Assembly: GCA_029981855.1 (NCBI GenBank)
Contig: JARRCS010000010.1
Span: 1-64,000, forward strand
DNA: 64,000 nt
Source of the DNA: Halanaerobiales bacterium
GTDB taxonomy: Bacteria; Bacillota; Halanaerobiia; Halanaerobiales; DTU029
Reading direction: 5' to 3'
This document shows positions 1 through 64,000 of this stretch, piece by piece. Positions within the stretch are counted from its first letter, which is position 1. Each line of letters begins with the position of its first letter. The position numbers and the translations under genes are program-made. Below the pieces are notes generated by a model. It did no database searches and had not been told where the DNA came from. It saw only the letters and a program-made list of their open reading frames with translations.

Positions 1-464
1 GACCTGGATAGGACCATTGCTATGGCATAAAGCTTAACTAAATTACCGGAAGTATCCTTTACTTTGATGGTTCCTAAATCCACCTGGGCCTGGTATCCTA
101 GAGGCGGATCAGCTACGGCCTGGTACTGTCTAAGAGTCTTTTCCTTGGGAATATTATATTTTTCCCTGATATCTTTAACAAAACGCCTAAGAGTGCTATA
201 TTTGATGTTTTCCTTCTCTTCAGGATAGTGTTCCCAGAGTCTATCCTGCAGTTGACTGACAGTGTAATCACTGTGAGTCCGGAGCAGGAGCAGAATGAAA
301 TCTTCATACTTGTCCAGTTTTCTTTTTCTCCTCCGGCAAGAATCCTGATATTTCTTATATTCTTCCGGAGTCATATCCCAGTATTTCAATACTGTTTTGT
401 GTGATTTGTTTAATCCATCTTCTTTTAGCTGGTGTATTTTGCTATACATTTTCCATCCTTTCAT
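1..464 (-). CDS. istA: IS21-family transposase IstA, N-terminal part (cut by window edge)
   Basis: Read on the minus strand from ATG at 464, about nine bases after the ribosome site GGAGG, a single open frame runs to the window edge. The N-terminus (KMYSKIHQLKEDGLNKSHKT) is a helix-turn-helix typical of IS21 transposases, followed by the YWDMTPEEY region. Around residues 125-135 comes LGYQAQVDLG, whose Asp matches the first acidic residue of the IstA DDE core (usually QVDWG). The rest of istA and the expected istB helper ATPase lie outside the window, so intactness cannot be judged. I could not fix the terminal inverted repeat upstream (about 480-600). The family call is firm; the element name is unknown. 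Confidence 0.8.
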   Translation of the reverse strand, partial: MKGWKMYSKIHQLKEDGLNKSHKTVLKYWDMTPEEYKKYQDSCRRRKRKLDKYEDFILLLLRTHSDYTVSQLQDRLWEHYPEEKENIKYSTLRRFVKDIREKYNIPKEKTLRQYQAVADPPLGYQAQVDLGTIKVKDTSGNLVKLYAIAMVLSR

Positions 465-736
465 TATGTATTACCTCCGTTTCTGGTATATTTATCAATG
501 AATAATTTTTTTGTTGAACATTTTTTATCCATTTCATTATAACACTTACAGGAAATGGCAACTACTAAAATTGTCAGAATAAGGTCCTGGATAGTGATAT
601 GGTTTGATTAGGAGAACAAAGGGAATTAAGCGCTTTTGGAAAAATATAATAAATGCTTGATTATGTTGAGGTATTTAAGGTATACTTATATAAACGATTT
701 AGAAAAATAAGTAACCTGGAGAAAGGGGGAATTTTT

Positions 737-1528
737 TTGCGAATTGTAAGATTTATACATAATAATGAAGTGAGTTACGGAGTATTAAAGGATGGTGTTA
801 TAACAAAGATTAAAGAGGATATTTTTAACAATTATGAACTAACCGATAATCGGATTGAACTGGAAGGGGTAAAATTACTTAACCCGGTAGATCCGCCTAA
901 CATCATTGCTATCGGTTTAAATTACAAAAAGCATGCTTTAGAAAGTGGCCATACCAGTTTGCCTAAAAGGCCGGTTATCTTCCTCAAAGCGACTACGAGT
1001 GTAATTGGGCCTAATGATAATATAAAGCTGCCGGAAATGGCCCCTGATGAAGTTGATTATGAGGCTGAATTGGTAGTAATAATCGGAAAAACAGCCAGAA
1101 ATATAGGGGTTAAGGAAGCTGATGAATATATTTTGGGCTATACCTGTGGCAATGATGTTAGTGCCAGGGACTGCCAGTTACGTTTAGATAAGCAGTGGGC
1201 CAGGGGAAAGTCCTTTGATACCTTTTGTCCCCTCGGCCCCTGGATAGAGACGAATCTGGATCCTGATAACTGTAATATCCGTTCGAGATTAAATGGCCGG
1301 GTTATGCAGGAGTCTAATACGGCCGATATGATCTTTAGCCCCCGGGAACTGGTTAGTTACTGTTCCCAAAACATGACACTTCTGCCCGGTACGGTGATTA
1401 TGACCGGTACCCCGGAGGGTGTGGGATTTGCCCGAAAGCCTCCGGTCTTTTTAAAACCGGGAGACACGATTGAAATTGAGATTGAAGGGATCGGTATATT
1501 AAAGAATAAGGTTGTTAAAGGTGATTAA
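737..1528 (+). CDS. Fumarylacetoacetate hydrolase (FAH) family protein
   Basis: Predicted soluble metal-dependent hydrolase/decarboxylase/isomerase of the FAH superfamily, 263 aa. The start chosen is TTG at 737, just after the strong ribosome site GAAAGGGGGA; an upstream ATG at 653 would add 28 atypical residues and lacks such a site. Family marks: GLNYKKH near residue 60, KPVIFLKA-type strand (here RPVIFLKA), the acidic metal ligands in YEAEL (Glu109, Glu111) and GNDVSARD (Asp140), and the QWARGKSFDTFCPLGPW stretch. Length fits single-domain FAHD1-like enzymes. Substrate cannot be read from sequence; acylpyruvase or oxaloacetate decarboxylase activity is common in this subgroup. It is a single-gene unit ending in a strong terminator. 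Confidence 0.88.
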   Translation: MRIVRFIHNNEVSYGVLKDGVITKIKEDIFNNYELTDNRIELEGVKLLNPVDPPNIIAIGLNYKKHALESGHTSLPKRPVIFLKATTSVIGPNDNIKLPEMAPDEVDYEAELVVIIGKTARNIGVKEADEYILGYTCGNDVSARDCQLRLDKQWARGKSFDTFCPLGPWIETNLDPDNCNIRSRLNGRVMQESNTADMIFSPRELVSYCSQNMTLLPGTVIMTGTPEGVGFARKPPVFLKPGDTIEIEIEGIGILKNKVVKGD

Positions 1529-1532
1529 TTTA

Positions 1533-1559
1533 ACTGGAGGTTAGGCCTCCAGTTTTTTT
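1533..1559 (+). terminator. Rho-independent terminator after FAH gene
   Basis: Perfect 8-bp stem ACTGGAGG/CCTCCAGT with a 5-nt loop, followed by seven T. It starts five bases after the FAH stop codon and separates that gene from the DUF445 gene. Confidence 0.9.
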
Positions 1560-1659
1560 GAATACTAATAAAAGGTCTATTGTTATTGGAATACATTTAG
1601 GTTTAATATACAAAACTATAGAATGTAAAGAACGAACATTTTTGATCAGGAGTGATAAA

Positions 1660-4600
1660 ATGCAGCTGTTCTTGCAAGCAGCAGTATTAATTGATCTATT
1701 GGGGGGAGGTATTACAGGTTATTTTACCAATAAAGCTGCCATAAAGATGTTATTTAAAAAATACGGTCCCTTCGGTGGGGTAATATTAAAGACCAGAGAG
1801 GAATTTATCGAAAAAATAAGCCAGCTTATTGAAAGAGATATTATCAACGGTCATACCCTGGAAAAGGAATTGCTTAAGGAGGATTTTTGGGAGGAATTTA
1901 ACAAGATCGTTGAGAATTTTTTCCGTATTTATCTTTATAAAAATACACCTGAGATAACCCTCGATCAGATTCCGGGAATGGGGCAGTCTTTAGAAAATCT
2001 CTATGCATTTTATAAAATTAATTGTCGGGATTTTATTTCCGAAATTTATGATTCACTCTTAGCCAAGGATATTTTGAGTGAAAGACAGCTGGAGAAGATT
2101 GTAGATACTTTATTTGACGGTTCAATTAAACTATTAAAGAGGTCTTATATCCTGGAGGATTATATTAGATGTATATCCAGAGTAAAGATATCCGATTTGA
2201 TTGCCGAGCCTGTTATAAAGAATACGATTGAAAATATAATTGTTCTTACCGTGGATCTCCGCTCTAAATATGACAGTGATTTTGATCAATTACTTAGTGA
2301 ACTTTCTTCCACTTTAAATATAAATGCCATTATTAAACTCTTAGAGGATAATCTGAAAGAAAGGCCTTTTAAAGATCTTTTGGGGGCGGAAAATACTGAA
2401 GAACTATTAAAAAGAATTACGAACTTTATAAAATCAACTGAAGGCAGGAGATTTATTACAACCTTAATAAGTGGTTTCTGGAAAATATTAAGAGAGACGG
2501 AGCTTACCCTCTTTGATTTACTGGGCGAAGAAATAGGTAGTAACCTTGAGCTTTTTCTGCAGAGAAAAATATCCTTAATAGGTGATTGGATCAGAGAGAA
2601 TAAAAAGGAGATTTTGGAACTGCTGCAGGATGCAATTAATGATACCCTGGCGGAGGAGTCCGAAAGTTTAAAAGGGAGGATAAAAAAATGGTTGTATAAT
2701 CTATTTTTTCAGGGGGATTTTAGCGGAAAGAATGATCTTATTAGTAAAATGATCAATTCAGACCCGGCGGATATTAGCAATAAGATTATTGGTTTTTTAA
2801 AAGCAAATAGCATTAAGGATTTACTAGACCTAATAGAAGAAAAGAAACCGATCGAGATTGATAAATTTATCAACTTTCTACTAAATAATCTAGAGGGTAT
2901 AATTGATAAGATTGGTCCATCTATTCTGGAAAGGAAAATAGGAGAGATTACCGGTTTTGAGTTGCCCCCTTCTATTGGAAATAAACTAAAAAATATGATT
3001 AAAGAAAGGTTTATTTACTCCCCTGAGGCCGCCGCTAGACTCCAGAGAAAGGCCTTTGCCTCAAGTCAGGCTAAACTAAATGATCTCTTTACAGAGAAAG
3101 AACTTATAGGTTTCAAAAATAAGATTATAAAAATATTGGAGGAAAAGAAGGACGGGATTAAGGAACCCATATTTGAGGCTGTAGAAAAATACCTTTCCAG
3201 AATAATTACTAAGGAAAATCTTGATATTATCTTTAGCTATTCAGACCGGATGCTTAAAAGGCAGATTAATAGCTTGAAAAACAGAAGGATTACCTATTTC
3301 TATGACAGTTTAAATAATAGGGAAGGGATTTACAGTGATTTGACCACTTATATGTTAAATCTGATCAATGAGAATTTACCGGAAATATTAGAGGGAAGAA
3401 TTGCTAGCACCATCTCCGATAATCTCTCCAGGCTGGCTGGAGAAGATGTCCGGGCAATGGTTGAAGACTTTATGGGGAAGGAGCTAAAACCGATAACCTA
3501 TTTTGGGGCTGGCCTGGGAATGCTCTTTGCAATTCTGCTCTATATTTTTCAGAGTATTTTGGGCCTGGAGCCGGAGACAAGACTACCTCTATCATTGATA
3601 ATCTACGGTTTTACCGGCTATATTACTAATGTTATCGCTCTCAGGATGATCTTTAAACCCTATAATGAAAAGAAAATCTTCGGGCTAAAAATACCCTTTA
3701 CTCCGGGGGTCGTTGCCCGGGAAAAACACAGATTTGCCAGTTCTATGGGTAGATTTGTCAAAGAAGAGCTTTTAAATAAAGAATCGGTGGAAAGGATATT
3801 TAAAGAGAAAAGAGAGAAAATTGAAGCCAGATCAAGAGAACGCCTGTCTCGGGATAATTTCAGTATTTTAGCAGAATTTCTAAACAATAATACAGATTAT
3901 CTAACAAAACACTTTTTCGAGTTTCTGGGTAGAAACAGGGAGCAGCTTATTGATAAATTTATTGTTGAGATAGGAGAGATAGAACTCTCCCAGTTTGACT
4001 TTAACCCCGTACTTACATATCTAAAGAAGAACAAAGGCAGATTCAGAGAATATATAAATACATACCTGGACAATTTTTTGGTCAGTGATAAGCCTCTGGA
4101 GACCGTCCTGCCGGACTTTATTAAAGGGACTATCTTTAAACAGATCGATAAACATACAGCAGAAATGATAACAGAGCTAATTGATATTACTGGCGACTAC
4201 TCCCGTATTAAAGAGATTCTCTTATATTATACGGATAAGATGGATGACTATCTTGATCAGAGATTGGCAGATTTAATCCCGGAACAAGTAAGGGAAGAAC
4301 TTGTTCGTTTGATTAATGATTATTTTGAAAATGGATTAAGAGCAGAGGAATTCAGGAAGAAATTCCCGCTGGAACTAACGACAGATGAATTAATTAATGG
4401 TCATTTATCCATTAACCCTGAAAGGTTTACCGGTTTTATTATAGAAGGGGTTCTGGGTTTGCTATCTGAGAAGAGGAATGAGATTAAGAACTGGCTTATT
4501 ACTTACGTAAAATCCGCAGGGGGATTTCTCTATCTGGCCCTGAATTTTCTGGATATCGACCAGACCCTCGGAAAGATAGTTGATGAGCTAATCGATAATA

Positions 4601-5523
4601 AACTGCCCCGCTTTATCTCCTCCCGCCAGGATGAGCTAAGGGAATTATCTTTAAATTTACTAAAATGGCCAATCTGCATCAGTGGAGAGGCAAGAGATGA
4701 GATCATTGCTCATCTATTAAAAAGTGGCTTTTTAGCCAGGAATATAAATAATTTGTTCGACTCTTTGTCGCAGATTAAGACAGGGTCTTTACTCAGGCTT
4801 ATCAATATTGATAGTTTCAGTGATCTTCTCCTTCTTTTTACTGCTGAAATTCAAACTCTCCATAAAGCATTTAATAATGAGCTGGAAATGAATAAAGAAG
4901 AAATCACCAGAATGGTTTCGGGGGTATTAAAAAACATCTTCAGGGATTTAATCCTGTCCGGGGAGATATCCAGAATAACCGGGGGAATTAAAGCGGAAGA
5001 GATCGCCAGGTCGATTGATAAGATAATTACAGGTGAGACCTTTTCAACTTGCCTGGCTAGATTTCTTGAGCAAGTGAGCGGAGAAATAAAGTCTCGGAAG
5101 CTCGGTGAAGTAGTGGAGCTAAAGACTCTAAAGGAGGATCTACTGTTAATTATTAAGAGAATATTAGATAACCCGGCTATCAGGGATCATTACTTTCGTG
5201 AATTTGAAAAATTAATCAGAGTATTTATTAATCAGCTTAACGAGCTTCTGGAAGTAAAAACAAAGGATTTTATCCTTGATCTTGCCCTCAAGAGTGCTTT
5301 AGATGCTGTTGAGAATAATTTCCTGGAATTGATCAATAGTATTGACCTGGCAGAAGTAACTGAAAATGAGGTAAAGGCCATGGATCCCGCAGAGATTGAA
5401 GAGCTCTTTGAGTCCTTTGCCGGAAATTACTTTAGAAAACTTGAGGCCTATGGATGGGTAGGGAGTTTTATAGGTTTTGGCGTGGAAATTCTTAAATCCT
5501 GGCCCCCTTCTTCCTTGTTTTAA
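1660..5523 (+). CDS. Giant tandem-DUF445 membrane-anchored protein
   Basis: About 1287 aa from ATG 1660 (ribosome site AGGAGTGAT); an in-frame TTG at 1558 sits inside the preceding terminator and is unlikely. DUF445 (YheB-type) proteins carry a membrane motif of the form GxxTNxxAxxMLF. Here it appears twice: GYFTNKAAIKMLF near residues 20-32, at the N-terminal membrane segment, and GYITNVIALRMIFKPY near 650-668, after a second hydrophobic segment (about 616-640). Each copy is followed by several hundred residues of charged amphipathic helix. Single-copy family members are normally near 400 aa, so this looks like an internal duplication with expansion. The expected C-terminal hydrophobic anchor is short and ends abruptly (GFGVEILKSW), so the last codons may be altered. 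Function unknown; a cell-envelope or spore-membrane role is only inference. Confidence 0.8.
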   Translation: MQLFLQAAVLIDLLGGGITGYFTNKAAIKMLFKKYGPFGGVILKTREEFIEKISQLIERDIINGHTLEKELLKEDFWEEFNKIVENFFRIYLYKNTPEITLDQIPGMGQSLENLYAFYKINCRDFISEIYDSLLAKDILSERQLEKIVDTLFDGSIKLLKRSYILEDYIRCISRVKISDLIAEPVIKNTIENIIVLTVDLRSKYDSDFDQLLSELSSTLNINAIIKLLEDNLKERPFKDLLGAENTEELLKRITNFIKSTEGRRFITTLISGFWKILRETELTLFDLLGEEIGSNLELFLQRKISLIGDWIRENKKEILELLQDAINDTLAEESESLKGRIKKWLYNLFFQGDFSGKNDLISKMINSDPADISNKIIGFLKANSIKDLLDLIEEKKPIEIDKFINFLLNNLEGIIDKIGPSILERKIGEITGFELPPSIGNKLKNMIKERFIYSPEAAARLQRKAFASSQAKLNDLFTEKELIGFKNKIIKILEEKKDGIKEPIFEAVEKYLSRIITKENLDIIFSYSDRMLKRQINSLKNRRITYFYDSLNNREGIYSDLTTYMLNLINENLPEILEGRIASTISDNLSRLAGEDVRAMVEDFMGKELKPITYFGAGLGMLFAILLYIFQSILGLEPETRLPLSLIIYGFTGYITNVIALRMIFKPYNEKKIFGLKIPFTPGVVAREKHRFASSMGRFVKEELLNKESVERIFKEKREKIEARSRERLSRDNFSILAEFLNNNTDYLTKHFFEFLGRNREQLIDKFIVEIGEIELSQFDFNPVLTYLKKNKGRFREYINTYLDNFLVSDKPLETVLPDFIKGTIFKQIDKHTAEMITELIDITGDYSRIKEILLYYTDKMDDYLDQRLADLIPEQVREELVRLINDYFENGLRAEEFRKKFPLELTTDELINGHLSINPERFTGFIIEGVLGLLSEKRNEIKNWLITYVKSAGGFLYLALNFLDIDQTLGKIVDELIDNKLPRFISSRQDELRELSLNLLKWPICISGEARDEIIAHLLKSGFLARNINNLFDSLSQIKTGSLLRLINIDSFSDLLLLFTAEIQTLHKAFNNELEMNKEEITRMVSGVLKNIFRDLILSGEISRITGGIKAEEIARSIDKIITGETFSTCLARFLEQVSGEIKSRKLGEVVELKTLKEDLLLIIKRILDNPAIRDHYFREFEKLIRVFINQLNELLEVKTKDFILDLALKSALDAVENNFLELINSIDLAEVTENEVKAMDPAEIEELFESFAGNYFRKLEAYGWVGSFIGFGVEILKSWPPSSLF

Positions 5524-5580
5524 TGCCTTTGGTGAAGCCAATTTGTTTGAGAATAGTTCCAGAAATAGAAACTGTAGTAA

Positions 5581-5617
5581 GGGCTATGGTATTGCCATCA
5601 TGGCCCTTTATCCTTTT
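5581..5617 (+). terminator. Probable terminator after DUF445 gene
   Basis: GGGCTATGGT pairs with ATCATGGCCC across a 6-nt loop (two G-U wobbles) and is followed by a T-rich tract. It sits 58 bases after the DUF445 stop. Confidence 0.6.
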
Positions 5618-5733
5618 AATTTAATGACCGAAGGTCAATTTGATTTCCGTAGACTAATATCCCCAGAAAATATTGTTGAATAATGCTTAAAATAATTAGA
5701 CGATTATGGTAAAATAATAAGGGGTGGATTAAT

Positions 5734-6750
5734 ATGGGTTTGCGTTTCAGGAAGAGTATTAGTCTTGGTGGTGGATTTAGGCTAAATTTCTCAAAGAGCG
5801 GAATCGGTGTAAGTGGGGGAATACCCGGTTTTAGAGTTAGTGCCGGACCATCGGGCAAAAGAACAAGTGTTGGTATACCGGGGACGGGTATATTTTATGA
5901 AAAAAGGGAATCCTGGAAGAAGAAAGAGGCTATTAGCAAACCGGAAGTTTCTGCTCGCGGTCCTAAAAAAATTAGACTTGGCCTACTTAGATATCTGATC
6001 TTAAGCAAAAAGGAGAAGTTATTTGTTAAAGCAGTAAACAATATCATTATAGATAATAAAACAGAGGCTTTGCATAAATTAAGGCAAGTGTTACAGGAAG
6101 ATAGTCTTTTAACCGATGCAAATTTTACTGTGGCATTACTGACGGAAGATGAAGAAGAGAGGTTGACGGCGGTAAAAAGGGCAATTGAGAATAAAGCCCG
6201 GTTCGGTGAGCTTTTTGAAAAATATGGTGTCTGGATGGGGGTGGAGATCTCTGTCACTCCTGATATCTGTTTGAGGATTACTAATGATATCCTGGGGTTT
6301 TATCTCTTTGCCGCAGAAGTATTACAGGATGCCGGTCAGCTTGAGGCAGCAATTGAGCTTCTGGAAAAATCCGGAATGGATGAGAGGCCTGAGGTTAAAT
6401 TATCCTTAGGAGAACTATATTATATTAACGGGTGCTATGATGAGGCCATCCGGTTGCTCCAGGGGATGGAAAATGAGGACGCGGTTGGAACCAATGCCCT
6501 CTTATTACTGGGAATGTCCTTTAGGGAAAAAGGGATGAACAAAGCGGCTATAGATACCTTAAGGAAGGCCAGACGGAGAACTAAGGAGCGATCTCCCAGT
6601 CTGATACTTGAGGGGAGGTATCAATTGGCTCTGACGCTGGAGGAAGATGGCAAAAAACACCTTGCCCGGAAGGAGTATGAGAAGGTCTTAGCTGTAGATT
6701 ATGATTACCGGGATGTCAGGGAGAGACTGGCAGAGTTAGAAAATGACTAG
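5734..6750 (+). CDS. DUF4236 domain protein with C-terminal TPR repeats
   Basis: 338 aa from ATG 5734 behind the ribosome site AAGGGGTGG. Residues 1-55 are a clear DUF4236 module (RFRKSISLGGGFRLNFSKSG, then GIPGFRVSAGPSG and GIPGTGIFY), a small Gly-rich beta domain of unknown function. Residues about 100-335 are helical with TPR-like repeats (for example AAIELLEKSG, LSLGELYYINGCYDEAIRLL and AIDTLRKARRR), suggesting a scaffold for protein contacts. No signal peptide or membrane helix. It stands alone between a terminator-like hairpin and a dispersed palindromic repeat. No specific role can be assigned. Confidence 0.82.
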   Translation: MGLRFRKSISLGGGFRLNFSKSGIGVSGGIPGFRVSAGPSGKRTSVGIPGTGIFYEKRESWKKKEAISKPEVSARGPKKIRLGLLRYLILSKKEKLFVKAVNNIIIDNKTEALHKLRQVLQEDSLLTDANFTVALLTEDEEERLTAVKRAIENKARFGELFEKYGVWMGVEISVTPDICLRITNDILGFYLFAAEVLQDAGQLEAAIELLEKSGMDERPEVKLSLGELYYINGCYDEAIRLLQGMENEDAVGTNALLLLGMSFREKGMNKAAIDTLRKARRRTKERSPSLILEGRYQLALTLEEDGKKHLARKEYEKVLAVDYDYRDVRERLAELEND

Positions 6751-6756
6751 TTTGCA

Positions 6757-6815
6757 AACTACAAATAGATGTTTTCGATTCAATAGAAACATCTCTTCAA
6801 CATCTATTTGCAGTT
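6757..6815. repeat. Dispersed palindromic repeat, copy A
   Basis: Arms AACTACAAATAGATGTT and AACATCTATTTGCAGTT are reverse complements with one mismatch, enclosing a 25-nt centre that holds a second AAACATCTCTTC half-unit. The same unit recurs at 10939, 20752, 52165 and 59116. It lies just after the DUF4236/TPR stop. Confidence 0.85.
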
Positions 6816-6860
6816 ACTGGACAATAGAAAGCATTAATTTAAAAAAAGGGGGAATCAACT

Positions 6861-7370
6861 TTGCAGGATGTTAAATATAATGATTACTTAAAGGAAGTAA
6901 CTGAAATCTTACCATCAGGGTCATTTTTAACTGTTAAATCGGGTAATAAAGTAAATACGATGACTATCGGCTGGGGAACCATAGGCTTTATCTGGGGGAA
7001 ACCTATCTTTATGGTTGCCGTCAGGGATTCCCGGTATACTTTTAATCTGATTGAAGAGAGTGATCAATTTACGGTCAGCATCCCCTTCGATGGAGCCATG
7101 AAAGAGGAATTGAATTTCTGCGGTACTAGATCTGGTAGGGATTATGATAAATTTAAGGAATGTAATCTAACGGCAGTTCCTGGAATTAAGGTTGATACAC
7201 CGGTTATCGGTGGTTGTAAATTACACTATGAATGTTTGATTCGTTTTAAACAGGCAATAGATCCAAATAATCTTGCACCTTTCTTTGATGAAAAATGGTA
7301 TCCGGAGAAGGATTACCATACCCTGTATTTCGGTGAGATAGTTGCCAGTTATATTGATGAGCAGGTCTAG
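6861..7370 (+). CDS. Flavin reductase-like FMN-binding protein
   Basis: 169 aa, split-barrel flavin reductase-like fold (DIM6/NTAB family). Start is TTG 6861 after the ribosome site AAAAAGGGGGAATC. Marks of the family are the N-terminal SGSFLTVKSGNKVNTMTIGW strand pair, the KPIFMVAVRDSRYT segment that usually contacts FMN phosphate, and the SIPFDGAMKEELNFCGTRSG region. Likely binds FMN and reduces or transfers electrons to an unknown partner. Monocistronic, with no neighbour that reveals a substrate. Confidence 0.85.
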   Translation: MQDVKYNDYLKEVTEILPSGSFLTVKSGNKVNTMTIGWGTIGFIWGKPIFMVAVRDSRYTFNLIEESDQFTVSIPFDGAMKEELNFCGTRSGRDYDKFKECNLTAVPGIKVDTPVIGGCKLHYECLIRFKQAIDPNNLAPFFDEKWYPEKDYHTLYFGEIVASYIDEQV

Positions 7371-7484
7371 TAATCTACTTAAAAGTCATTGTCTTTAGCC
7401 AAAAAAAATTAAGTTTATATTGATGCAGGTATGATATGGAGAAATACCGCTTTCTGAAATATCAATGTAAGGGGGGGTTACTAC

Positions 7485-8030
7485 ATGAAGATCTTAATAC
7501 CGCTGGCAGATGGGCTGGAGGAGATTGAGGCGATCACCAATATTGATGTTTTAAGGAGGGCCGGGATCAAGGTAATCACTGCCGGGTTAAATGACCTGGA
7601 GGTTACTGGAGCCCATGATATTGTTATTAAGGCCGATAGATTAATTGATGAGGTCAGGGCAGAGGAGTTTGACGGGATAATCTTACCCGGTGGGATGCCC
7701 GGCTCTACTAATTTGCGGGATAATGATAAGGTTATAAAACTGGTGCAAAAATTAAATACCGATGGCAAACTGGTAGCTGCTATCTGTGCCGCCCCGATTG
7801 CCCTGGAAAAGGCAGGTGTTATCAGAAACCGTAAGGCTACCAGTTATCCCGGTTTTGACAGGGAAATGGTCTCCTGTGACTATTTAGAGGAGAGGGTAGT
7901 TGTGGACGGAAATCTGATTACCGGCCGCGGCCCCGGGGTGGCCCTGGAGTTTGCAATTACAGTTGTCCAATATCTCCTCGGGGAAGAAAAGGCCGCTGAG
8001 TTAAAAGAGGGGATGTTGGCTAACTTTTAG
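7485..8030 (+). CDS. DJ-1/PfpI family protein
   Basis: 181 aa, soluble class I glutamine amidotransferase-like fold. The nucleophile-elbow Cys101 is in AAICAAP, the partner Glu15 in DGLEEIEA, and RGPGVALEF near residue 146 matches the DJ-1 C-terminal motif. Members (YajL, DJ-1, ThiJ) act in oxidative-stress protection, glyoxal handling or chaperone functions; which applies here is open. A very strong G-rich ribosome site (GGGGGGG) lies before ATG 7485. It forms its own unit and ends before a terminator at 8101. Confidence 0.9.
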   Translation: MKILIPLADGLEEIEAITNIDVLRRAGIKVITAGLNDLEVTGAHDIVIKADRLIDEVRAEEFDGIILPGGMPGSTNLRDNDKVIKLVQKLNTDGKLVAAICAAPIALEKAGVIRNRKATSYPGFDREMVSCDYLEERVVVDGNLITGRGPGVALEFAITVVQYLLGEEKAAELKEGMLANF

Positions 8031-8100
8031 AGAGGAGTATATAACCCAACAAAGGAGTTAAAAGGTGCTGGAACACCAACAAAATTTAAGGATTTCAGCA

Positions 8101-8130
8101 AACTACAGGTTGTCCTGCCTGTAGTTTTTT
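8101..8130 (+). terminator. Rho-independent terminator after DJ-1 gene
   Basis: AACTACAGG pairs with CCTGTAGTT over an 8-nt loop, followed by a T-run. Confidence 0.88.
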
Positions 8131-8147
8131 CGATTCCGCTCAAAAAA

Positions 8148-8176
8148 TTGCAATCATATTCTTTTATTGTTATAAT
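8148..8176 (+). promoter_or_regulatory. SigA-type promoter for the ABC-class ATPase gene
   Basis: TTGCAA, 17-bp spacer, TATAAT. It lies 57 bp before the ATG at 8233, directly after the DJ-1 terminator. Confidence 0.85.
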
Positions 8177-8232
8177 TTATTTGGTGAAGATGATCATAAT
8201 ATAATTGTATCTGTATACAGGAGGGTTCAACG

Positions 8233-9966
8233 ATGCAGAACAAGGAGCAGCTTCGATCTACTTTAAAGAGAATTGATGGAAGGGGTTATAAGGCCTACAA
8301 AGATCTGCAAAATAACTGGTATGATTTTGGTAGTTTCTATATCGGTATACCATATGTACAGGGTGACCCCTATGCTAGCCCATCCAGTGTTTTTCTAAAG
8401 ATTGAGCAGAAGAGTACCGGTTTTCCCGAATGGCTATTAGAGAATAAGATTCGCCGGCTGGCGGTAGAGGATTATCTGACCAGGGTAACTGATAGATTGA
8501 TCAGGAAGTATACCAGTGGTAATAGAGGATCAGGTAAGAGCGGACAGGTTTACATAGCCAGAACCGGCCAGGAGGTAATTGAGCGTACCTCGGTTGAGTT
8601 TAATTCTGATTTGATTGAAATCCGTTTAAGTGTTGGTCTGCCGGCCAGGGGGCGCAGGGTATTGGGTTATCAGGCCCAGGAGATCTTCTTTGAGGAACTG
8701 CCCAGGGTTGCCGAAGACTGCCTTTTTTACCGGAGCCATAATTCCGAGGAACTAGAGAGACATGTCCGTACAGTAGAGGACCAGCATCTTCTGCGTGGTA
8801 TGCTATCGGAAAGGAGACTGGTTGCCTTTATAGGTAATAATTCGATCTTGCCCCGGAGAAGCGGGGTTGATGACCGTCCCCTTACTGGAGAGAAAGTTAT
8901 TCCCTTTATCTCACCGGAAGAATATGAAGTTGAATTTGAACTCCCCTATTATGGCAAGATCAGGGGTATGGGAATCAAAGAAGGGGTAACCCTGATCGTT
9001 GGAGGTGGATATCACGGTAAATCTACCCTGCTGAATGCCATTGAGAGGGGGGTATATAATCATATTCCCGGTGATGGCAGGGAATATGTTGTTACCAGGG
9101 AAGACGCCTTTAAAATCAGGGCTGAAGATGGCAGAAGGATTGAAAAGGTTGATATCAGCCCCTTTATTAATAACCTGCCCCAGGGTGAAGAAACCACTGA
9201 TTTCAGTACAGAAAATGCCAGCGGCAGTACTTCACAGGCCGCCAATATCATTGAAGCCCTGGAACTAGGGGCAGGCTTACTGCTGATTGATGAAGATACC
9301 TGTGCCACCAATTTTATGATCAGGGATGCCAGAATGCAGCAGTTAGTCTCCGCTGATAAGGAACCGATTACCCCCTTTATCGATAAGGTAAGGGCTCTAT
9401 ATAAAGATTACGGGGTATCCACAATTATTGTTGTCGGTGGTGCCGGTGACTATTTTGATGTAGCAGACAATGTTATTATGATGGATGAATACCGGCCCAG
9501 GGCCGTTACCGATAAAGTACGGGAGATTGCTGCCCGTATCCCGAACCAGAGGATTATGGAAGATGCCAGAATCTTTGGTAAGATCTGCAAGCGGTACCCT
9601 GACCCCGATAGTATCAACCCTAGAAGGGGAAGAAAGGTAAAGGTTAAGGCTCGAGGCAAGGATACCATCCAGTTCGGCCGGGAGGACATTGATTTAAGCA
9701 ATTTGGAACAGCTTCTAAACCGGGAACAGACTAAGACCATCGGTGATATATTGGTCTACGCTTTAAGGGAGAATATTATCAAAGGTGAGAGATCCTTAAA
9801 GGAAGTTCTTGATTTAATCTTTGCCCGGCTGGAGAAGGAGGGTTTAAAGACCATCTCTCCCTTTAGTTATCCCGAGGGGGATTATGTAAAACCTCGCCCC
9901 TTTGAGGTTGGGGCAGCTATCAACCGTTTGCGAAGCTTAAAAATTAAGGAGATAGTCTGGGAGTAA
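8233..9966 (+). CDS. Predicted ATPase of the ABC class (COG3044 type)
   Basis: 577 aa, soluble. A family-specific N-terminal domain (1-235) is followed by an ABC-like ATPase core: Walker A GGGYHGKST (257-265), an unusual signature ENASGSTSQ (327-335) and Walker B LLLIDED (about 349-354), then a 120-residue basic C-terminal region. This combination defines the single-polypeptide ABC-class ATPases, which have no membrane partner and no established function. The start ATG 8233 follows the ribosome site CAGGAGGG. It has its own promoter and no operon partners. Family assignment is strong, biological role unknown. Confidence 0.88.
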   Translation: MQNKEQLRSTLKRIDGRGYKAYKDLQNNWYDFGSFYIGIPYVQGDPYASPSSVFLKIEQKSTGFPEWLLENKIRRLAVEDYLTRVTDRLIRKYTSGNRGSGKSGQVYIARTGQEVIERTSVEFNSDLIEIRLSVGLPARGRRVLGYQAQEIFFEELPRVAEDCLFYRSHNSEELERHVRTVEDQHLLRGMLSERRLVAFIGNNSILPRRSGVDDRPLTGEKVIPFISPEEYEVEFELPYYGKIRGMGIKEGVTLIVGGGYHGKSTLLNAIERGVYNHIPGDGREYVVTREDAFKIRAEDGRRIEKVDISPFINNLPQGEETTDFSTENASGSTSQAANIIEALELGAGLLLIDEDTCATNFMIRDARMQQLVSADKEPITPFIDKVRALYKDYGVSTIIVVGGAGDYFDVADNVIMMDEYRPRAVTDKVREIAARIPNQRIMEDARIFGKICKRYPDPDSINPRRGRKVKVKARGKDTIQFGREDIDLSNLEQLLNREQTKTIGDILVYALRENIIKGERSLKEVLDLIFARLEKEGLKTISPFSYPEGDYVKPRPFEVGAAINRLRSLKIKEIVWE

Positions 9967-10040
9967 AGTTATCGATTTTTCCACAGATCACCTAGATATT
10001 CTGAAGATTACCTGGATAATATGAAAAGGGAGAGGATAAC

Positions 10041-10613
10041 GTGTTAAGAGACTTAATTTTAAAAAACAGAAGCTATAGACGGTTCTATCAGGATTTTGCG
10101 GTGGAGAAGGAGGTCTTGCGGGAATTGATTGATCTTGCCCGTTTATCGGCATCGGCCTCCAATAAACAACCGTTAAAGTACATTATTTCCAATGAGCCTG
10201 AAACCAATCAGAAAATTTTCTCCAGTTTAACCTGGGCCGGTTATTTAAAGGACTGGGACGGTCCGGCCGAAGGTGAAAGACCATCTGCCTACATAATTAT
10301 TCTTGGTGATCAAGAGATCAGTACCAACTACCTGGCCGACCCCGGCATTGCCTGTCAGAGTATTCTCCTGGGGGCAACCGAGAGGGGTCTGGGGGGGTGC
10401 ATCTTTGGTTCGGTTAAGCGAGAAGAACTGAGGAAGGCTTTAGCTATTCCGGAAAGATATGAAATTCTGTACGTTTTAGCAATTGGTAAACCTAAAGAGG
10501 AGGTAAAGCTGGAGACAGTAGGGGATGATGGCGATATCAGATATTGGCGTGATAAGAAGGGTACCCACCATGTCCCTAAACGCCCGCTGGAGGAGATAAT
10601 CCTGGAAAGATAA
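10041..10613 (+). CDS. Nitroreductase family protein
   Basis: 190 aa, FMN-dependent nitroreductase-like oxidoreductase. Start GTG 10041 after GGGAGAGG. N-terminal NRSYRRF is the usual FMN-phosphate Arg motif, followed by ARLSASASNKQPLKYIIS (the SxxNxQPW-like substrate loop). The C-terminal half has the GGCIFGSVKREELRKAL and YVLAIGKPKEE motifs. Probably an NAD(P)H-dependent reductase; physiological substrate unknown. Followed by the long non-coding DnaA-box region. Confidence 0.88.
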   Translation: MLRDLILKNRSYRRFYQDFAVEKEVLRELIDLARLSASASNKQPLKYIISNEPETNQKIFSSLTWAGYLKDWDGPAEGERPSAYIIILGDQEISTNYLADPGIACQSILLGATERGLGGCIFGSVKREELRKALAIPERYEILYVLAIGKPKEEVKLETVGDDGDIRYWRDKKGTHHVPKRPLEEIILER

Positions 10614-10632
10614 TATCCTTAAATTTTTTAAA

Positions 10633-10914
10633 TTATCCACAATTTACTAATCTTATCCACATTGATGTAATAGATATCCACAGCCGCTATTAAATCTTCG
10701 CAAAATAAACATTTTGCGAAGATTTAATAGTGCGAATATTTGTCAGTAAAGATCAGTAAAGAAATGAAATAAAAATAATTTGTTTATCATTTGCAGAACA
10801 AATTAGATATTATGTAATATTTTGCATTAATATTATGTAATAAAATAAATTCTTCTTGTGGATAACTTTCTATCAAAAGTGAGGTTACTTAAGAAATCAT
10901 AACAGTTATCCACA
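10633..10914. promoter_or_regulatory. DnaA-box cluster in AT-rich non-coding region
   Basis: Exact DnaA boxes TTATCCACA lie at 10633-10641, 10653-10661 and 10906-10914 on the plus strand and at 10857-10865 on the minus strand. A one-mismatch box (ATATCCACA) lies at 10674-10682. Between them are a perfect 20-bp hairpin (10687-10730), a direct repeat CAGTAAAGA, and an AT-rich tract (10771-10855) holding TATTATGTAATA twice. No ORF fits the 10614-11043 gap. Four exact 9-mers in under 300 bp is far above chance. It could be an origin-like element, a DnaA-titrating or DnaA-regulated site; dnaA itself is not in the window. Confidence 0.75.
10687..10730. repeat. Perfect 20-bp inverted repeat with 4-nt loop
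   Basis: CTATTAAATCTTCGCAAAAT and its exact reverse complement flank the loop AAAC. No T-run follows on either strand, so it does not look like an intrinsic terminator. It sits among the DnaA boxes. Confidence 0.9.
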
Positions 10915-10938
10915 GCATATAGGATTTCTCTTTTTGAA

Positions 10939-11003
10939 AACTGCAAATAGATGTTTCCAATGCTGCAAATTTCCAAACATCTCTCCGACATCTATTTACA
11001 ATT
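10939..11003. repeat. Dispersed palindromic repeat, copy B
   Basis: Begins AACTGCAAATAGATGTTT and ends with the complementary arm around GACATCTATTTACAATT; a longer variant of copy A with a wider centre. It lies downstream of the minus-strand LysM gene and next to the DnaA-box cluster. Confidence 0.82.
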
Positions 11004-11043
11004 GTTTAAGGTAAATATGAAATGGGAAAAACCCCTGATTGAC

Positions 11044-11364
11044 TCAGGAGTTTAGTTGAGGGATTTTGATTACCTGTCCTGGCTGTAAAATGACATTCTC
11101 TAAACCATTAACCTTTTTGATCTGATTGATTATCTTACGTGGATCATCATTTATTTGATTGTAATTTTTGGCTATACTCCAGAGAGTATCACCTTTTTCA
11201 ACCCTGACCTCGAGATACCTTACCGGTTTTCCGCCTAGAGATGAAAAATCGTAGAAAAATATGATCAGCGTTGCAATTAATAACACGGATATCGTTATCT
11301 TTAGATAATCTCTTTTAAACCTACTTTCCCGGTGGTAATGATTTTTAACTGCCAGATTATACAT
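11044..11364 (-). CDS. yneA: LysM membrane protein, YneA-like SOS cell-division inhibitor
   Basis: 106 aa. An N-terminal basic stretch leads into one membrane helix (about 23-41, ITISVLLIATLIIFFYDF) and then an extracellular LysM domain (about 52-103: VEKGDTLWSIAKNYN ... ILQPGQVIKIPQ). This is the architecture of Bacillus YneA, which halts division during the SOS response. Position supports it: it is divergent from lexA, as in Bacillus. Its promoter (TTGACA, 18 bp, TATAAT on the minus strand) carries a LexA-box-like palindrome just downstream of the -10. LysM binds peptidoglycan. The SOS role is inferred from architecture, neighbour and operator together. Confidence 0.8.
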   Translation of the reverse strand: MYNLAVKNHYHRESRFKRDYLKITISVLLIATLIIFFYDFSSLGGKPVRYLEVRVEKGDTLWSIAKNYNQINDDPRKIINQIKKVNGLENVILQPGQVIKIPQLNS

Positions 11365-11398
11365 AAGAACTCCTCCTTTAAACCTATGTATGCCTGTG

Positions 11399-11449
11399 TA
11401 GTACGTGTGTTCTAATGATATTATAACAGAACAGTAGTTTCCCTGTCAA
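11399..11449 (-). promoter_or_regulatory. yneA-like promoter with LexA (SOS) box
   Basis: On the minus strand TTGACA (11444-11449), an 18-bp spacer and TATAAT (11420-11425). At 11399-11414 lies TAGTACGTGTGTTCTA, which on the minus strand reads TAGAACACACGTACTA. It is one mismatch from a perfect palindrome and close to the Firmicute SOS core GAAC-N4-GTTC. It would overlap the start of transcription, so bound LexA would block it. Confidence 0.72.
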
Positions 11450-11479
11450 GCATTTTTTTGAAAAAATTAAAACTGTTGT

Positions 11480-11508
11480 TTGCCAATTTTCGAATTATGT
11501 GTTATAAT
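11480..11508 (+). promoter_or_regulatory. Promoter P1 upstream of lexA
   Basis: TTGCCA, 17-bp spacer, TATAAT. It would give a leader of nearly 390 nt before lexA. A ribosome site AAGGAGG at about 11541 is followed by a tiny TTG-started ORF of about ten codons (MLNINLCKSI), possibly a leader peptide. Confidence 0.65.
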
Positions 11509-11628
11509 AATTATGTACAGGTAGTTAAAATAATTCCTTATAAGGAGGTTATACTTGCTTAATATAAATTTATGTAAATCTATATGAACCAGGGTGAATC
11601 TAGACATATAAATTTAGGATTTTCAAAA

Positions 11629-11649
11629 ATTTGTAAGATTATTACAAAT
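11629..11649. promoter_or_regulatory. Operator-like palindrome in lexA leader
   Basis: ATTTGTAA-GATTA-TTACAAAT, perfect 8-bp arms, ends four bases before a second promoter. It does not match the SOS box, so another regulator is possible. Confidence 0.5.
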
Positions 11650-11653
11650 CCCC

Positions 11654-11682
11654 TTTACATTCACGAATAAATGTATTATATT
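11654..11682 (+). promoter_or_regulatory. Promoter P2 upstream of lexA
   Basis: TTTACA, 17-bp spacer, TATATT. Transcripts would run about 200 nt before lexA and pass a short ORF at 11732-11803 (23 codons, MEIFNKLIKK start) with only a weak ribosome site. Confidence 0.5.
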
Positions 11683-11897
11683 TAACGAACATTTTTTTGG
11701 TTTGATTACTTTGTAAAGGGCCAGGTAATTAAATGGAAATCTTTAATAAATTAATTAAAAAGAAAGGTGGTGAAAGTCCTGGTTGGTGGTCGAAAACAGG
11801 ATAGTATTGCTAGAGTTAACAGCTTGATTATAAATTAATCCTGTGAAGACTTACGACTATGCTTAAGTTTGCATAGGTTTTAAAAACCAGGAGTAAT

Positions 11898-12524
11898 ATG
11901 GAAGAATTAACTGAAAGACAGAAATCTATTCTGGGGTTTATTCAAAAGGAGATTAAGGAAAAGGGATACCCCCCCTCTGTTAGGGAGATCGGAGAGGCAG
12001 TTGGTTTAAAATCGCCGGCATCTGTTCACAGCCATTTAAAAACCTTGGAAGAACTTAATTATATAAGAAGAGACCCTTCGAAACCGAGGGCCATTGAAGT
12101 ACTGTATAACCAGGATGGCACGGAAAATATCAAAAAAGAAATGGTACATATTCCTTTAGTAGGGAGGGTTACCGCCGGCGAACCAATTCTGGCTGAAGAG
12201 AATATCGAAGATTACTTTCCGGTACCGCTGGATTATATCAGCAGTACTGCTAAAGAACTATTTATGTTAGAGGTTAAAGGTGACAGTATGATCAATGCGG
12301 GGATTTTTGATGGTGATTATGTTATAGCGCAAAAACAGAATTATGCTTATAATAAGGATATAGTTATAGCTCTGACTGAAGAAGGTGCTACTGTTAAGCG
12401 CTTTTTTAAGGAGAAGGATTATTTCCGTCTCCAACCCGAAAATCCTACCATGGAGCCGATAATAGTGCCTGATGTACATATTCTCGGTAAGGTTATTGGT
12501 CTATACCGTAAATTTATTAGTTAA
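11898..12524 (+). CDS. lexA: LexA SOS repressor
   Basis: 208 aa. Represses DNA-damage genes and cleaves itself when stimulated by RecA filaments. The N-terminal winged HTH spans about 1-65 ([24 protein letters not shown] recognition region). The autocleavage site Ala93-Gly94 is in VTAGEP, and the catalytic dyad is Ser130 (GDSM) and Lys167 (ATVKRFF). Start ATG 11898 follows CCAGGAG. Divergent from the yneA-like gene. Its 3' end overlaps the convergent uracil-DNA glycosylase gene by 4 bp. A long leader (11365-11897) with two promoter-like sites precedes it, but I see no perfect SOS box for lexA itself. Confidence 0.97.
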
Positions 12525-13159
12525 TCTAATTGGCCGGTTTGCTGTAGCTCCTCTATTCTATCGATGGCTTTTTTTATCAGCCGGAAGTCGTACCAGGCGG
12601 TCTTTTTCATCCTTTCATTTCTCAGCAGGTAGGATGGATGAAAGGTTGGTAAAAAGAAATACTTACCCCGTTTAATCCACTTGCCTCTCATTCTGGTGAT
12701 TGAAGCCTCTTCATCGATCAGGTTTTTTAAGGCTACCGACCCCAGAGGAACGATAACTTTGGGGTCAATTAATTTTATCTCTGCAGCTAAAATGGGTGCA
12801 CAGGCCGCCACCTCACCGCTAGAAGGATTGCGGTTGCCCGGCGGTCTGCATTTAACCATATTTGTAATATAGACCTCTTCTCTCTTAATATTTACAGCCG
12901 CAAAGATTCTGTTTAGCAACTGGCCTGCCCTGCCAACAAAGGGTTCTCCTCTTCTATCTTCATCGGCTCCCGGGCCTTCACCGATAAACATGATCTTTTT
13001 ATTGATGGCACCTTTGCCCATTACAACCTGGCTAGCACCTTCTCTCAGGTGACACCTTTTACACTCCAGGGCCTTCTCCCTTAATAACTGGTAATCAGAA
13101 TCAGGATATTGTATCAGGCAACTGACTGTTAGATTTCCCTGCCGGTCAAATAACATCAT
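12521..13159 (-). CDS. Family 4 uracil-DNA glycosylase
   Basis: 212 aa. Removes uracil from DNA in base-excision repair. Four Cys ligands for the [4Fe-4S] cluster are visible (Cys33, Cys36, Cys104, Cys120), together with motif [10 protein letters not shown] (60-68), FVGRAGQLL and the C-terminal HPSYLLRN motif with its catalytic-region His. Start ATGATG after AAGGAGAG. Tail-to-tail with lexA (4-bp overlap), so transcription of the two genes collides. An AT palindrome lies directly upstream of its ribosome site. Confidence 0.95.
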
Positions 13160-13168
13160 TTATCTCTC

Positions 13169-13200
13169 CTTAATATATAATATCTTAAATATATATTAAG
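13169..13200. repeat. AT-rich inverted repeat before the uracil-DNA glycosylase gene
   Basis: Perfect 11-bp arms CTTAATATATA / TATATATTAAG with a 10-nt centre, abutting the glycosylase ribosome site. Possible operator or mRNA hairpin. Confidence 0.6.
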
Positions 13201-13245
13201 GATGGACAGTCTAATTTCCTGCATAGGGATAGAAAAATTACGGCA

Positions 13246-14079
13246 TTACCTCCATTTAATGATCAATTTTTCTAATAGCAAAACAAAATAATACATTAGC
13301 CCGGCTATAATACACAAGATAATTACACTTGTCATTACCAGATGAAGATTGAAAACCTGCCCCCCATATACAATTAAGTAACCCAGGCCGGCTTTAGAAA
13401 CGAGAAATTCCCCGACAATTGTACCGACCAGGGAAAGGCCGACACTGACCTTTAAGGCGGAAAAAATTGTCGGAACACTAGCAGGAAGAATTACCTTAAA
13501 GAGGATCTGTTTTTTCGTTGCTCCCAGGGTCTGGAGTAGTTTTATCTTATTACTCTCAACCTCCCGAAAGCCATTGATTAACATAATGATTGTAACAATA
13601 ATGGAAACCGCCAGGGCCATGACGATAATAGCCGGTGAGTCGTTCCCCAGCCAGACAATCATAACCGGCCCCAGGGCAACCTTGGGAATACTATTTAAAA
13701 TCACTAAATAGGGCTCCAGCAGATTGAAGAGGAAATCTGACCACCAGAGTAAAATAGCTATAAGTATTCCCAGGATAGTACCCGAACTAAATCCGATAAT
13801 ATTTTCCGTCAAGGTAATTTTGATATGATGGTATAACTGGCCATTTTGACACATCTTGATAAAGAGGTTCAGTATTTTACTCGGCTGGCTCATCAGGAAG
13901 GTATTAATCCAGCCCATCTGACCCATCAATTCCCAGAGTCCGATAAAAGCAAGTAGAATTGCTATCTGTAATATTCTGATAGTTATCCTTCTTTTCCTTA
14001 ATTGGAAAAGGAACTCCGCATGATCAGCAGTAACTGCCCCCCTGGTCAGCCACTGATAAATTACGCCCGTTTTAAACAT
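13246..14079 (-). CDS. ABC transporter permease, SsuC/TauC family
   Basis: 277 aa. Inner-membrane permease of a nitrate/sulfonate/taurine-type importer. About six hydrophobic helices; the family EAA-like loop appears as KIKLLQTLGATKKQILFKVILPASVPTIFSALK, from about residue 176 onward (quoted in two parts: KIKLLQTLGATKKQI and LPASVPTIFSALK). Overlaps the ATPase gene by 8 bp and is the last gene of the substrate-binding protein, ATPase, permease operon. Substrate not determinable. Confidence 0.9.
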   Translation of the reverse strand: MFKTGVIYQWLTRGAVTADHAEFLFQLRKRRITIRILQIAILLAFIGLWELMGQMGWINTFLMSQPSKILNLFIKMCQNGQLYHHIKITLTENIIGFSSGTILGILIAILLWWSDFLFNLLEPYLVILNSIPKVALGPVMIVWLGNDSPAIIVMALAVSIIVTIIMLINGFREVESNKIKLLQTLGATKKQILFKVILPASVPTIFSALKVSVGLSLVGTIVGEFLVSKAGLGYLIVYGGQVFNLHLVMTSVIILCIIAGLMYYFVLLLEKLIIKWR

Positions 14080-14839
14080 GGATATCTAACTCCTTCCAAA
14101 TATCATTAAAATATACCTGGAATTTCTTTATATTCCTCTTCTGGAGTGGAGTTATATCTTCCTGAAAATCAATATCAAAGGTAGATTTTATGACAGCAGG
14201 CCTTTTAGATAAAACTATTATCCTGTCGGCCATCGAGATAGCCTCGGCAATATCGTGGGTAACCTGGATTACTGTTTTTTGCTGTCTCTTTAGGATGTTA
14301 TGCATCTCTTCTTCCAGGGTAAGCTTTGTTTGGTAGTCCAGAGAGGAGAAGGGTTCATCCAGGAGTAAGATCTCCGGGTCGGTGGCCAGGGTCCTGGCCA
14401 GGGCTACCCTCTGTCTCATGCCACCGGAGAGTTCTCTTGGATAATGATTGGTAAAATCAGCCAGTCCGTAATTCTCCAGCAGCATCATAATTTTATCCCT
14501 GGTTTCTCCGTTTAACATACCTTTTATCTCCAGGCCAAGCCTGACATTTTCGTAGACGGTTCTCCATTCGAAGAGATAATCCTCCTGGAGCATATATCCT
14601 ACCCTGGGATAAATCTGCGTGACCTCCTGATCATTAATATATACCTTCCCTATATCAGGGGGGATTAAGCCGCTGATAATTGATAATAAAGTAGTCTTCC
14701 CACAACCACTGGGACCGACAATACAGATAAACTCATTCTCTTTAACCGATAGGTTTATTTCCTTCAGGGCCAGTGTTTCACCCTTTTTCGAGATATATTT
14801 TTTCTGGATTCCCTCTAGCCTGACTTTTTCCTTCATCAT
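14072..14839 (-). CDS. ABC transporter ATP-binding protein, SsuB/TauB family
   Basis: 255 aa. Powers the importer with the adjacent permease and binding protein. Walker A GPSGCGKTT (about 42-50), Q-loop MLQEDYLFEW, signature LSGGMRQRVALARTL, Walker B ILLLDEPFSSLD and switch His in VTHDIAEA are all intact. Start ATG 14839 (second Met also possible). About 87 bp separate it from the binding-protein gene. Confidence 0.93.
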   Translation of the reverse strand: MMKEKVRLEGIQKKYISKKGETLALKEINLSVKENEFICIVGPSGCGKTTLLSIISGLIPPDIGKVYINDQEVTQIYPRVGYMLQEDYLFEWRTVYENVRLGLEIKGMLNGETRDKIMMLLENYGLADFTNHYPRELSGGMRQRVALARTLATDPEILLLDEPFSSLDYQTKLTLEEEMHNILKRQQKTVIQVTHDIAEAISMADRIIVLSKRPAVIKSTFDIDFQEDITPLQKRNIKKFQVYFNDIWKELDIHV

Positions 14840-14926
14840 AATCCCCCCATTCCAGTTTTTAATCTTAAAGATATCTTGCCAGTTTAACCATATATTAATA
14901 TCCGTGATTATGGCCTTTAGGCCAGT

Positions 14927-15943
14927 TTATTCCTCTTGATATTTTGCAATGGCTTTTTTGGCAAAATCGGTATTTACCACAACTTCATAAGGAACCTTTT
15001 CCTCCAGTTCTCCCGCCAGGATAATGATATCCTCATAGTGCTCAAAAATCTCCTTTTCGATAATCGGGTTTTTATCCCAGGTATCCTGTTCCAGATACCT
15101 CTTTACCACCTTAACCAGTATATCCCTGTCGGTATCGATGAAAAATGACCTGATGGCTTCTGCAATCTCTTCTGCTGTATGGGTGGCTACCCAGCGCTGA
15201 GCCCTGTAGATAGCATTGGTAAAGGCTTGAATTATCTCCGGGTTTTTCTCCAGATAGCTTTTCTTGGCCATATAAACAGTATAGGGTACATTTCCCCCGG
15301 CTACTCCGAAGGAACCGACAACATAACCCTTACCTTCCGCCTCTAATGTAGAAGCAGCTGGTTCAAACAGCTGGACAAAATCACCCAATCCACCGACAAA
15401 GGCTCCGGCATTGGCAGTAAAATCAAGGTTGGTTATTACCTTGACATCCTTTCCTGGATAGATCCCTCTCTTCTTTAAGGAATACTCTAATACCATCTGC
15501 GGAGCACCACCCGGCCTATTGCCGATTATTGTTTTACCCTTAACATCTTCCCATTTAAAGTCTGGCATTGGTTCTCTAGCTACTAAAAAGGAACCGGCAG
15601 TATTGGTTAGCTGGGCAAAGTTAATTATGTAATCCTTAGCTCCCTGCTGGTAGATATAGATTGTTGGCTCCGGTCCGATCAGGGCAATATCACAGCTTCC
15701 GGCCATCAGAGAGGCAGCTGCCTTATCACCACCCCAGGCAGTTGAGAGTTTAACATTTATTCCCTCTTCATTAAAATATCCCTTGGTCAAAGCAACATAT
15801 TGGGGTGCATAAAAAATTGAATGAACAACCTCCAGCAACCTGACATCCACTTTATTATCTTTCGCCATAAGTACCTGACTACAAGAACCAACCAGTAGAA
15901 TAAGAAGGAAAAAATAAATGGTAAATCTCATCCCTCTTTTCAC
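14927..15943 (-). CDS. ABC transporter substrate-binding lipoprotein (NMT1/SsuA-like)
   Basis: About 338 aa. Start is probably GTG 15943: GGAGG lies eight bases upstream, within what would otherwise be codons of a longer ATG 15958 start. A lipoprotein signal peptide ends in the lipobox LVGSC, so the protein is lipid-anchored outside the cytoplasmic membrane. The mature part has the NMT1/THI5-like fold: FYAPQYVALTKGYFNEEGI, then GGDKAAASLMAGSCDIALIGPEP, characteristic of importers for sulfonates, nitrate, pyrimidines or thiamine precursors. Nothing in the neighbourhood fixes the ligand. First gene of the operon. Confidence 0.9.
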   Translation of the reverse strand: MKRGMRFTIYFFLLILLVGSCSQVLMAKDNKVDVRLLEVVHSIFYAPQYVALTKGYFNEEGINVKLSTAWGGDKAAASLMAGSCDIALIGPEPTIYIYQQGAKDYIINFAQLTNTAGSFLVAREPMPDFKWEDVKGKTIIGNRPGGAPQMVLEYSLKKRGIYPGKDVKVITNLDFTANAGAFVGGLGDFVQLFEPAASTLEAEGKGYVVGSFGVAGGNVPYTVYMAKKSYLEKNPEIIQAFTNAIYRAQRWVATHTAEEIAEAIRSFFIDTDRDILVKVVKRYLEQDTWDKNPIIEKEIFEHYEDIIILAGELEEKVPYEVVVNTDFAKKAIAKYQEE

Positions 15944-16030
15944 TTTTAACACCTCCATTTTTTTGTCACCAATATATTATGTTTCAGGTATTCTTAATGT
16001 GCAGAATAAAAATAAATAGACCTACAACAC

Positions 16031-16054
16031 AAAAAGAGACCCAGTATCGGGTCT
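16031..16054 (-). terminator. Terminator of the PHP gene
   Basis: On the minus strand AGACCC-GATACT-GGGTCT followed by CTTTTT. It separates the PHP phosphatase gene from the downstream ABC importer operon. The stretch 16055-16184 also holds AATAATCC/GGATTATT arms. Confidence 0.75.
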
Positions 16055-16184
16055 TTGCTCTAATTGGCTATATAAAAGTATAGTTGGGAAAATATTAATA
16101 TTAGGTTAAAATATAAATTCAAACCCATAATAATCCCTATCACATTAGGATTATTCTGGGATTTTTTCTGTTCTTATCAAAACC

Positions 16185-16961
16185 TTATAATTTACTAAAT
16201 CTAACTTCCCCCTGCCTAAATATAGCAACTTCCTTGAAACCGATCTTTTTAATTAACCTGGCAACCTCTTTTATTCTTTCGCCAACCCTCTCCGGTCCAT
16301 GGGCATCTGAACCAAAGGTTACAGGAATACCTAGTTCATAGGCCCTTCTAAGGACTTCTTCGGATGGATATTGCTCTTTAACCGGTTTATTAAAGCCATT
16401 GGTATTAACTTCAATCACCAGTTCCATATCCTTGATGGTCTTTAAAACAGGTTCAACAATCGAGATAATATCAACATCTGCGGGCTTAAACCCGAAAATT
16501 TTTATCAGATCCAGGTGGCCAATAATATTAAATAGTCCTGAAAGGGCAGCTTTTCTGACCAGATCAAAATATTGATAATATGACTCTGTAATATTCCTCC
16601 TGTCATATTCTTCGATATAATCAGGGTGATCTACCTCCCAGTCACCGATGGCATGGACGGAGCCGATGGTATAATCCAGGGTTAAATCTGCAATTAATTT
16701 CCTTATTCTCTCCTCCTTTTCCGGCCGGTAATCAAACTCTATCCCCAGACAGACCTCAGTATTGCTTTTATCTTTAATCTTTTGCAGATTATTCCAGTTA
16801 ATTTCATTAAGAAAGCGGTCATGATCGGAAAAACCCAGAATCCTGACTCCCCTCACTTCTGCTTTGCTGATAAAATTTTTTAAATGGCTAATTTTATGGG
16901 CTGGTTTAACCTTATCTTCCCCGTGGGCATAAGGGTGGGTATGATAGTCTACTAAAAACAC
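16185..16961 (-). CDS. PHP-domain phosphatase, histidinol-phosphatase (HisK)-like
   Basis: 258 aa. Metal-dependent phosphoesterase of the PHP superfamily. Metal ligands are visible in DYHTHPYAHG (first HxH), GFSDHDRF, LGIEFDY (Glu), GSVHAIG, IIGHLDLIK and the C-terminal FGSDAHGPERVG (DxH). This pattern and length match HisK histidinol-phosphate phosphatases of Firmicutes. No other his genes are nearby, so the substrate is uncertain. Single-gene unit with a terminator at 16031. Confidence 0.85.
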   Translation of the reverse strand: MFLVDYHTHPYAHGEDKVKPAHKISHLKNFISKAEVRGVRILGFSDHDRFLNEINWNNLQKIKDKSNTEVCLGIEFDYRPEKEERIRKLIADLTLDYTIGSVHAIGDWEVDHPDYIEEYDRRNITESYYQYFDLVRKAALSGLFNIIGHLDLIKIFGFKPADVDIISIVEPVLKTIKDMELVIEVNTNGFNKPVKEQYPSEEVLRRAYELGIPVTFGSDAHGPERVGERIKEVARLIKKIGFKEVAIFRQGEVRFSKL

Positions 16962-17048
16962 TATTACAACTCCTTTCTGTTATCTTTATCTTTCTTCTGG
17001 GACATGACTGAGACTTTAACCAATTCTTCTTTATGTTCTTAGGAGATA

Positions 17049-17074
17049 CTCATTTAAAAAAGTTGTTAAATGAG
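17049..17074. repeat. Hairpin in the region before the serine operon
   Basis: Perfect 9-bp arms CTCATTTAA/TTAAATGAG with an 8-nt loop, without a clear T-run. The 356-bp gap 16962-17317 otherwise holds only AT-rich sequence and the promoter at 17207; no T-box motif was seen. Confidence 0.55.
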
Positions 17075-17206
17075 GTCTTTAAATTGTAATTACCTTTGTA
17101 TATATTATAATACATTTCAAAAAATAATGCATGTTATTAAGAAAAGAATTATCTTGGAACTGTTTCCAGGGAGTTGTTCAAACAATTTTGAATAATAGGC
17201 TTGTGC

Positions 17207-17235
17207 TTGAAACATATTGCAAAATTATGTATAAT
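17207..17235 (+). promoter_or_regulatory. Promoter of the serine operon
   Basis: TTGAAA, 17-bp spacer, TATAAT. About 75 nt of leader precede the ATG at 17318. Confidence 0.82.
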
Positions 17236-17317
17236 TATAAAATACAAAAAGGAAATTGAAGGCCTATGGAAGATGAATACCATAGTATTAAATTAGCTAG
17301 AAGAAAGGAGCTAAACC

Positions 17318-18478
17318 ATGGATGAATTAATTATGTTACCCGGTCCTACCGCCATACCTCCGGAAGGACTTGAGGCCCAGAGCAGACAGATGATCGGTCA
17401 CCGTGAAGAAGCTTTTTCTAAGTTACTGGTCAGGGTAACCGAGAATCTGAAGAAGGTATTTTTTACCGAAAATGATCTACTCATCTTTCCGGCATCCGGA
17501 ACCGGCGGTCTGGAGATTGCTATTGTCAATTCCTTTTCCCCGGGAGATAAGGTTTTGTCCGTAACAAATGGTGTTTTCGGTCAGAGGTTCAGGGAGATTG
17601 CTAAAGCCTATGGAGTCAATGTGATTGAACTTGACTTCCCCTGGGGGGAGCCCTGTGATTATGACAAAATAGAGAACTTTCTTGGGAAATATCAGGATAT
17701 TAAGGCAGTACTATTTACCCATAATGAAACCTCAACCGGTGTACAGAATGACCTGCAGAGGATGGGGGAAATTATTAAGGAACATGATGCCCTCTTAATT
17801 GTTGATGCTGTCAGTTCACTCGGCGGGCTACCTCTGTATACCGATAAGTGGGGGGTTGATATGGTTATTACCTCCTCCCAGAAGGCCTTAATGACACCGC
17901 CGGGGCTTGCCCTGGTAGCTGTTAGCCCACAGGCCTGGCGACAGATCGAGCAGTCTACCCTGCCAAAGTTTTACTGGGATTTACTTAAGGCCAAAAAATA
18001 TTATGAGGAGAGTAGACAGACTCCCTATACACCGGCTGTTTCCCTTCTTTATGCCCTTGATCAAGCCTTAAAGCTGATACTTAAGGAAGGGATTGAAAAT
18101 GTCTTTAAACGCCACAGGGTACTGACCAGGGCACTACGAAGGGGGATGGAAAAGCTGGGTATTAAACCCTTTGTTCCCTGGGAGATAGCCTCCTATACGG
18201 TATCATCCTTTTATCAACCAGAAGGTATAGACTTTAAAGACTTTAAAGACCACCTGGTTAAAAAATATAAACTGCATTTCGCCGGTGGTCAGGGCAGATT
18301 AAAGGATAAGATCTTTCGGATCGGACACATGGGTTATGTCAATCAGGAAATGATTTTAAAAACCGTCGAATCGATAGGTTCTACCCTGGAGGACTTTAAT
18401 TTTAAAGCAGATAAAGTTTCAGCCTTAGCAGAAACAGAAAAAATTATCAGTGAGGAGTTGAGTAGAAATGAGCTATAA
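17318..18478 (+). CDS. Class V aminotransferase, probable phosphoserine aminotransferase equivalent
   Basis: 386 aa, PLP enzyme of the alanine-glyoxylate/serine-pyruvate aminotransferase group. Family marks: MLPGPTAIPPEGLEA at the N-terminus, FPASGTGGLEIAI, TFTHNETSTGV-like FTHNETSTGV, VDAVSSLGG, and the PLP-binding Lys in TSSQKALMTPPG. It overlaps serA by 11 bp, as in Thermotoga and some archaea, where this enzyme replaces SerC to convert 3-phosphohydroxypyruvate to phosphoserine. That role is inferred from the pairing. Start ATG 17318 after AAAGGAG. Confidence 0.88.
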   Translation: MDELIMLPGPTAIPPEGLEAQSRQMIGHREEAFSKLLVRVTENLKKVFFTENDLLIFPASGTGGLEIAIVNSFSPGDKVLSVTNGVFGQRFREIAKAYGVNVIELDFPWGEPCDYDKIENFLGKYQDIKAVLFTHNETSTGVQNDLQRMGEIIKEHDALLIVDAVSSLGGLPLYTDKWGVDMVITSSQKALMTPPGLALVAVSPQAWRQIEQSTLPKFYWDLLKAKKYYEESRQTPYTPAVSLLYALDQALKLILKEGIENVFKRHRVLTRALRRGMEKLGIKPFVPWEIASYTVSSFYQPEGIDFKDFKDHLVKKYKLHFAGGQGRLKDKIFRIGHMGYVNQEMILKTVESIGSTLEDFNFKADKVSALAETEKIISEELSRNEL

Positions 18479-20057
18479 GGTGCTGGTAAGTGATTATATA
18501 TCGCAAAGCGGTATTGATATCTTAAAAGAGAAGGTAGAGGTATATTTTAACCATCAATTAACCAGGGAAGAGTTTCTGGATATTATTGGTGACTATGACG
18601 GGATAATCGTCAGGAGTATGACCCAGCTGGATAAGGAGGCCCTCTCCAGGGCAAAGAAACTTAAGGTTATCGGCAGGGCCGGTACGGGTTATGATAATAT
18701 AGATCTGGAGGAGGCCAGTAAAAGGGGAATTGTGGTCTTTAATACCCCGACCGGGAATACCATCTCGGCCAGTGAACACACTATTGGGATGATTCTGGCC
18801 CTTTCCAGGAATATTCCCCAGGCAAATGAGGCCCTTCATCAGGGGATCTGGGATCGTAAAAAATATAATGGGGTTGAACTGAAGGATAAAACCCTCGGGA
18901 TCATTGGTCTGGGCAGAATAGGCAGCCGGGTAGCCAGAATTGCTCAGAGTATCGGGATGAAGGTAATTGCCAATGACCCCTATCTGCCCCCGGAAAAGGC
19001 AGAAAAATTAAATGTTCCCCTGCTTACGTTTCAGGAGGTCTTACAACGCTCTGATTATATTTCCCTCCATACCCCGCTTACGGATGAGACCTATCATATT
19101 TTAAGCCATAAGGAATTTGCCATTATGAAGGATGGTGTCAGGATAATTAATGTGGCTAGGGGTAAAAACCTGGATACCCAGGCTCTAATCAAAGCAATTG
19201 AGTCCGGAAAGGTTGCCGGTGCAGCTCTTGATGTTTTTGAGGAAGAACCGATTAGAGATTCCCAACATCCCTTAATGAAATATAAAGACAAGGTTATCTT
19301 AACTTGCCATCTGGGAGGTACCACCACAGAGGCGATGGATAATGTCTCCATTGCGGCTGCCGAACAGGTTCTGGCTGTCCTCGAAAATAAACTACCGGAA
19401 TCCCCTTTAAATATCTTTTCTATTGGTGCCCAGGAATTCAACAATTTAAAGCCATACCTTGCTCTAATAAACAAACTGGGGAATTTTCTGGCCAACTGGA
19501 AGGGACATGAGCGGATTAAGGAAATAGAGGTCGAATACGGTGGAGAGCTTACTGAATATAATTCCAAGGCCCTGACTACTTCCCTAATCAAGGATATTCT
19601 AGATCCGATCCTGGACCACAGGGTAAATCTTGTTAATGCCTATCTGGTGGCCCGGGAGCGGGGAATTAAGATCAAAGAGAGTTTTCTTAAACAGCCAGAT
19701 GAGCTGAAGAACATTATCAGGGTAAATATAACTACTGCTAAGGGGAACTATAGCCTGGCCGGTACATCTCTACCTATCGGCTGCCGGGTAATCGAAATAA
19801 ACGGCTTTAGAATTGATCTAAACCTGGATGGGAAGTTTTTGATTGCCATTTATCAGGACAAGCCCGGGGTAATCGGTAAAATGGGCTCGATTTTAGGTAA
19901 TGATAACGTAAATATTGCCAGTATGCAGGTTGGACGCAAGAATGAGGGAGGGCAGGCAATCATGCTCATTCAAACCGATTCCAAACCTTCTGTAGAAACC
20001 ATCAATAAGATTAAACAGGGTCTTGACTTTGTGGAATTATCTTATCTGGAAATATAG
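18468..20057 (+). CDS. serA: D-3-phosphoglycerate dehydrogenase
   Basis: 529 aa, full-length long-form SerA. Oxidises 3-phosphoglycerate in the first step of serine synthesis. Substrate domain motif IIVRSMTQ, Rossmann motif GLGRIGSRVARIAQ (about 146-159), catalytic region LHTPLT and the His in CHLGGTTTEA. These are followed by the ASB domain and a C-terminal ACT domain (about 458-529: DKPGVIGKMGSILG and NIASMQVGR), which normally gives serine feedback. Translationally coupled to the upstream aminotransferase. It converges on a minus-strand TPR gene with no spacer. Confidence 0.96.
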   Translation: MSYKVLVSDYISQSGIDILKEKVEVYFNHQLTREEFLDIIGDYDGIIVRSMTQLDKEALSRAKKLKVIGRAGTGYDNIDLEEASKRGIVVFNTPTGNTISASEHTIGMILALSRNIPQANEALHQGIWDRKKYNGVELKDKTLGIIGLGRIGSRVARIAQSIGMKVIANDPYLPPEKAEKLNVPLLTFQEVLQRSDYISLHTPLTDETYHILSHKEFAIMKDGVRIINVARGKNLDTQALIKAIESGKVAGAALDVFEEEPIRDSQHPLMKYKDKVILTCHLGGTTTEAMDNVSIAAAEQVLAVLENKLPESPLNIFSIGAQEFNNLKPYLALINKLGNFLANWKGHERIKEIEVEYGGELTEYNSKALTTSLIKDILDPILDHRVNLVNAYLVARERGIKIKESFLKQPDELKNIIRVNITTAKGNYSLAGTSLPIGCRVIEINGFRIDLNLDGKFLIAIYQDKPGVIGKMGSILGNDNVNIASMQVGRKNEGGQAIMLIQTDSKPSVETINKIKQGLDFVELSYLEI

Positions 20058-20684
20058 TTATTCCCTAATTAAAAACTTATTAATCAGGTCACCGGAACGG
20101 ACTAATTCCACAATGGCTTTTAGTATATCTCCCCTTTTATAATTTATGATACCTAAAAGGAGGTGAGAATACTTGTTATCTTTGATTTTTATGGTTTCCT
20201 GTAGTACCTTCACAGCCTGCTCATAATCCTCTAATTCGATATAGGTGGCTGCCAGGTAGTTTCTTATCCAGATATTCTGCTGGTCTAACTTAAGAATCTG
20301 TTGAAAATAACTAATTGACTCCAGATAATCCTTGTTGATGGAAGCACTGAAGGCAGCATAGTTAAGCAAGAGTAGATTATTCTGATTAGTCTCTAATAAC
20401 TTTAGATGTGGTTTCATAACCTTGTTAAACTCTTCTCTTGATATCTGATCGGAGATCTTATTAAAGTGATTATAGGCCTCTTCTATCTGCCCCAGGTTAG
20501 CCATCGAAATGCTCAATTGAAAATTAGCCAGGATATCTTCCGGATTCTCTGCTAATCTCTGCTGGCTAAGTTCCTGCAGTGTATGCCAGTCAAAGTTATT
20601 ATCTGCAGCATAAATATTATTCCAGGTTAAGATATAAATAAGTATAAAAAGAAAAAAAGCCGACCTTTTAATAATAGTTCTCAC
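20058..20684 (-). CDS. Exported TPR protein
   Basis: About 208 aa if started at GTG 20684; the open frame extends to 20759, but those codons cover a strong terminator hairpin and are unlikely to be coding. The exact start is unclear because GGAGG overlaps this GTG. An N-terminal signal peptide (AFFLFILIYILTWNNIYAAD) indicates export. The mature part is all helical with TPR-like repeats (QEDILANFQLSIS-like pairs, YLAATYIELEDYEQAVKVLQ). No enzymatic motif. It may be a periplasmic scaffold protein; no specific partner can be named. Confidence 0.75.
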   Translation of the reverse strand: MRTIIKRSAFFLFILIYILTWNNIYAADNNFDWHTLQELSQQRLAENPEDILANFQLSISMANLGQIEEAYNHFNKISDQISREEFNKVMKPHLKLLETNQNNLLLLNYAAFSASINKDYLESISYFQQILKLDQQNIWIRNYLAATYIELEDYEQAVKVLQETIKIKDNKYSHLLLGIINYKRGDILKAIVELVRSGDLINKFLIRE

Positions 20685-20690
20685 CTCCAG

Positions 20691-20720
20691 AAAGAGCCTC
20701 ATCTCCGGATGAGGCTCTTT
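20691..20720 (-). terminator. Hairpin terminator/attenuator downstream of dapL
   Basis: Perfect 13-bp stem AAAGAGCCTCATC/GATGAGGCTCTTT with a TCCG loop, T-runs short on both sides. It lies between dapL and the TPR gene and probably limits read-through into the latter. Confidence 0.82.
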
Positions 20721-20751
20721 TGTAAATATAGCGAAGCTAATTTGAACAAAC

Positions 20752-20806
20752 AACTGCAAATAGATGTTGGAGAGATGTTTGCAATTGAAAACATCTATTT
20801 GTAGTT
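20752..20806. repeat. Dispersed palindromic repeat, copy C (best-preserved)
   Basis: AACTGCAAATAGATGTT, then GGAGAGATGTTT, a short AT centre, and AACATCTATTTGTAGTT on the other side: a 55-bp imperfect palindrome just downstream of dapL. Confidence 0.9.
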
Positions 20807-20825
20807 CTATGGTATTTAATTAGTT

Positions 20826-21995
20826 TTAAGTAAATTTAATCTTCTTCTCCTTTAGACGTTCAAGGGCTTCCCTAATCCTCTCCTCCGTTACGGTAAGGGC
20901 GATCCGGACATAACCCTCACCGTGTTCTCCATAACCGTTCCCCGGTGTAAAGAAGATGCCTGTCTCCTTGAAAATATAAGTAGAGAACTCTGTTGAGGTA
21001 TATCCTTTTGGAACCTTTGCCCAGAGATAAAAACTGGCCTTGTTCTTCCTTATCTCCCAGCCCAGTTCCTTTAGCCCCTCAACCAGGAGATCCCTTCTTT
21101 TGGTATAAAGCTCGGTCATTTTCTTAATATTGTCTTGAGAGCCGGTAAGGGCCTCAATTCCGGCATACTGGACGGCCTCAAAGATTCCCGAATCAATATT
21201 AGTTTTGATTCTCCCCAGTGATTCAATAACATCTTCATTTCCTACCGCCCAGCCGATCCGCCAGCCGGTCATGTTAAAGGGTTTGGAAAGAGAGTTGAAC
21301 TCAATACCGACTTCCTTTGCTCCGGGGAACTGCATGAAACTTAAAGGTTCATAATCATCAAGCCCTATCTCGCTGTAAGCAGCATCATGGGCAATGATCA
21401 GATCATATTCCCTGGCAAATTCAATAATATTTTGGTAAAAATCTTCATCGGCCACAGCTCCGGTAGGGTTATTGGGATAATTAATAAAGAATAACTTTGC
21501 CTCTCTGGCTATATCCTCATCAATTGCCTCAAGATCAGGCAGAAAATTATTTTCTTCCAGTAACGGTACCGCTACAGGTTCTCCCCCGGCCAGGAGGACC
21601 GAGGTTTTATAGACCGGGTAACCCGGGTCAGGAACAAGGGCCTTATCTCCCGGATTGATATAACAGAAAGGGAGATGGGCTATACCTTCCTTGGAACCGA
21701 TTAGAGAAACAACCTCCTTATCGGGATCGAACTCACTCCCGTAATTCTTCTTGTACCAGTCAGCAACAGCCTTGCGGTATTCGTATAACCCTTCATATGA
21801 TGGGTAACTATGGGTTGTTGGGTCCTGGACGGCTTCAATCATCCTGTTGACAATATTATCCGGTGTCGGCTGATCAGGGTCACCGATCCCAAAACTGATG
21901 ACATCAACACCTTCCTTTTTTGCTCTGGCAATCATCTTATCAATTTCTGCAAATAAATATGGCGGTAGGTTTTTAATTCTATCTGCACTTCTCAT
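20826..21995 (-). CDS. dapL: LL-diaminopimelate aminotransferase
   Basis: 389 aa, class I/II PLP aminotransferase. Converts tetrahydrodipicolinate directly to LL-diaminopimelate, a short route to lysine and peptidoglycan. DapL-type marks: RIKNLPPYLFAEID start, SFGIGDPDQPTP, SKEGIAHLPF, NYPNNPTGAVA, and PLP Lys in SLSKPFNMTGWRIGW. The gene overlaps dapF by 4 bp, which supports the DAP role over a generic aspartate aminotransferase. Start ATG 21995. Confidence 0.92.
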   Translation of the reverse strand: MRSADRIKNLPPYLFAEIDKMIARAKKEGVDVISFGIGDPDQPTPDNIVNRMIEAVQDPTTHSYPSYEGLYEYRKAVADWYKKNYGSEFDPDKEVVSLIGSKEGIAHLPFCYINPGDKALVPDPGYPVYKTSVLLAGGEPVAVPLLEENNFLPDLEAIDEDIAREAKLFFINYPNNPTGAVADEDFYQNIIEFAREYDLIIAHDAAYSEIGLDDYEPLSFMQFPGAKEVGIEFNSLSKPFNMTGWRIGWAVGNEDVIESLGRIKTNIDSGIFEAVQYAGIEALTGSQDNIKKMTELYTKRRDLLVEGLKELGWEIRKNKASFYLWAKVPKGYTSTEFSTYIFKETGIFFTPGNGYGEHGEGYVRIALTVTEERIREALERLKEKKIKFT

Positions 21996-22852
21996 ACTAA
22001 TCCCTCCTCAATTTCTATTGCACCGTTAAAAACCGTTTCGGCAGGGCCGGTCATAAAGACATCATCACCTGACCACTCAATAACCAGATCACCGCCTGGC
22101 AGGTGGACTACTACTTTCTCATCAAGATAGTTGTTTTTAATTCCTGCTACTACAGAGGCTGAAGCCCCGGTACCACAGGCCAGGGTAATCCCGCTACCCC
22201 TTTCCCAGACCCGCATCGCAATTTCGGATCTATCGATAATCCGGATAAACTCAACATTGGTCTTTTCCGGAAAAGCAGGGTGGTTTTCAATCTCCTTACC
22301 CCATTCAGCAAGTGGAATCTGATCGATATCCTCCCTGAAAATAATCGTATGGGGATTCCCCATAGAGACACAGTTGATCTGAAAGGTTTTATCATTAACC
22401 GGTAGCTTATGCTCCTGAATATATTCAGCATCAGTATCCAGGTCTACAGGTATCTCGGCTGGTTTAAACTTAGGTTTGCCCATATTTACCCTGATCTGGC
22501 TTGTCTTTCTATTACCTGAGATAACCTCAGGGGTAATGATTCCGGCCAGAGTCTCTACCCGCAGGATATCCTTTCCAGTCAGATTCTTTTCCCTGAGATA
22601 ATGAGAAAAACAGCGGATACCGTTACCGCACATCTCAGCCTCACTACCATCAGCATTAAAGATCCTCATTCTGAAGTCATTCTCTTTAGATTCAGGGGGT
22701 AAAATGATGATCAGCCCATCCCCGCCGATACCGAAGTGTCTTTTACATAAATCTATGGCCAGTTGACGGTAATTTTTAATCTTATACCGGAAACCATCGA
22801 TGACAATAAAATCATTTCCGGTACCGTGCATTTTAGTAAAATTAAGTTTCAT
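21992..22852 (-). CDS. dapF: Diaminopimelate epimerase
   Basis: 286 aa. Isomerises LL- to meso-diaminopimelate. The two catalytic Cys lie in EMCGNGIRCF (about 74) and LACGTGASA (about 225); N-terminal MHGTGNDFIVID is diagnostic. Co-transcribed with dapL (4-bp overlap) and close behind hfq (8 bp gap). Confidence 0.97.
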   Translation of the reverse strand: MKLNFTKMHGTGNDFIVIDGFRYKIKNYRQLAIDLCKRHFGIGGDGLIIILPPESKENDFRMRIFNADGSEAEMCGNGIRCFSHYLREKNLTGKDILRVETLAGIITPEVISGNRKTSQIRVNMGKPKFKPAEIPVDLDTDAEYIQEHKLPVNDKTFQINCVSMGNPHTIIFREDIDQIPLAEWGKEIENHPAFPEKTNVEFIRIIDRSEIAMRVWERGSGITLACGTGASASVVAGIKNNYLDEKVVVHLPGGDLVIEWSGDDVFMTGPAETVFNGAIEIEEGLV

Positions 22853-22860
22853 TTATTCAC

Positions 22861-23100
22861 TTATTCACTCCTCTTTGGATTAAGTAAACCTTCAATTCCT
22901 TCCTGAGGTATAATTGTCGAGATTGCATGTTTATAGACCATCAGGTCTTTGCCATTATCTCTAACTATGATGGTAAAGTTATCAAAGCCGGTTACAATTC
23001 CATTGAGCTGAAAACCATTAACCAGGTAAATGGTTACCGGTGTTTTCTGCTTTCTGACCTGATTTAAGACATTATCCTGCAGGTTCAATTGATGTTTCAT
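22861..23100 (-). CDS. hfq: RNA chaperone Hfq
   Basis: 79 aa, hexameric Sm-like RNA-binding protein. Sm1 motif [21 protein letters not shown] and Sm2 motif [10 protein letters not shown] are intact. Its place between the miaA side and dapF fits the common miaB-mutS-mutL-miaA-hfq order in clostridia, though here a spoVK block lies between miaA and hfq. Confidence 0.97.
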
Positions 23101-23214
23101 TAAATAAAATACCCCCTTTATTTCTATTATATTTTTATTCTACAATCTATTAAAAAATCCTGCTTATTTCCTTTATATCAAATAAATTAATGCCTAAAAT
23201 ATCGTAAGACCAAT

Positions 23215-23466
23215 TTATTCATCCTCGGGATAAAGTGAGGTTTCGTGTTTGGGTTCTTCGGAAATGCTTAAGGTAGAAAGATCGGAAACCAGTTTACTGC
23301 AAACCACACAGTAGCCCCTTTCCAGGCTTTTTTCTAAAAAGAAGAGAGGTGCGCTGCTTAAGCCCATCTTTATTCCCCGGGCCTTGCCAGTTTTAAAACC
23401 TAGATTATAACCAATAAAGATACCTGTTAGGATACCGATTAATAGATAATAAAACATCAAAATCAT
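23215..23466 (-). CDS. Small membrane protein with CxxC
   Basis: 83 aa. One N-terminal membrane helix with glycine spacing (YLLIGILTGIFIGYNLGFKTGK), then a hydrophilic part with a single CVVC pair (about 53-56) and an acidic tail. The start overlaps the upstream membrane-protein gene by 4 bp. Not recognised; the CxxC could bind metal or be redox-active. Last gene of the spoVK block before hfq. Confidence 0.7.
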   Translation of the reverse strand: MILMFYYLLIGILTGIFIGYNLGFKTGKARGIKMGLSSAPLFFLEKSLERGYCVVCSKLVSDLSTLSISEEPKHETSLYPEDE

Positions 23467-24035
23467 CCTGCAATCTGATATTTTTTTCCAAGCCAGAATA
23501 TGACATAAAGTATAAATGAAGCCAGAGAAAAAAAGACCAACTTAAGAGGAAAGAATTTAATTACCAGGAAAAAGAGAATTAAAGTTAGAAGAATGGAATT
23601 AACTACCCCCAGTGTATTAATGAGATTTCTTCCCAGAAAGAGATTATCCCTTCTGTAATCTAAATAATCATCAAAAAGCTGGATCAATAAAATCAGGATC
23701 AAAGCTGAAAGAGTATCTTTTAAAGATGTGAGCAAAATACTGATTCCCAGAACAATTGACCCCTCCTGCCACCCGAATAATCTACTGGGGAGCCTTTCCC
23801 TGCCGTCATAGGCCATACCCAAAAAGTAACTTGCGGCAAAATAGCTAACACTTTCATTAAAATTAAAATATAAGGCCAGGATTATGATTACTAAAGAATA
23901 AGGTAATATGCCTCTGCCTAGTATTCGGGAAAAATTCTCTCCTCCTTTTAAACGGTCCAGGTCCTGATCCAGGAAGTCATCCATTAATTTAATTACCAGA
24001 CCGGTTAGAAAAATACCAGCAAACCTTTTAAACAT
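23463..24035 (-). CDS. Polytopic membrane protein with UbiA-like acidic motifs
   Basis: 190 aa, about six hydrophobic segments. Two acid-rich motifs, MDDFLDQDLD (about 18-27) and FDDYLDYRRD (about 120-129), resemble the paired NDxxDxxxD and DxxxD motifs of UbiA prenyltransferases, but the protein is shorter than the usual 280-300 aa. Overlaps the GTPase gene by 8 bp and the small CxxC gene by 4 bp, so it belongs to the spoVK operon. A prenyl-chain enzyme is possible but unproven. Confidence 0.65.
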   Translation of the reverse strand: MFKRFAGIFLTGLVIKLMDDFLDQDLDRLKGGENFSRILGRGILPYSLVIIILALYFNFNESVSYFAASYFLGMAYDGRERLPSRLFGWQEGSIVLGISILLTSLKDTLSALILILLIQLFDDYLDYRRDNLFLGRNLINTLGVVNSILLTLILFFLVIKFFPLKLVFFSLASFILYVIFWLGKKYQIAG

Positions 24036-24633
24036 AATTTAACACCAGTCTCTTTACTTCCTGGAATCCCAGCCAGTAAAGGGCAGAGATTGGTATTATC
24101 TTTTTTGAAATAAAATTCTCCCTCAAGATCTTAAGGTTTTCTTTAGCCGAATGGAGATCAATTTTATTGGCTAGAATAGCATAATTTTTTTCCAGACTGG
24201 CGTAGTTCATAATCATTCTATCTAAAGGCAGGAGAATATCTTCCTCTTCCTTACTTATATTTGTAAGGTCGATCATATGGAGAATCAGATTGCTTTCCCT
24301 GATTAGCCTAATTGTCTGGGCCATCGCCAGACGGATCTCGGCATCCGGGTGGATACCTTCGCTTAAACCGCAGCTGTCGATTATCTCCAGTTCCTTAAAG
24401 ACCTTTCCTGAAGGAATTTCCAGTTTTACCGATTGAATCTCACGGGTAAAATTACTTTCCTCCGATATTAACTCATTCCTGGCATCTTCCGGAGAATATC
24501 TCCTGACAGAGGTATAGCCGGCCAGCTGTCGGATATAAAATTTTAATTCCTTCAATCCCATGTATTCTGCAAAATTAATCACAAAACAGGTCTTGCCTAC
24601 ATTGGGCATGCCTGTTACCAGACATTCAGTCAT
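24028..24633 (-). CDS. Small P-loop GTPase (Era/EngA-like family)
   Basis: 201 aa. G1 GMPNVGKT (about 8-15), a G3-like DSCG (about 86-89), G4 NKID and G5 SA are in order, so GTP binding is likely. The switch region is divergent, with the Gly of DxxG kept. Overlaps spoVK by 8 bp. A GTPase coupled to SpoVK and a membrane protein suggests a sporulation or membrane-assembly role; this is inferred from the operon only. Confidence 0.75.
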   Translation of the reverse strand: MTECLVTGMPNVGKTCFVINFAEYMGLKELKFYIRQLAGYTSVRRYSPEDARNELISEESNFTREIQSVKLEIPSGKVFKELEIIDSCGLSEGIHPDAEIRLAMAQTIRLIRESNLILHMIDLTNISKEEEDILLPLDRMIMNYASLEKNYAILANKIDLHSAKENLKILRENFISKKIIPISALYWLGFQEVKRLVLNYV

Positions 24634-25639
24634 GCAAAATAACCTCCCCGGCCAGATCTTCCTTTTTGATTGTTATTAAGGTCCTCCGGTTAAGATTTCC
24701 CTGCTGCAAAATACGCCGGGCCTGGTGTCTGATAGCCCTTTCAACCAGGTTGCGAACGGTCCTGGCATTTCCGTTGTTTCTGCCGTCCTGATTCCGCATC
24801 TGTGTTAAAACCCGGTATATATAATGTTTACTTTCTTTATCTAATATATATTCACGTTCTTTAAACATCATTTCTGCAATTTTAACTAATTCATCAATTG
24901 TATAATCAGGGAAATCCAGCTGAATAGCAAAACGGGACCTTAAACCGGGGTTGCTTTCCAGGAAATAATCCATCTCTTCCCTGTATCCAGCCAGGATGAT
25001 CACAAGCCTATCTTTATAATCTTCCATGGCCTTAACCATGGTATCAATGGCCTCTTTGCCGAAGTCCTTCTCTCCGCCCCGGGCCAGGGAATAGGCCTCA
25101 TCGATAAATAAAACACCACCCAGGGCCTTCTGTATTAACTTTTTTGTCTTTATTGCGGTATGGCCGATATACTCACCTACCAGATCGGCCCTCTCGCCTT
25201 CTATTAGTTTTCCGTTTTCTAAGAATCCCAGTTCCTTAAAGATCTTGCCTATCAGTCTGGCCATGGTTGTTTTGCCTGTACCGGGATTACCTTTAAAGAT
25301 CATATGTAAAACAACAGGCTGGGACTTAAGGCCGTACTGCCGGCGGATTTTCTGCACCTGTAAGAAGGCAATAAATTCCTTAACCAGTTCCTTAACCTTT
25401 TCCAGACCGATAAGATTATCCATCTCTTCCAGATACTGATTCAGTTTATTTGCATCCTGATAATCATTTTTCTCTTCTATTACGTTAACAGGAGTAGTTT
25501 CTTTTAATCCTTCCTGGTTATCATCTAAACCGGTTAATAGATTAAAGGCATGGGAGATGCTGATCTCTCCCCTTTTAAACCTCTCCAGGATCACATTATG
25601 ATTAAGATGCCGCTCATCGTTACGGTATAAATTATACAT
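24626..25639 (-). CDS. spoVK: AAA ATPase, stage V sporulation protein K family
   Basis: 337 aa. Family-specific N-terminal helical part (1-75), then a CbbX/SpoVK AAA module: NLIGLEKVKELVKEF, Walker A FKGNPGTGKT (116-124), Walker B GGVLFIDEAYSL, sensor region and Arg finger region GLRSRF. Needed for late spore maturation in Bacillus; the CbbX relative remodels Rubisco, which is not expected here. First gene of the four-gene block running toward hfq. Confidence 0.88.
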   Translation of the reverse strand: MYNLYRNDERHLNHNVILERFKRGEISISHAFNLLTGLDDNQEGLKETTPVNVIEEKNDYQDANKLNQYLEEMDNLIGLEKVKELVKEFIAFLQVQKIRRQYGLKSQPVVLHMIFKGNPGTGKTTMARLIGKIFKELGFLENGKLIEGERADLVGEYIGHTAIKTKKLIQKALGGVLFIDEAYSLARGGEKDFGKEAIDTMVKAMEDYKDRLVIILAGYREEMDYFLESNPGLRSRFAIQLDFPDYTIDELVKIAEMMFKEREYILDKESKHYIYRVLTQMRNQDGRNNGNARTVRNLVERAIRHQARRILQQGNLNRRTLITIKKEDLAGEVILHD

Positions 25640-25792
25640 TTAACCACCCCATACAACCATAAGAATTTTTGATTAATTTGAGTCAGGGTGCTGCAAAAAA
25701 TAATACATCTTTAATATATGTAAGGGGTGGGAAAGATGTTAATTAATTTTCAGGCCTGTGATACACCTTCTTTATGGAAGGGAGGAAGGATT

Positions 25793-26740
25793 TTAACTGG
25801 TTCCAAAAAAATTATCTATCAGTTTGAGTACCCCTTCATAGACTTCCTGCTGGTCAAGTTTGGAGAGATTAAACCAGTGGATATCCGGGTCTCGCTTAAA
25901 CCAGGTAAGCTGGCGTTTGGCAAAATGACGGGTATTCCTTTTTAAGATGCGGATTGCTACATTGAGGTCATACTCTCCCTTAAGATAGCCGATAATCTCC
26001 TTATAGCCTAAGCCCTGCAGGGCGGTGCTGCTCAGGTCATAACCCTTTTTAAGTAAACCCTTAACCTCATCGACCAATCCCTCTTCAATCATCAGATCTA
26101 CCCTTTTATTGATTCTGGCATAAAGCTCTTCTCTGTCTCTAATCAATCCAATCTTAAGCGCCCGGTATCTGGATGGTTTTTCCGCCTGTTTCTTCTTAAA
26201 ATAGGTTATAGTCTTACCGGTCTGCTGATAGACCTCTATTCCGCGAATTATTCTTCTTAAATCATTGGGGTGAAGCTTATCTGCCAGTTCGGGGTCGATC
26301 TCTTTCAGCTGATTATGAAGATACTGATTACCGTATTTTTCAGCCTCCTGCTTTAGCTTTTTTCTCAGCTTTGGATCAGATTCCATCTCGGGAAAAAGGA
26401 ATCCCTCAACTACTGCTTTGATATAGAGGCCCGTTCCTCCAACCAGCATAGGTAGGTGTCCCCTGGCTATAATCTGCGGGATAAGCCGGTCAACCCTCTT
26501 TTGAAAATCGGCAACAGAAAATTCCTGATCAGGGTCTACGATATCTATCAGGTGATGTTTTATCGTTCTCCTCTTCTCTAGACTGGCCTTGGCAGTACCG
26601 ATATCCATCCCGCGGTAGATCTGCATAGAATCGGCAGAAATAATCTCACCCCTAACCTCTCTGGCCAGTTCAAGAGATAATCTGGTTTTGCCTGCTGCTG
26701 TCGGCCCCAGAATAACTAATAAGGGATACATATCATCCAT
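25793..26740 (-). CDS. miaA: tRNA dimethylallyltransferase
   Basis: 315 aa. Transfers dimethylallyl to A37 of tRNAs reading UNN codons. P-loop GPTAAGKTRLS, then ISADSMQIYRGMDIGTAK, HHLIDIVDPD and VGGTGLYIKAV are diagnostic. Lies 15 bp behind mutL in the miaB-mutS-mutL-miaA operon; MiaB later methylthiolates the same base. The downstream gap 25640-25792 shows nothing definite. Confidence 0.97.
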   Translation of the reverse strand: MDDMYPLLVILGPTAAGKTRLSLELAREVRGEIISADSMQIYRGMDIGTAKASLEKRRTIKHHLIDIVDPDQEFSVADFQKRVDRLIPQIIARGHLPMLVGGTGLYIKAVVEGFLFPEMESDPKLRKKLKQEAEKYGNQYLHNQLKEIDPELADKLHPNDLRRIIRGIEVYQQTGKTITYFKKKQAEKPSRYRALKIGLIRDREELYARINKRVDLMIEEGLVDEVKGLLKKGYDLSSTALQGLGYKEIIGYLKGEYDLNVAIRILKRNTRHFAKRQLTWFKRDPDIHWFNLSKLDQQEVYEGVLKLIDNFFGTS

Positions 26741-26755
26741 AAATGTTACACTCCT

Positions 26756-28669
26756 CTATCTTCGTCCCATACCCTTCTCGATATCCTTCTCTGTTAGATG
26801 AATGATAATTGGCCGGCCGTGGGGACAGCGGTTTGGGTTGGTGGACTGAAAAAGATCATTAATCAATTTATTAACTTCCTCCTCTTCCATCTTCATGCCA
26901 GCTTTAATAGCCCCCCTGCAGGCCATGTAGGTAATCATTTCATCTATCAGCTCTGCCTGATTCATAGTCTTTCCCTCTTTGAGTAAATTATCAATCAGTT
27001 CCCTGATTACCTTTTTAGTAGCTTTTCTTTTTATTATTGCCGGAACTTCCTGAACTATCAGGCTCTTACCGCCAAAAGACTCCATTTTTATTCCCAGCTT
27101 TTCAAGGTCATCCCGGTATTTATTAATTACCTCCATTTCCGGAAGGGTAACTTCCACAGTTGCCGGTACCAGAAGGGGCTGGGAGACTACTCTGTTATTC
27201 TTAAATTTATTCTTAAACTGATCATAGAGGACCCTTTCATGAGCATTATGCTGATCGATAATATACATCCCATCTTCAGCCTCGGCAATAATATAGGTAT
27301 TATGAATCCGGCCCAGTATTTTTTTCAGCGGACTCCCGGCTGGTACATTTTTCACTTGTACGTAATTTTTTTCATTCGTTTGATCCTTTTCTTCCCTGAT
27401 TCTATCTTGTGAATTTTCTCCCTTTGCGTTTCCTTTTTCCTTTCCTCTTTCCTTCTCGCCAGGATTTATACTCTTATCTCTGATGTAAATAATATCTTCT
27501 GGTATTTTATCTTGAGCAGCAGTCATTTTATTAGCAGAATTATCTTCTTTAGACTCAACCTTACCGGGTGCAGCAATATCCTCCTTTAAGGGCAATCTGA
27601 CTTTACTTTTCTTTAAACCCTCTTTTAACCTATTCTTTTTCCGGTCAAATCTAGATTTTATTTGCATCCGGGGGGCAGGGTCAATGGATTCAAGGGTTGC
27701 TCTGATTCCCTTTATGATGACATCTTTGATGATCTCATCCCGGCTAAATTTGATTTCCCTCTTGGTGGGATGGACATTGACATCAACAAGAATCTGGTTT
27801 AATTTAAGATTTAGAAAAACAACCGGATGGGTATTAGGCGGCAAGAGTCCCCGGTATCCCTCCTCTACCCCCATGCTGAGAATCCGGTTATAGACAGTTC
27901 TTCTGTTAACAAAAAACAGCTGGTAGACCCTGGAGGAACGGTAATAATCCGGTCTGGCAATAAAGCCCTCCAGTTTAATATACCTATCCTCATAATCCAC
28001 CGCAAGTAGATTGCTAACCAGTTCCTCGCCATAGATAGCATAGAGGGCATCAAGCAGATCACCGCTGCCGGGTGTCTGTAAGACCTGGTTGTTATTATGG
28101 CGGAGACTAAACTGGATCTCCGGGTAGGCCAGGGCCTCCCTGTTAACGATGTTACTGATATGACCGAATTCAGTATTGGTAGTCTTTAAATATTTAAAAC
28201 GGGCCGGGGTATTATAAAAAAGGTCTTCAACAATTATATCCGTTCCCCTGGGTACCCCTGCAGGTTTTTTACTGATAATCTTACCCCCGGCTATCTTCAT
28301 ATAGCTGCCCTTTAATTCCTTCTCTGTCCTGGTTCTGATCTCGATTCTGGATACTGAGGCTATACTAGCCAGGGCCTCTCCCCTGAAACCCAGGGTCTTG
28401 ATAGAATAAAGATCATTGATCTCCTTAATTTTGCTGGTAGCATAGCGGGAGAAGGCAAGTTCCAGTTCATCAGCCTCTATACCGGAACCGTTATCCCTGA
28501 CTCTGATCTTATCCTTGCCGCCATTCTCAGTCTCGATTGCTATCTTATCACTCCCGGCATCGATGGAATTCTCTACCAGTTCTTTGACCACAGAGGCCGG
28601 TCTCTCAACGACCTCACCTGCCGAAATCTGATTGGCAACCGATTCGGGCAGCTGTTTGATTCTAGCCAT
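26756..28669 (-). CDS. mutL: DNA mismatch repair protein MutL
   Basis: 637 aa. N-terminal GHKL ATPase (VVKELVENSIDAG, RDNGSGI, TLGFRGEAL), a charged low-complexity linker (about 345-440), and a C-terminal dimerisation/endonuclease domain. DQHNAHERVLYDQF is the conserved DQHA-type motif (here DQHNAHE), and CPHGRP is at the C-terminus, as in nicking MutL proteins. Overlaps mutS by 8 bp. Confidence 0.96.
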   Translation of the reverse strand: MARIKQLPESVANQISAGEVVERPASVVKELVENSIDAGSDKIAIETENGGKDKIRVRDNGSGIEADELELAFSRYATSKIKEINDLYSIKTLGFRGEALASIASVSRIEIRTRTEKELKGSYMKIAGGKIISKKPAGVPRGTDIIVEDLFYNTPARFKYLKTTNTEFGHISNIVNREALAYPEIQFSLRHNNNQVLQTPGSGDLLDALYAIYGEELVSNLLAVDYEDRYIKLEGFIARPDYYRSSRVYQLFFVNRRTVYNRILSMGVEEGYRGLLPPNTHPVVFLNLKLNQILVDVNVHPTKREIKFSRDEIIKDVIIKGIRATLESIDPAPRMQIKSRFDRKKNRLKEGLKKSKVRLPLKEDIAAPGKVESKEDNSANKMTAAQDKIPEDIIYIRDKSINPGEKERGKEKGNAKGENSQDRIREEKDQTNEKNYVQVKNVPAGSPLKKILGRIHNTYIIAEAEDGMYIIDQHNAHERVLYDQFKNKFKNNRVVSQPLLVPATVEVTLPEMEVINKYRDDLEKLGIKMESFGGKSLIVQEVPAIIKRKATKKVIRELIDNLLKEGKTMNQAELIDEMITYMACRGAIKAGMKMEEEEVNKLINDLFQSTNPNRCPHGRPIIIHLTEKDIEKGMGRR

Positions 28670-31331
28670 TATCTTCCCCTTCCTTTCTGGCTTCTTGCTG
28701 GAGCTGATAGAGAAAGTTCATTGCCTCCATTGGGGTCAGATTTAATAGATCCTTTTCCTTAAGCTTCCTGACAATGGGGTCTTCATTCTTAAAGAGGGCC
28801 AGCTGCCGTTGCTTCTCTTTTGGCTCTTTAACCTCTTTTTTTACAAGCTCTTTAACTTCCTTTTCTGCTATAACTTCGGTGATTGATTCTTCGGCAGCTG
28901 CCGCTATCTGACCTTCATTGTGTTCCAGCCGGTCTAAAATTTTCCGGGCATTATTAATTATTTCCTCCGGCAGGCCGGCCAGACGGGCCACCTCAATTCC
29001 GTAGCTGTCACTGGCCCTGCCGGGTACTATTTTATGGAGAAAATGAACACCATTTTCATCTTCTTCCACCAGGACATTATAGTTTTTAATACCTGGTAAT
29101 TTTTCCTCCAACCGGGTTAATTCGTGATAATGGGTGGCAAATAACGCCCTGGCACCGATTTTTTCAGGGTTATTAATATATTCACTAACAGCCCAGGCAA
29201 TACTTAAGCCATCATATGTACTCGTCCCCCTACCTACCTCATCAAGAATAATCAAACTCCTGCCGGTAGCATTATTAACGATATTAGCTACCTCATTCAT
29301 CTCTACCATAAAGGTACTCTGACCGGTTGTCAGATCATCACTGGCCCCTACCCTGGTAAAGATGCGGTCAACAATGCCAATTCTGGCCTTTCTGGCAGGC
29401 ACAAAAGAACCCATCTGGGCCATCAAAACAATCAGAGCAACCTGTCTCATGTAGGTGGACTTACCGGACATATTGGGTCCTGTGATGATAATGAAACGGT
29501 TTTCCTCAGTATCCAGATAGGTGTCATTAGGGACAAATACCCCCTCGACCATTTCTTCGACAACCGGGTGCCTGCCTTCTTTAATCTCGATTATGCCATC
29601 ATTATGGATTTCAGGGCGCTGAAAATCGTTTTCCAACGTTACCAGGCTCAGTGAGGCCAGGACATCCAGGAAGGCAATTACTACCGCAGTCTCCTTAATC
29701 CGTTCAATATTCTCCCCAACTTTATCCCTCAGCTCAACAAAAAGGTCGTATTCCAGCTGATTAATCTTTTCCTCGGCTCCCAGTACCAGGGCCTCCTTTT
29801 CCTTTAGCTCAGGGGTGATATACCTTTCACTATTGGAGAGGGTCTGTTTACGGGTATAATTCTCCGGAACCTTATCCAGATTGGCTTTGGTAACTTCCAG
29901 GTAATATCCGAAGACCTTGTTAAAACCAACCTTTAATGAGTTGATACCGGTTCTTTCCCTCTCAGTTTTTTGCAGGTTGGTAATCCATTCCTTTCCTTCC
30001 CGGCTGGCCCGTCTGAGCTCGTCCAGTTCCTGATTATAACCATCTCTAATCAGACCTCCCTCTCTGACCGAGACCGGTGGTTCATCCACCAGGGCCTGAT
30101 TCAGTAGATCAGCTAAATCCTCCAGAGGGTCAAACCTGCTGTTGAGCTGGGAAAAAAGCCCGGCCTTGAGGCTGCTTATGTCCTGCTTTAAGTCGGGTAA
30201 TTTTAGGAGGGAAAATTTTAAGGCTGAAAGGTCACGGGCATTAGCTGTACCATAGGTAACTTTACTTAAAATTCTCTCCAGGTCGTAGATGCCGTCCAGA
30301 TTATTTCTTAGTCTTTGCAGAAATATATAGTTATTTACCAATTCGGCAACGGCCTCTAATCTCATCTCAATCTCGTCTTTGTTGATCAGGGGTTGATTAA
30401 TCCACTTTTTAATTAAACGACCTCCCATAGAAGTAACGGTTCTGTCCAGGATATTTAAGAGGCTTCCCTTCTTCGTCCTTCCCCTGATGGTAGAAGTTAG
30501 TTCCAGGTTTCTCCTGGTAGCCGAATCAAGGACCATGTAATCATTTAAATTATATGTAGTAAGCTTATTGATATGGGCCAGGGCCCTTTTTTGAGTTTCC
30601 TTTAAGAATTTGAGGATCTCACCTGCTGCCAGGATGGCCGCATCCATCTCTTCACAGCCATACCCTGCTAGAGACCGTGTCTGAAAATGTTCTCTTAAAT
30701 AATCATAGGCCTTTTCAACCTTGCCCGGTTCAATCTCATTGTGGACAAAATCAATTCTTTTAATGAGATTGTTAAACCCCTCTCTTGTTACAAGACTTTC
30801 ATCAGTAAGAATTTCTCTGGGATGAATCCGGTCAATTTCATCCCAGAGTTTATCTTCTAGTTCGGCTTCAAGCTCTGTCACCAGGAATTCGCCGGTTGAA
30901 ATATCTACATAGGCAAAGCCCAGTTTTTCTTTATAATTAATCGCGGCAGCCAGAAAGTTATTATCCTTCTCCTTTAACATTTCATTCTCAATGACGGTAC
31001 CAGGTGTAATTACCCTGATAACATCTCTCTCAACTATACCCTTTGCCTCCTCCGGGTCTTCCAGTTGCTCACAGATAGCTACCTTATAGCCTTCAGCGAT
31101 CAGTTTGGCAATATATGAATCTGCTGAATGAAAGGGGACACCGGCCATCGGTGCCTTCTCTCCCCCTCCCCTGTTGCGGGAGGTAAGGGCCAGGTCCAGG
31201 ACCCTGGCAGCGATTTTGGCATCATCATTAAACATCTCGTAAAAATCTCCCAGGCGGAAAAAGAGAATCGCATCCGGATACTTGCGTTTTATACTCTCAT
31301 ACTGTTGCATCATTGGCGTCAACTTGCTCAA
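28662..31331 (-). CDS. mutS: DNA mismatch repair protein MutS
   Basis: 889 aa. Mismatch-binding Phe-x-Glu motif FYEMF near residue 27-31 (RLGDFYEMF), Walker A ITGPNMSGKST, signature and Walker B LIILDEVGRGTSTYDG, and switch region FATHYHELT. A Lys/Glu-rich segment lies before the C-terminal HTH. Starts 20 bp after miaB and overlaps mutL, so co-expression is expected. Confidence 0.97.
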   Translation of the reverse strand: MSKLTPMMQQYESIKRKYPDAILFFRLGDFYEMFNDDAKIAARVLDLALTSRNRGGGEKAPMAGVPFHSADSYIAKLIAEGYKVAICEQLEDPEEAKGIVERDVIRVITPGTVIENEMLKEKDNNFLAAAINYKEKLGFAYVDISTGEFLVTELEAELEDKLWDEIDRIHPREILTDESLVTREGFNNLIKRIDFVHNEIEPGKVEKAYDYLREHFQTRSLAGYGCEEMDAAILAAGEILKFLKETQKRALAHINKLTTYNLNDYMVLDSATRRNLELTSTIRGRTKKGSLLNILDRTVTSMGGRLIKKWINQPLINKDEIEMRLEAVAELVNNYIFLQRLRNNLDGIYDLERILSKVTYGTANARDLSALKFSLLKLPDLKQDISSLKAGLFSQLNSRFDPLEDLADLLNQALVDEPPVSVREGGLIRDGYNQELDELRRASREGKEWITNLQKTERERTGINSLKVGFNKVFGYYLEVTKANLDKVPENYTRKQTLSNSERYITPELKEKEALVLGAEEKINQLEYDLFVELRDKVGENIERIKETAVVIAFLDVLASLSLVTLENDFQRPEIHNDGIIEIKEGRHPVVEEMVEGVFVPNDTYLDTEENRFIIITGPNMSGKSTYMRQVALIVLMAQMGSFVPARKARIGIVDRIFTRVGASDDLTTGQSTFMVEMNEVANIVNNATGRSLIILDEVGRGTSTYDGLSIAWAVSEYINNPEKIGARALFATHYHELTRLEEKLPGIKNYNVLVEEDENGVHFLHKIVPGRASDSYGIEVARLAGLPEEIINNARKILDRLEHNEGQIAAAAEESITEVIAEKEVKELVKKEVKEPKEKQRQLALFKNEDPIVRKLKEKDLLNLTPMEAMNFLYQLQQEARKEGEDNG

Positions 31332-31351
31332 CTATATCACCTCAGATATTT

Positions 31352-32725
31352 CTATCTTCCTTCTATTGTTGATAAAGTTTTCCTGGTAACAGATAAATCT
31401 ATGACTTCTCCGAAAAGAGTAAAGCTTTGGGCCTTATTAATTTTGACCGGCACTATCTCTCCTTTAATACCTTCTTTTTTAGAAAAGATGACCAGTTTAT
31501 TTTTCCGGTCTCTTCCAGAGTACATCTCCGGGTTATTCTTGCTTTCTCCATCTACCAGGACCTCTAATACCTCCCCTATTAGCTTTTGATTATTCTCCAG
31601 GCTTATCCTGTTTTGTAGTTCCATCAGCCTTTCTAAACGTTCCTTTTTTCTATCTTCAGGGATCTGTTCCGGCATTTTGGCTGCAGGTGTCCCGGTACGG
31701 GGAGAATAAATAAAGGTAAAGGCCATATCAAACCTTACCCTTTTAACAATATCCATCGTCTCGGCAAAGTCCTCTTCCGTTTCTCCGGGAAAGCCGACGA
31801 TAAAATCGGTTGTTATACTGGCATCGGGGATAGCTTCTTTAATTCTCTTAATTAGATTAAGATACCCTTCTCTGGTATAACCCCTGTTCATCTTTTTTAA
31901 AATCCTGTTGCTGCCTGACTGGATCGGTAGATGGAAGTGTTCACAAATGCTCTTACCATCTTTAATAGTATTGATTAATTTCTGGCTAAAGTCCCGGGGA
32001 TGAGAGGTCATATACCTGATTCTGGCAAGGCCTTCAATCTCATCTAATCTTACCAGTAAATCAGCAAAGTCAACCTTTTCTTCCAGGTCCTTACCATAGG
32101 AATTGACATTCTGCCCCAGCAGGGTAATTTCCTTTACCCCCTTCTCTACCAGTCTCTCTACCTCGGTCACAATATCCTCCGGGGGACGGCTCCTCTCCCT
32201 GCCCCGCGTATAGGGAACAATACAGTAGGCACAGAAGTTGTTACAACCCTGAATGATTGAAACCCAGGCCTTATATTTATCCTCCCTTCTGGAGGGCAGG
32301 TCAGGGATCAATCCTTCCTCCTTATCCCAGACCTCGACCACCCGGCCCCTCTCCTCTTTAATTCTGTTTATCAGCTCGGGTACATGATGAATATTATGGG
32401 TGCCGAAGATCAAATCAACCTGGGGATATTTTTCGTATAGCTGTTGAACAGCCTCTTCAGACTGCATCATACAGCCGCCAACCCCGATAATTAAATCGGG
32501 ATTCTTTTTCTTAAGCTGTTTTAAGGAACCTACCTTGCCGAAGACCTTTAATTCAGCATTTTCCCTGATAATACAGGTATTGATCAGGATGATATCGGCC
32601 TCCTCAATTCTTTCTGCCGGATGGTAACCCATCTTTTCCAGCATACCTGCCAGTTTTTCGGAGTCATGTACATTCATCTGACAGCCGTAGGTAATTATAT
32701 AGTAATACTTTGCATTATCTATCAT
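31352..32725 (-). CDS. miaB: tRNA-2-methylthio-N6-dimethylallyladenosine synthase
   Basis: 457 aa from ATG 32725, seven bases after AAGGAGG; a longer TTG start at 32749 would place that site inside the gene. N-terminal MTTase domain with Cys in YGCQMNVHDSE, CIIRENAE and GVGGCMMQ. The radical SAM cluster is in GCNNFCAYCIVPYTRGRE. A C-terminal TRAM domain follows. Adds the methylthio group after MiaA. First gene of the mismatch-repair operon. Confidence 0.97.
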   Translation of the reverse strand: MIDNAKYYYIITYGCQMNVHDSEKLAGMLEKMGYHPAERIEEADIILINTCIIRENAELKVFGKVGSLKQLKKKNPDLIIGVGGCMMQSEEAVQQLYEKYPQVDLIFGTHNIHHVPELINRIKEERGRVVEVWDKEEGLIPDLPSRREDKYKAWVSIIQGCNNFCAYCIVPYTRGRERSRPPEDIVTEVERLVEKGVKEITLLGQNVNSYGKDLEEKVDFADLLVRLDEIEGLARIRYMTSHPRDFSQKLINTIKDGKSICEHFHLPIQSGSNRILKKMNRGYTREGYLNLIKRIKEAIPDASITTDFIVGFPGETEEDFAETMDIVKRVRFDMAFTFIYSPRTGTPAAKMPEQIPEDRKKERLERLMELQNRISLENNQKLIGEVLEVLVDGESKNNPEMYSGRDRKNKLVIFSKKEGIKGEIVPVKINKAQSFTLFGEVIDLSVTRKTLSTIEGR

Positions 32726-32828
32726 AATTTCCTCCTTGTACTTATTCAATCGCTAAAGCATAATCTTTATCACTACTATTCTACCATTAAAACAATGATA
32801 ATGCAAAGAGCAGGCAGTAGCTTTCGGA

Positions 32829-32854
32829 GAAAAAAAAGAGGCCTTGTGGCCCCT
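32829..32854 (-). terminator. Terminator of the Liv operon
   Basis: Minus-strand stem AGGGGCC-ACAA-GGCCTCT followed by eight T, seven bases after the livF stop. Confidence 0.85.
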
Positions 32855-32860
32855 TTGTTC

Positions 32861-33565
32861 TTATCCACCCAGATATGCCTTTCTAACCTCATCATTATTT
32901 AGTAAATCCCTTCCCGGCCCTTTCATAGATATCTTTCCGGTTTCAAGTACATAGGCATAATCGGCGATATTTAAAGCTGCATAGGCATTCTGTTCGATCA
33001 GGAGTATGGTTGTCCCCTGATTTTTTATCTCCTCAATAATCTCAAATATCTCCTTGACCAGTAACGGTGCCAGGCCCAGAGATGGCTCATCCATCAGTAG
33101 CAGTTTAGGGCGTGACATCAACGCCCTACCAACGGCAAGCATCTGCTGCTCCCCTCCGGAAAGGGTTCCAGCCTTCTGCTCCCTTCTTTCTTCCAGTATC
33201 GGGAATAGTTCATAGACCCACTGCAGATCTTTATTAATCCCGGCTTCATCTGTCCTCATAAAAGAACCCAACTGAAGATTCTCATATACTGTTAGATTAG
33301 GAAAGATCCTTCTCCCTTCAGGTACCATTACCAGTCCTTCCATGGTTCTTTCCCTGGTGTCGAGGGAGGAGATATCCCGCTCCCGGTAAAAGATTTTTCC
33401 ATCACTCTTTTCTACCAGACCGCAGATAGTCCTTAGTGTGGTACTCTTGCCGGCACCATTGGCACCGATAAGGGTTATTATCTTACCTTCAGGGACCTCC
33501 AACGATATCCCCTTTAAGGCATGAATACCACCGTAATGAACGTGTAAGTTTTCTACTCTAAGCAT
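32861..33565 (-). CDS. livF: Branched-chain amino-acid ABC transporter ATPase LivF
   Basis: 234 aa. Walker A GANGAGKST, LivF-typical MVPEGRRIFPNLTVYENL, signature LSGGEQQMLAVGRAL, Walker B LLLMDEPSLGL. Overlaps livG by 8 bp and ends the operon. Confidence 0.95.
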   Translation of the reverse strand: MLRVENLHVHYGGIHALKGISLEVPEGKIITLIGANGAGKSTTLRTICGLVEKSDGKIFYRERDISSLDTRERTMEGLVMVPEGRRIFPNLTVYENLQLGSFMRTDEAGINKDLQWVYELFPILEERREQKAGTLSGGEQQMLAVGRALMSRPKLLLMDEPSLGLAPLLVKEIFEIIEEIKNQGTTILLIEQNAYAALNIADYAYVLETGKISMKGPGRDLLNNDEVRKAYLGG

Positions 33566-34331
33566 TGACTACATCCACCCCCAGATAGGCCTTAATAACC
33601 TCTGGATTATTCTTAATCTCTTCCGGTTTTCCTTCGGCAATCGTCACTCCGTAATCCAGCACCAGGATTCTTTCACAGATCTCCATAACCACCTTCATAT
33701 CATGTTCAATCAGAAAGACGGTTACTTCAAACTCATCTCTAATCTGTCTGATAAAATCAACTAACTCTTTTGATTCCTGCGGATTCATACCAGCAGCAGG
33801 TTCATCTAGCAGGAGCAGCCTAGGTTCGGTCGCCAGAGCCCGGGCAATCTCTAGTTTTCGCTGTTTGCCGTAGGGGAGGCTGCCGGCCTTTTCCCCGGCA
33901 TATTCATCCAGTTCGACCTTTTTCAGTAACTGTCTGGACTTTTCGTAAAGTTCATTCTCTTCCTTTACGTAACCGGGCAACCTAAAGATAGCGGAAAAGA
34001 GATTTGACTTTAGATGGAGGTGGGTACCGATCATTACATTATCCAGTACTGAGAGATTATCCAGTAACCGGATATTCTGAAAGGTACGGGCAATCCCCAT
34101 TTTAGCAATCCTATCCGGTTTTAATCCAGTAATATCCTCCTCCTGAAAATAAATTCTGTTTTCCGTTGGGGTGTAGATGCCGGTAATCATATTAAAGACG
34201 GTAGTCTTCCCAGCTCCATTAGGTCCGATTAATCCGACAATCTCTCCCGGTTCAATCTCAATTTTAAAGCTATCTACAGCAGTTAGTCCGCCAAAACGCA
34301 TTGTTATATTATCTGCTTTCAGTAGTGTCAT
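33558..34331 (-). CDS. livG: Branched-chain amino-acid ABC transporter ATPase LivG
   Basis: 257 aa. Walker A GPNGAGKTT, LivG-type ARTFQNIRLLDNLSVLDNVMIG, a signature-like LPYGKQRKLEIARAL (typical of LivG, without LSGGQ), Walker B LLLLDEPAAGMN. Its start codon overlaps the livM stop by one base. Confidence 0.95.
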   Translation of the reverse strand: MTLLKADNITMRFGGLTAVDSFKIEIEPGEIVGLIGPNGAGKTTVFNMITGIYTPTENRIYFQEEDITGLKPDRIAKMGIARTFQNIRLLDNLSVLDNVMIGTHLHLKSNLFSAIFRLPGYVKEENELYEKSRQLLKKVELDEYAGEKAGSLPYGKQRKLEIARALATEPRLLLLDEPAAGMNPQESKELVDFIRQIRDEFEVTVFLIEHDMKVVMEICERILVLDYGVTIAEGKPEEIKNNPEVIKAYLGVDVVNA

Positions 34332-35395
34332 TACATTCCCTCTCCTTTCATCGGCCTATTCGCTTTAAACCGGCTAAGAAAGCGGAAAAATCCCTTCCAG
34401 GTAAATTCAATCTCACCCATAAGCCCGTTCTGTTTGAATAAGATTACGACTAAAAGTAGAAGTGAAAAGGTTACCATCCTTAACCCGGGTACTTCAGGAA
34501 TAGAGAGGGGTCCAAGACTAAATCCTTCCTCGATCGGCCTTAAATATTCAAGGCAGAAATTAAAGAGGAAAGCAGCAATAACGGTTCCGGTTATACTACC
34601 CAGACCACCGATAACTACTACAATCAGGACATTAAAGGTCATAATAAACATAAAGGCCCTGGGGTCAATTGTCGTTAGCAAACTTGCCAGTAATCCGCCG
34701 CCGATACCGGCAAAAAAGGCACTGATTGTAAAGGACATAACCTTGTGGTAAGTTAGATTAACTCCGATGGCCTCTGCTGCTATCTCATTTTCCCTGATAG
34801 CCATCAGGGCCCGGCCATAACTGCTGGAGATAAGCCTTTTAACGATAAATACTGTCAAAACGGCAAATCCCATCGTCCACCAGAGATTTGTATACTGGGG
34901 AATACCCTTTAATCCCAAGGCCCCATTGGTTACCTGGGGTATATTATTGGCAATTACCCTGACGATCTCGGCAAAGCCGAGGGTGGCTATCCCGAGATAA
35001 TCCCCCTTTAACCTTAATACAGGTAATCCGATTAAGATAGCAAGGATAGCTGCAAAAAGACCGCCTAAAAGTAGGGCAACGATAAAAGGTAATTGTAATA
35101 CATTTAAAGGCCAGATTAAAGGCTCAATGATAAAGGTCATCTCCTTATACATCGGAGGCATGATCAATAAAGCGGTTGTATAGGCACCGATAGCCATAAA
35201 TCCCGCATGACCTAGCGAGAACTGGCCGGTAAAACCGAAGATTAAATTCAGGCTGACACCAAGGGTTGCATAGATAGCACCAAGATTCAATATCCTCAAT
35301 TTATAATTATCTAAATAGTTCTGAGCAAGATAGGTTAAAATCGCCAGTACAATAAGTGCAACAAATGACAATAACTGTTCTTTTTTCCTGGTCAT
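34331..35395 (-). CDS. livM: Branched-chain amino-acid ABC permease LivM
   Basis: 354 aa, about nine membrane helices. Family stretches LGVSLNLIFGFTGQFSLGHA (here GVSLNLIFGFTGQFSLGHAG) and GDYLGIATLGFAEIVRV are present, with the GLGSITGTVIGAF-like GGLGSITGTVI near the C-terminus. Partner of LivH in the importer. Confidence 0.94.
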   Translation of the reverse strand: MTRKKEQLLSFVALIVLAILTYLAQNYLDNYKLRILNLGAIYATLGVSLNLIFGFTGQFSLGHAGFMAIGAYTTALLIMPPMYKEMTFIIEPLIWPLNVLQLPFIVALLLGGLFAAILAILIGLPVLRLKGDYLGIATLGFAEIVRVIANNIPQVTNGALGLKGIPQYTNLWWTMGFAVLTVFIVKRLISSSYGRALMAIRENEIAAEAIGVNLTYHKVMSFTISAFFAGIGGGLLASLLTTIDPRAFMFIMTFNVLIVVVIGGLGSITGTVIAAFLFNFCLEYLRPIEEGFSLGPLSIPEVPGLRMVTFSLLLLVVILFKQNGLMGEIEFTWKGFFRFLSRFKANRPMKGEGM

Positions 35396-35398
35396 AGC

Positions 35399-36292
35399 TT
35401 ACACCTTCTCCTGGACATTTTTACCTAAAAGTCCATCCGGTTTGAATAGCAGGATCAAAATTAGGATCAGAAAGGCAAAGGCATCCCGGTATCCAGATAA
35501 TTCGGGCATAAAACCAACCAGCATAATTTCGGTTAACCCCAGAATAAAACCACCTAACATTGCACCGGGTATATTTCCGATACCACCAACAACAGCAGCT
35601 ATAAAAGCCTTTAAACCGGGGATTATACCCATAAAGGGAAAGATCTGAGGGTATTTCAGGGCCCAAAGAACACCACCAACCGCCGCCAGTGCTGACCCGA
35701 TACCGAAGGTTATTGATATGGTTTTATTAACATCAATAGCCATCAACTTAGATGTTTCGACATCTACCGAAATCGCCCGCATAGCTAGGCCCGTTTTAGT
35801 TTTATAGACGATATAAAGAAGAGCCATCAGAAATATGATGGAGATAATAAATGAGACAATATTAATTGTTGATATTCTGATATCTTTAAAAATAAGCATC
35901 GTATCGAACAATTCCGGCCTGGCAAAGGATTTCGGAATTCCGCTAAAGACAACAACCCCGGCATTTTCCAGAAAAAAGGAAACACCGATAGCTGAGATCA
36001 GCAGGGAGATTTTAGGGGCTTTTCTTAAGGGCCGGTAGGCTATTCTTTCGGTTAGCATTCCGGTAAAGGCGGTCAAGATAATGGCAATAATAAAAGAAAG
36101 CCACCAGGGTAAACTAAAAATCAAAATTCCGTAAAAGACAAAATAGGTGCTCAGCATAAAAATGTCCCCATGGGCAAAGTTGATTAATCTTAAGATACCA
36201 TAGACCATGGTATAACCTATAGCAATCAGTGCATATAGACTCCCAAGAGATAGTCCATTGGCAATATTCTGCAGAAATATACTTAATGACAT
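35399..36292 (-). CDS. livH: Branched-chain amino-acid ABC permease LivH
   Basis: 297 aa, about eight helices. LivH marks: NGLSLGSLYALIAIGYTMVYG (N-terminus, shortened here to NGLSLGSLYALIAIGYTMV), LINFAHGDIFML and GGIGNIPGAMLGG. Three bases before livM. A large hairpin separates it from livJ. Confidence 0.94.
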   Translation of the reverse strand: MSLSIFLQNIANGLSLGSLYALIAIGYTMVYGILRLINFAHGDIFMLSTYFVFYGILIFSLPWWLSFIIAIILTAFTGMLTERIAYRPLRKAPKISLLISAIGVSFFLENAGVVVFSGIPKSFARPELFDTMLIFKDIRISTINIVSFIISIIFLMALLYIVYKTKTGLAMRAISVDVETSKLMAIDVNKTISITFGIGSALAAVGGVLWALKYPQIFPFMGIIPGLKAFIAAVVGGIGNIPGAMLGGFILGLTEIMLVGFMPELSGYRDAFAFLILILILLFKPDGLLGKNVQEKV

Positions 36293-36315
36293 CGATCAGC
36301 CTCCTTTAATAGATA

Positions 36316-36347
36316 GAGAGACAGAGCTTAAGTTAGCTCTATCTCTC
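36316..36347 (-). repeat. livJ-livH intergenic hairpin
   Basis: GAGAGACAGAGCT pairs with AGCTCTATCTCTC (one wobble) across a 6-nt loop, with no T-run. Such hairpins between a binding-protein gene and its permease genes usually protect the 5' mRNA segment and help raise binding-protein yield. Confidence 0.7.
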
Positions 36348-36428
36348 CAAAACTTAAGGATATTTGTTCCTTGTAAAGTACAGAATTATTTACTATAAAT
36401 ATTTCTCCAAGCAGAGCAAATAACAGAA

Positions 36429-37553
36429 TTATGGATTAATTGTTGCTTCATAATGGAAGGCACCATCTTTAACCTTCAGGACAACTGCCGGTCTGATAGC
36501 ATCACCATTTTCATCGATAGTAATCGTTCCAGCGGCACCAACAAACCCTTCGGTAGCGGCTAAGGCATCCCTGATAGCATTGGGATCGGTTGAGCCGGCT
36601 CTCTCGATGGCATCAAGTAACAGGTTATAGGCATCATAGGTCATAACAGAAACAGCATTGGGATTCTCGCCATATTTTTCCTTAAAGGATTTAACAAAGT
36701 TAATCGATATCTCGGTAGTAGCAGGTGCTTCCGGATGATAGAAACTGGTGGCAACTACGCCTTCAGCATGTTCTTTGGCAATTTCCAGTAATTTCGGGTT
36801 ATCAAGGGTATCTCCACCCATATAGGCGCCTTTAAAACCTAATTCCCTTCCCTGGATAGCGATTAAGGCTACATCACCAAAATAACCCGGGAAGAAGAGG
36901 ACTTCAGCACCTGAGTTAATAATCTCGGTCATCTGGGCAGAGAAGTCCTGGTCACCGGTCTGATACTTGAGGTTGGTTACTATTTCACCACCCAGTTTCT
37001 CAAAGGTTTTCTTAAAGAAGTTAGCCAGACCAACTGAGTAGTCCTGAGCCACATCGACTAAAAGAGCAGCCTTCCTTAGTCCCAGGTTGTTATAAGCATA
37101 TTTAGCAACCGCTGAACCCTGGAAGGGGTCGATGAAACAGGCCCGGAAGACATAGTCCTTACCCATAGTAACTAGCGGGTTGGTTGCTGTGGCGGTAAGC
37201 ATAGGAATACCGGCCTTATCTGCAACCTCACCACCGGGAATAGAAAGACCGCTACTGTAGCTTCCTAAAATAGCTACTACTTTATGATTATTGATCAGTC
37301 TTTCTACTGCATTTGCTGCTTCGACTTTATCACTCTTATTATCTACGACGATTAATTCTACTTTCTTTCCTAATACAGTGGGATTATGTTCCTGGGCCAG
37401 CTTATAACCCATCATACTCAGTTCCCCACCAACAGCAAAAGGACCGGTCATTGGTTCAAATACACCAATCTTAATTACATCCTCAGCCATTACTACACTA
37501 CTCGCAACTAACAGCAAACTAAAAACAACTAAAAATAAAAATCTGTTCTTCAT
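36429..37553 (-). CDS. livJ: Branched-chain amino-acid ABC transporter substrate-binding protein
   Basis: 374 aa. Signal peptide (KNRFLFLVVFSLLLVASSVVMAE) of Sec type without lipobox Cys, which suits a diderm with a periplasm. Mature type I periplasmic fold: IKIGVFEPMTGPFAVGG, VVDNKSDKVEAANAV, ILGSYSSGLSIPGG. First gene of the Liv operon; leucine-type ligands are likely, but other amides are handled by relatives. Confidence 0.92.
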   Translation of the reverse strand: MKNRFLFLVVFSLLLVASSVVMAEDVIKIGVFEPMTGPFAVGGELSMMGYKLAQEHNPTVLGKKVELIVVDNKSDKVEAANAVERLINNHKVVAILGSYSSGLSIPGGEVADKAGIPMLTATATNPLVTMGKDYVFRACFIDPFQGSAVAKYAYNNLGLRKAALLVDVAQDYSVGLANFFKKTFEKLGGEIVTNLKYQTGDQDFSAQMTEIINSGAEVLFFPGYFGDVALIAIQGRELGFKGAYMGGDTLDNPKLLEIAKEHAEGVVATSFYHPEAPATTEISINFVKSFKEKYGENPNAVSVMTYDAYNLLLDAIERAGSTDPNAIRDALAATEGFVGAAGTITIDENGDAIRPAVVLKVKDGAFHYEATINP

Positions 37554-37739
37554 ACTCTCTCCTCCTTAAAATGAATTCTTATAATAGAATATATTCAACA
37601 CATTTTAGAATTATCCTGCAAGAAAAATATATAAATTCACTTAAATTAACATTTTAAAATTTAAACATTTCAACTTGTATTATATTTGCTCATTGCTTTG
37701 TCACCACCTTAAAGTGAATCGAATGTTATACTCATGTAA

Positions 37740-37768
37740 ATTATAGCATATTACTTGTTAAAAATCAA
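37740..37768 (-). promoter_or_regulatory. Promoter and leader of the Liv operon
   Basis: Minus-strand TTGATT, 17-bp spacer, TATAAT. The leader (about 37554-37733) contains a ribosome site AAGGTGGTGA followed by a seven-codon ORF (MSKYNTS). Complementary ATTCACTT/AAGTGAAT segments flank that ORF and could refold the leader. The rest of the 329-bp gap holds no gene. Confidence 0.7.
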
Positions 37769-37828
37769 GAATAATATTATAAATATTACATAAACACAAC
37801 ATAATGTAGCTGAAGGAGGGTGCCGAGA

Positions 37829-37855
37829 ATAAATAAAGCCTCCAAAAAGGAGGCT
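37829..37855 (-). terminator. Terminator of the ktr operon
   Basis: Minus-strand AGCCTCC-TTTTT-GGAGGCT followed by TTATTTATT, 28 bases after the ktrA-like stop. Confidence 0.82.
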
Positions 37856-37882
37856 AAAATAATTCTAAAATGATGCATATAT

Positions 37883-38530
37883 TTAAAACTGTTTCACCTT
37901 ATCTAGGTCTTCATTTTTACCCATTACGATTAAAACATCCCCTTCCAGAATGCGATCATTTGCCCCCGGGGTAATATTTAGGTTCTTACCCCTTTTAATT
38001 GCCATTACATTAACACCAAATTTACTTCTCAGCTCCAGTTGAGCTAATGTTTTTCCGATCATATTCGGGGAGGTTATTATTTCAACAATGCTATAATCAG
38101 GAGCAAACTCGATATAATCTAATACATTAGAAGAGATTAAGTTATGGGCTATCCTTACCCCCATATCCCTTTCGGGATAAACTACCCGGTCTGCCCCGAC
38201 CTTACTTAAAACCTTCCCATGGAGGGCATCCTGGGCTTTAGCTACCACATAAGGAACCCCCAGTTCCTTCAAAATTAAAGTTGAAAGAATATTGGCATGG
38301 ATATTATCCCCTATGCTGACAACGGCTACATCAAAATTACGTACCCCGAGCGTTCTTAGGGCATCTTCATCGGTGGCATCTGCTTCTACCGCATGGGTCA
38401 CCTCATTGGCAATCATCTGAACCCGTTCTTCATTGGTATCAATAGCTAAGACATTATAATTATTCTCGGCCAGTGTTCTGGCTACACTTGAACCGAATCT
38501 ACCTAAACCAACTACAACAAACTGTTTCAT
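37883..38530 (-). CDS. ktrA: K+ uptake regulatory subunit KtrA/TrkA-like
   Basis: 215 aa from ATG 38530 after GAGGAGG. RCK N-domain with Rossmann motif VVGLGRFGSSVARTL and acidic ribose contact in LAIDTNEE, then an RCK C-domain (about 135-215, MIGKTLAQLELRSKFG ... VLIVMGKNEDLDKV). Binds ATP/ADP and c-di-AMP in relatives and gates KtrB-type channels. Immediately follows the second KtrB gene. Confidence 0.93.
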   Translation of the reverse strand: MKQFVVVGLGRFGSSVARTLAENNYNVLAIDTNEERVQMIANEVTHAVEADATDEDALRTLGVRNFDVAVVSIGDNIHANILSTLILKELGVPYVVAKAQDALHGKVLSKVGADRVVYPERDMGVRIAHNLISSNVLDYIEFAPDYSIVEIITSPNMIGKTLAQLELRSKFGVNVMAIKRGKNLNITPGANDRILEGDVLIVMGKNEDLDKVKQF

Positions 38531-38543
38531 AAGTAAATCCTCC

Positions 38544-39872
38544 TCACCCAATTAAGATATCCTCTTCCGGATAACGAATTCCCTTTCGTAATCTTTTGCC
38601 TAGAGCCAAAGCAATGGTAAAGGGTCCCACCCTGCCGATAAACATGGTGATAATAATAAAGATACGTCCGATGCTTGTTAGATTTGAGGTTATGCCGGTA
38701 GATAGACCGACGGTTCCAAAGGCAGAAAAGACCTCAAAGACAATCTGAATAAAGGCAAACTGCTCGGTAAAGGTTAAAACTAGGGTTACGGCCGCAATAA
38801 CAAGTAGTGAGATAACAACTACTGAAAGGGTCTTGAAAATATCCTTCTTTTTTAATCTTCGTCCAAAAACCTCAATATCCTCTTTTCCTAAAGCTATATT
38901 ATAAACAACAATCAGAAGAGTTCCGACTGTAGTTGTTTTAACTCCGCCCCCGGTTGAACCCGGTGAGGCCCCGGTAAACATAAGCAGGATGATTAAAAAG
39001 AGGGAAACATCTTTAAAATGTCCTATCGTAACCGTATTAAAACCGGCCGTCCTCGGGGTAACAGCCTGGAAGAAGGAGGCAAGTAATTTATCCTTTAGAC
39101 TTAAGTTCCCGATAGTAGCAGGGTTATCGTATTCCAGGATAAAGATAGCTACCGTTCCGAAAACAGTTATAAAAAGGGTAATAGTTAATACCAGCTTAGT
39201 ATGAAGAGACAATGACTTTAGATCCAGTTTGCGGTAGATTTCAGCAATAACGATAAAACCGAGCCCACCCAGAATAAAAAGGAAAGAAATAACCAGATTT
39301 ATGTAGGTTGAGCTGACAAAACTCCGCAGGCTATTACCGAAGAGATCGAACCCGGCATTATTAAAGGCTGAGATAGCGTGAAAAATAGAAAAATACCAGG
39401 CTCTGGCCGCAGGCATCAGATTCTTAAAATATTGATATAGTAAGATTGCCCCGATAAGTTCTAAAGAAAAGGTCAGCAGGATAATATACCTGGTTAAGCT
39501 GATGACCCCTGATAATTTATTATAATTAAGTTCTTCCATAATAATTAATCGCTCGCGCAAGGACATTTTCTTCCCGAAGATTAAAAATAACATAGTGGTA
39601 CTGGTCATAAAACCAAATCCACCGATCTGAACTAGCAGCATGATAATGGTTTGACCGAAGCGTGTCCAGTGCTCGGCTGTATTAACAACTATTAAGCCGG
39701 TTACGGCGGTAGCCGAGGTAGCTGTAAAAAGGGCATCCAGTAGGGTTGTTGATTTTCCGCTAATTGTTGCCACCGGTAATAATAAGAGCAGGGTTCCTGT
39801 TGTAATTACAATTAAATAACCCAGGACAAGAATCTGACCCGGGGATAGATCACTGATTTTAATGATTAACAC
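38544..39872 (-). CDS. KtrB/TrkH-type potassium channel subunit, copy 2
   Basis: 442 aa, four MPM repeats. Selectivity-filter-like loops: TSATAVTGLIVVNT, SAFNNAGFDLFG, TPRTAGFNTV and SAFGTVGLSTG, with the conserved Gly in each. The GTG start at 39872 lies inside a 12-bp inverted repeat that could hide its ribosome site. Close paralogue of the gene at 39957. Confidence 0.92.
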   Translation of the reverse strand: MLIIKISDLSPGQILVLGYLIVITTGTLLLLLPVATISGKSTTLLDALFTATSATAVTGLIVVNTAEHWTRFGQTIIMLLVQIGGFGFMTSTTMLFLIFGKKMSLRERLIIMEELNYNKLSGVISLTRYIILLTFSLELIGAILLYQYFKNLMPAARAWYFSIFHAISAFNNAGFDLFGNSLRSFVSSTYINLVISFLFILGGLGFIVIAEIYRKLDLKSLSLHTKLVLTITLFITVFGTVAIFILEYDNPATIGNLSLKDKLLASFFQAVTPRTAGFNTVTIGHFKDVSLFLIILLMFTGASPGSTGGGVKTTTVGTLLIVVYNIALGKEDIEVFGRRLKKKDIFKTLSVVVISLLVIAAVTLVLTFTEQFAFIQIVFEVFSAFGTVGLSTGITSNLTSIGRIFIIITMFIGRVGPFTIALALGKRLRKGIRYPEEDILIG

Positions 39873-39944
39873 CCCATTTTGACTTCCGTTCCCTTATTAT
39901 TTATTATGACCAAAGGCCGATTTGTTCTATTCCAAAATGGGGTG
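39870..39944. repeat. 12-bp inverted repeat around start of second ktrB
   Basis: CACCCCATTTTG (39870-39881) and CAAAATGGGGTG (39933-39944) are exact reverse complements 51 bp apart; the first copy covers the GTG start and G-rich ribosome site of the downstream ktrB copy. Confidence 0.7.
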
Positions 39945-39956
39945 TAAAATATAATC

Positions 39957-41297
39957 TTAACCAACCATAATTTTTTCCTTTGGATAGTGGTAAACACCAT
40001 TATATTTACGTTCGGCAAAGGCCAGGGCCAGTGTTAACGGTCCTACCCTGCCTGCAAACATGGTTATGGTAAGCAGTATCCGCCCGAAAGATGAGAGATT
40101 AGGGGTAACCCCGGTAGAAAGCCCGACCGTCCCAAAGGCAGAAACTGTCTCAAAGAAAACCGGGAGAAAGTCCATATCTTCACTAACTGTCAGTACGATG
40201 GTTACTAACACAACTAATCCCAGAGCCAACATGGTAATCGATAGAGCCTTAAAGACAACTTCCTTTTCCAGCTGGCGTTTAAAGATTTCTATATCCTCTT
40301 TACCGGTTACCAGACTCCAGACGGTAATGAGCAGCACCCCGAAGGTAGTGGTTTTAATACCGCCACCTGTGGAACCGGGTGAGGCTCCGATAAACATCAG
40401 GACAATAACCAGAAACAGGGTTGAGCTGTGCAATTCACCAGTTGGGATAGTATTGAAACCGGCAGTCCTGGTTGTAACCGATAGAAATAGTGAGGATAAC
40501 AACTTTTCTCCGAAGGGTAGTTTACCCAAGGTTGCCTCATTGGTATATTCCAATCCCAGAATACTGAAGAAGCCAAATAAAATCAGAATTAAAGTAATAG
40601 TTAAAACGATCTTGGTCTGCAGGCTTACTTTTTTAATATCACGGGTATTATAGAGCTGAACCAGGACAGCAAACCCCAGTCCCCCCAGGATAATTAGGAC
40701 CATCATTACCAGATTCATAACTATATCTCCGGTAAAACCTTCCAGACTGTTACCGAAGAGATCGAACCCGGCATTATTAAAGGCTGAGACAGCATGAAAA
40801 ACTGCAAAATAGATAGCCTTAAAAAAGGGATAATCCCTGATTAGTCTCAAGAAAAGTATCAAAGCACCGGTTCCTTCAATTACCAGAGTAAAAGCCAGTA
40901 CAGATCTAACCAGACGTACCAGACCGGAGATCTTAAACTGGTTAAGATCCTCCTGCAGGATTAACCTCTCTTTCAAAGTGATCTTTTTTCCGATTACAAA
41001 AGCAATCAGGGTTGACATAGTCATAATACCGAGGCCGCCGATCTGAATTAATACCATAATAACTAACTGACCAAAGAACGTAAAGGCGGTACCGGTATTA
41101 ACCACAATCAAACCCGTAACACAGGTTGCAGAAGTAGCCGTAAATAAAGCAGCAATAAAACCAAGACCGGAGTTATCTATTGTTGCTGCCGGTAACATTA
41201 ATAAAATTGTACCGATGATAATGACGGTAAAATAACCCAGAGCCAATATCTGAGCAGGAGTAAATTCATTTTTCGGTATTGGGTTTGATGGCAGCAT
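39957..41297 (-). CDS. ktrB: KtrB/TrkH-type potassium channel subunit, copy 1
   Basis: 446 aa. Four pore loops TSATCVTGLIVVNTG, SAFNNAGFDLFG, TTRTAGFNTIPTG and SAFGTVGLSTG. First gene of ktrB-ktrB-ktrA. Start ATG 41297 after GGGGAG, with its own promoter. Salt-adapted anaerobes often carry several K+ systems; two channels next to one regulator may give two affinities or ion preferences. Confidence 0.93.
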   Translation of the reverse strand: MLPSNPIPKNEFTPAQILALGYFTVIIIGTILLMLPAATIDNSGLGFIAALFTATSATCVTGLIVVNTGTAFTFFGQLVIMVLIQIGGLGIMTMSTLIAFVIGKKITLKERLILQEDLNQFKISGLVRLVRSVLAFTLVIEGTGALILFLRLIRDYPFFKAIYFAVFHAVSAFNNAGFDLFGNSLEGFTGDIVMNLVMMVLIILGGLGFAVLVQLYNTRDIKKVSLQTKIVLTITLILILFGFFSILGLEYTNEATLGKLPFGEKLLSSLFLSVTTRTAGFNTIPTGELHSSTLFLVIVLMFIGASPGSTGGGIKTTTFGVLLITVWSLVTGKEDIEIFKRQLEKEVVFKALSITMLALGLVVLVTIVLTVSEDMDFLPVFFETVSAFGTVGLSTGVTPNLSSFGRILLTITMFAGRVGPLTLALAFAERKYNGVYHYPKEKIMVG

Positions 41298-41336
41298 AAA
41301 TTAAAACTCCCCTTTTGCGGAATCTTTATGATGATA

Positions 41337-41365
41337 ATTATATAACAATGCTCCGATAATGTAAA
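41337..41365 (-). promoter_or_regulatory. Promoter of the ktr operon
   Basis: Minus-strand TTTACA, 17-bp spacer, TATAAT, 40 bp before the first ktrB ATG. Confidence 0.82.
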
Positions 41366-41372
41366 GGAAAAG

Positions 41373-41397
41373 AAAAAACCGGGCCTTAATCCCGGTT
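41373..41397 (-). terminator. Terminator of the GT2-sulfotransferase gene
   Basis: Minus-strand AACCGGG-ATTAAGG-CCCGGTT followed by a run of T. Confidence 0.85.
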
Positions 41398-41500
41398 AAA
41401 TAAGGATATTATAGCGAAGCCAATTTGTTCTATCCTTAAATTATCATATTCTATCCGTTTATTTCACTTTTCTATATTCACGACTTTAGGATTTCGTTAT

Positions 41501-42898
41501 TCAATTTTCAAATTCTTTTGCTAATCTGTGAACTTCCTCATTTGGCAGGATAAAACTTACTGCCTTCTGCCTCTCTTCTTCACTTACATCAAGTTTTAAA
41601 AAATCAATTATTATATTTACCCATTTTTCCGGATCAGTTGTTACCTCTTCATAGTTAAGGGGCAATCTTGGTAGATCAGGGAACTTATCAAAAAATACTT
41701 TGATCCTTTTTTCATAGATCTCTTTCAACTCCAAACCTCTTTCAATTCGTATCTGGTTTCTCTTCTTTAAAGATTCAGCCACTGTCTGTGAATTACGGTA
41801 ACAGACTATAAAATATGGATTAATTAAGTAAGGTAAATATAATTCTATAGTTAAGCTGGTTCTGGGCTCCTTCCAACCCCAGATCTCTGGTTTATTATTT
41901 ACTAAATTTATTATCTTGTTCTGAAACTTATCTTTTTGTTTTAAAATAGTCTCTCTAGCGGGTGGAGAATCCCAGCTGCCCCCGGCTGCCTCCAAAATTT
42001 CAACATTTAAATTAATAAAATCCTGATCTTCAAAATGGCCTAAGGGGTTTGTTAATCCTTTTCCTAGTAGATTCTTACCCATATTAACACCTAGTTTAGA
42101 TAAAACTCCTGCGATCATAGATGTACCACTTCGATGCATACCTAAAACAACTACTGTTTTTGATATCGCATTGCTAATATTCCATTTCTTTTCATACTTT
42201 TCTTTATTCATAAGAAAAATTTGCCTCATATCTAGGTTATTACCTAAAATTGTCTGGCTGCCAAAATGATAAACAAAGGTATCCCCGGCGCAATATAGCT
42301 TAAACCCTTTATTTCTAGCCCGGCGGCAGAAATCATTATCCTCCCACATACCGTGAGTAAAACATTCGTCAAATAGGCCAATCCTCTCAATAACTTCCCT
42401 CTTTATTAACATACAGAAACCAACAATCTCCTTAACTTGAAACCATTTACCGGGATCAGGCTGATTAAACTTATTACTAAAATCCATTATTTTATCTAAA
42501 TTCCTGAAGTCTCCTTTTACCTCACCCTGTACTCCACCGGCATAGTTAGTCCTGGGCCCAACAATTCCTATCTCCGGCTGGCTTTTGATACATCTAAGTT
42601 GATTTTCCAACCAGTTGTTGGCAACGATAGTATCATTATTTAATAACAAAATATAATCACCATCAGCTGCCCTTATTCCCTGATTTATACCTTTACCAAA
42701 ACCCAGGTTAGTCTGATTAGTAATTAATTTAGCATTATCAATAGACTTAAGATATTCCACCGTACCATCTGTTGAACCATTGTCTACTAAAATTAGTTCA
42801 TAGGGAGACCGTGTCCAGGTTTTGATACTTTCGATACAAAGCTTTGTATATTTCAGTTGGTTATATGTCAAAATAATAATACTGGTTAATTCCTCCAA
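41501..42898 (-). CDS. GT2 glycosyltransferase fused to a sulfotransferase-like domain
   Basis: 465 aa, two domains. Residues 1-225 form a GT-A glycosyltransferase of family 2: SIIILTYNQLKYTKLCIESI, LVDNGSTDGT, LNNDT (DxD-like, 87-90) and WEDNDF (catalytic acid region). Residues about 245-465 resemble a sulfotransferase: the PAPS 5'-phosphosulfate loop GMHRSGTS (253-260), and GWKEPRTS plus YRNSQTVAESL as the likely 3'-phosphate part. It may add a sugar and sulfate it, or modify two sites. No signal peptide. Divergent from the CalY-like gene and probably part of the same surface locus. Confidence 0.85.
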   Translation of the reverse strand: MEELTSIIILTYNQLKYTKLCIESIKTWTRSPYELILVDNGSTDGTVEYLKSIDNAKLITNQTNLGFGKGINQGIRAADGDYILLLNNDTIVANNWLENQLRCIKSQPEIGIVGPRTNYAGGVQGEVKGDFRNLDKIMDFSNKFNQPDPGKWFQVKEIVGFCMLIKREVIERIGLFDECFTHGMWEDNDFCRRARNKGFKLYCAGDTFVYHFGSQTILGNNLDMRQIFLMNKEKYEKKWNISNAISKTVVVLGMHRSGTSMIAGVLSKLGVNMGKNLLGKGLTNPLGHFEDQDFINLNVEILEAAGGSWDSPPARETILKQKDKFQNKIINLVNNKPEIWGWKEPRTSLTIELYLPYLINPYFIVCYRNSQTVAESLKKRNQIRIERGLELKEIYEKRIKVFFDKFPDLPRLPLNYEEVTTDPEKWVNIIIDFLKLDVSEEERQKAVSFILPNEEVHRLAKEFEN

Positions 42899-43128
42899 TT
42901 TTATTCACCTCTTTTTTTAAAATGTAGTAAAACTTATATAATCTATATCGACAAGAATTTCAACTATTTACTCATAAACATTTTATGTAAATATTTTTAC
43001 ATTGTGTTTAAAAATCTAAGCACATTTTACCATTATAGCTAATATTATATAATAACTAGTTATCTTCAATAGCTAGTTGCTAAAAATTTTATTATAATAA
43101 AGAGGATAACCAGAAGGGGGGAATATAA

Positions 43129-43581
43129 ATGGCTTTCACTGCCCAAACGAGTGTTACTACAAACTCAACCACCAATGCTTCGGTAGGTATTGAAGTATCT
43201 CCGTCTTCTGCCATTATTACTGCAACTAATCTTCTTCCTGGAAGTACTTCTTCAGGTACAACCAATGTTTCTAATACAGGTAGTGTAGATGAATATTATT
43301 TTATTTCTGCAGACTGGTCTGCCAATAGTTTCAGTAATAGTTTAACTACAATACTTGCCAATACTCTCAATGTTAGTGTAACAGCAGGTAGTCCAGGAAC
43401 CAGTTTATATACTGGCACCTTAGCGGGATTAATTGATAAACCTGCCAGTCCAGGAAGGGCATTAACACAAGCTACAGGGAATGAAGATGTACAGTTCACT
43501 ATTGCTTTGCCATCAACAGCAGGTACTCTTGTTAATGCCTTAGATTTAAATGTTGATTTTGTCTTTGTTGCATCATCGTAA
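43129..43581 (+). CDS. CalY/TasA-like fibre protein lacking a signal peptide
   Basis: 150 aa, rich in Ser, Thr, Ala and Asn with no Cys. Starts MAFTAQTSVTT without signal peptide, after the strong site AAGGGGGGAAT. The body matches the camelysin/TasA pattern: TNLLPGSTSSGTTNVSNTG (the LxPGD..NxG strand pair), LYTGTLAGLID, then FTIALPSTAG and a terminal VDFVFVA strand. Classical members are SipW-processed extracellular fibres. This one appears cytosolic, so it may assemble in the mother cell or be exported otherwise. Ser/Thr richness and adjoining glycosyltransferases suggest it is glycosylated. It ends before a strong terminator. Confidence 0.65.
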   Translation: MAFTAQTSVTTNSTTNASVGIEVSPSSAIITATNLLPGSTSSGTTNVSNTGSVDEYYFISADWSANSFSNSLTTILANTLNVSVTAGSPGTSLYTGTLAGLIDKPASPGRALTQATGNEDVQFTIALPSTAGTLVNALDLNVDFVFVASS

Positions 43582-43623
43582 AATTAATAATGGATTAATC
43601 TTAAATTTATATCTTGAAAATAA

Positions 43624-43664
43624 TTTATCCCTGATAGAAATTATCAGGGATAAACTTTATTTTA
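43624..43664 (+). terminator. Terminator of the CalY-like gene
   Basis: Perfect 13-bp stem TTTATCCCTGATA/TATCAGGGATAAA with 5-nt loop, then CTTTATTTT. Confidence 0.88.
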
Positions 43665-43700
43665 AGAATCTGTTCGAAAAGTATTACTTTTTAAGATACT

Positions 43701-43853
43701 TTACTTAACTTTAAATACAAAAGTGGCGATATCAATCTTTTTTAAACCAAATATATCTCTTTTGATTACTTTTTTTACAATCTGAAAATAGGGGGCGGTT
43801 TCTTTTAACACCCTATCAACATTACCATGGTTCTCTACACTGTCGAAAATCAT
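43701..43853 (-). pseudogene. Short gene remnant and possible IS end
   Basis: A 50-codon minus-strand frame (MIFDSVENHGNVDRV ... IDIATFVFKVK) reads like the C-terminal end of an enzyme, but nothing in-frame precedes it and no ribosome site is seen. Next to it, 43868-43935 contains TTGACCCCCAC and, on the minus strand, GTAAATTTTCATAGCC, resembling ends of IS21-like elements. I see a decayed insertion or rearrangement scar between the CalY-like gene and the GT2 gene; no intact gene lies in 43665-43954. Confidence 0.35.
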
Positions 43854-43954
43854 CGGATCGCTCTAGAAATTATAATTGACCCCCACTGAGACTATTTTCA
43901 TTCTACATTGTAGCCGGTAGGCTATGAAAATTTACATAAAAGGGGCGAATTAAA

Positions 43955-44683
43955 TTGAGAAAAAATAAACTGGTTGCAATGATGGTGGTTTTTAATGAAG
44001 GCAATAGATTTCTAACCAGGGTTTTAAATCATCTATCCCTCTGGGTAGATGAAATTGTAATACTTGATGATGGTTCAACAGATCATACAAGGAAAATTTG
44101 CAATCAATATCCTAAAGTATTTTTTGTAGAAAATGATGCTCATACCTTTATTCAACATGAAGCCAGATTAAGAGAAAAATTGTGGAATATAACTATCAGT
44201 CGAAACCCTGATTGGATTCTGGCTATAGATGCAGATGAGATATTTACAGATAGGATTTTAGATGCAATAGATTCATATTTAGAACAAAAAACCTATGATG
44301 CTTTTGCTTTTCGTTTATTTGATTTCTGGAAATCAGAAAATTATTACCGGGTAGATGGTGCCTGGAATCCATGGATAAAATTTTCTGCATTTTTAGTCCG
44401 TTATCACCCGGAATGGAAAGCTACCTGGCCAGATTATGTGATTCATTCAGGAAGATGGCCCTTAGAATACAGATTTGTCAAGAATACTTTTCAATCAGAT
44501 ATCAGGGTTAAACACTTTGGCTGGGCCAGACCTGAAGATCATTATCGAAAATATATTTTTTACTGTCAAAAAGACCTTGAACAATATGGAAAGATTCAAC
44601 CCCACACTAAAAGCATCATGGCATCCAATGACAGTATAATCTTAGAAAAATGGTTTGAACGAAAATGGATGGTTGGTTTCTAA
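43955..44683 (+). CDS. GT2-family glycosyltransferase
   Basis: 242 aa. Start TTG 43955 after AAAAGGGGCG. GT-A fold: KLVAMMVVFNEGNRFLTRVL, VILDDGSTDHT, and AIDADEIF as the DxD metal site. The C-terminal half has Trp/His-rich YVIHSGRW and KHFGWARPEDHYRKY stretches. Cytosolic transferase using a nucleotide sugar. First gene of a plus-strand run with the two GT4 genes and the SPOCS-like gene. Acceptor unknown; the nearby Ser/Thr-rich protein is a candidate. Confidence 0.88.
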   Translation: MRKNKLVAMMVVFNEGNRFLTRVLNHLSLWVDEIVILDDGSTDHTRKICNQYPKVFFVENDAHTFIQHEARLREKLWNITISRNPDWILAIDADEIFTDRILDAIDSYLEQKTYDAFAFRLFDFWKSENYYRVDGAWNPWIKFSAFLVRYHPEWKATWPDYVIHSGRWPLEYRFVKNTFQSDIRVKHFGWARPEDHYRKYIFYCQKDLEQYGKIQPHTKSIMASNDSIILEKWFERKWMVGF

Positions 44684-44693
44684 AATTAAGGAA

Positions 44694-45824
44694 GTGATAA
44701 AAATAAAAAAGAAAATTGGAATTTTGACCAGTAATTTTTTTGATCCAGCTGGACAGAGATTAATTTATGGTGGGGCAGAACGGTATGGGATCGAGTTAAC
44801 CAAATTGTTACTAGATCTGGGTTATGAAGTAGAGTGGTGGCAAGTTGGTTCAGGTTGGATAAGGGATTTGATGAATAATGTTAAAATAAAAAGTATTCCT
44901 GTAACTGAATCACCTTATGAGACCATGCCTACTTTAAATCAAGCTTTTTTAGAACGGGCGGTTGATATAGATTATGCAATTTATTTTGTTACCTTCCTTG
45001 CTTACCCCCAGGTTAAAGAAAAGAGCATCTCAATCTCCCATGGAATTTATTGGGATTACCCAAGTTTTGATAATTTAATAGATGGAGATAATGGTCGTCA
45101 GGAATGGTTGAGGAGGTTAAAGATTGCTTTAAGCGGACCAGACAGAGTGATTTCGGTAGATACGTCTACAATTGAATGGGTAAGGGCTACCTGGCCCGGG
45201 TTAAGTCATAAGTTTGAGTATATCCCTAATTTTGTAGATCTAGCTAAATTTAATCCTGAAGGAAGAAAACCTATCTTAGAACAAAAACCAATTAGAGTGA
45301 TATTTCCAAGAAGGATAACCACAGTCAGGGGTATTAATGAAGTAGTAAGAACAGCTGAAATTATGACTAAAGAAGTTAAAAATCTAGAATTTCATATTGT
45401 AGGAAGAGGTCATCATGACCAGGTAGAAAAGGAATTAATGAAATGGGCATCAGAGCATGAACGTATTTATTATTACTGGCAACCACCAGAGATGATGCCT
45501 GAGATTTATCGGGAAATGGATATCGCCTTAATACCAACCAAAGCAGCTGAGGGAACTTCTTTATCCTGCCTGGAGGCTATGGCCAGTGGATGTGTGGTAA
45601 TCAGTAGTTATGTAGGAGGACTTTCTGACCTTGTTTTTAATGATTATAATGGTCTTTTAATTAAACCCACTACTCAAAATCTGGTTCAGGCAATTTACTC
45701 ATTATTGGAAGATACTGATCGAGCAAAAAGATTGAGCAAAAATGGTGTTGAGGTAGCCAGGGCCTTTTCCCTTGACTGTTGGAGAGAAAGCTGGAAAACT
45801 GTATTACAAGAGGTGTTTAATTAA
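44694..45824 (+). CDS. GT4-family glycosyltransferase A
   Basis: About 376 aa; the start is uncertain. GTG 44694 has AAGGA too close, and TTG 44655 has no clear site and would overlap the GT2 gene. N-terminal GILTSNFFDPAGQRLIYGGAERYG is a Rossmann donor of GT-B type, quoted here in part (YGGAERYGIELTKLLL). The C-terminal domain holds VIFPRRITTVRGINEVV, HIVGRGHH and the GT4 donor motif EGTSLSCLEAMASGCVVISS (E-x7-E). Paralogous to the next gene; a tandem duplication is likely. Confidence 0.87.
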   Translation: MIKIKKKIGILTSNFFDPAGQRLIYGGAERYGIELTKLLLDLGYEVEWWQVGSGWIRDLMNNVKIKSIPVTESPYETMPTLNQAFLERAVDIDYAIYFVTFLAYPQVKEKSISISHGIYWDYPSFDNLIDGDNGRQEWLRRLKIALSGPDRVISVDTSTIEWVRATWPGLSHKFEYIPNFVDLAKFNPEGRKPILEQKPIRVIFPRRITTVRGINEVVRTAEIMTKEVKNLEFHIVGRGHHDQVEKELMKWASEHERIYYYWQPPEMMPEIYREMDIALIPTKAAEGTSLSCLEAMASGCVVISSYVGGLSDLVFNDYNGLLIKPTTQNLVQAIYSLLEDTDRAKRLSKNGVEVARAFSLDCWRESWKTVLQEVFN

Positions 45825-46909
45825 TGAAGATAGGATTTTTTGTACCAAATCTTTTATCCTGGTCTGGTGATCAGATAGTTATTGGTGGTTTAGAACGTTA
45901 TGCCTGGGCTTTAATTGAGTTAATGAAAGATATCGGTTGGGAAGTTGAGGTCCATCAAAATGCTAATTATGATTGGCAGCAAGAAGTTAATGGGGTTACA
46001 ATTTTAGGGCATGGGGTCGCTCGTTTCTCTCTTGAAGCATCTGTAGAGCAAGTTAATAGCCTTTGTGATAGGGTACTATATGGTTCTATCTTGCAAAAAC
46101 CAATGTATTATAAAGAAAATTCAATAGTCATTTCACATGGGGTCTGGTGGGATGGTAAAGAAGTATCATCTGAACAAAGGGCAAAAATAGTTAAAAATTG
46201 TGGAGATGCCTTAAAACAAACCAGCTTAATGATCAGCTGTGACTATAATTTTCTTAATGTAATGCGGACAGTTTTTCCTGACCTTACCGATAAAATAAGG
46301 GTAATACCTAATTTTGTTGACACAGAGGAATTTAAACCAGCTCCAAAAAAGAAATCTAAGCAAACGCTCAAGATTCTCTACCCCCGTCGCCTTGATTATT
46401 GTCGGGGAACAGATCTCTTTATTCAACTTGCCAATAATTTACTCGGCAAAGAAAATAAAGTTGAGTTTTTAATGGCAATTGACCATAATCGTCCTCAATA
46501 TAATCAAGAACTGGAACCTTTTCTCCGGCAAGACAGGGTCAAAGGATTTAATCTTCAATTTGAAGAAATGCAGAATATCTATCGCCAGGCTGATATTGTT
46601 GTTATACCCAGCCGTTATAGTGAAGGAACTTCATTCTCATGCCTGGAGGCAATGGCCAGTGGTAATGCTATAATAGCAACTGATGTGGGGGGATTAACAA
46701 ATTTAATTATTAATGGATATAATGGAATATTAGTTCCTCCCCGTGTTAAAGCAATAGAAACAGCAGTTAATTTTTTAATCCATGATAGTCAATCCAGACA
46801 ACGTTTAGGTAAAAATGCCCGCAAGACAGCAATGGCATTTACTTTAGATAGATGGAGGAAACAGTGGGCGGGCTACCTGAAAGCTGTTTATTTATCGGGT
46901 GATGGGTGA
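45824..46909 (+). CDS. GT4-family glycosyltransferase B
   Basis: 361 aa. N-terminal KIGFFVPNLLSWSGDQ and IGGLERYAWALIELM, C-terminal ILYPRRLDYCRGTDLF and SEGTSFSCLEAMASGNAII (E-x7-E nucleotide-sugar motif). Start ATG 45824 overlaps the stop of the first GT4 gene by one base, and its stop overlaps the next start by one base, so the three are translationally coupled. Confidence 0.9.
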   Translation: MKIGFFVPNLLSWSGDQIVIGGLERYAWALIELMKDIGWEVEVHQNANYDWQQEVNGVTILGHGVARFSLEASVEQVNSLCDRVLYGSILQKPMYYKENSIVISHGVWWDGKEVSSEQRAKIVKNCGDALKQTSLMISCDYNFLNVMRTVFPDLTDKIRVIPNFVDTEEFKPAPKKKSKQTLKILYPRRLDYCRGTDLFIQLANNLLGKENKVEFLMAIDHNRPQYNQELEPFLRQDRVKGFNLQFEEMQNIYRQADIVVIPSRYSEGTSFSCLEAMASGNAIIATDVGGLTNLIINGYNGILVPPRVKAIETAVNFLIHDSQSRQRLGKNARKTAMAFTLDRWRKQWAGYLKAVYLSGDG

Positions 46910-47412
46910 TGGCTTTCACGGCCCTAGCCAGAGTTACAGATAATTATATCAGAGTAAATACTTTTGAAGTAATTACTGGTTACTTGCCCGTCCTTCTCTC
47001 CCAGCAGGATCTCAATTTTTTACTTACGGAAAAAATGGTTTTTACAGTCCCCCTTATTAACATTGTCAGGTTTTTAATGGACCTAGATTCTTTAAATTTT
47101 AATTACAAAAATGGATTCCTTTTCATTAATGGTAAGCTATCGTATTATCTTGCTTATGTAAATGATAAAAAAACTGTCAAGGCCAGAACGGGCGAAATAT
47201 TATATGATGATTTTATCGACCTTAGATCTATTTTACCGGAGAATATTTCACAGGAACAATTAGATTTTGTATATCAATATTCCCTTAATTACAGAACATA
47301 TGTAATTAATCCCACTGAAATCAAATTATTAGTCCTCTTATCTAGAAAAATTGATATTTACCAATTACAGGACTTATCTATTCGTGATTATAAAAATCAT
47401 CTTAATTTATAA
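46909..47412 (+). CDS. SPOCS (DUF3794)-like protein beginning MAFTA
   Basis: 167 aa. ATG 46909 overlaps the upstream stop codon by one base. Beta-rich, no signal peptide. The centre (NGFLFINGKLSYYLAYVNDK, then RTGEILYDDFIDL) and the C-terminal YVINPTEIKLLVLLSRKIDI follow the hydrophobic pattern of SPOCS/DUF3794 modules found in spore-coat proteins such as SafA partners. The first five residues MAFTA equal those of the CalY-like protein, and both lack signal peptides. The family link is by pattern only and needs a profile search. Confidence 0.5.
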   Translation: MAFTALARVTDNYIRVNTFEVITGYLPVLLSQQDLNFLLTEKMVFTVPLINIVRFLMDLDSLNFNYKNGFLFINGKLSYYLAYVNDKKTVKARTGEILYDDFIDLRSILPENISQEQLDFVYQYSLNYRTYVINPTEIKLLVLLSRKIDIYQLQDLSIRDYKNHLNL

Positions 47413-47442
47413 ATATTTTCAAACTGTTCAATAGGTTTCATT

Positions 47443-47488
47443 GAACATGTGTTCTACACTGAACATTTTTGTTAACATCTGGTATGAT
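47443..47488 (+). promoter_or_regulatory. SOS-box-like operator and promoter for the 20-aa ORF
   Basis: GAACATGTGTTC (47443-47454) matches the Firmicute LexA core GAAC-N4-GTTC exactly and is a perfect palindrome. Five bases on lie TGAACA (47460-47465), a 17-bp spacer and extended -10 TGGTATGAT (TATGAT 47483-47488). The arrangement suggests LexA control of the tiny gene downstream. Confidence 0.6.
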
Positions 47489-47527
47489 GATATCAAAAGT
47501 ATAAATTTTTTAAGGAGGTATATCATC

Positions 47528-47590
47528 ATGTCAGATTTCAAAATCGAAATGACTATTAAGATCACTGACGAATCAGGCAAGGTTGAATAG
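47528..47590 (+). CDS. 20-aa peptide ORF with strong ribosome site
   Basis: ATG 47528 follows AAGGAGG (47512-47518) by nine bases; the peptide is MSDFKIEMTIKITDESGKVE. Hydrophobic and charged residues alternate in the first half, as in a beta strand; it has no membrane helix. It has its own promoter with an SOS-box-like site and is closed by a perfect terminator, so it looks like a complete gene of about 130 nt rather than chance. No known family was recognised. Confidence 0.6.
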   Translation: MSDFKIEMTIKITDESGKVE

Positions 47591-47600
47591 TTTTATAGTT

Positions 47601-47627
47601 AAAGGCAGCAAAAGCTGCCTTTTGCAT
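47601..47627 (+). terminator. Terminator after the 20-aa ORF
   Basis: AAAGGCAGC-AAAA-GCTGCCTTT, perfect 9-bp stem ending in TTTTGC. Also downstream of the convergent gyrB-like gene and may serve it. Confidence 0.82.
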
Positions 47628-47645
47628 CATAAATATTGTAGATAA

Positions 47646-49565
<1,920 letters not shown>

Positions 49566-49587
49566 TCACCTTCCCTTTCCGCCCTTT

Positions 49588-49616
49588 ATTATATCAGAAC
49601 AAACTAATTTTTGCCA
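49588..49616 (-). promoter_or_regulatory. Promoter of the gyrB-like gene
   Basis: Minus-strand TGGCAA, 17-bp spacer, TATAAT. Confidence 0.78.
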
Positions 49617-49624
49617 CCTACAGT

Positions 49625-49653
49625 TTGACGAAAGGGACTAATTATGGAATAAT
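49625..49653 (+). promoter_or_regulatory. Promoter of the gyrA-like gene
   Basis: TTGACG, 17-bp spacer, AATAAT, 35 bp before ATG 49689; back-to-back with the gyrB-like promoter. Confidence 0.75.
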
Positions 49654-49688
49654 AGATTAAGAGAAATAATTGGAGGGGGATTACATAA

Positions 49689-52082
49689 ATGTCAGAACAG
49701 ATAACACCTATAGCTATTGAAGATAAAATGAGGGATGCCTATTTAAACTACTCCTTAAGTGTTATAGTTGCCAGGGCCCTGCCCGATGTCAGGGATGGCT
49801 TAAAACCCGTCCACCGCAGGATACTTTATGCTGCCAGGGAACTTAATCTTTTTCACAACAAACCCCACAAGAAATCGGCCAGAATAGTGGGTGAGGTACT
49901 GGGAAAATACCATCCTCATGGTGATGCTGCCGTTTATGATGCCATGGTCAGAATGGCCCAGGATTTTAACCAGCGCTACCGTCTTATCGATGGCCACGGC
50001 AACTTCGGCTCCATTGACGGTGATAGCCCGGCCGCTATGCGTTATACCGAAGCCAGACTAACGGAGTTGGCCGAAAACCTACTGGCTGATATCAATCAGG
50101 ATACGGTTGATTTTATAGATAATTTTGATGGTTCCCTTAAGGAACCGGTAATCTTACCGGCACGGGTTCCTAATCTCTTGATTAACGGTACCAGCGGAAT
50201 CGCCGTCGGTATGAGTACAGATATCCCGCCCCATAACCTGGGTGAGGTAGTCGATGGTCTCCTTTATCTTCTAAAACACCCGGGGGCAAGGTTAGAGACG
50301 ATTATGAAATATATACCGGGTCCCGATTTTCCCACAGGGGCCAAGATTGTTGGTGATAACGGGATTTATGATGCCTATAAAACCGGTAAGGGCAAGCTTA
50401 TCTTAAGAGCCACCACCAAAATAGAGAAGGCAGGTAAAAAGAAACAGATTGTAATTACCGAAATTCCCTATCAACTTAACAAATTAAGGTTAATTGAAGA
50501 GATAGCCGAGATGTATAATAAGGGTAAGATTGAAAACATCTCCGATCTGAGGGATGAATCCGACCAGGAGGGATTAAGGATTGTTATTGAATTAAAATCT
50601 AATGCCGTCAGTGAGCTGGTTCTCAACCAGCTATATAAATATACCTCACTCCAGACTTCCTACAGGATAAATATGTTAGCCCTGGTGGGAAAACAGCCTG
50701 AGGTAATGAATTTAATTACCATCCTGCAGCATTTTATAGATTTCCGCAGAGAGGTAATTACCCGCCGTACTAAATATAAATTAAATAAAGCCAGAAATAG
50801 ATACCATATCCTACAGGGTTTAATCAGGGCCATCGATAAACTGGATCTGGTTATTTCGATTATCCGTAATTCCAGGTCGACCGGGGAGGCCAGTAAAATC
50901 CTGCAGGAGAAGCTCGCTATCAGCGCTGAACAGGCCAAAGCAATCCTGGAGATGCAGCTGCAGCGTCTGGTCGGTATGGAGACCGAGAAATTACATGCTG
51001 AGGCCAGGGACCTTGCTACAGATATCACCAGTTATCAGGAGATCTTAAGTAATCAAGAAAAGTTGGATGAGGTATTAAAGGAAGAACTGCTGGAAATCAA
51101 GAAAAAGTTTGCAGACAAGCGCAAAACAGAGATTATTCCTGATGAAGAAGAGGCTCAGATCTCAGAGGCCGATTTGATTAAGGAAAAAGAAGCGGTTATT
51201 ACCTATTCTTACCGTCAGAATATCAAACGTACCACTTCTGAAGAATATGCCAGGGCCGGCAAAAATGACTATATAATTAAATTTACATCAGGGACAAGTC
51301 TTGATAATCTCCTCTTCTTTACTCAGTCCGGAGATGTCTATACTCTGCCTGTTCATAATATTCCGGAACACCACGGCCTTTCTACCGGTGAGAGTATCAA
51401 GAAGTATTTAAAGATTCCCCTCAGGGAAAAGATAGTTAATGTTATCTGTTTAAATGATGAGCGAAAAAAGAAATATATAACCATAGCCACAAAAAAGGGG
51501 CTGGTTAAGAAAACCCTCGGTGAGGAGTATGTAACCAACTACTCAAGCATCAAGGCAATAAAGCTCAATGAGGATGATCTGGTGGTTGGTGTTGCCGTTA
51601 CCGATGGCAGCCAGGAAATTCTCCTGGCAACAAAGGAAGGTCAGACGATCAGATTTAAGGAGGATTCCATTAGTGCCACCGGTAGGAATACAATAGGTAG
51701 TATCGGGATAAAATTAAAGGATAATGATGAAGTTATCAATATGAATATTGTTTCTCAGGATGATTTTATTATCTCCATCTCGGACTCGGGCAAGGCAAAA
51801 CGTACTGGGCTTGAAGAGTATAAAATCCAGAATAGAAACGGTAAGGGCCTAAAAACCTGCGGTTCTAATATCTATAAGATGGCCGGTGTGCTCAGCGCCG
51901 GAATTGAAGACTATCTCCTGCTTGTTACCAGTGATGAAAGATTATACCCGGTGCGTGTTGATGTCATAACTGAGACAAAGAGGGCCGGGAATATGTACAG
52001 GCTAATCGATACCGGGGGGAATGAAAAAATTTCAGCCGTTTATAAACTACCGGTTGCCCCTGAGAACACGGAAAATGATTAG
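49689..52082 (+). CDS. Type IIA topoisomerase cleavage subunit (GyrA/ParC family)
   Basis: 797 aa. Breaks and rejoins [23 protein letters not shown], the catalytic Tyr in [10 protein letters not shown], and [20 protein letters not shown] (quinolone region, Gly/Asp at the usual spots) are intact, followed by a coiled-coil gate and a C-terminal beta-pinwheel (about 500-790). I find no QRRGGKG-type GyrA box where the pinwheel begins ([18 protein letters not shown]), so strong DNA wrapping and negative supercoiling are doubtful and a topo IV-like role is favoured. Start ATG 49689 after GGAGGGGG. Confidence 0.93.
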
Positions 52083-52108
52083 ACGAACTTATATATAGAG
52101 ACTGCCAT

Positions 52109-52140
52109 AAAGGGTCTACCTTTCAGGTAGACCCTTTATA
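52109..52140 (+). terminator. Terminator after the gyrA-like gene
   Basis: Perfect 13-bp stem AAAGGGTCTACCT/AGGTAGACCCTTT with a 3-nt loop; short T tract. Confidence 0.85.
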
Positions 52141-52164
52141 ATGCCTCATTATTAATTCGGCAAC

Positions 52165-52196
52165 AACTATAAATAAATGTTGGAGAGATGTTTGGA
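52165..52196. repeat. Dispersed palindromic repeat, copy D (half unit)
   Basis: AACTATAAATAAATGTT followed by GGAGAGATGTTTGG, 26 of 31 or so positions like copy C, but the second arm is missing. Confidence 0.7.
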
Positions 52197-52269
52197 AATT
52201 TTTTGAATGAGTCTTGATGAATTGAAGGGAAAAATTTGGCCGAGCCACAGGAAGTGGCAAGCTGTTTAA

Positions 52270-52875
52270 TCACTTTGCAAAGACATGATTACCAATTCTG
52301 ACTGTTATCTCTCTGGTTGATAACCACCAGAGTGTTTTGGCCTTATCGGGATTATAGAAGTATAATGCTCCTCTGCTGGGATCATTTCCTCTAAGAGCCT
52401 CGCGGGCAGCTTGATATGAAGTGCTGTTCGGTGTTAGATTGATCTGGCCGTCATCAACCGAGGAAAACTGTCCGCTTTGATAGATGACACCCCTGATGGT
52501 ATTGGGGAATTCTGGACTCTTCAGCCTGTTTAAAACAACTGCCCCGACCGCTACCTGACCCTGGAAAGGCTCTCCTCTGGCCTCAGCATGAATAACCCTT
52601 GCCAGCAGGTCGAGGTCACCATCTTCCAGTTCAGGTCTGTCAATAACTATATCCCGACTGGATTCACCGGAATCTTCAGTAGCCTGTCCAATTTTAGAAA
52701 CTAAAATCAGTAACAGGGCCAGCAAAATACCCCGGTAAACACTATCTTTATCAAGAGAAACTGCCTCTGCCCTCTGAACAATGCCCGCGGTTAACGGAAA
52801 TAATGGAAAAAATGAATAAAAAGTTAGGATAAAAATTGTAAGTATACAGGTATACTTGATAGACTTCCTGGACAT
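52270..52875 (-). CDS. Cell-wall hydrolase, SleB-like
   Basis: 201 aa. N-terminal membrane/signal segment and a second hydrophobic stretch (GILLALLLILVSKIG), then a Hydrolase_2 (SleB catalytic) domain from about residue 85: LLARVIHAEARGEPFQGQ with the catalytic Glu, VGAVVLNRLKSPEFPNTI and the C-terminal STREITVRIGNHVFAK. Members are lytic transglycosylases of the spore cortex or vegetative wall. No N-terminal SleB binding domain, so it is a short form. Follows the SLH protein by 12 bp. Confidence 0.9.
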   Translation of the reverse strand: MSRKSIKYTCILTIFILTFYSFFPLFPLTAGIVQRAEAVSLDKDSVYRGILLALLLILVSKIGQATEDSGESSRDIVIDRPELEDGDLDLLARVIHAEARGEPFQGQVAVGAVVLNRLKSPEFPNTIRGVIYQSGQFSSVDDGQINLTPNSTSYQAAREALRGNDPSRGALYFYNPDKAKTLWWLSTREITVRIGNHVFAK

Positions 52876-52887
52876 ATTTGACCTCCG

Positions 52888-53826
52888 TTACATCGATGAT
52901 AAGATAGCAATGGCAGCGATGAGGGCAATCCCATAAAGGTAATTTTTATCGGTACTTCCCGTTTCTTTTTTAGTTTCAGTAATGCTGCTGTTAATTTGAT
53001 TCTTGAGTTCGTTTAATTCCTTCTGCAGGGCGTTAATTCTTGTACGGTTAACGATCTGCTGGTCCTGTAAACTCTGAATAGTCATGTTATCACTAATCTG
53101 GTTCTCAATACTGGCAAACTGTTCATCATGTTTTTTGAGAAGTTCATCAGTCCGGTTAATCTCCTCTTCCAGAGCAGTAATTTTATTACTAACATCATTA
53201 TTGACACCGGCAATCTCTTTCTTTAAACGGGCAATCTCTTCTTCCAGTGATTTGATCTTTAAAATACTGTCAATAATCTTAGTGACATCGCTTTCTATAT
53301 TGCTTACCTGATTATTAACATCCATTATTTGTCGATTAGCTTTATCCAGCTCACCGGATAGGTTCTTTATTTTGGTATTTAATTTATCTATTTTATCAGC
53401 TGTATTAAAGTCAACCTCCTCTAATTTGGTCATCCGGTCATCCTGAATGACATCCTTTTGTTCGAGTTTCTTAATTTGTTCTTGAAAAACCTCATCCTTT
53501 TTTGCCAGGTCAACCAGTTCATCCCGGAACTCTAGGGAAAGCTTTCTTAAGAGATCAATATCCTCCTCGCTAGCCTGGGTTGCTCCTCCCTGAATACTCT
53601 CTAACAGACGGGCTACAATCTCTGCCAGTTCATAACGGGAAACCTGATCTTTTCCCCTGAAGGTACCATCATCATATAAGGAAACCAATCCCTTATCCAC
53701 TAGTTTCTTGACACTTTGATATGCCCAGTGGTTTTTAGGCACATCCTTAATCTCAGCAGCATTTACGGAGATGCTGGCAACTAGCATTAAGGCCAGCAAA
53801 AGTAAAACAAGATACTTTTTCATCAC
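52888..53826 (-). CDS. SLH domain, coiled coil, C-terminal membrane anchor protein
   Basis: 312 aa. Signal peptide (1-23), one S-layer homology domain (IKDVPKNHWAYQSVKKLVDKG, then GTFRGKDQVSRYELAEIVARLLE, about 25-75), a long coiled coil (about 85-290) and a C-terminal helix YLYGIALIAAIAILSS. SLH domains bind pyruvylated wall polymers. SLH plus coiled coil resembles the tether part of OmpM porins of diderm Firmicutes, but no beta barrel follows. It could span the periplasm between wall and a membrane. Confidence 0.85.
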   Translation of the reverse strand: MMKKYLVLLLLALMLVASISVNAAEIKDVPKNHWAYQSVKKLVDKGLVSLYDDGTFRGKDQVSRYELAEIVARLLESIQGGATQASEEDIDLLRKLSLEFRDELVDLAKKDEVFQEQIKKLEQKDVIQDDRMTKLEEVDFNTADKIDKLNTKIKNLSGELDKANRQIMDVNNQVSNIESDVTKIIDSILKIKSLEEEIARLKKEIAGVNNDVSNKITALEEEINRTDELLKKHDEQFASIENQISDNMTIQSLQDQQIVNRTRINALQKELNELKNQINSSITETKKETGSTDKNYLYGIALIAAIAILSSM

Positions 53827-53899
53827 AGAAAATCCTCCTTATTTTAAATTTGTGCCCCTTGGATCACCTTCCGTTCGGCAGTTTTCCAAAAGAAAATTC

Positions 53900-55915
53900 C
53901 TATGGTATGAATTTTAATCCTTTTAAGCTTACCTCAACATCATCGTTATCTTCGCTGATAAATTTTGTTTCTTCCCATTCGATCTGATGCTCCCCCACTT
54001 TCAGTACCTTGAAATGAATACTTGCCAGTATGCCCTGTGATTTTTCAGTTGGTATGTTTTCTGCAAACTTAATTAGCCCGCTTTCCGAAAGGTCCGGCTT
54101 ACTCCAGGGTAATAGATTACTGCCTTTTATGAAAAAATCTCCGGGTGAAACACTAACCGGTTTCAGGTATTCGGGGTTATATTTTAGGTTGAACTTTAAT
54201 CTATCTATCTTATCGCCGTAGTCATTACGTATATTTACACCGATAATATCTACCGTAATATAGTCACCGGCCTCTACCTTGTCCTCTTCTTTTAAAGACA
54301 GGTACATAAGTGGTCCTAATTCCGGTAGGTTTAGATTATCAAACCGGGCTATTTCTTTATAGCCGTGTAAACCCCTGACATCAACTGCAAAGGGCAGTTG
54401 ACCTTCTACCTGAAGGGCCTTAACCTGCCATCTAACCTTGACCGTTTCACCTGCCTGAATATTTCCTGGGTATTTTCTGGCCTTTTCTTTGGTAGCCAGT
54501 AATAACCCCGGCGGGAGAATTAATTCGGTTGAGACATCATAAAGGGTCGACCCCCCACTATTACTTATACTGGCCTCAAGCTTGAAGGGGTTGGGTTCAA
54601 GCCTACCCCTATTAACTCTTAATTCATCAACCATTTTTAGGGTTGTTTCCAGATTTGGTGGTCCCACAAACTTGATCTCTCGCTTAACCTGATTGGAGTC
54701 GGTGTTTTCTGCCTCAACTTTGACAAGGTAGCTTACCTTCGGTGGTAATTCATTTCCGGCAGTTTTGACATACCAGGCCACCTGGGTGATCTCTCCCGGT
54801 TCCAGGTCACCAAGGGATTTTTCCTTACCCTCAGCCTTGAGGGAATCCGGTAGGCTTAATCTAATCTTGACTTTCTTAGCCTTAATCTCGGAGGTATTTT
54901 CAACATAGGCAATGATCGGGAAGGTCTTATCGGGTGTATCAAAGGTTACTTCAGCAGGTGATGTAACCCCGAGTGATAAGAGACCGGGTACAATTGTAAT
55001 ACCTCCTAAACCATAGTTAGTTATATAACTTCTGCTTGCCCCAGGCTCCAGTAATTCAGGAACCCAGTACATAGCGATAGCACTATCAATCTCATACTCT
55101 CCCTTGCGCAGAAAATCCTCACCGGGATTAAAATCAAAATCCCAGACACCATCTGCCAGGCTTCCCCAGTCAGCTAGACATACCTTATCAGGGGCGGTAA
55201 CACCTGAACCGGTAAAGCTACCCTGAGAGGTAACATTGGGATGACTGATACTGTCAAAGGCCTGCCAGAAGGCAGGTAGCTGTTTTTTATAATAAACTTT
55301 ATCAGTGGTAACGGCATCATTTCCTATTCTAAAGGGGGCCCCATCATTCTGGCCCAGCATGGTATCCAGCATAATTCTCATACCAACCTTCTGTACCTCC
55401 TGGCTGATATTCTCTACCCTGTATTTAATTTGAACAGTGTCATATAACCCGGTTGTTGAGCTCTTAACTATTGTTAAAATCTGTTCTACTTTCAATTTAT
55501 CAGCAAATTTAGTGGTGGTATGTATGCTGCCATCCTTGATATGAGGAGGTTGAATAACCTCACCGTATTTACCCGCTTTACCGGCCCTTCTTCCAGTTGA
55601 ACCCCCGAAGACATAGTAATCTCCGTTAATCCAGATGGTGGTATAAGATGTCCAGGGTTTCGGCCGGCCATAAATCAGGGGTTTATTTTCATCGTTGCTG
55701 CGCAAGGGAGCGCCACCGGTAGTTTCAATGGCGAACCGGCCCTGTCCATTTTCATCCATATTCATAACTACAACTATATAATCATTACCGAGCCTGAGAT
55801 TATTATATTGATCTATCTCAGTAAAGAAGGTCTCAATTCCATAAACAGTACTGGTACAAAGAACAATAATAGACAAAACTAGAAAAACCATTAATTCCCT
55901 TTGCAAACTTTTCAC
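53900..55915 (-). CDS. Secreted protein with C-terminal cohesin-like domain
   Basis: 671 aa. Signal peptide (about 1-26), a large N-terminal beta-rich region without a recognised fold, Ig-like/CARDB-like modules (about 320-520, TVVAYVENTS-type repeats, here IIAYVENTSEIKAKKVKIRL), and a C-terminal region (about 535-671) with cohesin pattern: VEAGDYITVDIIGVN, FNLKYNPEYLKPVSVSPGDF, ILASIHFKVLKVGEH. Cohesins bind dockerins or act as generic beta modules. Seven bases from tonB and co-oriented, so it is probably exported and linked to the TonB system. Confidence 0.75.
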   Translation of the reverse strand: MKSLQRELMVFLVLSIIVLCTSTVYGIETFFTEIDQYNNLRLGNDYIVVVMNMDENGQGRFAIETTGGAPLRSNDENKPLIYGRPKPWTSYTTIWINGDYYVFGGSTGRRAGKAGKYGEVIQPPHIKDGSIHTTTKFADKLKVEQILTIVKSSTTGLYDTVQIKYRVENISQEVQKVGMRIMLDTMLGQNDGAPFRIGNDAVTTDKVYYKKQLPAFWQAFDSISHPNVTSQGSFTGSGVTAPDKVCLADWGSLADGVWDFDFNPGEDFLRKGEYEIDSAIAMYWVPELLEPGASRSYITNYGLGGITIVPGLLSLGVTSPAEVTFDTPDKTFPIIAYVENTSEIKAKKVKIRLSLPDSLKAEGKEKSLGDLEPGEITQVAWYVKTAGNELPPKVSYLVKVEAENTDSNQVKREIKFVGPPNLETTLKMVDELRVNRGRLEPNPFKLEASISNSGGSTLYDVSTELILPPGLLLATKEKARKYPGNIQAGETVKVRWQVKALQVEGQLPFAVDVRGLHGYKEIARFDNLNLPELGPLMYLSLKEEDKVEAGDYITVDIIGVNIRNDYGDKIDRLKFNLKYNPEYLKPVSVSPGDFFIKGSNLLPWSKPDLSESGLIKFAENIPTEKSQGILASIHFKVLKVGEHQIEWEETKFISEDNDDVEVSLKGLKFIP

Positions 55916-55921
55916 CTCCTA

Positions 55922-56860
55922 TCATCTGAAGGTCAGTTTTCCATATTTTACATCAACCTGAGTATTTCCCTCATCATCAATCTTGTATTCAACAGTAATT
56001 ACAATTGAATAAGGCTGTTTATAACTCTTAAACTTCCAACCTCTTTCCAGGGTTAGAGATGCAGTTCTATCCATCTGTTCGATTCCGGAGGAATTCAAGA
56101 CCTCAACCTTTTCAACCTGTCCATTAGCTCTCACATGAACAATAAGCTCAACTTTACCATCCAGTCCTTCTCCAACCAGATCTTTGGGATAGATTGGCGC
56201 AGGTGCGCCAATAATTAAATCGCCCGCTGTTGGCGGTGGAGGTGGTGGGGGGGGTGTTTTCTTTTCTTCCACTTCAGGCTCTACTGCTGGCTCTACATCC
56301 AGTTCTGCTTCCTGTTCTGTTTCGACATCTGGTTCCGGCTGAGGTTCCCCTTCAGTTATTGCCTCCTTCTTTTCTACTTCTATCTTTACATCACTCTGTT
56401 CACTTGAAATAATCTTTTTACTTTCATGTTCGGTCATCGGTTCCGGCTTAACTTCCGGTTCTACTTTTGGTTTGGGCTCAGGCTTCGGCTTAACCCCTGG
56501 TTCTACTTTCTTCGGTTCAGGCTTAGGCTTTGGTTCTGCTTTAGGTTTGGGCTTAGGTTTAGGCTTTGGTTCTACTTGAGGTTCTACCTTGGGTTTGGGT
56601 TCTGGTTTTACTTCTGATTCTGGTTCAGGTTCTAATTTAGGTTCTGGTTTGACGATTTTCATAACGGGCTTGGCTGGTTTAGTGGTTTTAGATTCTACCT
56701 GGTATTCTACAATCTGAATAAAGCTAAATTCCCTAGTATTTTCATTATTACCCATGATACTTAAACTCCCGAAAGGAAAAAAGAGTAATAACAACAGATG
56801 GATAATTAATGAGATAGTCATATAGACGGCAAACCGGTTCGATTCTTTACTATAACGCAT
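55922..56860 (-). CDS. tonB: TonB energy-transducing protein
   Basis: 312 aa. N-terminal membrane helix (about 11-31, VYMTISLIIHLLLLLFFPFG), a very long Lys/Pro/Glu linker (about 60-215, repeated KPEPKPKVEP units and a PPPPPPPP tract), and a C-terminal TonB domain (about 225-310: GLDGKVELIVHVRANGQVEKV). Couples cytoplasmic proton motive force through ExbBD to outer-membrane receptors, so the cell probably has an outer membrane. No TonB-dependent receptor is in the window. Six bp after exbD. Confidence 0.92.
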   Translation of the reverse strand: MRYSKESNRFAVYMTISLIIHLLLLLFFPFGSLSIMGNNENTREFSFIQIVEYQVESKTTKPAKPVMKIVKPEPKLEPEPESEVKPEPKPKVEPQVEPKPKPKPKPKAEPKPKPEPKKVEPGVKPKPEPKPKVEPEVKPEPMTEHESKKIISSEQSDVKIEVEKKEAITEGEPQPEPDVETEQEAELDVEPAVEPEVEEKKTPPPPPPPPTAGDLIIGAPAPIYPKDLVGEGLDGKVELIVHVRANGQVEKVEVLNSSGIEQMDRTASLTLERGWKFKSYKQPYSIVITVEYKIDDEGNTQVDVKYGKLTFR

Positions 56861-56866
56861 TTTATA

Positions 56867-57268
56867 CTACTCCTTTTTTTCAGCAGCTAAAGCAAGCTTA
56901 TATATACCCACCTGACGCAGACTATCCATAACCGCAATTATATGTTTGTATCTTACCTCTCTATCAGCATTAATAATAGCAACTATTTCCCGGTTTTCAT
57001 CATATTTTGTTTTGGCTACTTCCATTAGATTACTCAGAGAGGTTTTCTTGCCCCTATAGAATATTTCTCCTGCTGCATTAATATCGATGATCATATTCTT
57101 ACTCTGCTGTTCTGTAACGGTTACCGCCTTGGGTAGTTTCAAATCGATCCCGGTGGGATTGGAACGAAAGGTAGTAAATAACATAAAAAAGATTAGCAAG
57201 AAGAAGATAACATCGATCATCGGAATAATATTGATTGAAGACTTCTTCTTAAGTGTAGTTTTGAACAT
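56867..57268 (-). CDS. exbD: Biopolymer transporter ExbD
   Basis: About 133 aa from ATG 57268 after GAGGTGA; an upstream in-frame start is inside exbB. One membrane helix with the essential Asp in INIIPMIDVIFFLLIFFML and a periplasmic domain LKLPKAVTVTEQQSKNMIIDI. Overlaps exbB by 20 bp. Confidence 0.93.
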   Translation of the reverse strand: MFKTTLKKKSSINIIPMIDVIFFLLIFFMLFTTFRSNPTGIDLKLPKAVTVTEQQSKNMIIDINAAGEIFYRGKKTSLSNLMEVAKTKYDENREIVAIINADREVRYKHIIAVMDSLRQVGIYKLALAAEKKE

Positions 57269-57896
57269 CACTGTCACCTCTGTTACCAACTACATCCATA
57301 ATGTCAACCATGCTCAGATTCATTTCATGAGCCTTGGCTGCAACCTTATTTGTGAAATATGAATAAAATATGGCAGAAGGAATAGCAATTATAAGTCCTA
57401 AAGCAGTACTAATCAAAGCAGCCGCAATACCGGCACTTACCTGATTAGGGTTGGCAGTCCCAACAGCAGCACCAAGAATATTAAAACTACTGATAATACC
57501 TAAAACCGTACCTAACAGCCCCAGTAAGGGAGAAATCATGGAGACTACATCCAGTATCGGTAGATGTTTTTCCATCTTCTTGATCTCGTCTTCACCAACA
57601 GCCTGTAAAACCTCTCTAATCCTGGCAGGATCTTCACTGTGATGGGATAAAGCCGTGGCCAGCAGTTTAGCATTCGGACCCTTCTCACCCTTTAATTCAT
57701 TTAGAGCTGTAAGAATGTCATTCTGTTCCACGAGAAGCTCAATTTTCTTAATCAGACGGAAACTACTATCACGATACCTTAAAAAAAAGAATATCTTTTC
57801 CAGGATAACGGCAACACTGAAGATTGAAGCTATAAGTAGTGGTATTGCTGTTGGCCCCCCAAGTGCCAGAAAACCCCAAATTTGACTTAAATCCAA
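57249..57896 (-). CDS. exbB: MotA/TolQ/ExbB proton channel protein
   Basis: About 215 aa from TTG 57896, eight bases after AAGGAG (GTG 57905 overlaps that site). Three membrane helices; family motif LLGLLGTVLGIISSF and AAALISTALGLIIAIPSAIFY. Forms the inner-membrane motor with ExbD for TonB. First gene of the exbB-exbD-tonB-cohesin operon. Confidence 0.93.
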   Translation of the reverse strand: MDLSQIWGFLALGGPTAIPLLIASIFSVAVILEKIFFFLRYRDSSFRLIKKIELLVEQNDILTALNELKGEKGPNAKLLATALSHHSEDPARIREVLQAVGEDEIKKMEKHLPILDVVSMISPLLGLLGTVLGIISSFNILGAAVGTANPNQVSAGIAAALISTALGLIIAIPSAIFYSYFTNKVAAKAHEMNLSMVDIMDVVGNRGDSDVQNYT

Positions 57897-57970
57897 ATCT
57901 ATCACTCCTTTTATATACAGTTACTATGTAATTATTTCGACACAAATAATAGTTTTCCTGCTTAATTCCC

Positions 57971-58010
57971 AAAATAGATAAAGACCTTCAGAAAATTAAT
58001 CTGAAGGTCT
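57971..58010 (-). terminator. Terminator of the PHP/57-aa operon
   Basis: Minus-strand AGACCTTCAG/CTGAAGGTCT with a 9-nt loop, then TTTATCTATTTT. Confidence 0.82.
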
Positions 58011-58033
58011 CAGCATTTATTCTCAGGCCAACT

Positions 58034-58207
58034 TTAATGATTTGATGTGTTCATTACCATATGTTTAGCATCGTCCAGGATTTCTTCCAGCTCTTCCATA
58101 CTAATCTCTACTCCTCTTTCCTTAATCAGGGTTTTAATGTTCTGGTCATATTGTCTGGTATAGTCATAAAAGGTCTCCTCCAGTCTCTTCATTAAATTGG
58201 TTTCCAC
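58034..58207 (-). CDS. 57-aa acidic helical protein
   Basis: GTG 58207 follows AAAGGGG by seven bases and starts two bases after the PHP stop codon, so it is translationally coupled. The protein is about 57 aa, charged and helical: VETNLMKRLEETFYDYTRQY and later GVEISMEELEEILDDAKHMV. No membrane segment, no Cys. Length, ribosome site, coupling and a terminator 24 bp on argue for a real gene. Unknown family; perhaps a regulator or partner of the PHP enzyme. Confidence 0.68.
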   Translation of the reverse strand: METNLMKRLEETFYDYTRQYDQNIKTLIKERGVEISMEELEEILDDAKHMVMNTSNH

Positions 58208-58209
58208 TT

Positions 58210-59046
58210 CTATCCCCTTTCTGTGTTTTTTAATTTGACTCTTTTTCTTAAAGTTTCAACAATACTGTAATCCAGCTTAACCTTGCCCAGTCTTAACCCG
58301 TCTTTATTCTCCGGTCCGTGGTCATCTGAGCCACCGGTCATCACCAGGTTATACTTTTGGGCTAATCTTCTGAACCTGGCCACCTCTTCTTTATCATGCT
58401 CCAGGTAGAAAACTTCAATTCCCTTGATTCCCAGTTGGATTGCCTTGAAAATGTATTTTTCTGCTGTTACCTTACCGGGATGGGCCAGAACCGGAATTCC
58501 TCCACTTTCGGTTATGACATCGATGGCCTTTTTAGGTGTTAACCTCCTGCGGGGCTCATAGGCAGGACATTCCTTACCAATGTATTTTGTAAAGGCCTCC
58601 TCCCAGGATTGAATATACCCCTTTTCAAACAGGGCCCTAGCAATATGCCCCCTGCCGATCGTCCCTTTACCGGCGATCTTCAACAAAAAATCCCATTCGA
58701 TCTCAATACCTTCCTTTTTCAAGTTGTCCAGCATCTTTTTAGCCCTCTTACGCCTCATTATATTGAGCTTTTTTAATTCTTCGAGTAAGGGAGGATAATG
58801 ATAATCTATAAAATACCCCAGTATGTGGAGCTCACCGATTTCTACATCGGTATTAATCTCTATACCCGGAATAACCTCTAGATGGGAACCCTCAGCTGCT
58901 TTTATAGCAGACGGTATTCCCTCTATGGTATCATGATCGGTGATTGCTATGGCCCGGTATCCAAGTTCGATCGCCTTTTCAACAACCTCCTCAGGAGTCA
59001 TACTCCCGTCCGATGCAGTGGTATGAATGTGTAAATCAACTAACAT
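58210..59046 (-). CDS. PHP-domain phosphoesterase (YciV/RNase AM-like)
   Basis: 278 aa from ATG 59046 after AAGGAGAG; a longer start at 59094 is unlikely. PHP metal ligands: DLHIHTTASDGSM, TDHDTIEG, IPGIEINTD, VLAHPGK and GGSDDHGPE. Relatives (TrpH/YciV) hydrolyse 3',5'-bisphosphonucleotides or trim 5' ends of rRNA. Its stop is directly followed by the 57-aa gene. Confidence 0.92.
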   Translation of the reverse strand: MLVDLHIHTTASDGSMTPEEVVEKAIELGYRAIAITDHDTIEGIPSAIKAAEGSHLEVIPGIEINTDVEIGELHILGYFIDYHYPPLLEELKKLNIMRRKRAKKMLDNLKKEGIEIEWDFLLKIAGKGTIGRGHIARALFEKGYIQSWEEAFTKYIGKECPAYEPRRRLTPKKAIDVITESGGIPVLAHPGKVTAEKYIFKAIQLGIKGIEVFYLEHDKEEVARFRRLAQKYNLVMTGGSDDHGPENKDGLRLGKVKLDYSIVETLRKRVKLKNTERG

Positions 59047-59115
59047 ATTCTCTCCTTCCTTATTAGTACAATGAATTGAAACTTTTAAATTCATGCCGTA
59101 CTATCTTTCCACAAT

Positions 59116-59155
59116 AACTGCAAATAGATGTTCGAAAGATGTATCCATCTATAAA
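59116..59155. repeat. Dispersed palindromic repeat, copy E
   Basis: AACTGCAAATAGATGTT, CGAAAGATG, then a shortened CATCTAT arm. The repeat reaches into the spmB stop codon (59149-59151). Confidence 0.75.
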
Positions 59156-59691
59156 AACAGTATTTTACAGATAAAAACTGCTGCAAAAAACCCTGCCAGA
59201 TCCGCCAGCAGGCCTACCGTTACTGCATATCTATATTTTTTGATCCCGATAGCCCCAAAATAGACAGCAATAATATAAAAAGTTGTCTCCGTACTTCCCT
59301 GAATGGTTGAGGCCAGTTTTCCGATAAAGGAATCAGGGCCGTATTCATTAAGCAGCTGGCTTACATATGATAAAGAACCACTTCCGGATAAGGGGCGCAA
59401 GAAAAAAAGAGGAACAACCTCTTTAGGAATATTAAGTGAATCGAAAAGCGGTTTTAGTAATCTAATAACTAGTTTCATAGCCCCCGAGGCCCTGAAGACA
59501 CTGATTGCTACCATCATGGCCAGCAAATAGGGAATTATCTTGATTACAGTCGTAAATCCTTCAGCGGCCCCTTCGGTAAAGGATTCATATACCTTTACAC
59601 CCTTAATATGTCCATAGAGGGGGATAATTAACACAAGCAGGGGAACGCTCCAGAGGGAAACTTTCTGCAATATATCCAGCAAAATGATCAC
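59149..59691 (-). CDS. spmB: Spore maturation protein B
   Basis: 180 aa, membrane protein with Gate (nucleoside-recognition) domain. IIPLYGHIKGVKVYESFTEG, AMMVAISVFRASGAM and GSTETTFYIIAVYFG are conserved SpmB features. Works with SpmA in spore core dehydration in Bacillus. Overlaps spmA by 4 bp. Confidence 0.93.
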   Translation of the reverse strand: MIILLDILQKVSLWSVPLLVLIIPLYGHIKGVKVYESFTEGAAEGFTTVIKIIPYLLAMMVAISVFRASGAMKLVIRLLKPLFDSLNIPKEVVPLFFLRPLSGSGSLSYVSQLLNEYGPDSFIGKLASTIQGSTETTFYIIAVYFGAIGIKKYRYAVTVGLLADLAGFFAAVFICKILFL

Positions 59692-60269
59692 ACCCTGGAG
59701 AAGAGCCGGAAGATTTTATCCAGGAGGAGGGCGGTGATAGTAGAGAAGATTGTTGCCATCAGGGTACTGACCAGGATAGCTGCTGGGTTAGTAGAACCAG
59801 TTACCGCCCGGAGGCTAATAATTGTTGCTGGAATCAGGGTAATACTGGATGTATTCAGAGCCAGCAGGGTACACATGGCAAAACTGGCCCTCTCACTTTC
59901 GGAGTTTAGATCCTGCAGTTCCTGCATGGCCTTTATTCCCAGCGGAGTGGCTGAGTTTCCCAGCCCCAGCATATTGGCACTCATATTCATAATAATTGCC
60001 CCTGCTGCGGGATGATCTTCCGGAATATCGGGAAAGATCAGACGAAAAACCGGTTTGATTAGCTTTCCGATAAGTTCGGTTAAACCCGATTTTTGGGCTA
60101 TATTCATCAACCCTAACCAGAGGGCCATCGGCCCAATCAGCTTGAGTAAAATCTGAACGCTGTCGCTAGTACCCTGAAAAATTGCCTCGGAGACCTTATC
60201 CATCTGTCCGGTAAAAGCAGCAACAATAATACCTGTAAAAATCAGACCCAACCAGAGTAGGTTAATCAT
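59688..60269 (-). CDS. spmA: Spore maturation protein A
   Basis: About 193 aa from ATG 60269 (AAAGGA 12 bases upstream); the frame opens at TTG 60299. Gate domain with GPMALWLGLMNIAQKSGL, NMSANMLGLGNSATPLGIKA and a C-terminal hydrophobic helix. Partner of SpmB. Its upstream region is interrupted by the IS110 element, which separates it from the dipeptidase gene. Confidence 0.93.
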   Translation of the reverse strand: MINLLWLGLIFTGIIVAAFTGQMDKVSEAIFQGTSDSVQILLKLIGPMALWLGLMNIAQKSGLTELIGKLIKPVFRLIFPDIPEDHPAAGAIIMNMSANMLGLGNSATPLGIKAMQELQDLNSESERASFAMCTLLALNTSSITLIPATIISLRAVTGSTNPAAILVSTLMATIFSTITALLLDKIFRLFSRV

Positions 60270-60355
60270 CTTAAGTATCATTCCTTTCGCTGCGCTCAAG
60301 GCACAAAATTTAATGAAAGTGTTATATTTCTAATACCTCTACTTCGTGCTATAAT

Positions 60356-60560
60356 AAAATTTGGATAAGCAGATATACTACAGAGCACGGGGAGGTGAGT
60401 GGTGCAGTTTTAACGTTGCTGCCCGAATTTTAAGATGTGCCGTTTGCTAATTCCAAGAACAAATAAGTGTGCCATAGAGCACGAAAACTAATCTTTGTAT
60501 AAACAATTCCTGTTTATAAGATAGCAAACAGTCAATGTCTGCTTTATCCACTATAAAATT
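60356..60560 (+). ncRNA. Candidate IS110 bridge RNA
   Basis: The left non-coding end starts with TATAAT (60350-60355) and folds: GTTTGCTA (60442-60449) pairs with TAGCAAAC (60522-60529), enclosing a hairpin TATAAACA-ATTCC-TGTTTATA (60498-60518) and a GTGC/GCAC mini stem. IS110 elements encode a target- and donor-guiding bridge RNA here. The exact ends and guide loops are not resolved. Confidence 0.45.
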
Positions 60561-60569
60561 TATGGGGAT

Positions 60570-61832
60570 GTGTTTATGCTAAAAATTGTTTATCCTATTT
60601 GTTGTGGAATTGATGTTCACAAAAAGTTTGTTGTTGCAACGGTTGGTACTACTAACAAATCGGGTGTTACCTCCTACCAAACGAAACGATTTTCAACCTT
60701 TACAGAAGATTTACAGCATCTTCTGGAGTGGTTAAAATCTCAATCCTGTATTAATGTCTGTATGGAGTCGACAGGCAAATACTGGATACCTGTTTTTAAT
60801 ATCTTAGAAGATTACTGTGATATTGTTGTTGCTAATCCGAAATATGTCAAAGGCATTCGCGGTAAGAAAACCGACAAAAAGGATTCTATCTGGCTTTGTG
60901 ATCTACACAAGCATGGTTTAGTTCCAGGAAGCTTCATTCCTCCACTAGCTATTCGTCAAATTCGTGATTTAATGAGATATAGATATAAGCTAATCAACTT
61001 TAAATCAAGCGAGAAAAATCGTATCCAAAACTCCCTTACTGTTTCTAATATCATGATTTCAAGTGTTGTTTCTGATACTTTTGGTGTAAGCTCCATGAAA
61101 ATTATTAATCATATACTTCAAAATCCTGAAGATAAATATTTCGATGTTACACCCATGCTTCACAAAAGTATGAAAGATAAAGCAGAGGCAATAACAAAGT
61201 CAATTAACGGAAATTTAACTAAACCACAAGCAGAAAAAATGCGTATTTGTTTTAATCACTTTGACGACATTGAAACAAATATAGCAGATCTTGAATGTGT
61301 TATTTTAGATTTAGCAAAGCCATTTATGTCACAGATAAAATTAATTATGTCCTTACCTAGTATTAAAAATATTTTCACCGCTATTGCTATAATCGGTGAG
61401 ATAGGTATCGATATGTCAGTTTTCCATTCTTCCAAGCACTTATGCTCATGGGCTGGTCTCACTCCACAAAATAATGAGAGTGCTGGCAAAAAGAAATCTG
61501 TACGTGTTTCACGAGCTGGTGTATACATTAAACCCTTATTAGTTCAATGTGCAAATGCAGTAATTAAAAACAAAGACTTTGATTATTTTAGAATCCGTTA
61601 TCAGCAAATTAAAAAACGCCGTGGCCACAAAAAAGCCATAATTGCTATTGCACATATGTTGTTGAATTGTATTTACCATATGCTTGAGAAGAATGAACCT
61701 TTTAACTATGATTTATACAAAATCGACTCCAAACCAAAGCAGACTTATGCTCCTCAAATAACCGAGGAAATGGCTGTATGTTATTTACAAACATTAGGCT
61801 ACCAAATACCCGATATGCCTAGTTCAGCTTAA
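60570..61832 (+). CDS. IS110-family transposase
   Basis: 420 aa, full length. RuvC-like DEDD domain: Asp15 in CCGIDVHKKF, Glu66 in CMESTGKYW, Asp102/Asp105 in KKTDKKDS. The C-terminal Transposase_20 domain has LPSIKNIFTAIAIIGEIG and CSWAGLTPQNNESAGKKK, whose Ser is the likely recombination nucleophile. An RNA-guided recombinase in characterised relatives. An A/T-rich leader replaces a clear ribosome site. All catalytic residues appear present, so it may be active. Confidence 0.93.
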   Translation: MFMLKIVYPICCGIDVHKKFVVATVGTTNKSGVTSYQTKRFSTFTEDLQHLLEWLKSQSCINVCMESTGKYWIPVFNILEDYCDIVVANPKYVKGIRGKKTDKKDSIWLCDLHKHGLVPGSFIPPLAIRQIRDLMRYRYKLINFKSSEKNRIQNSLTVSNIMISSVVSDTFGVSSMKIINHILQNPEDKYFDVTPMLHKSMKDKAEAITKSINGNLTKPQAEKMRICFNHFDDIETNIADLECVILDLAKPFMSQIKLIMSLPSIKNIFTAIAIIGEIGIDMSVFHSSKHLCSWAGLTPQNNESAGKKKSVRVSRAGVYIKPLLVQCANAVIKNKDFDYFRIRYQQIKKRRGHKKAIIAIAHMLLNCIYHMLEKNEPFNYDLYKIDSKPKQTYAPQITEEMAVCYLQTLGYQIPDMPSSA

Positions 61833-62004
61833 CAATTTAATTACAACCTTTTAGATCCTCTTTTTTAAGTCCACTTTATAGTAGGCTTATTTCGCTATGC
61901 CCTTTTTCTACGTATCCTTATTTTTTATAGCTTTCAAACTATAACACCTCGGGAGATCTAGTCTAACGATACCTCATATAAAACATATTTTAAACCTGCT
62001 CTGT

Positions 62005-62952
62005 TTATGACTCAGACCAGCTCTGCTTCAGAAAATTAACCCAGTTATTCTTAAAGATCTTTGCAATATCCTCTTTGCTATATCCCCTATCTAATAAGGC
62101 CCTTGCCAGTTGAGGCAGCTTGCTTATATCTTCAAGTCCCTCAGGTGTAGTGGAAATACCGTCATAATCTGTGCCCAGAGAGATAGATTCGATCCCGACT
62201 AGTTCCCTGATATAATCTATGTGTCTGATTACATCATCTATTTTCGCCCTTTTGTTTTTAGTTAAAAACTCGGGAGCAAAATTCAAACCGATATGCCCCC
62301 CTTTAGCGGCAATAGCCTGCAGTTGATCATCTGAAAGGTTGCGCGGGTGCGGACAGATACCGCTAGCATTTGAATGTGATGCTATTACCGGTTTTTTACT
62401 GAACTTAATTACATCCCAGAAACTTCTGGGTGAGAGATGAGAAACATCAATAATCATCCCTAGCCTGTTCATCTCAGCAATAACCTCTCTGCCCAGACGG
62501 GTTACCCCTCCGTCAGCTTCCAGCTTTTCAATACCATCTGCCAGCTGGTTCCGTTGATTCCAGGTCAGTGATAGGAGCCTTACCCCCAGACGGTACAATG
62601 TTCTTAAGGCACTTAAATCAAAAACACTATCAGCCCCTTCAATTGCCAGGAGGGCACCGATCTTATCCCCCTTAAGTATTTTTTCTACATCTGAGTAATT
62701 CCTGATTAATTCAAGTTCTTTAACCTGTTCTACTAATTGATAGAACTGATCAATAATCTGTAAGGTTCTTCCCATGGCAATCTGGGCCTTGTATTCCGGC
62801 TCCACATAGACCGCAAATACCTGAATTTTTACCCTGCCGGCTCGCAGACGAGGTAGATCAACCTGGAAGTCATCATTCTGTCTTTGAAAATCGTAATTCT
62901 CAGATCTGTAGAAATTAAGCAGTGTATCTGTATGGCCGATAAACGAGTCCAT
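62005..62952 (-). CDS. Membrane dipeptidase-like peptidase (M19)
   Basis: 315 aa. Zinc dipeptidase family: N-terminal GHTDTLLNFY (HxD), bridging Glu in LLAIEGADSV, VIASHSNASGI (His), HPRNLSDDQLQAIAAKGG and SLGTDYDG (Asp). No signal peptide, so cytosolic. It may cleave dipeptides or D-amino-acid peptides from wall turnover. Placed between spoVS and spmA, later split from spmA by the IS110 element. Confidence 0.93.
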   Translation of the reverse strand: MDSFIGHTDTLLNFYRSENYDFQRQNDDFQVDLPRLRAGRVKIQVFAVYVEPEYKAQIAMGRTLQIIDQFYQLVEQVKELELIRNYSDVEKILKGDKIGALLAIEGADSVFDLSALRTLYRLGVRLLSLTWNQRNQLADGIEKLEADGGVTRLGREVIAEMNRLGMIIDVSHLSPRSFWDVIKFSKKPVIASHSNASGICPHPRNLSDDQLQAIAAKGGHIGLNFAPEFLTKNKRAKIDDVIRHIDYIRELVGIESISLGTDYDGISTTPEGLEDISKLPQLARALLDRGYSKEDIAKIFKNNWVNFLKQSWSES

Positions 62953-62970
62953 TTTAATTTATTCCTCCAT

Positions 62971-63003
62971 AAAAAACCTGTTTGTCTCTCCGGACAAACA
63001 GGT
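62971..63003 (-). terminator. Terminator of spoVS
   Basis: Minus-strand CCTGTTTGTC/GACAAACAGG with 6-nt loop, followed by six T. Confidence 0.88.
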
Positions 63004-63021
63004 CAATTTTTTTCGATTTAC

Positions 63022-63282
63022 CTATCTAGGTTCTACAATTAATTTAATTGCCGTCCTTTCCTCGCCATCAATCTCAATATCCGTAAAAGCGGGAATACAA
63101 ATAAGGTCAATACCACTGGGAGCTACAAACCCTCTAGCAATCGCTACTGCCTTAATACCTTGGTTTAGAGCCCCAGCCCCAATCGCCTGCAGTTCAGCAC
63201 TTCCTCTTTCTCTTAACACTCCTGCTAGTGCACCTGCAACCTTGTTGGGGCTTGATTTTGCTGATACCTTTAATACTTCCAT
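63022..63282 (-). CDS. spoVS: Stage V sporulation protein S
   Basis: 86 aa, Alba-like nucleic-acid-binding fold. EVLKVSAKSSPNKVAGALAG and IGAGALNQGIKAVAIARGFV are diagnostic. Required for late sporulation steps in Bacillus; binds nucleic acid. Start after AAGGAGG. The leader contains a GC-rich structured segment and a terminator-like hairpin. Confidence 0.97.
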   Translation of the reverse strand: MEVLKVSAKSSPNKVAGALAGVLRERGSAELQAIGAGALNQGIKAVAIARGFVAPSGIDLICIPAFTDIEIDGEERTAIKLIVEPR

Positions 63283-63371
63283 GTTAGTAAAAAACCTCCT
63301 TGTATTGTTAAAATTAAACTACTCATATATAATTATATTAGTCATTCGTAAATAAATTCCTGCTTAAATAA

Positions 63372-63488
63372 CAAAAAAATTCAAAAACTTTTTGAATATA
63401 TTTCCTTTACCCTGACTATTTTCTCCGTTAGCCCGGTGGTATCATTAATTCTAGCCAAAGGGCCCGCCAGCTGGCAAACCCCTGAACC
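63372..63488 (-). ncRNA. Candidate leader/small RNA between rny and spoVS
   Basis: Read on the minus strand, a GC-rich segment (63488-63421, more than half G+C in AT-rich surroundings) contains GCCAGCTGGC, GGGCCC and GATACCACCGGGCTAACGG. About 45 nt later comes ATTCAAAAAGTTTTTGAAT plus seven T (63397-63372), a terminator-like hairpin, and then spoVS. It could be a cis-regulatory RNA or a short transcript. No riboswitch family I know matches. Confidence 0.45.
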
Positions 63489-63514
63489 AAAAAAGGGCTC
63501 CTTGTTAGGAGCCC
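63489..63514 (-). terminator. Terminator of rny
   Basis: Minus-strand GGGCTCCT-AACA-AGGAGCCC followed by six T, 12 bases after the rny stop. Confidence 0.88.
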
Positions 63515-63526
63515 GAGTTTTCTTCC

Positions 63527-64000
63527 TTATTTAGCATATTCTATTGACCTTATCTCTCTAATGACAACAACCTTAATCTGCCCGGGGTATTCCAGATTTT
63601 CTTCAATTTTATAGGAAAGGTCTCTGGCCAGTTTGGCTGCTTTTGCATCATCAACCTTATCAGATTCAACAATAACTCTGATCTCTCTACCAGCCTGAAT
63701 AGCGTATGCCTTATCAACACCCTGGAAATTCCTGGCGATATCTTCCAGCTCTTCAAGGCGTTTGATATAAGCTTCCAGCGTTTCCCGTCTAGCTCCAGGT
63801 CTGGCAGCAGAAATAGCATCTGCAGCAGAGACTAATACAGCCTCTATTGATTGGAATTCAATATCGCCGTGATGAGCAGCAATAGTATGAACAACCTTAT
63901 CTGACTCACCGTATTTACGTGCAATATCGACTCCTATCTTTACATGAGGCCCTTCAACCTCATGGTCTATTGCCTTCCCGATATCATGAAGTAATCCGCC
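63527..64000 (-). CDS. rny: Ribonuclease Y, C-terminal part (cut by window edge)
   Basis: 157 codons visible. Membrane-anchored endoribonuclease that initiates mRNA decay; the N-terminal helix, coiled coil and KH domain lie outside the window. Seen here is the HD domain end: [44 protein letters not shown], and the terminal [20 protein letters not shown]. The rny-(ymdB)-spoVS neighbourhood is typical; ymdB is absent between them here. Confidence 0.95.

Follow-up and report, generated by a model that had tools for sequence, protein, structure and literature searches.

The 28-bp sequence at positions 10695–10722 of the window (the whole 64-kb stretch of DNA analysed, from the source genome G000) is almost certainly the dif site of its chromosome, judging from its sequence, copy number and position. 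It is adjoined by an array of DnaA boxes which, from their sequence conservation, are very probably under selection as DnaA sites. Together they may form a composite DnaA–dif element at the replication terminus, a reading to which we give slightly less than an even chance. The placement of a chromosomal dif beside the sites of a well-studied protein is unusual and, if the reading is correct, would link the initiator of replication to the place where replication ends. The features of the locus are as follows.

10041–10613, + strand: nitroreductase-family gene, the left neighbour, with its 3′ end towards the site
10633–10641, + strand: DnaA box 1, TTATCCACA, 64 bp 5′ of the dif TTCG (in G001 at −63)
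10653–10661, + strand: DnaA box 2, TTATCCACA, 20 bp past box 1 (G001, −43; G012, −42)
10674–10682, + strand: DnaA box 3, ATATCCACA, 21 bp past box 2 and 12 bp short of the 28-bp dif
10695–10722, no strand assigned: predicted dif, 28 bp, TCTTCGCAAAATAAACATTTTGCGAAGA, with the symmetric structure TCTTCGCAAAA-TAAACA-TTTTGCGAAGA, the core of an inverted repeat
10800–10849, no strand assigned: AT-rich tract with a 90% A+T peak and TATTATGTAATA at 10808–10819 and 10831–10842
10857–10865, − strand: DnaA box 4, an inverted exact TTATCCACA facing dif from the right (+160)
10906–10914, + strand: DnaA box 5, TTATCCACA, found in G000 only
11044–11364, − strand: LysM protein gene, the right neighbour, with its 3′ end towards the site (YneA-like by position and domain)
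11898–12524, + strand: lexA, which adjoins dif in most of the class

The dif site and its probable recombinase

A perfect inverted repeat, with arms of 20 bp (10687–10706 and 10711–10730) and a 4-bp loop, is located amid the boxes and was overlooked in the first-pass annotation. Its single-strand fold has a z score of −9.2, and its extended outer symmetry is also seen in several relatives. The core of the repeat has the 11-6-11 layout of dif, with arms symmetric at 11 of 11 positions, and is identical to the Bacillus subtilis dif at 17 of 28 positions (shuffle P = 0.00045). Full arm symmetry is found in 32 of 42 dif sites of the class, the corresponding value being 6/11 for the dif sites of both B. 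subtilis and Escherichia coli. When the complete locus was used as a DNA query against relatives, matches to the inverted repeat were obtained in distant families. The pattern TTCG[CT]AAAA-N6-TTTT[AG]CGAA is present in essentially a single copy, as is typical of dif, in 48 of the 59 Halanaerobiia genomes examined, and reversed control patterns gave almost no matches; the few genomes with extra matches carry less regular ones. The same palindrome is widespread among other Bacillota, and no classical dif was detected among the class members sampled. A transcription terminator was also considered for the inverted repeat and rejected: no T-run follows it and no terminator was called, and its conserved core and its location at the terminus agree with dif instead. 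The matches from an Rfam search of the 9.9–12.6-kb region all fell below the gathering score and are attributed to chance; two of them were microRNA families on the hairpin.

In four closed genomes, in which dnaA is located at about position 1, the dif pattern is found at 0.48–0.54 of the chromosome, i.e. opposite oriC. GC skew, sampled along the genomes, changes sign at dif in the contig of the window, between 2.02 and 2.20 Mb in G001 (dif at 2.093 Mb), and between 1.22 and 1.27 Mb in G012 (dif at 1.237 Mb). The gene orientation reported in the first-pass annotation was reproduced: genes to the left lie on the + strand and those to the right mostly on the − strand, converging on the site, as is normally seen at a replication terminus. 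The multi-box oriC of G000, the location of which that annotation had asked for, is on contig C21, where seven exact boxes (9429–9673) lie just upstream of dnaA (8015–9361, − strand) and a further two are found downstream of it.

A single Xer-like protein is encoded in G000, alongside one phage-type integrase and a fragment. The gene is located at C28:205283–206200, on a contig other than that of dif. The best PDB sequence matches of the protein are XerD, XerA, and an XerC-like protein, and it falls below the curated cut-offs of the XerC, XerD, XerA, and XerS models; by sequence it is the probable recombinase of this dif. An orthologue (45–72% identity) was identified in 15 of 16 genomes tested and was not found in the fragmented assembly of G010. 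The gene lies within ~250 bp of dif in G040, G041, G042, and G048 and at ~9–50 kb in most others. As in G000, a single match was obtained in G006, G015, and G040; a second Xer-like protein (33–34% identity) is encoded in G041 and G048. The dif adjoining the Xer gene of G048, CCTTCGTTAAATATATGTTTAACGAAGG, is symmetric but altered in sequence, as would be expected if Xer and dif co-evolve. These features suggest a single-recombinase dif system with a symmetric site, like those of XerS or XerH. The Halanaerobiia Xer protein and its symmetric dif are thus a candidate undescribed single-recombinase system for dimer resolution; none is described for this class in the portions of the literature covered by our search.

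Conservation and range of the DnaA-box array

The box count of the first-pass annotation was confirmed by sequence search: four exact copies of TTATCCACA and one of ATATCCACA lie inside 282 bp, and no further exact TTATCCACA is present in the 64-kb window. The genome contains 53 exact copies in its 2.59 Mb, at which density at least four exact boxes per ~300 bp have a probability of ~6e-11 per place and ~5e-7 genome-wide, excluding chance clustering. The locus has several consensus boxes in a short intergenic stretch, as do DnaA-box clusters outside oriC. Boxes 1–3 share a strand, are spaced by about two turns of the helix, and are all aimed at dif. The AT tract with repeats between the boxes is likewise as annotated, with its 90% peak and two TATTATGTAATA copies, and its sequence is not kept in relatives. 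Elsewhere in G000, a DnaA-box pair is located at C10:68839–68859, just 3′ of an endonuclease-III-like gene; a hisZ-like gene lies ~1 kb downstream of the pair (both genes named by eye).

Conservation, raised as a check in the first-pass annotation, extends to four genomes of four genera: exact boxes directly left of dif are also present in G001, G012, and G010. They are always in the same orientation, aimed at dif, and the LysM–lexA side lies to the right in every case. The three boxes of G000 are identical to those of G001 (27/27), whereas the two inter-box spacers match at only 9 of 23 positions and are equal in length. Box 3 is ATATCCACA in G001 as well (−22), and its equivalent in G012 (−22) is TTATCCACA. 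The distances of the left boxes from dif are 64/44/23 bp in G000, 63/43/22 bp in G001, 42/22 bp in G012, and 73/32 bp in G010, i.e. they agree within 1–2 bp in the first three genomes and are off by about one helical turn (~10 bp) in the fourth. Helical phase coherence at 10.5 bp is R = 0.89 (P ~0.045 with three independent groups), a test that is weak after allowing for shared ancestry, so that phasing of the boxes is suggestive only. The inverted right-hand box lies at +160 in G000, +175 in G001, and +153 in G012, a drift indicating that indels do occur where distance is unconstrained; G010 lacks the middle and right-hand boxes. In the closed genomes of G001 and G012, no close pair of exact boxes other than that at dif occurs outside oriC.

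The LysM gene is also the right neighbour in G001, G010, and G012 (in the last past a resolvase gene). The left neighbour differs in all four genomes, encoding a nitroreductase, an ABC-class ATPase, an uncharacterised protein, or an isopropylmalate-dehydrogenase-like protein (labelled by eye from sequence and gene neighbours). Moreover, G005–G007 have the nitroreductase gene beside dif without exact boxes, and G015 has the LysM gene beside dif without exact boxes; the boxes thus follow dif and not a gene. The LysM/YneA-like gene and lexA are divergent (11044–12524), and the pair is found beside dif in most families of the class. The gap between them contains a strong promoter (11449–11420) and a LexA-box-like match near 11401 with one mismatch. 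A dispersed intergenic repeat of ~50 bp is present at 10967–11016, with about nine other matches in G000 (77–92% identity).

Boxed dif loci are only 4 of ~45 examined in the class. G008 has one lone exact box ~300 bp from dif, and weak boxes near other dif sites of the class occur at about chance density. Exact boxes within 300 bp were found at only one of 119 palindromic dif sites in GTDB, that of G010, and at none of 30 classical Bacillota dif loci. A box 5–35 bp upstream of dif was detected only in G000 among 399 genomes of the phylum, a sample that did not include G001 and G010 and in which the degenerate dif of G012 would escape the pattern. In a DnaA + LexA + Xer tree with low deep support, G012 is placed at the base of the order and G010 beside Halanaerobium, with G000 and G001 in one family; the four boxed genomes do not form a clade. 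The array is therefore patchy and dispensable. Ancestral boxes followed by several losses and several independent gains are both possible. No pairing of DnaA boxes with dif was found in the portions of the literature covered by our search, and to that extent the combination is new, each component being already known.

Possible roles of the array

In the composite element that we propose, the dif core would be recombined for the resolution of chromosome dimers, most likely by the single Xer protein encoded elsewhere. DnaA would bind the left array cooperatively to form a nucleoprotein complex that abuts the Xer–dif complex. By this means DnaA availability, or a new replication cycle, may influence dimer resolution or terminus handling. 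The near-constant left distance points to a physical unit of DnaA array and dif and hence to an effect of DnaA on Xer–dif or terminus handling; for a direct effect on dif or Xer the chances, as read from sequence, seem to us almost balanced, leaning slightly against. One point against the composite element is that the noncoding gap between the convergent genes (~430 bp) leaves few other places for boxes, so that their closeness to dif could partly follow from scarce noncoding room. More tentatively, DnaA could take part in dimer resolution in some Halanaerobiales, in a structural or a regulatory capacity, the ordered array at its fixed distance from a symmetric, single-recombinase dif coupling the initiator directly to terminus processing. 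The connection between completion of one round of replication and initiation of the following one is a long-standing question, for which a conserved pairing of DnaA boxes and dif would offer a concrete, testable locus.

Alternatively, the array may be a DnaA control site at the terminus, a datA- or DARS-like reservoir whose boxes bind or remodel DnaA and whose late duplication marks the end of the round, with dif as a mere neighbour. We regard this as almost as probable as the composite element, though less likely than not. Box clusters outside oriC reduce free DnaA in B. subtilis (PMC5295017, PMC13220808), a precedent for such a reservoir. Halanaerobium, which has no boxes at dif, keeps another box pair 150–220 kb from oriC in two closed genomes, consistent with one reservoir differently placed. 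This pair, TTATCCACA-N22-TTATCCACA with ACAAAACAGGTGTTT between the boxes, is located at C1:218587–218626 in G014 and C1:2460280–2460319 in G023 and is also found in other Halanaerobium genomes. However, timing requires only a place at the terminus and not a near-constant distance from dif or a 12-bp gap, the four exact boxes are a small share of the 53 in the genome, and the B. subtilis clusters are called oriC-proximal in the title of Okumura et al. (2012). The first-pass annotation had suggested a DnaA-titration or regulatory locus; this survives in modified form, the boxes being conserved together with dif and not with a promoter, as both flanking genes end here. An action of DnaA on dif is slightly favoured over the reservoir, and the data do not separate the two.

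It is improbable that DnaA bound on both sides of dif blocks or traps replication forks so that they meet at dif. Inward-facing boxes do lie on both sides of dif in three genomes, and RTP, the fork-trap protein of Bacillus, was not found in G000, G010, or G012. On the other hand, G001 has a weak RTP-like match, the dif sites of most relatives lack boxes, and only one of the eight genomes searched for RTP gave a score above the cut-off. To our knowledge, DnaA is not established as a polar fork barrier. A protein above the RTP family cut-off is encoded at C1:1162722–1163045 in G048, ~92 kb from dif; in the eight genomes, RTP-like matches are otherwise weak or absent.

We consider regulation of a neighbouring gene by DnaA at a promoter here to be very improbable. 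In B. subtilis, DnaA acts as a transcription factor (PMC4447404), and the lexA/LysM neighbours are present in all four boxed genomes, but the flanking genes end at the site in all four, leaving the boxes downstream of both, and the left gene changes. Good promoter matches occur at 11420–11508, between the LysM gene and lexA, and not at the boxes. Similarly slight is the likelihood of a chance cluster, which the box density excludes, or of a relic of a dif-integrated mobile element with its own DnaA-dependent origin. For such a relic, Xer-exploiting elements (IMEX) are known to integrate at dif (PMC5357621), a resolvase gene separates dif from the LysM gene in G012, and the distribution of the boxes is patchy; however, no phage or plasmid genes lie beside the boxes in G000, G001, or G010, and the boxes were kept and their distances held while the spacers diverged.

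The origin role raised in the first-pass annotation is rejected, and a second or dormant replication origin, to which the box cluster and AT-rich tract could be attributed, has practically no probability, as the site is not next to dnaA/dnaN, the genes converge on it, dif lies in its middle, and oriC is elsewhere. A simple search found no DnaA-trio-like (TAG/TAA) array here, nor any in the true oriC. Of the GC-skew behaviour at issue in that annotation, a switch at the site was observed in the sampled skew, but the cumulative skew has a maximum there and the minimum of an origin was not seen.

Relationship to known systems

The dif site resembles those of the XerCD–dif system of E. coli and the CodV/RipX–dif system of B. 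subtilis in its length of 28 bp, 11-6-11 layout, single copy, location at the terminus and skew switch, and in that an Xer-family tyrosine recombinase is encoded in the genome. It differs from them in having arms symmetric at 11/11 rather than 6/11 positions, apparently one Xer protein instead of two, and an adjoining DnaA array. The apparent use of one recombinase, a roughly symmetric site, and the linkage of the gene in several genomes are shared with XerS–difSL, XerH–difH, and XerA–dif, whereas the site sequence differs and the protein is below the XerC, XerD, XerA, and XerS cut-offs.

As in the DnaA-box clusters of B. subtilis, several consensus boxes lie in an intergenic region outside oriC; unlike the initiation-controlling clusters of that species, which are called oriC-proximal, the present locus abuts dif at the terminus. 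It is similar to datA, DARS1, and DARS2 of E. coli in being noncoding with a few ordered DnaA boxes, by which those loci control DnaA. The comparison is by general layout: datA and DARS are defined by a core box arrangement with IHF or Fis sites and by their effect on the nucleotide state of DnaA, whereas the present locus lies at a different position and has three boxes in one direction. The plasmid sites cer and psi likewise combine an Xer site with a neighbouring array of protein sites at a fixed distance. Their partners on plasmids are PepA, ArgR or ArcA, whereas in the present case the candidate sites are DnaA boxes and the locus is on the chromosome.
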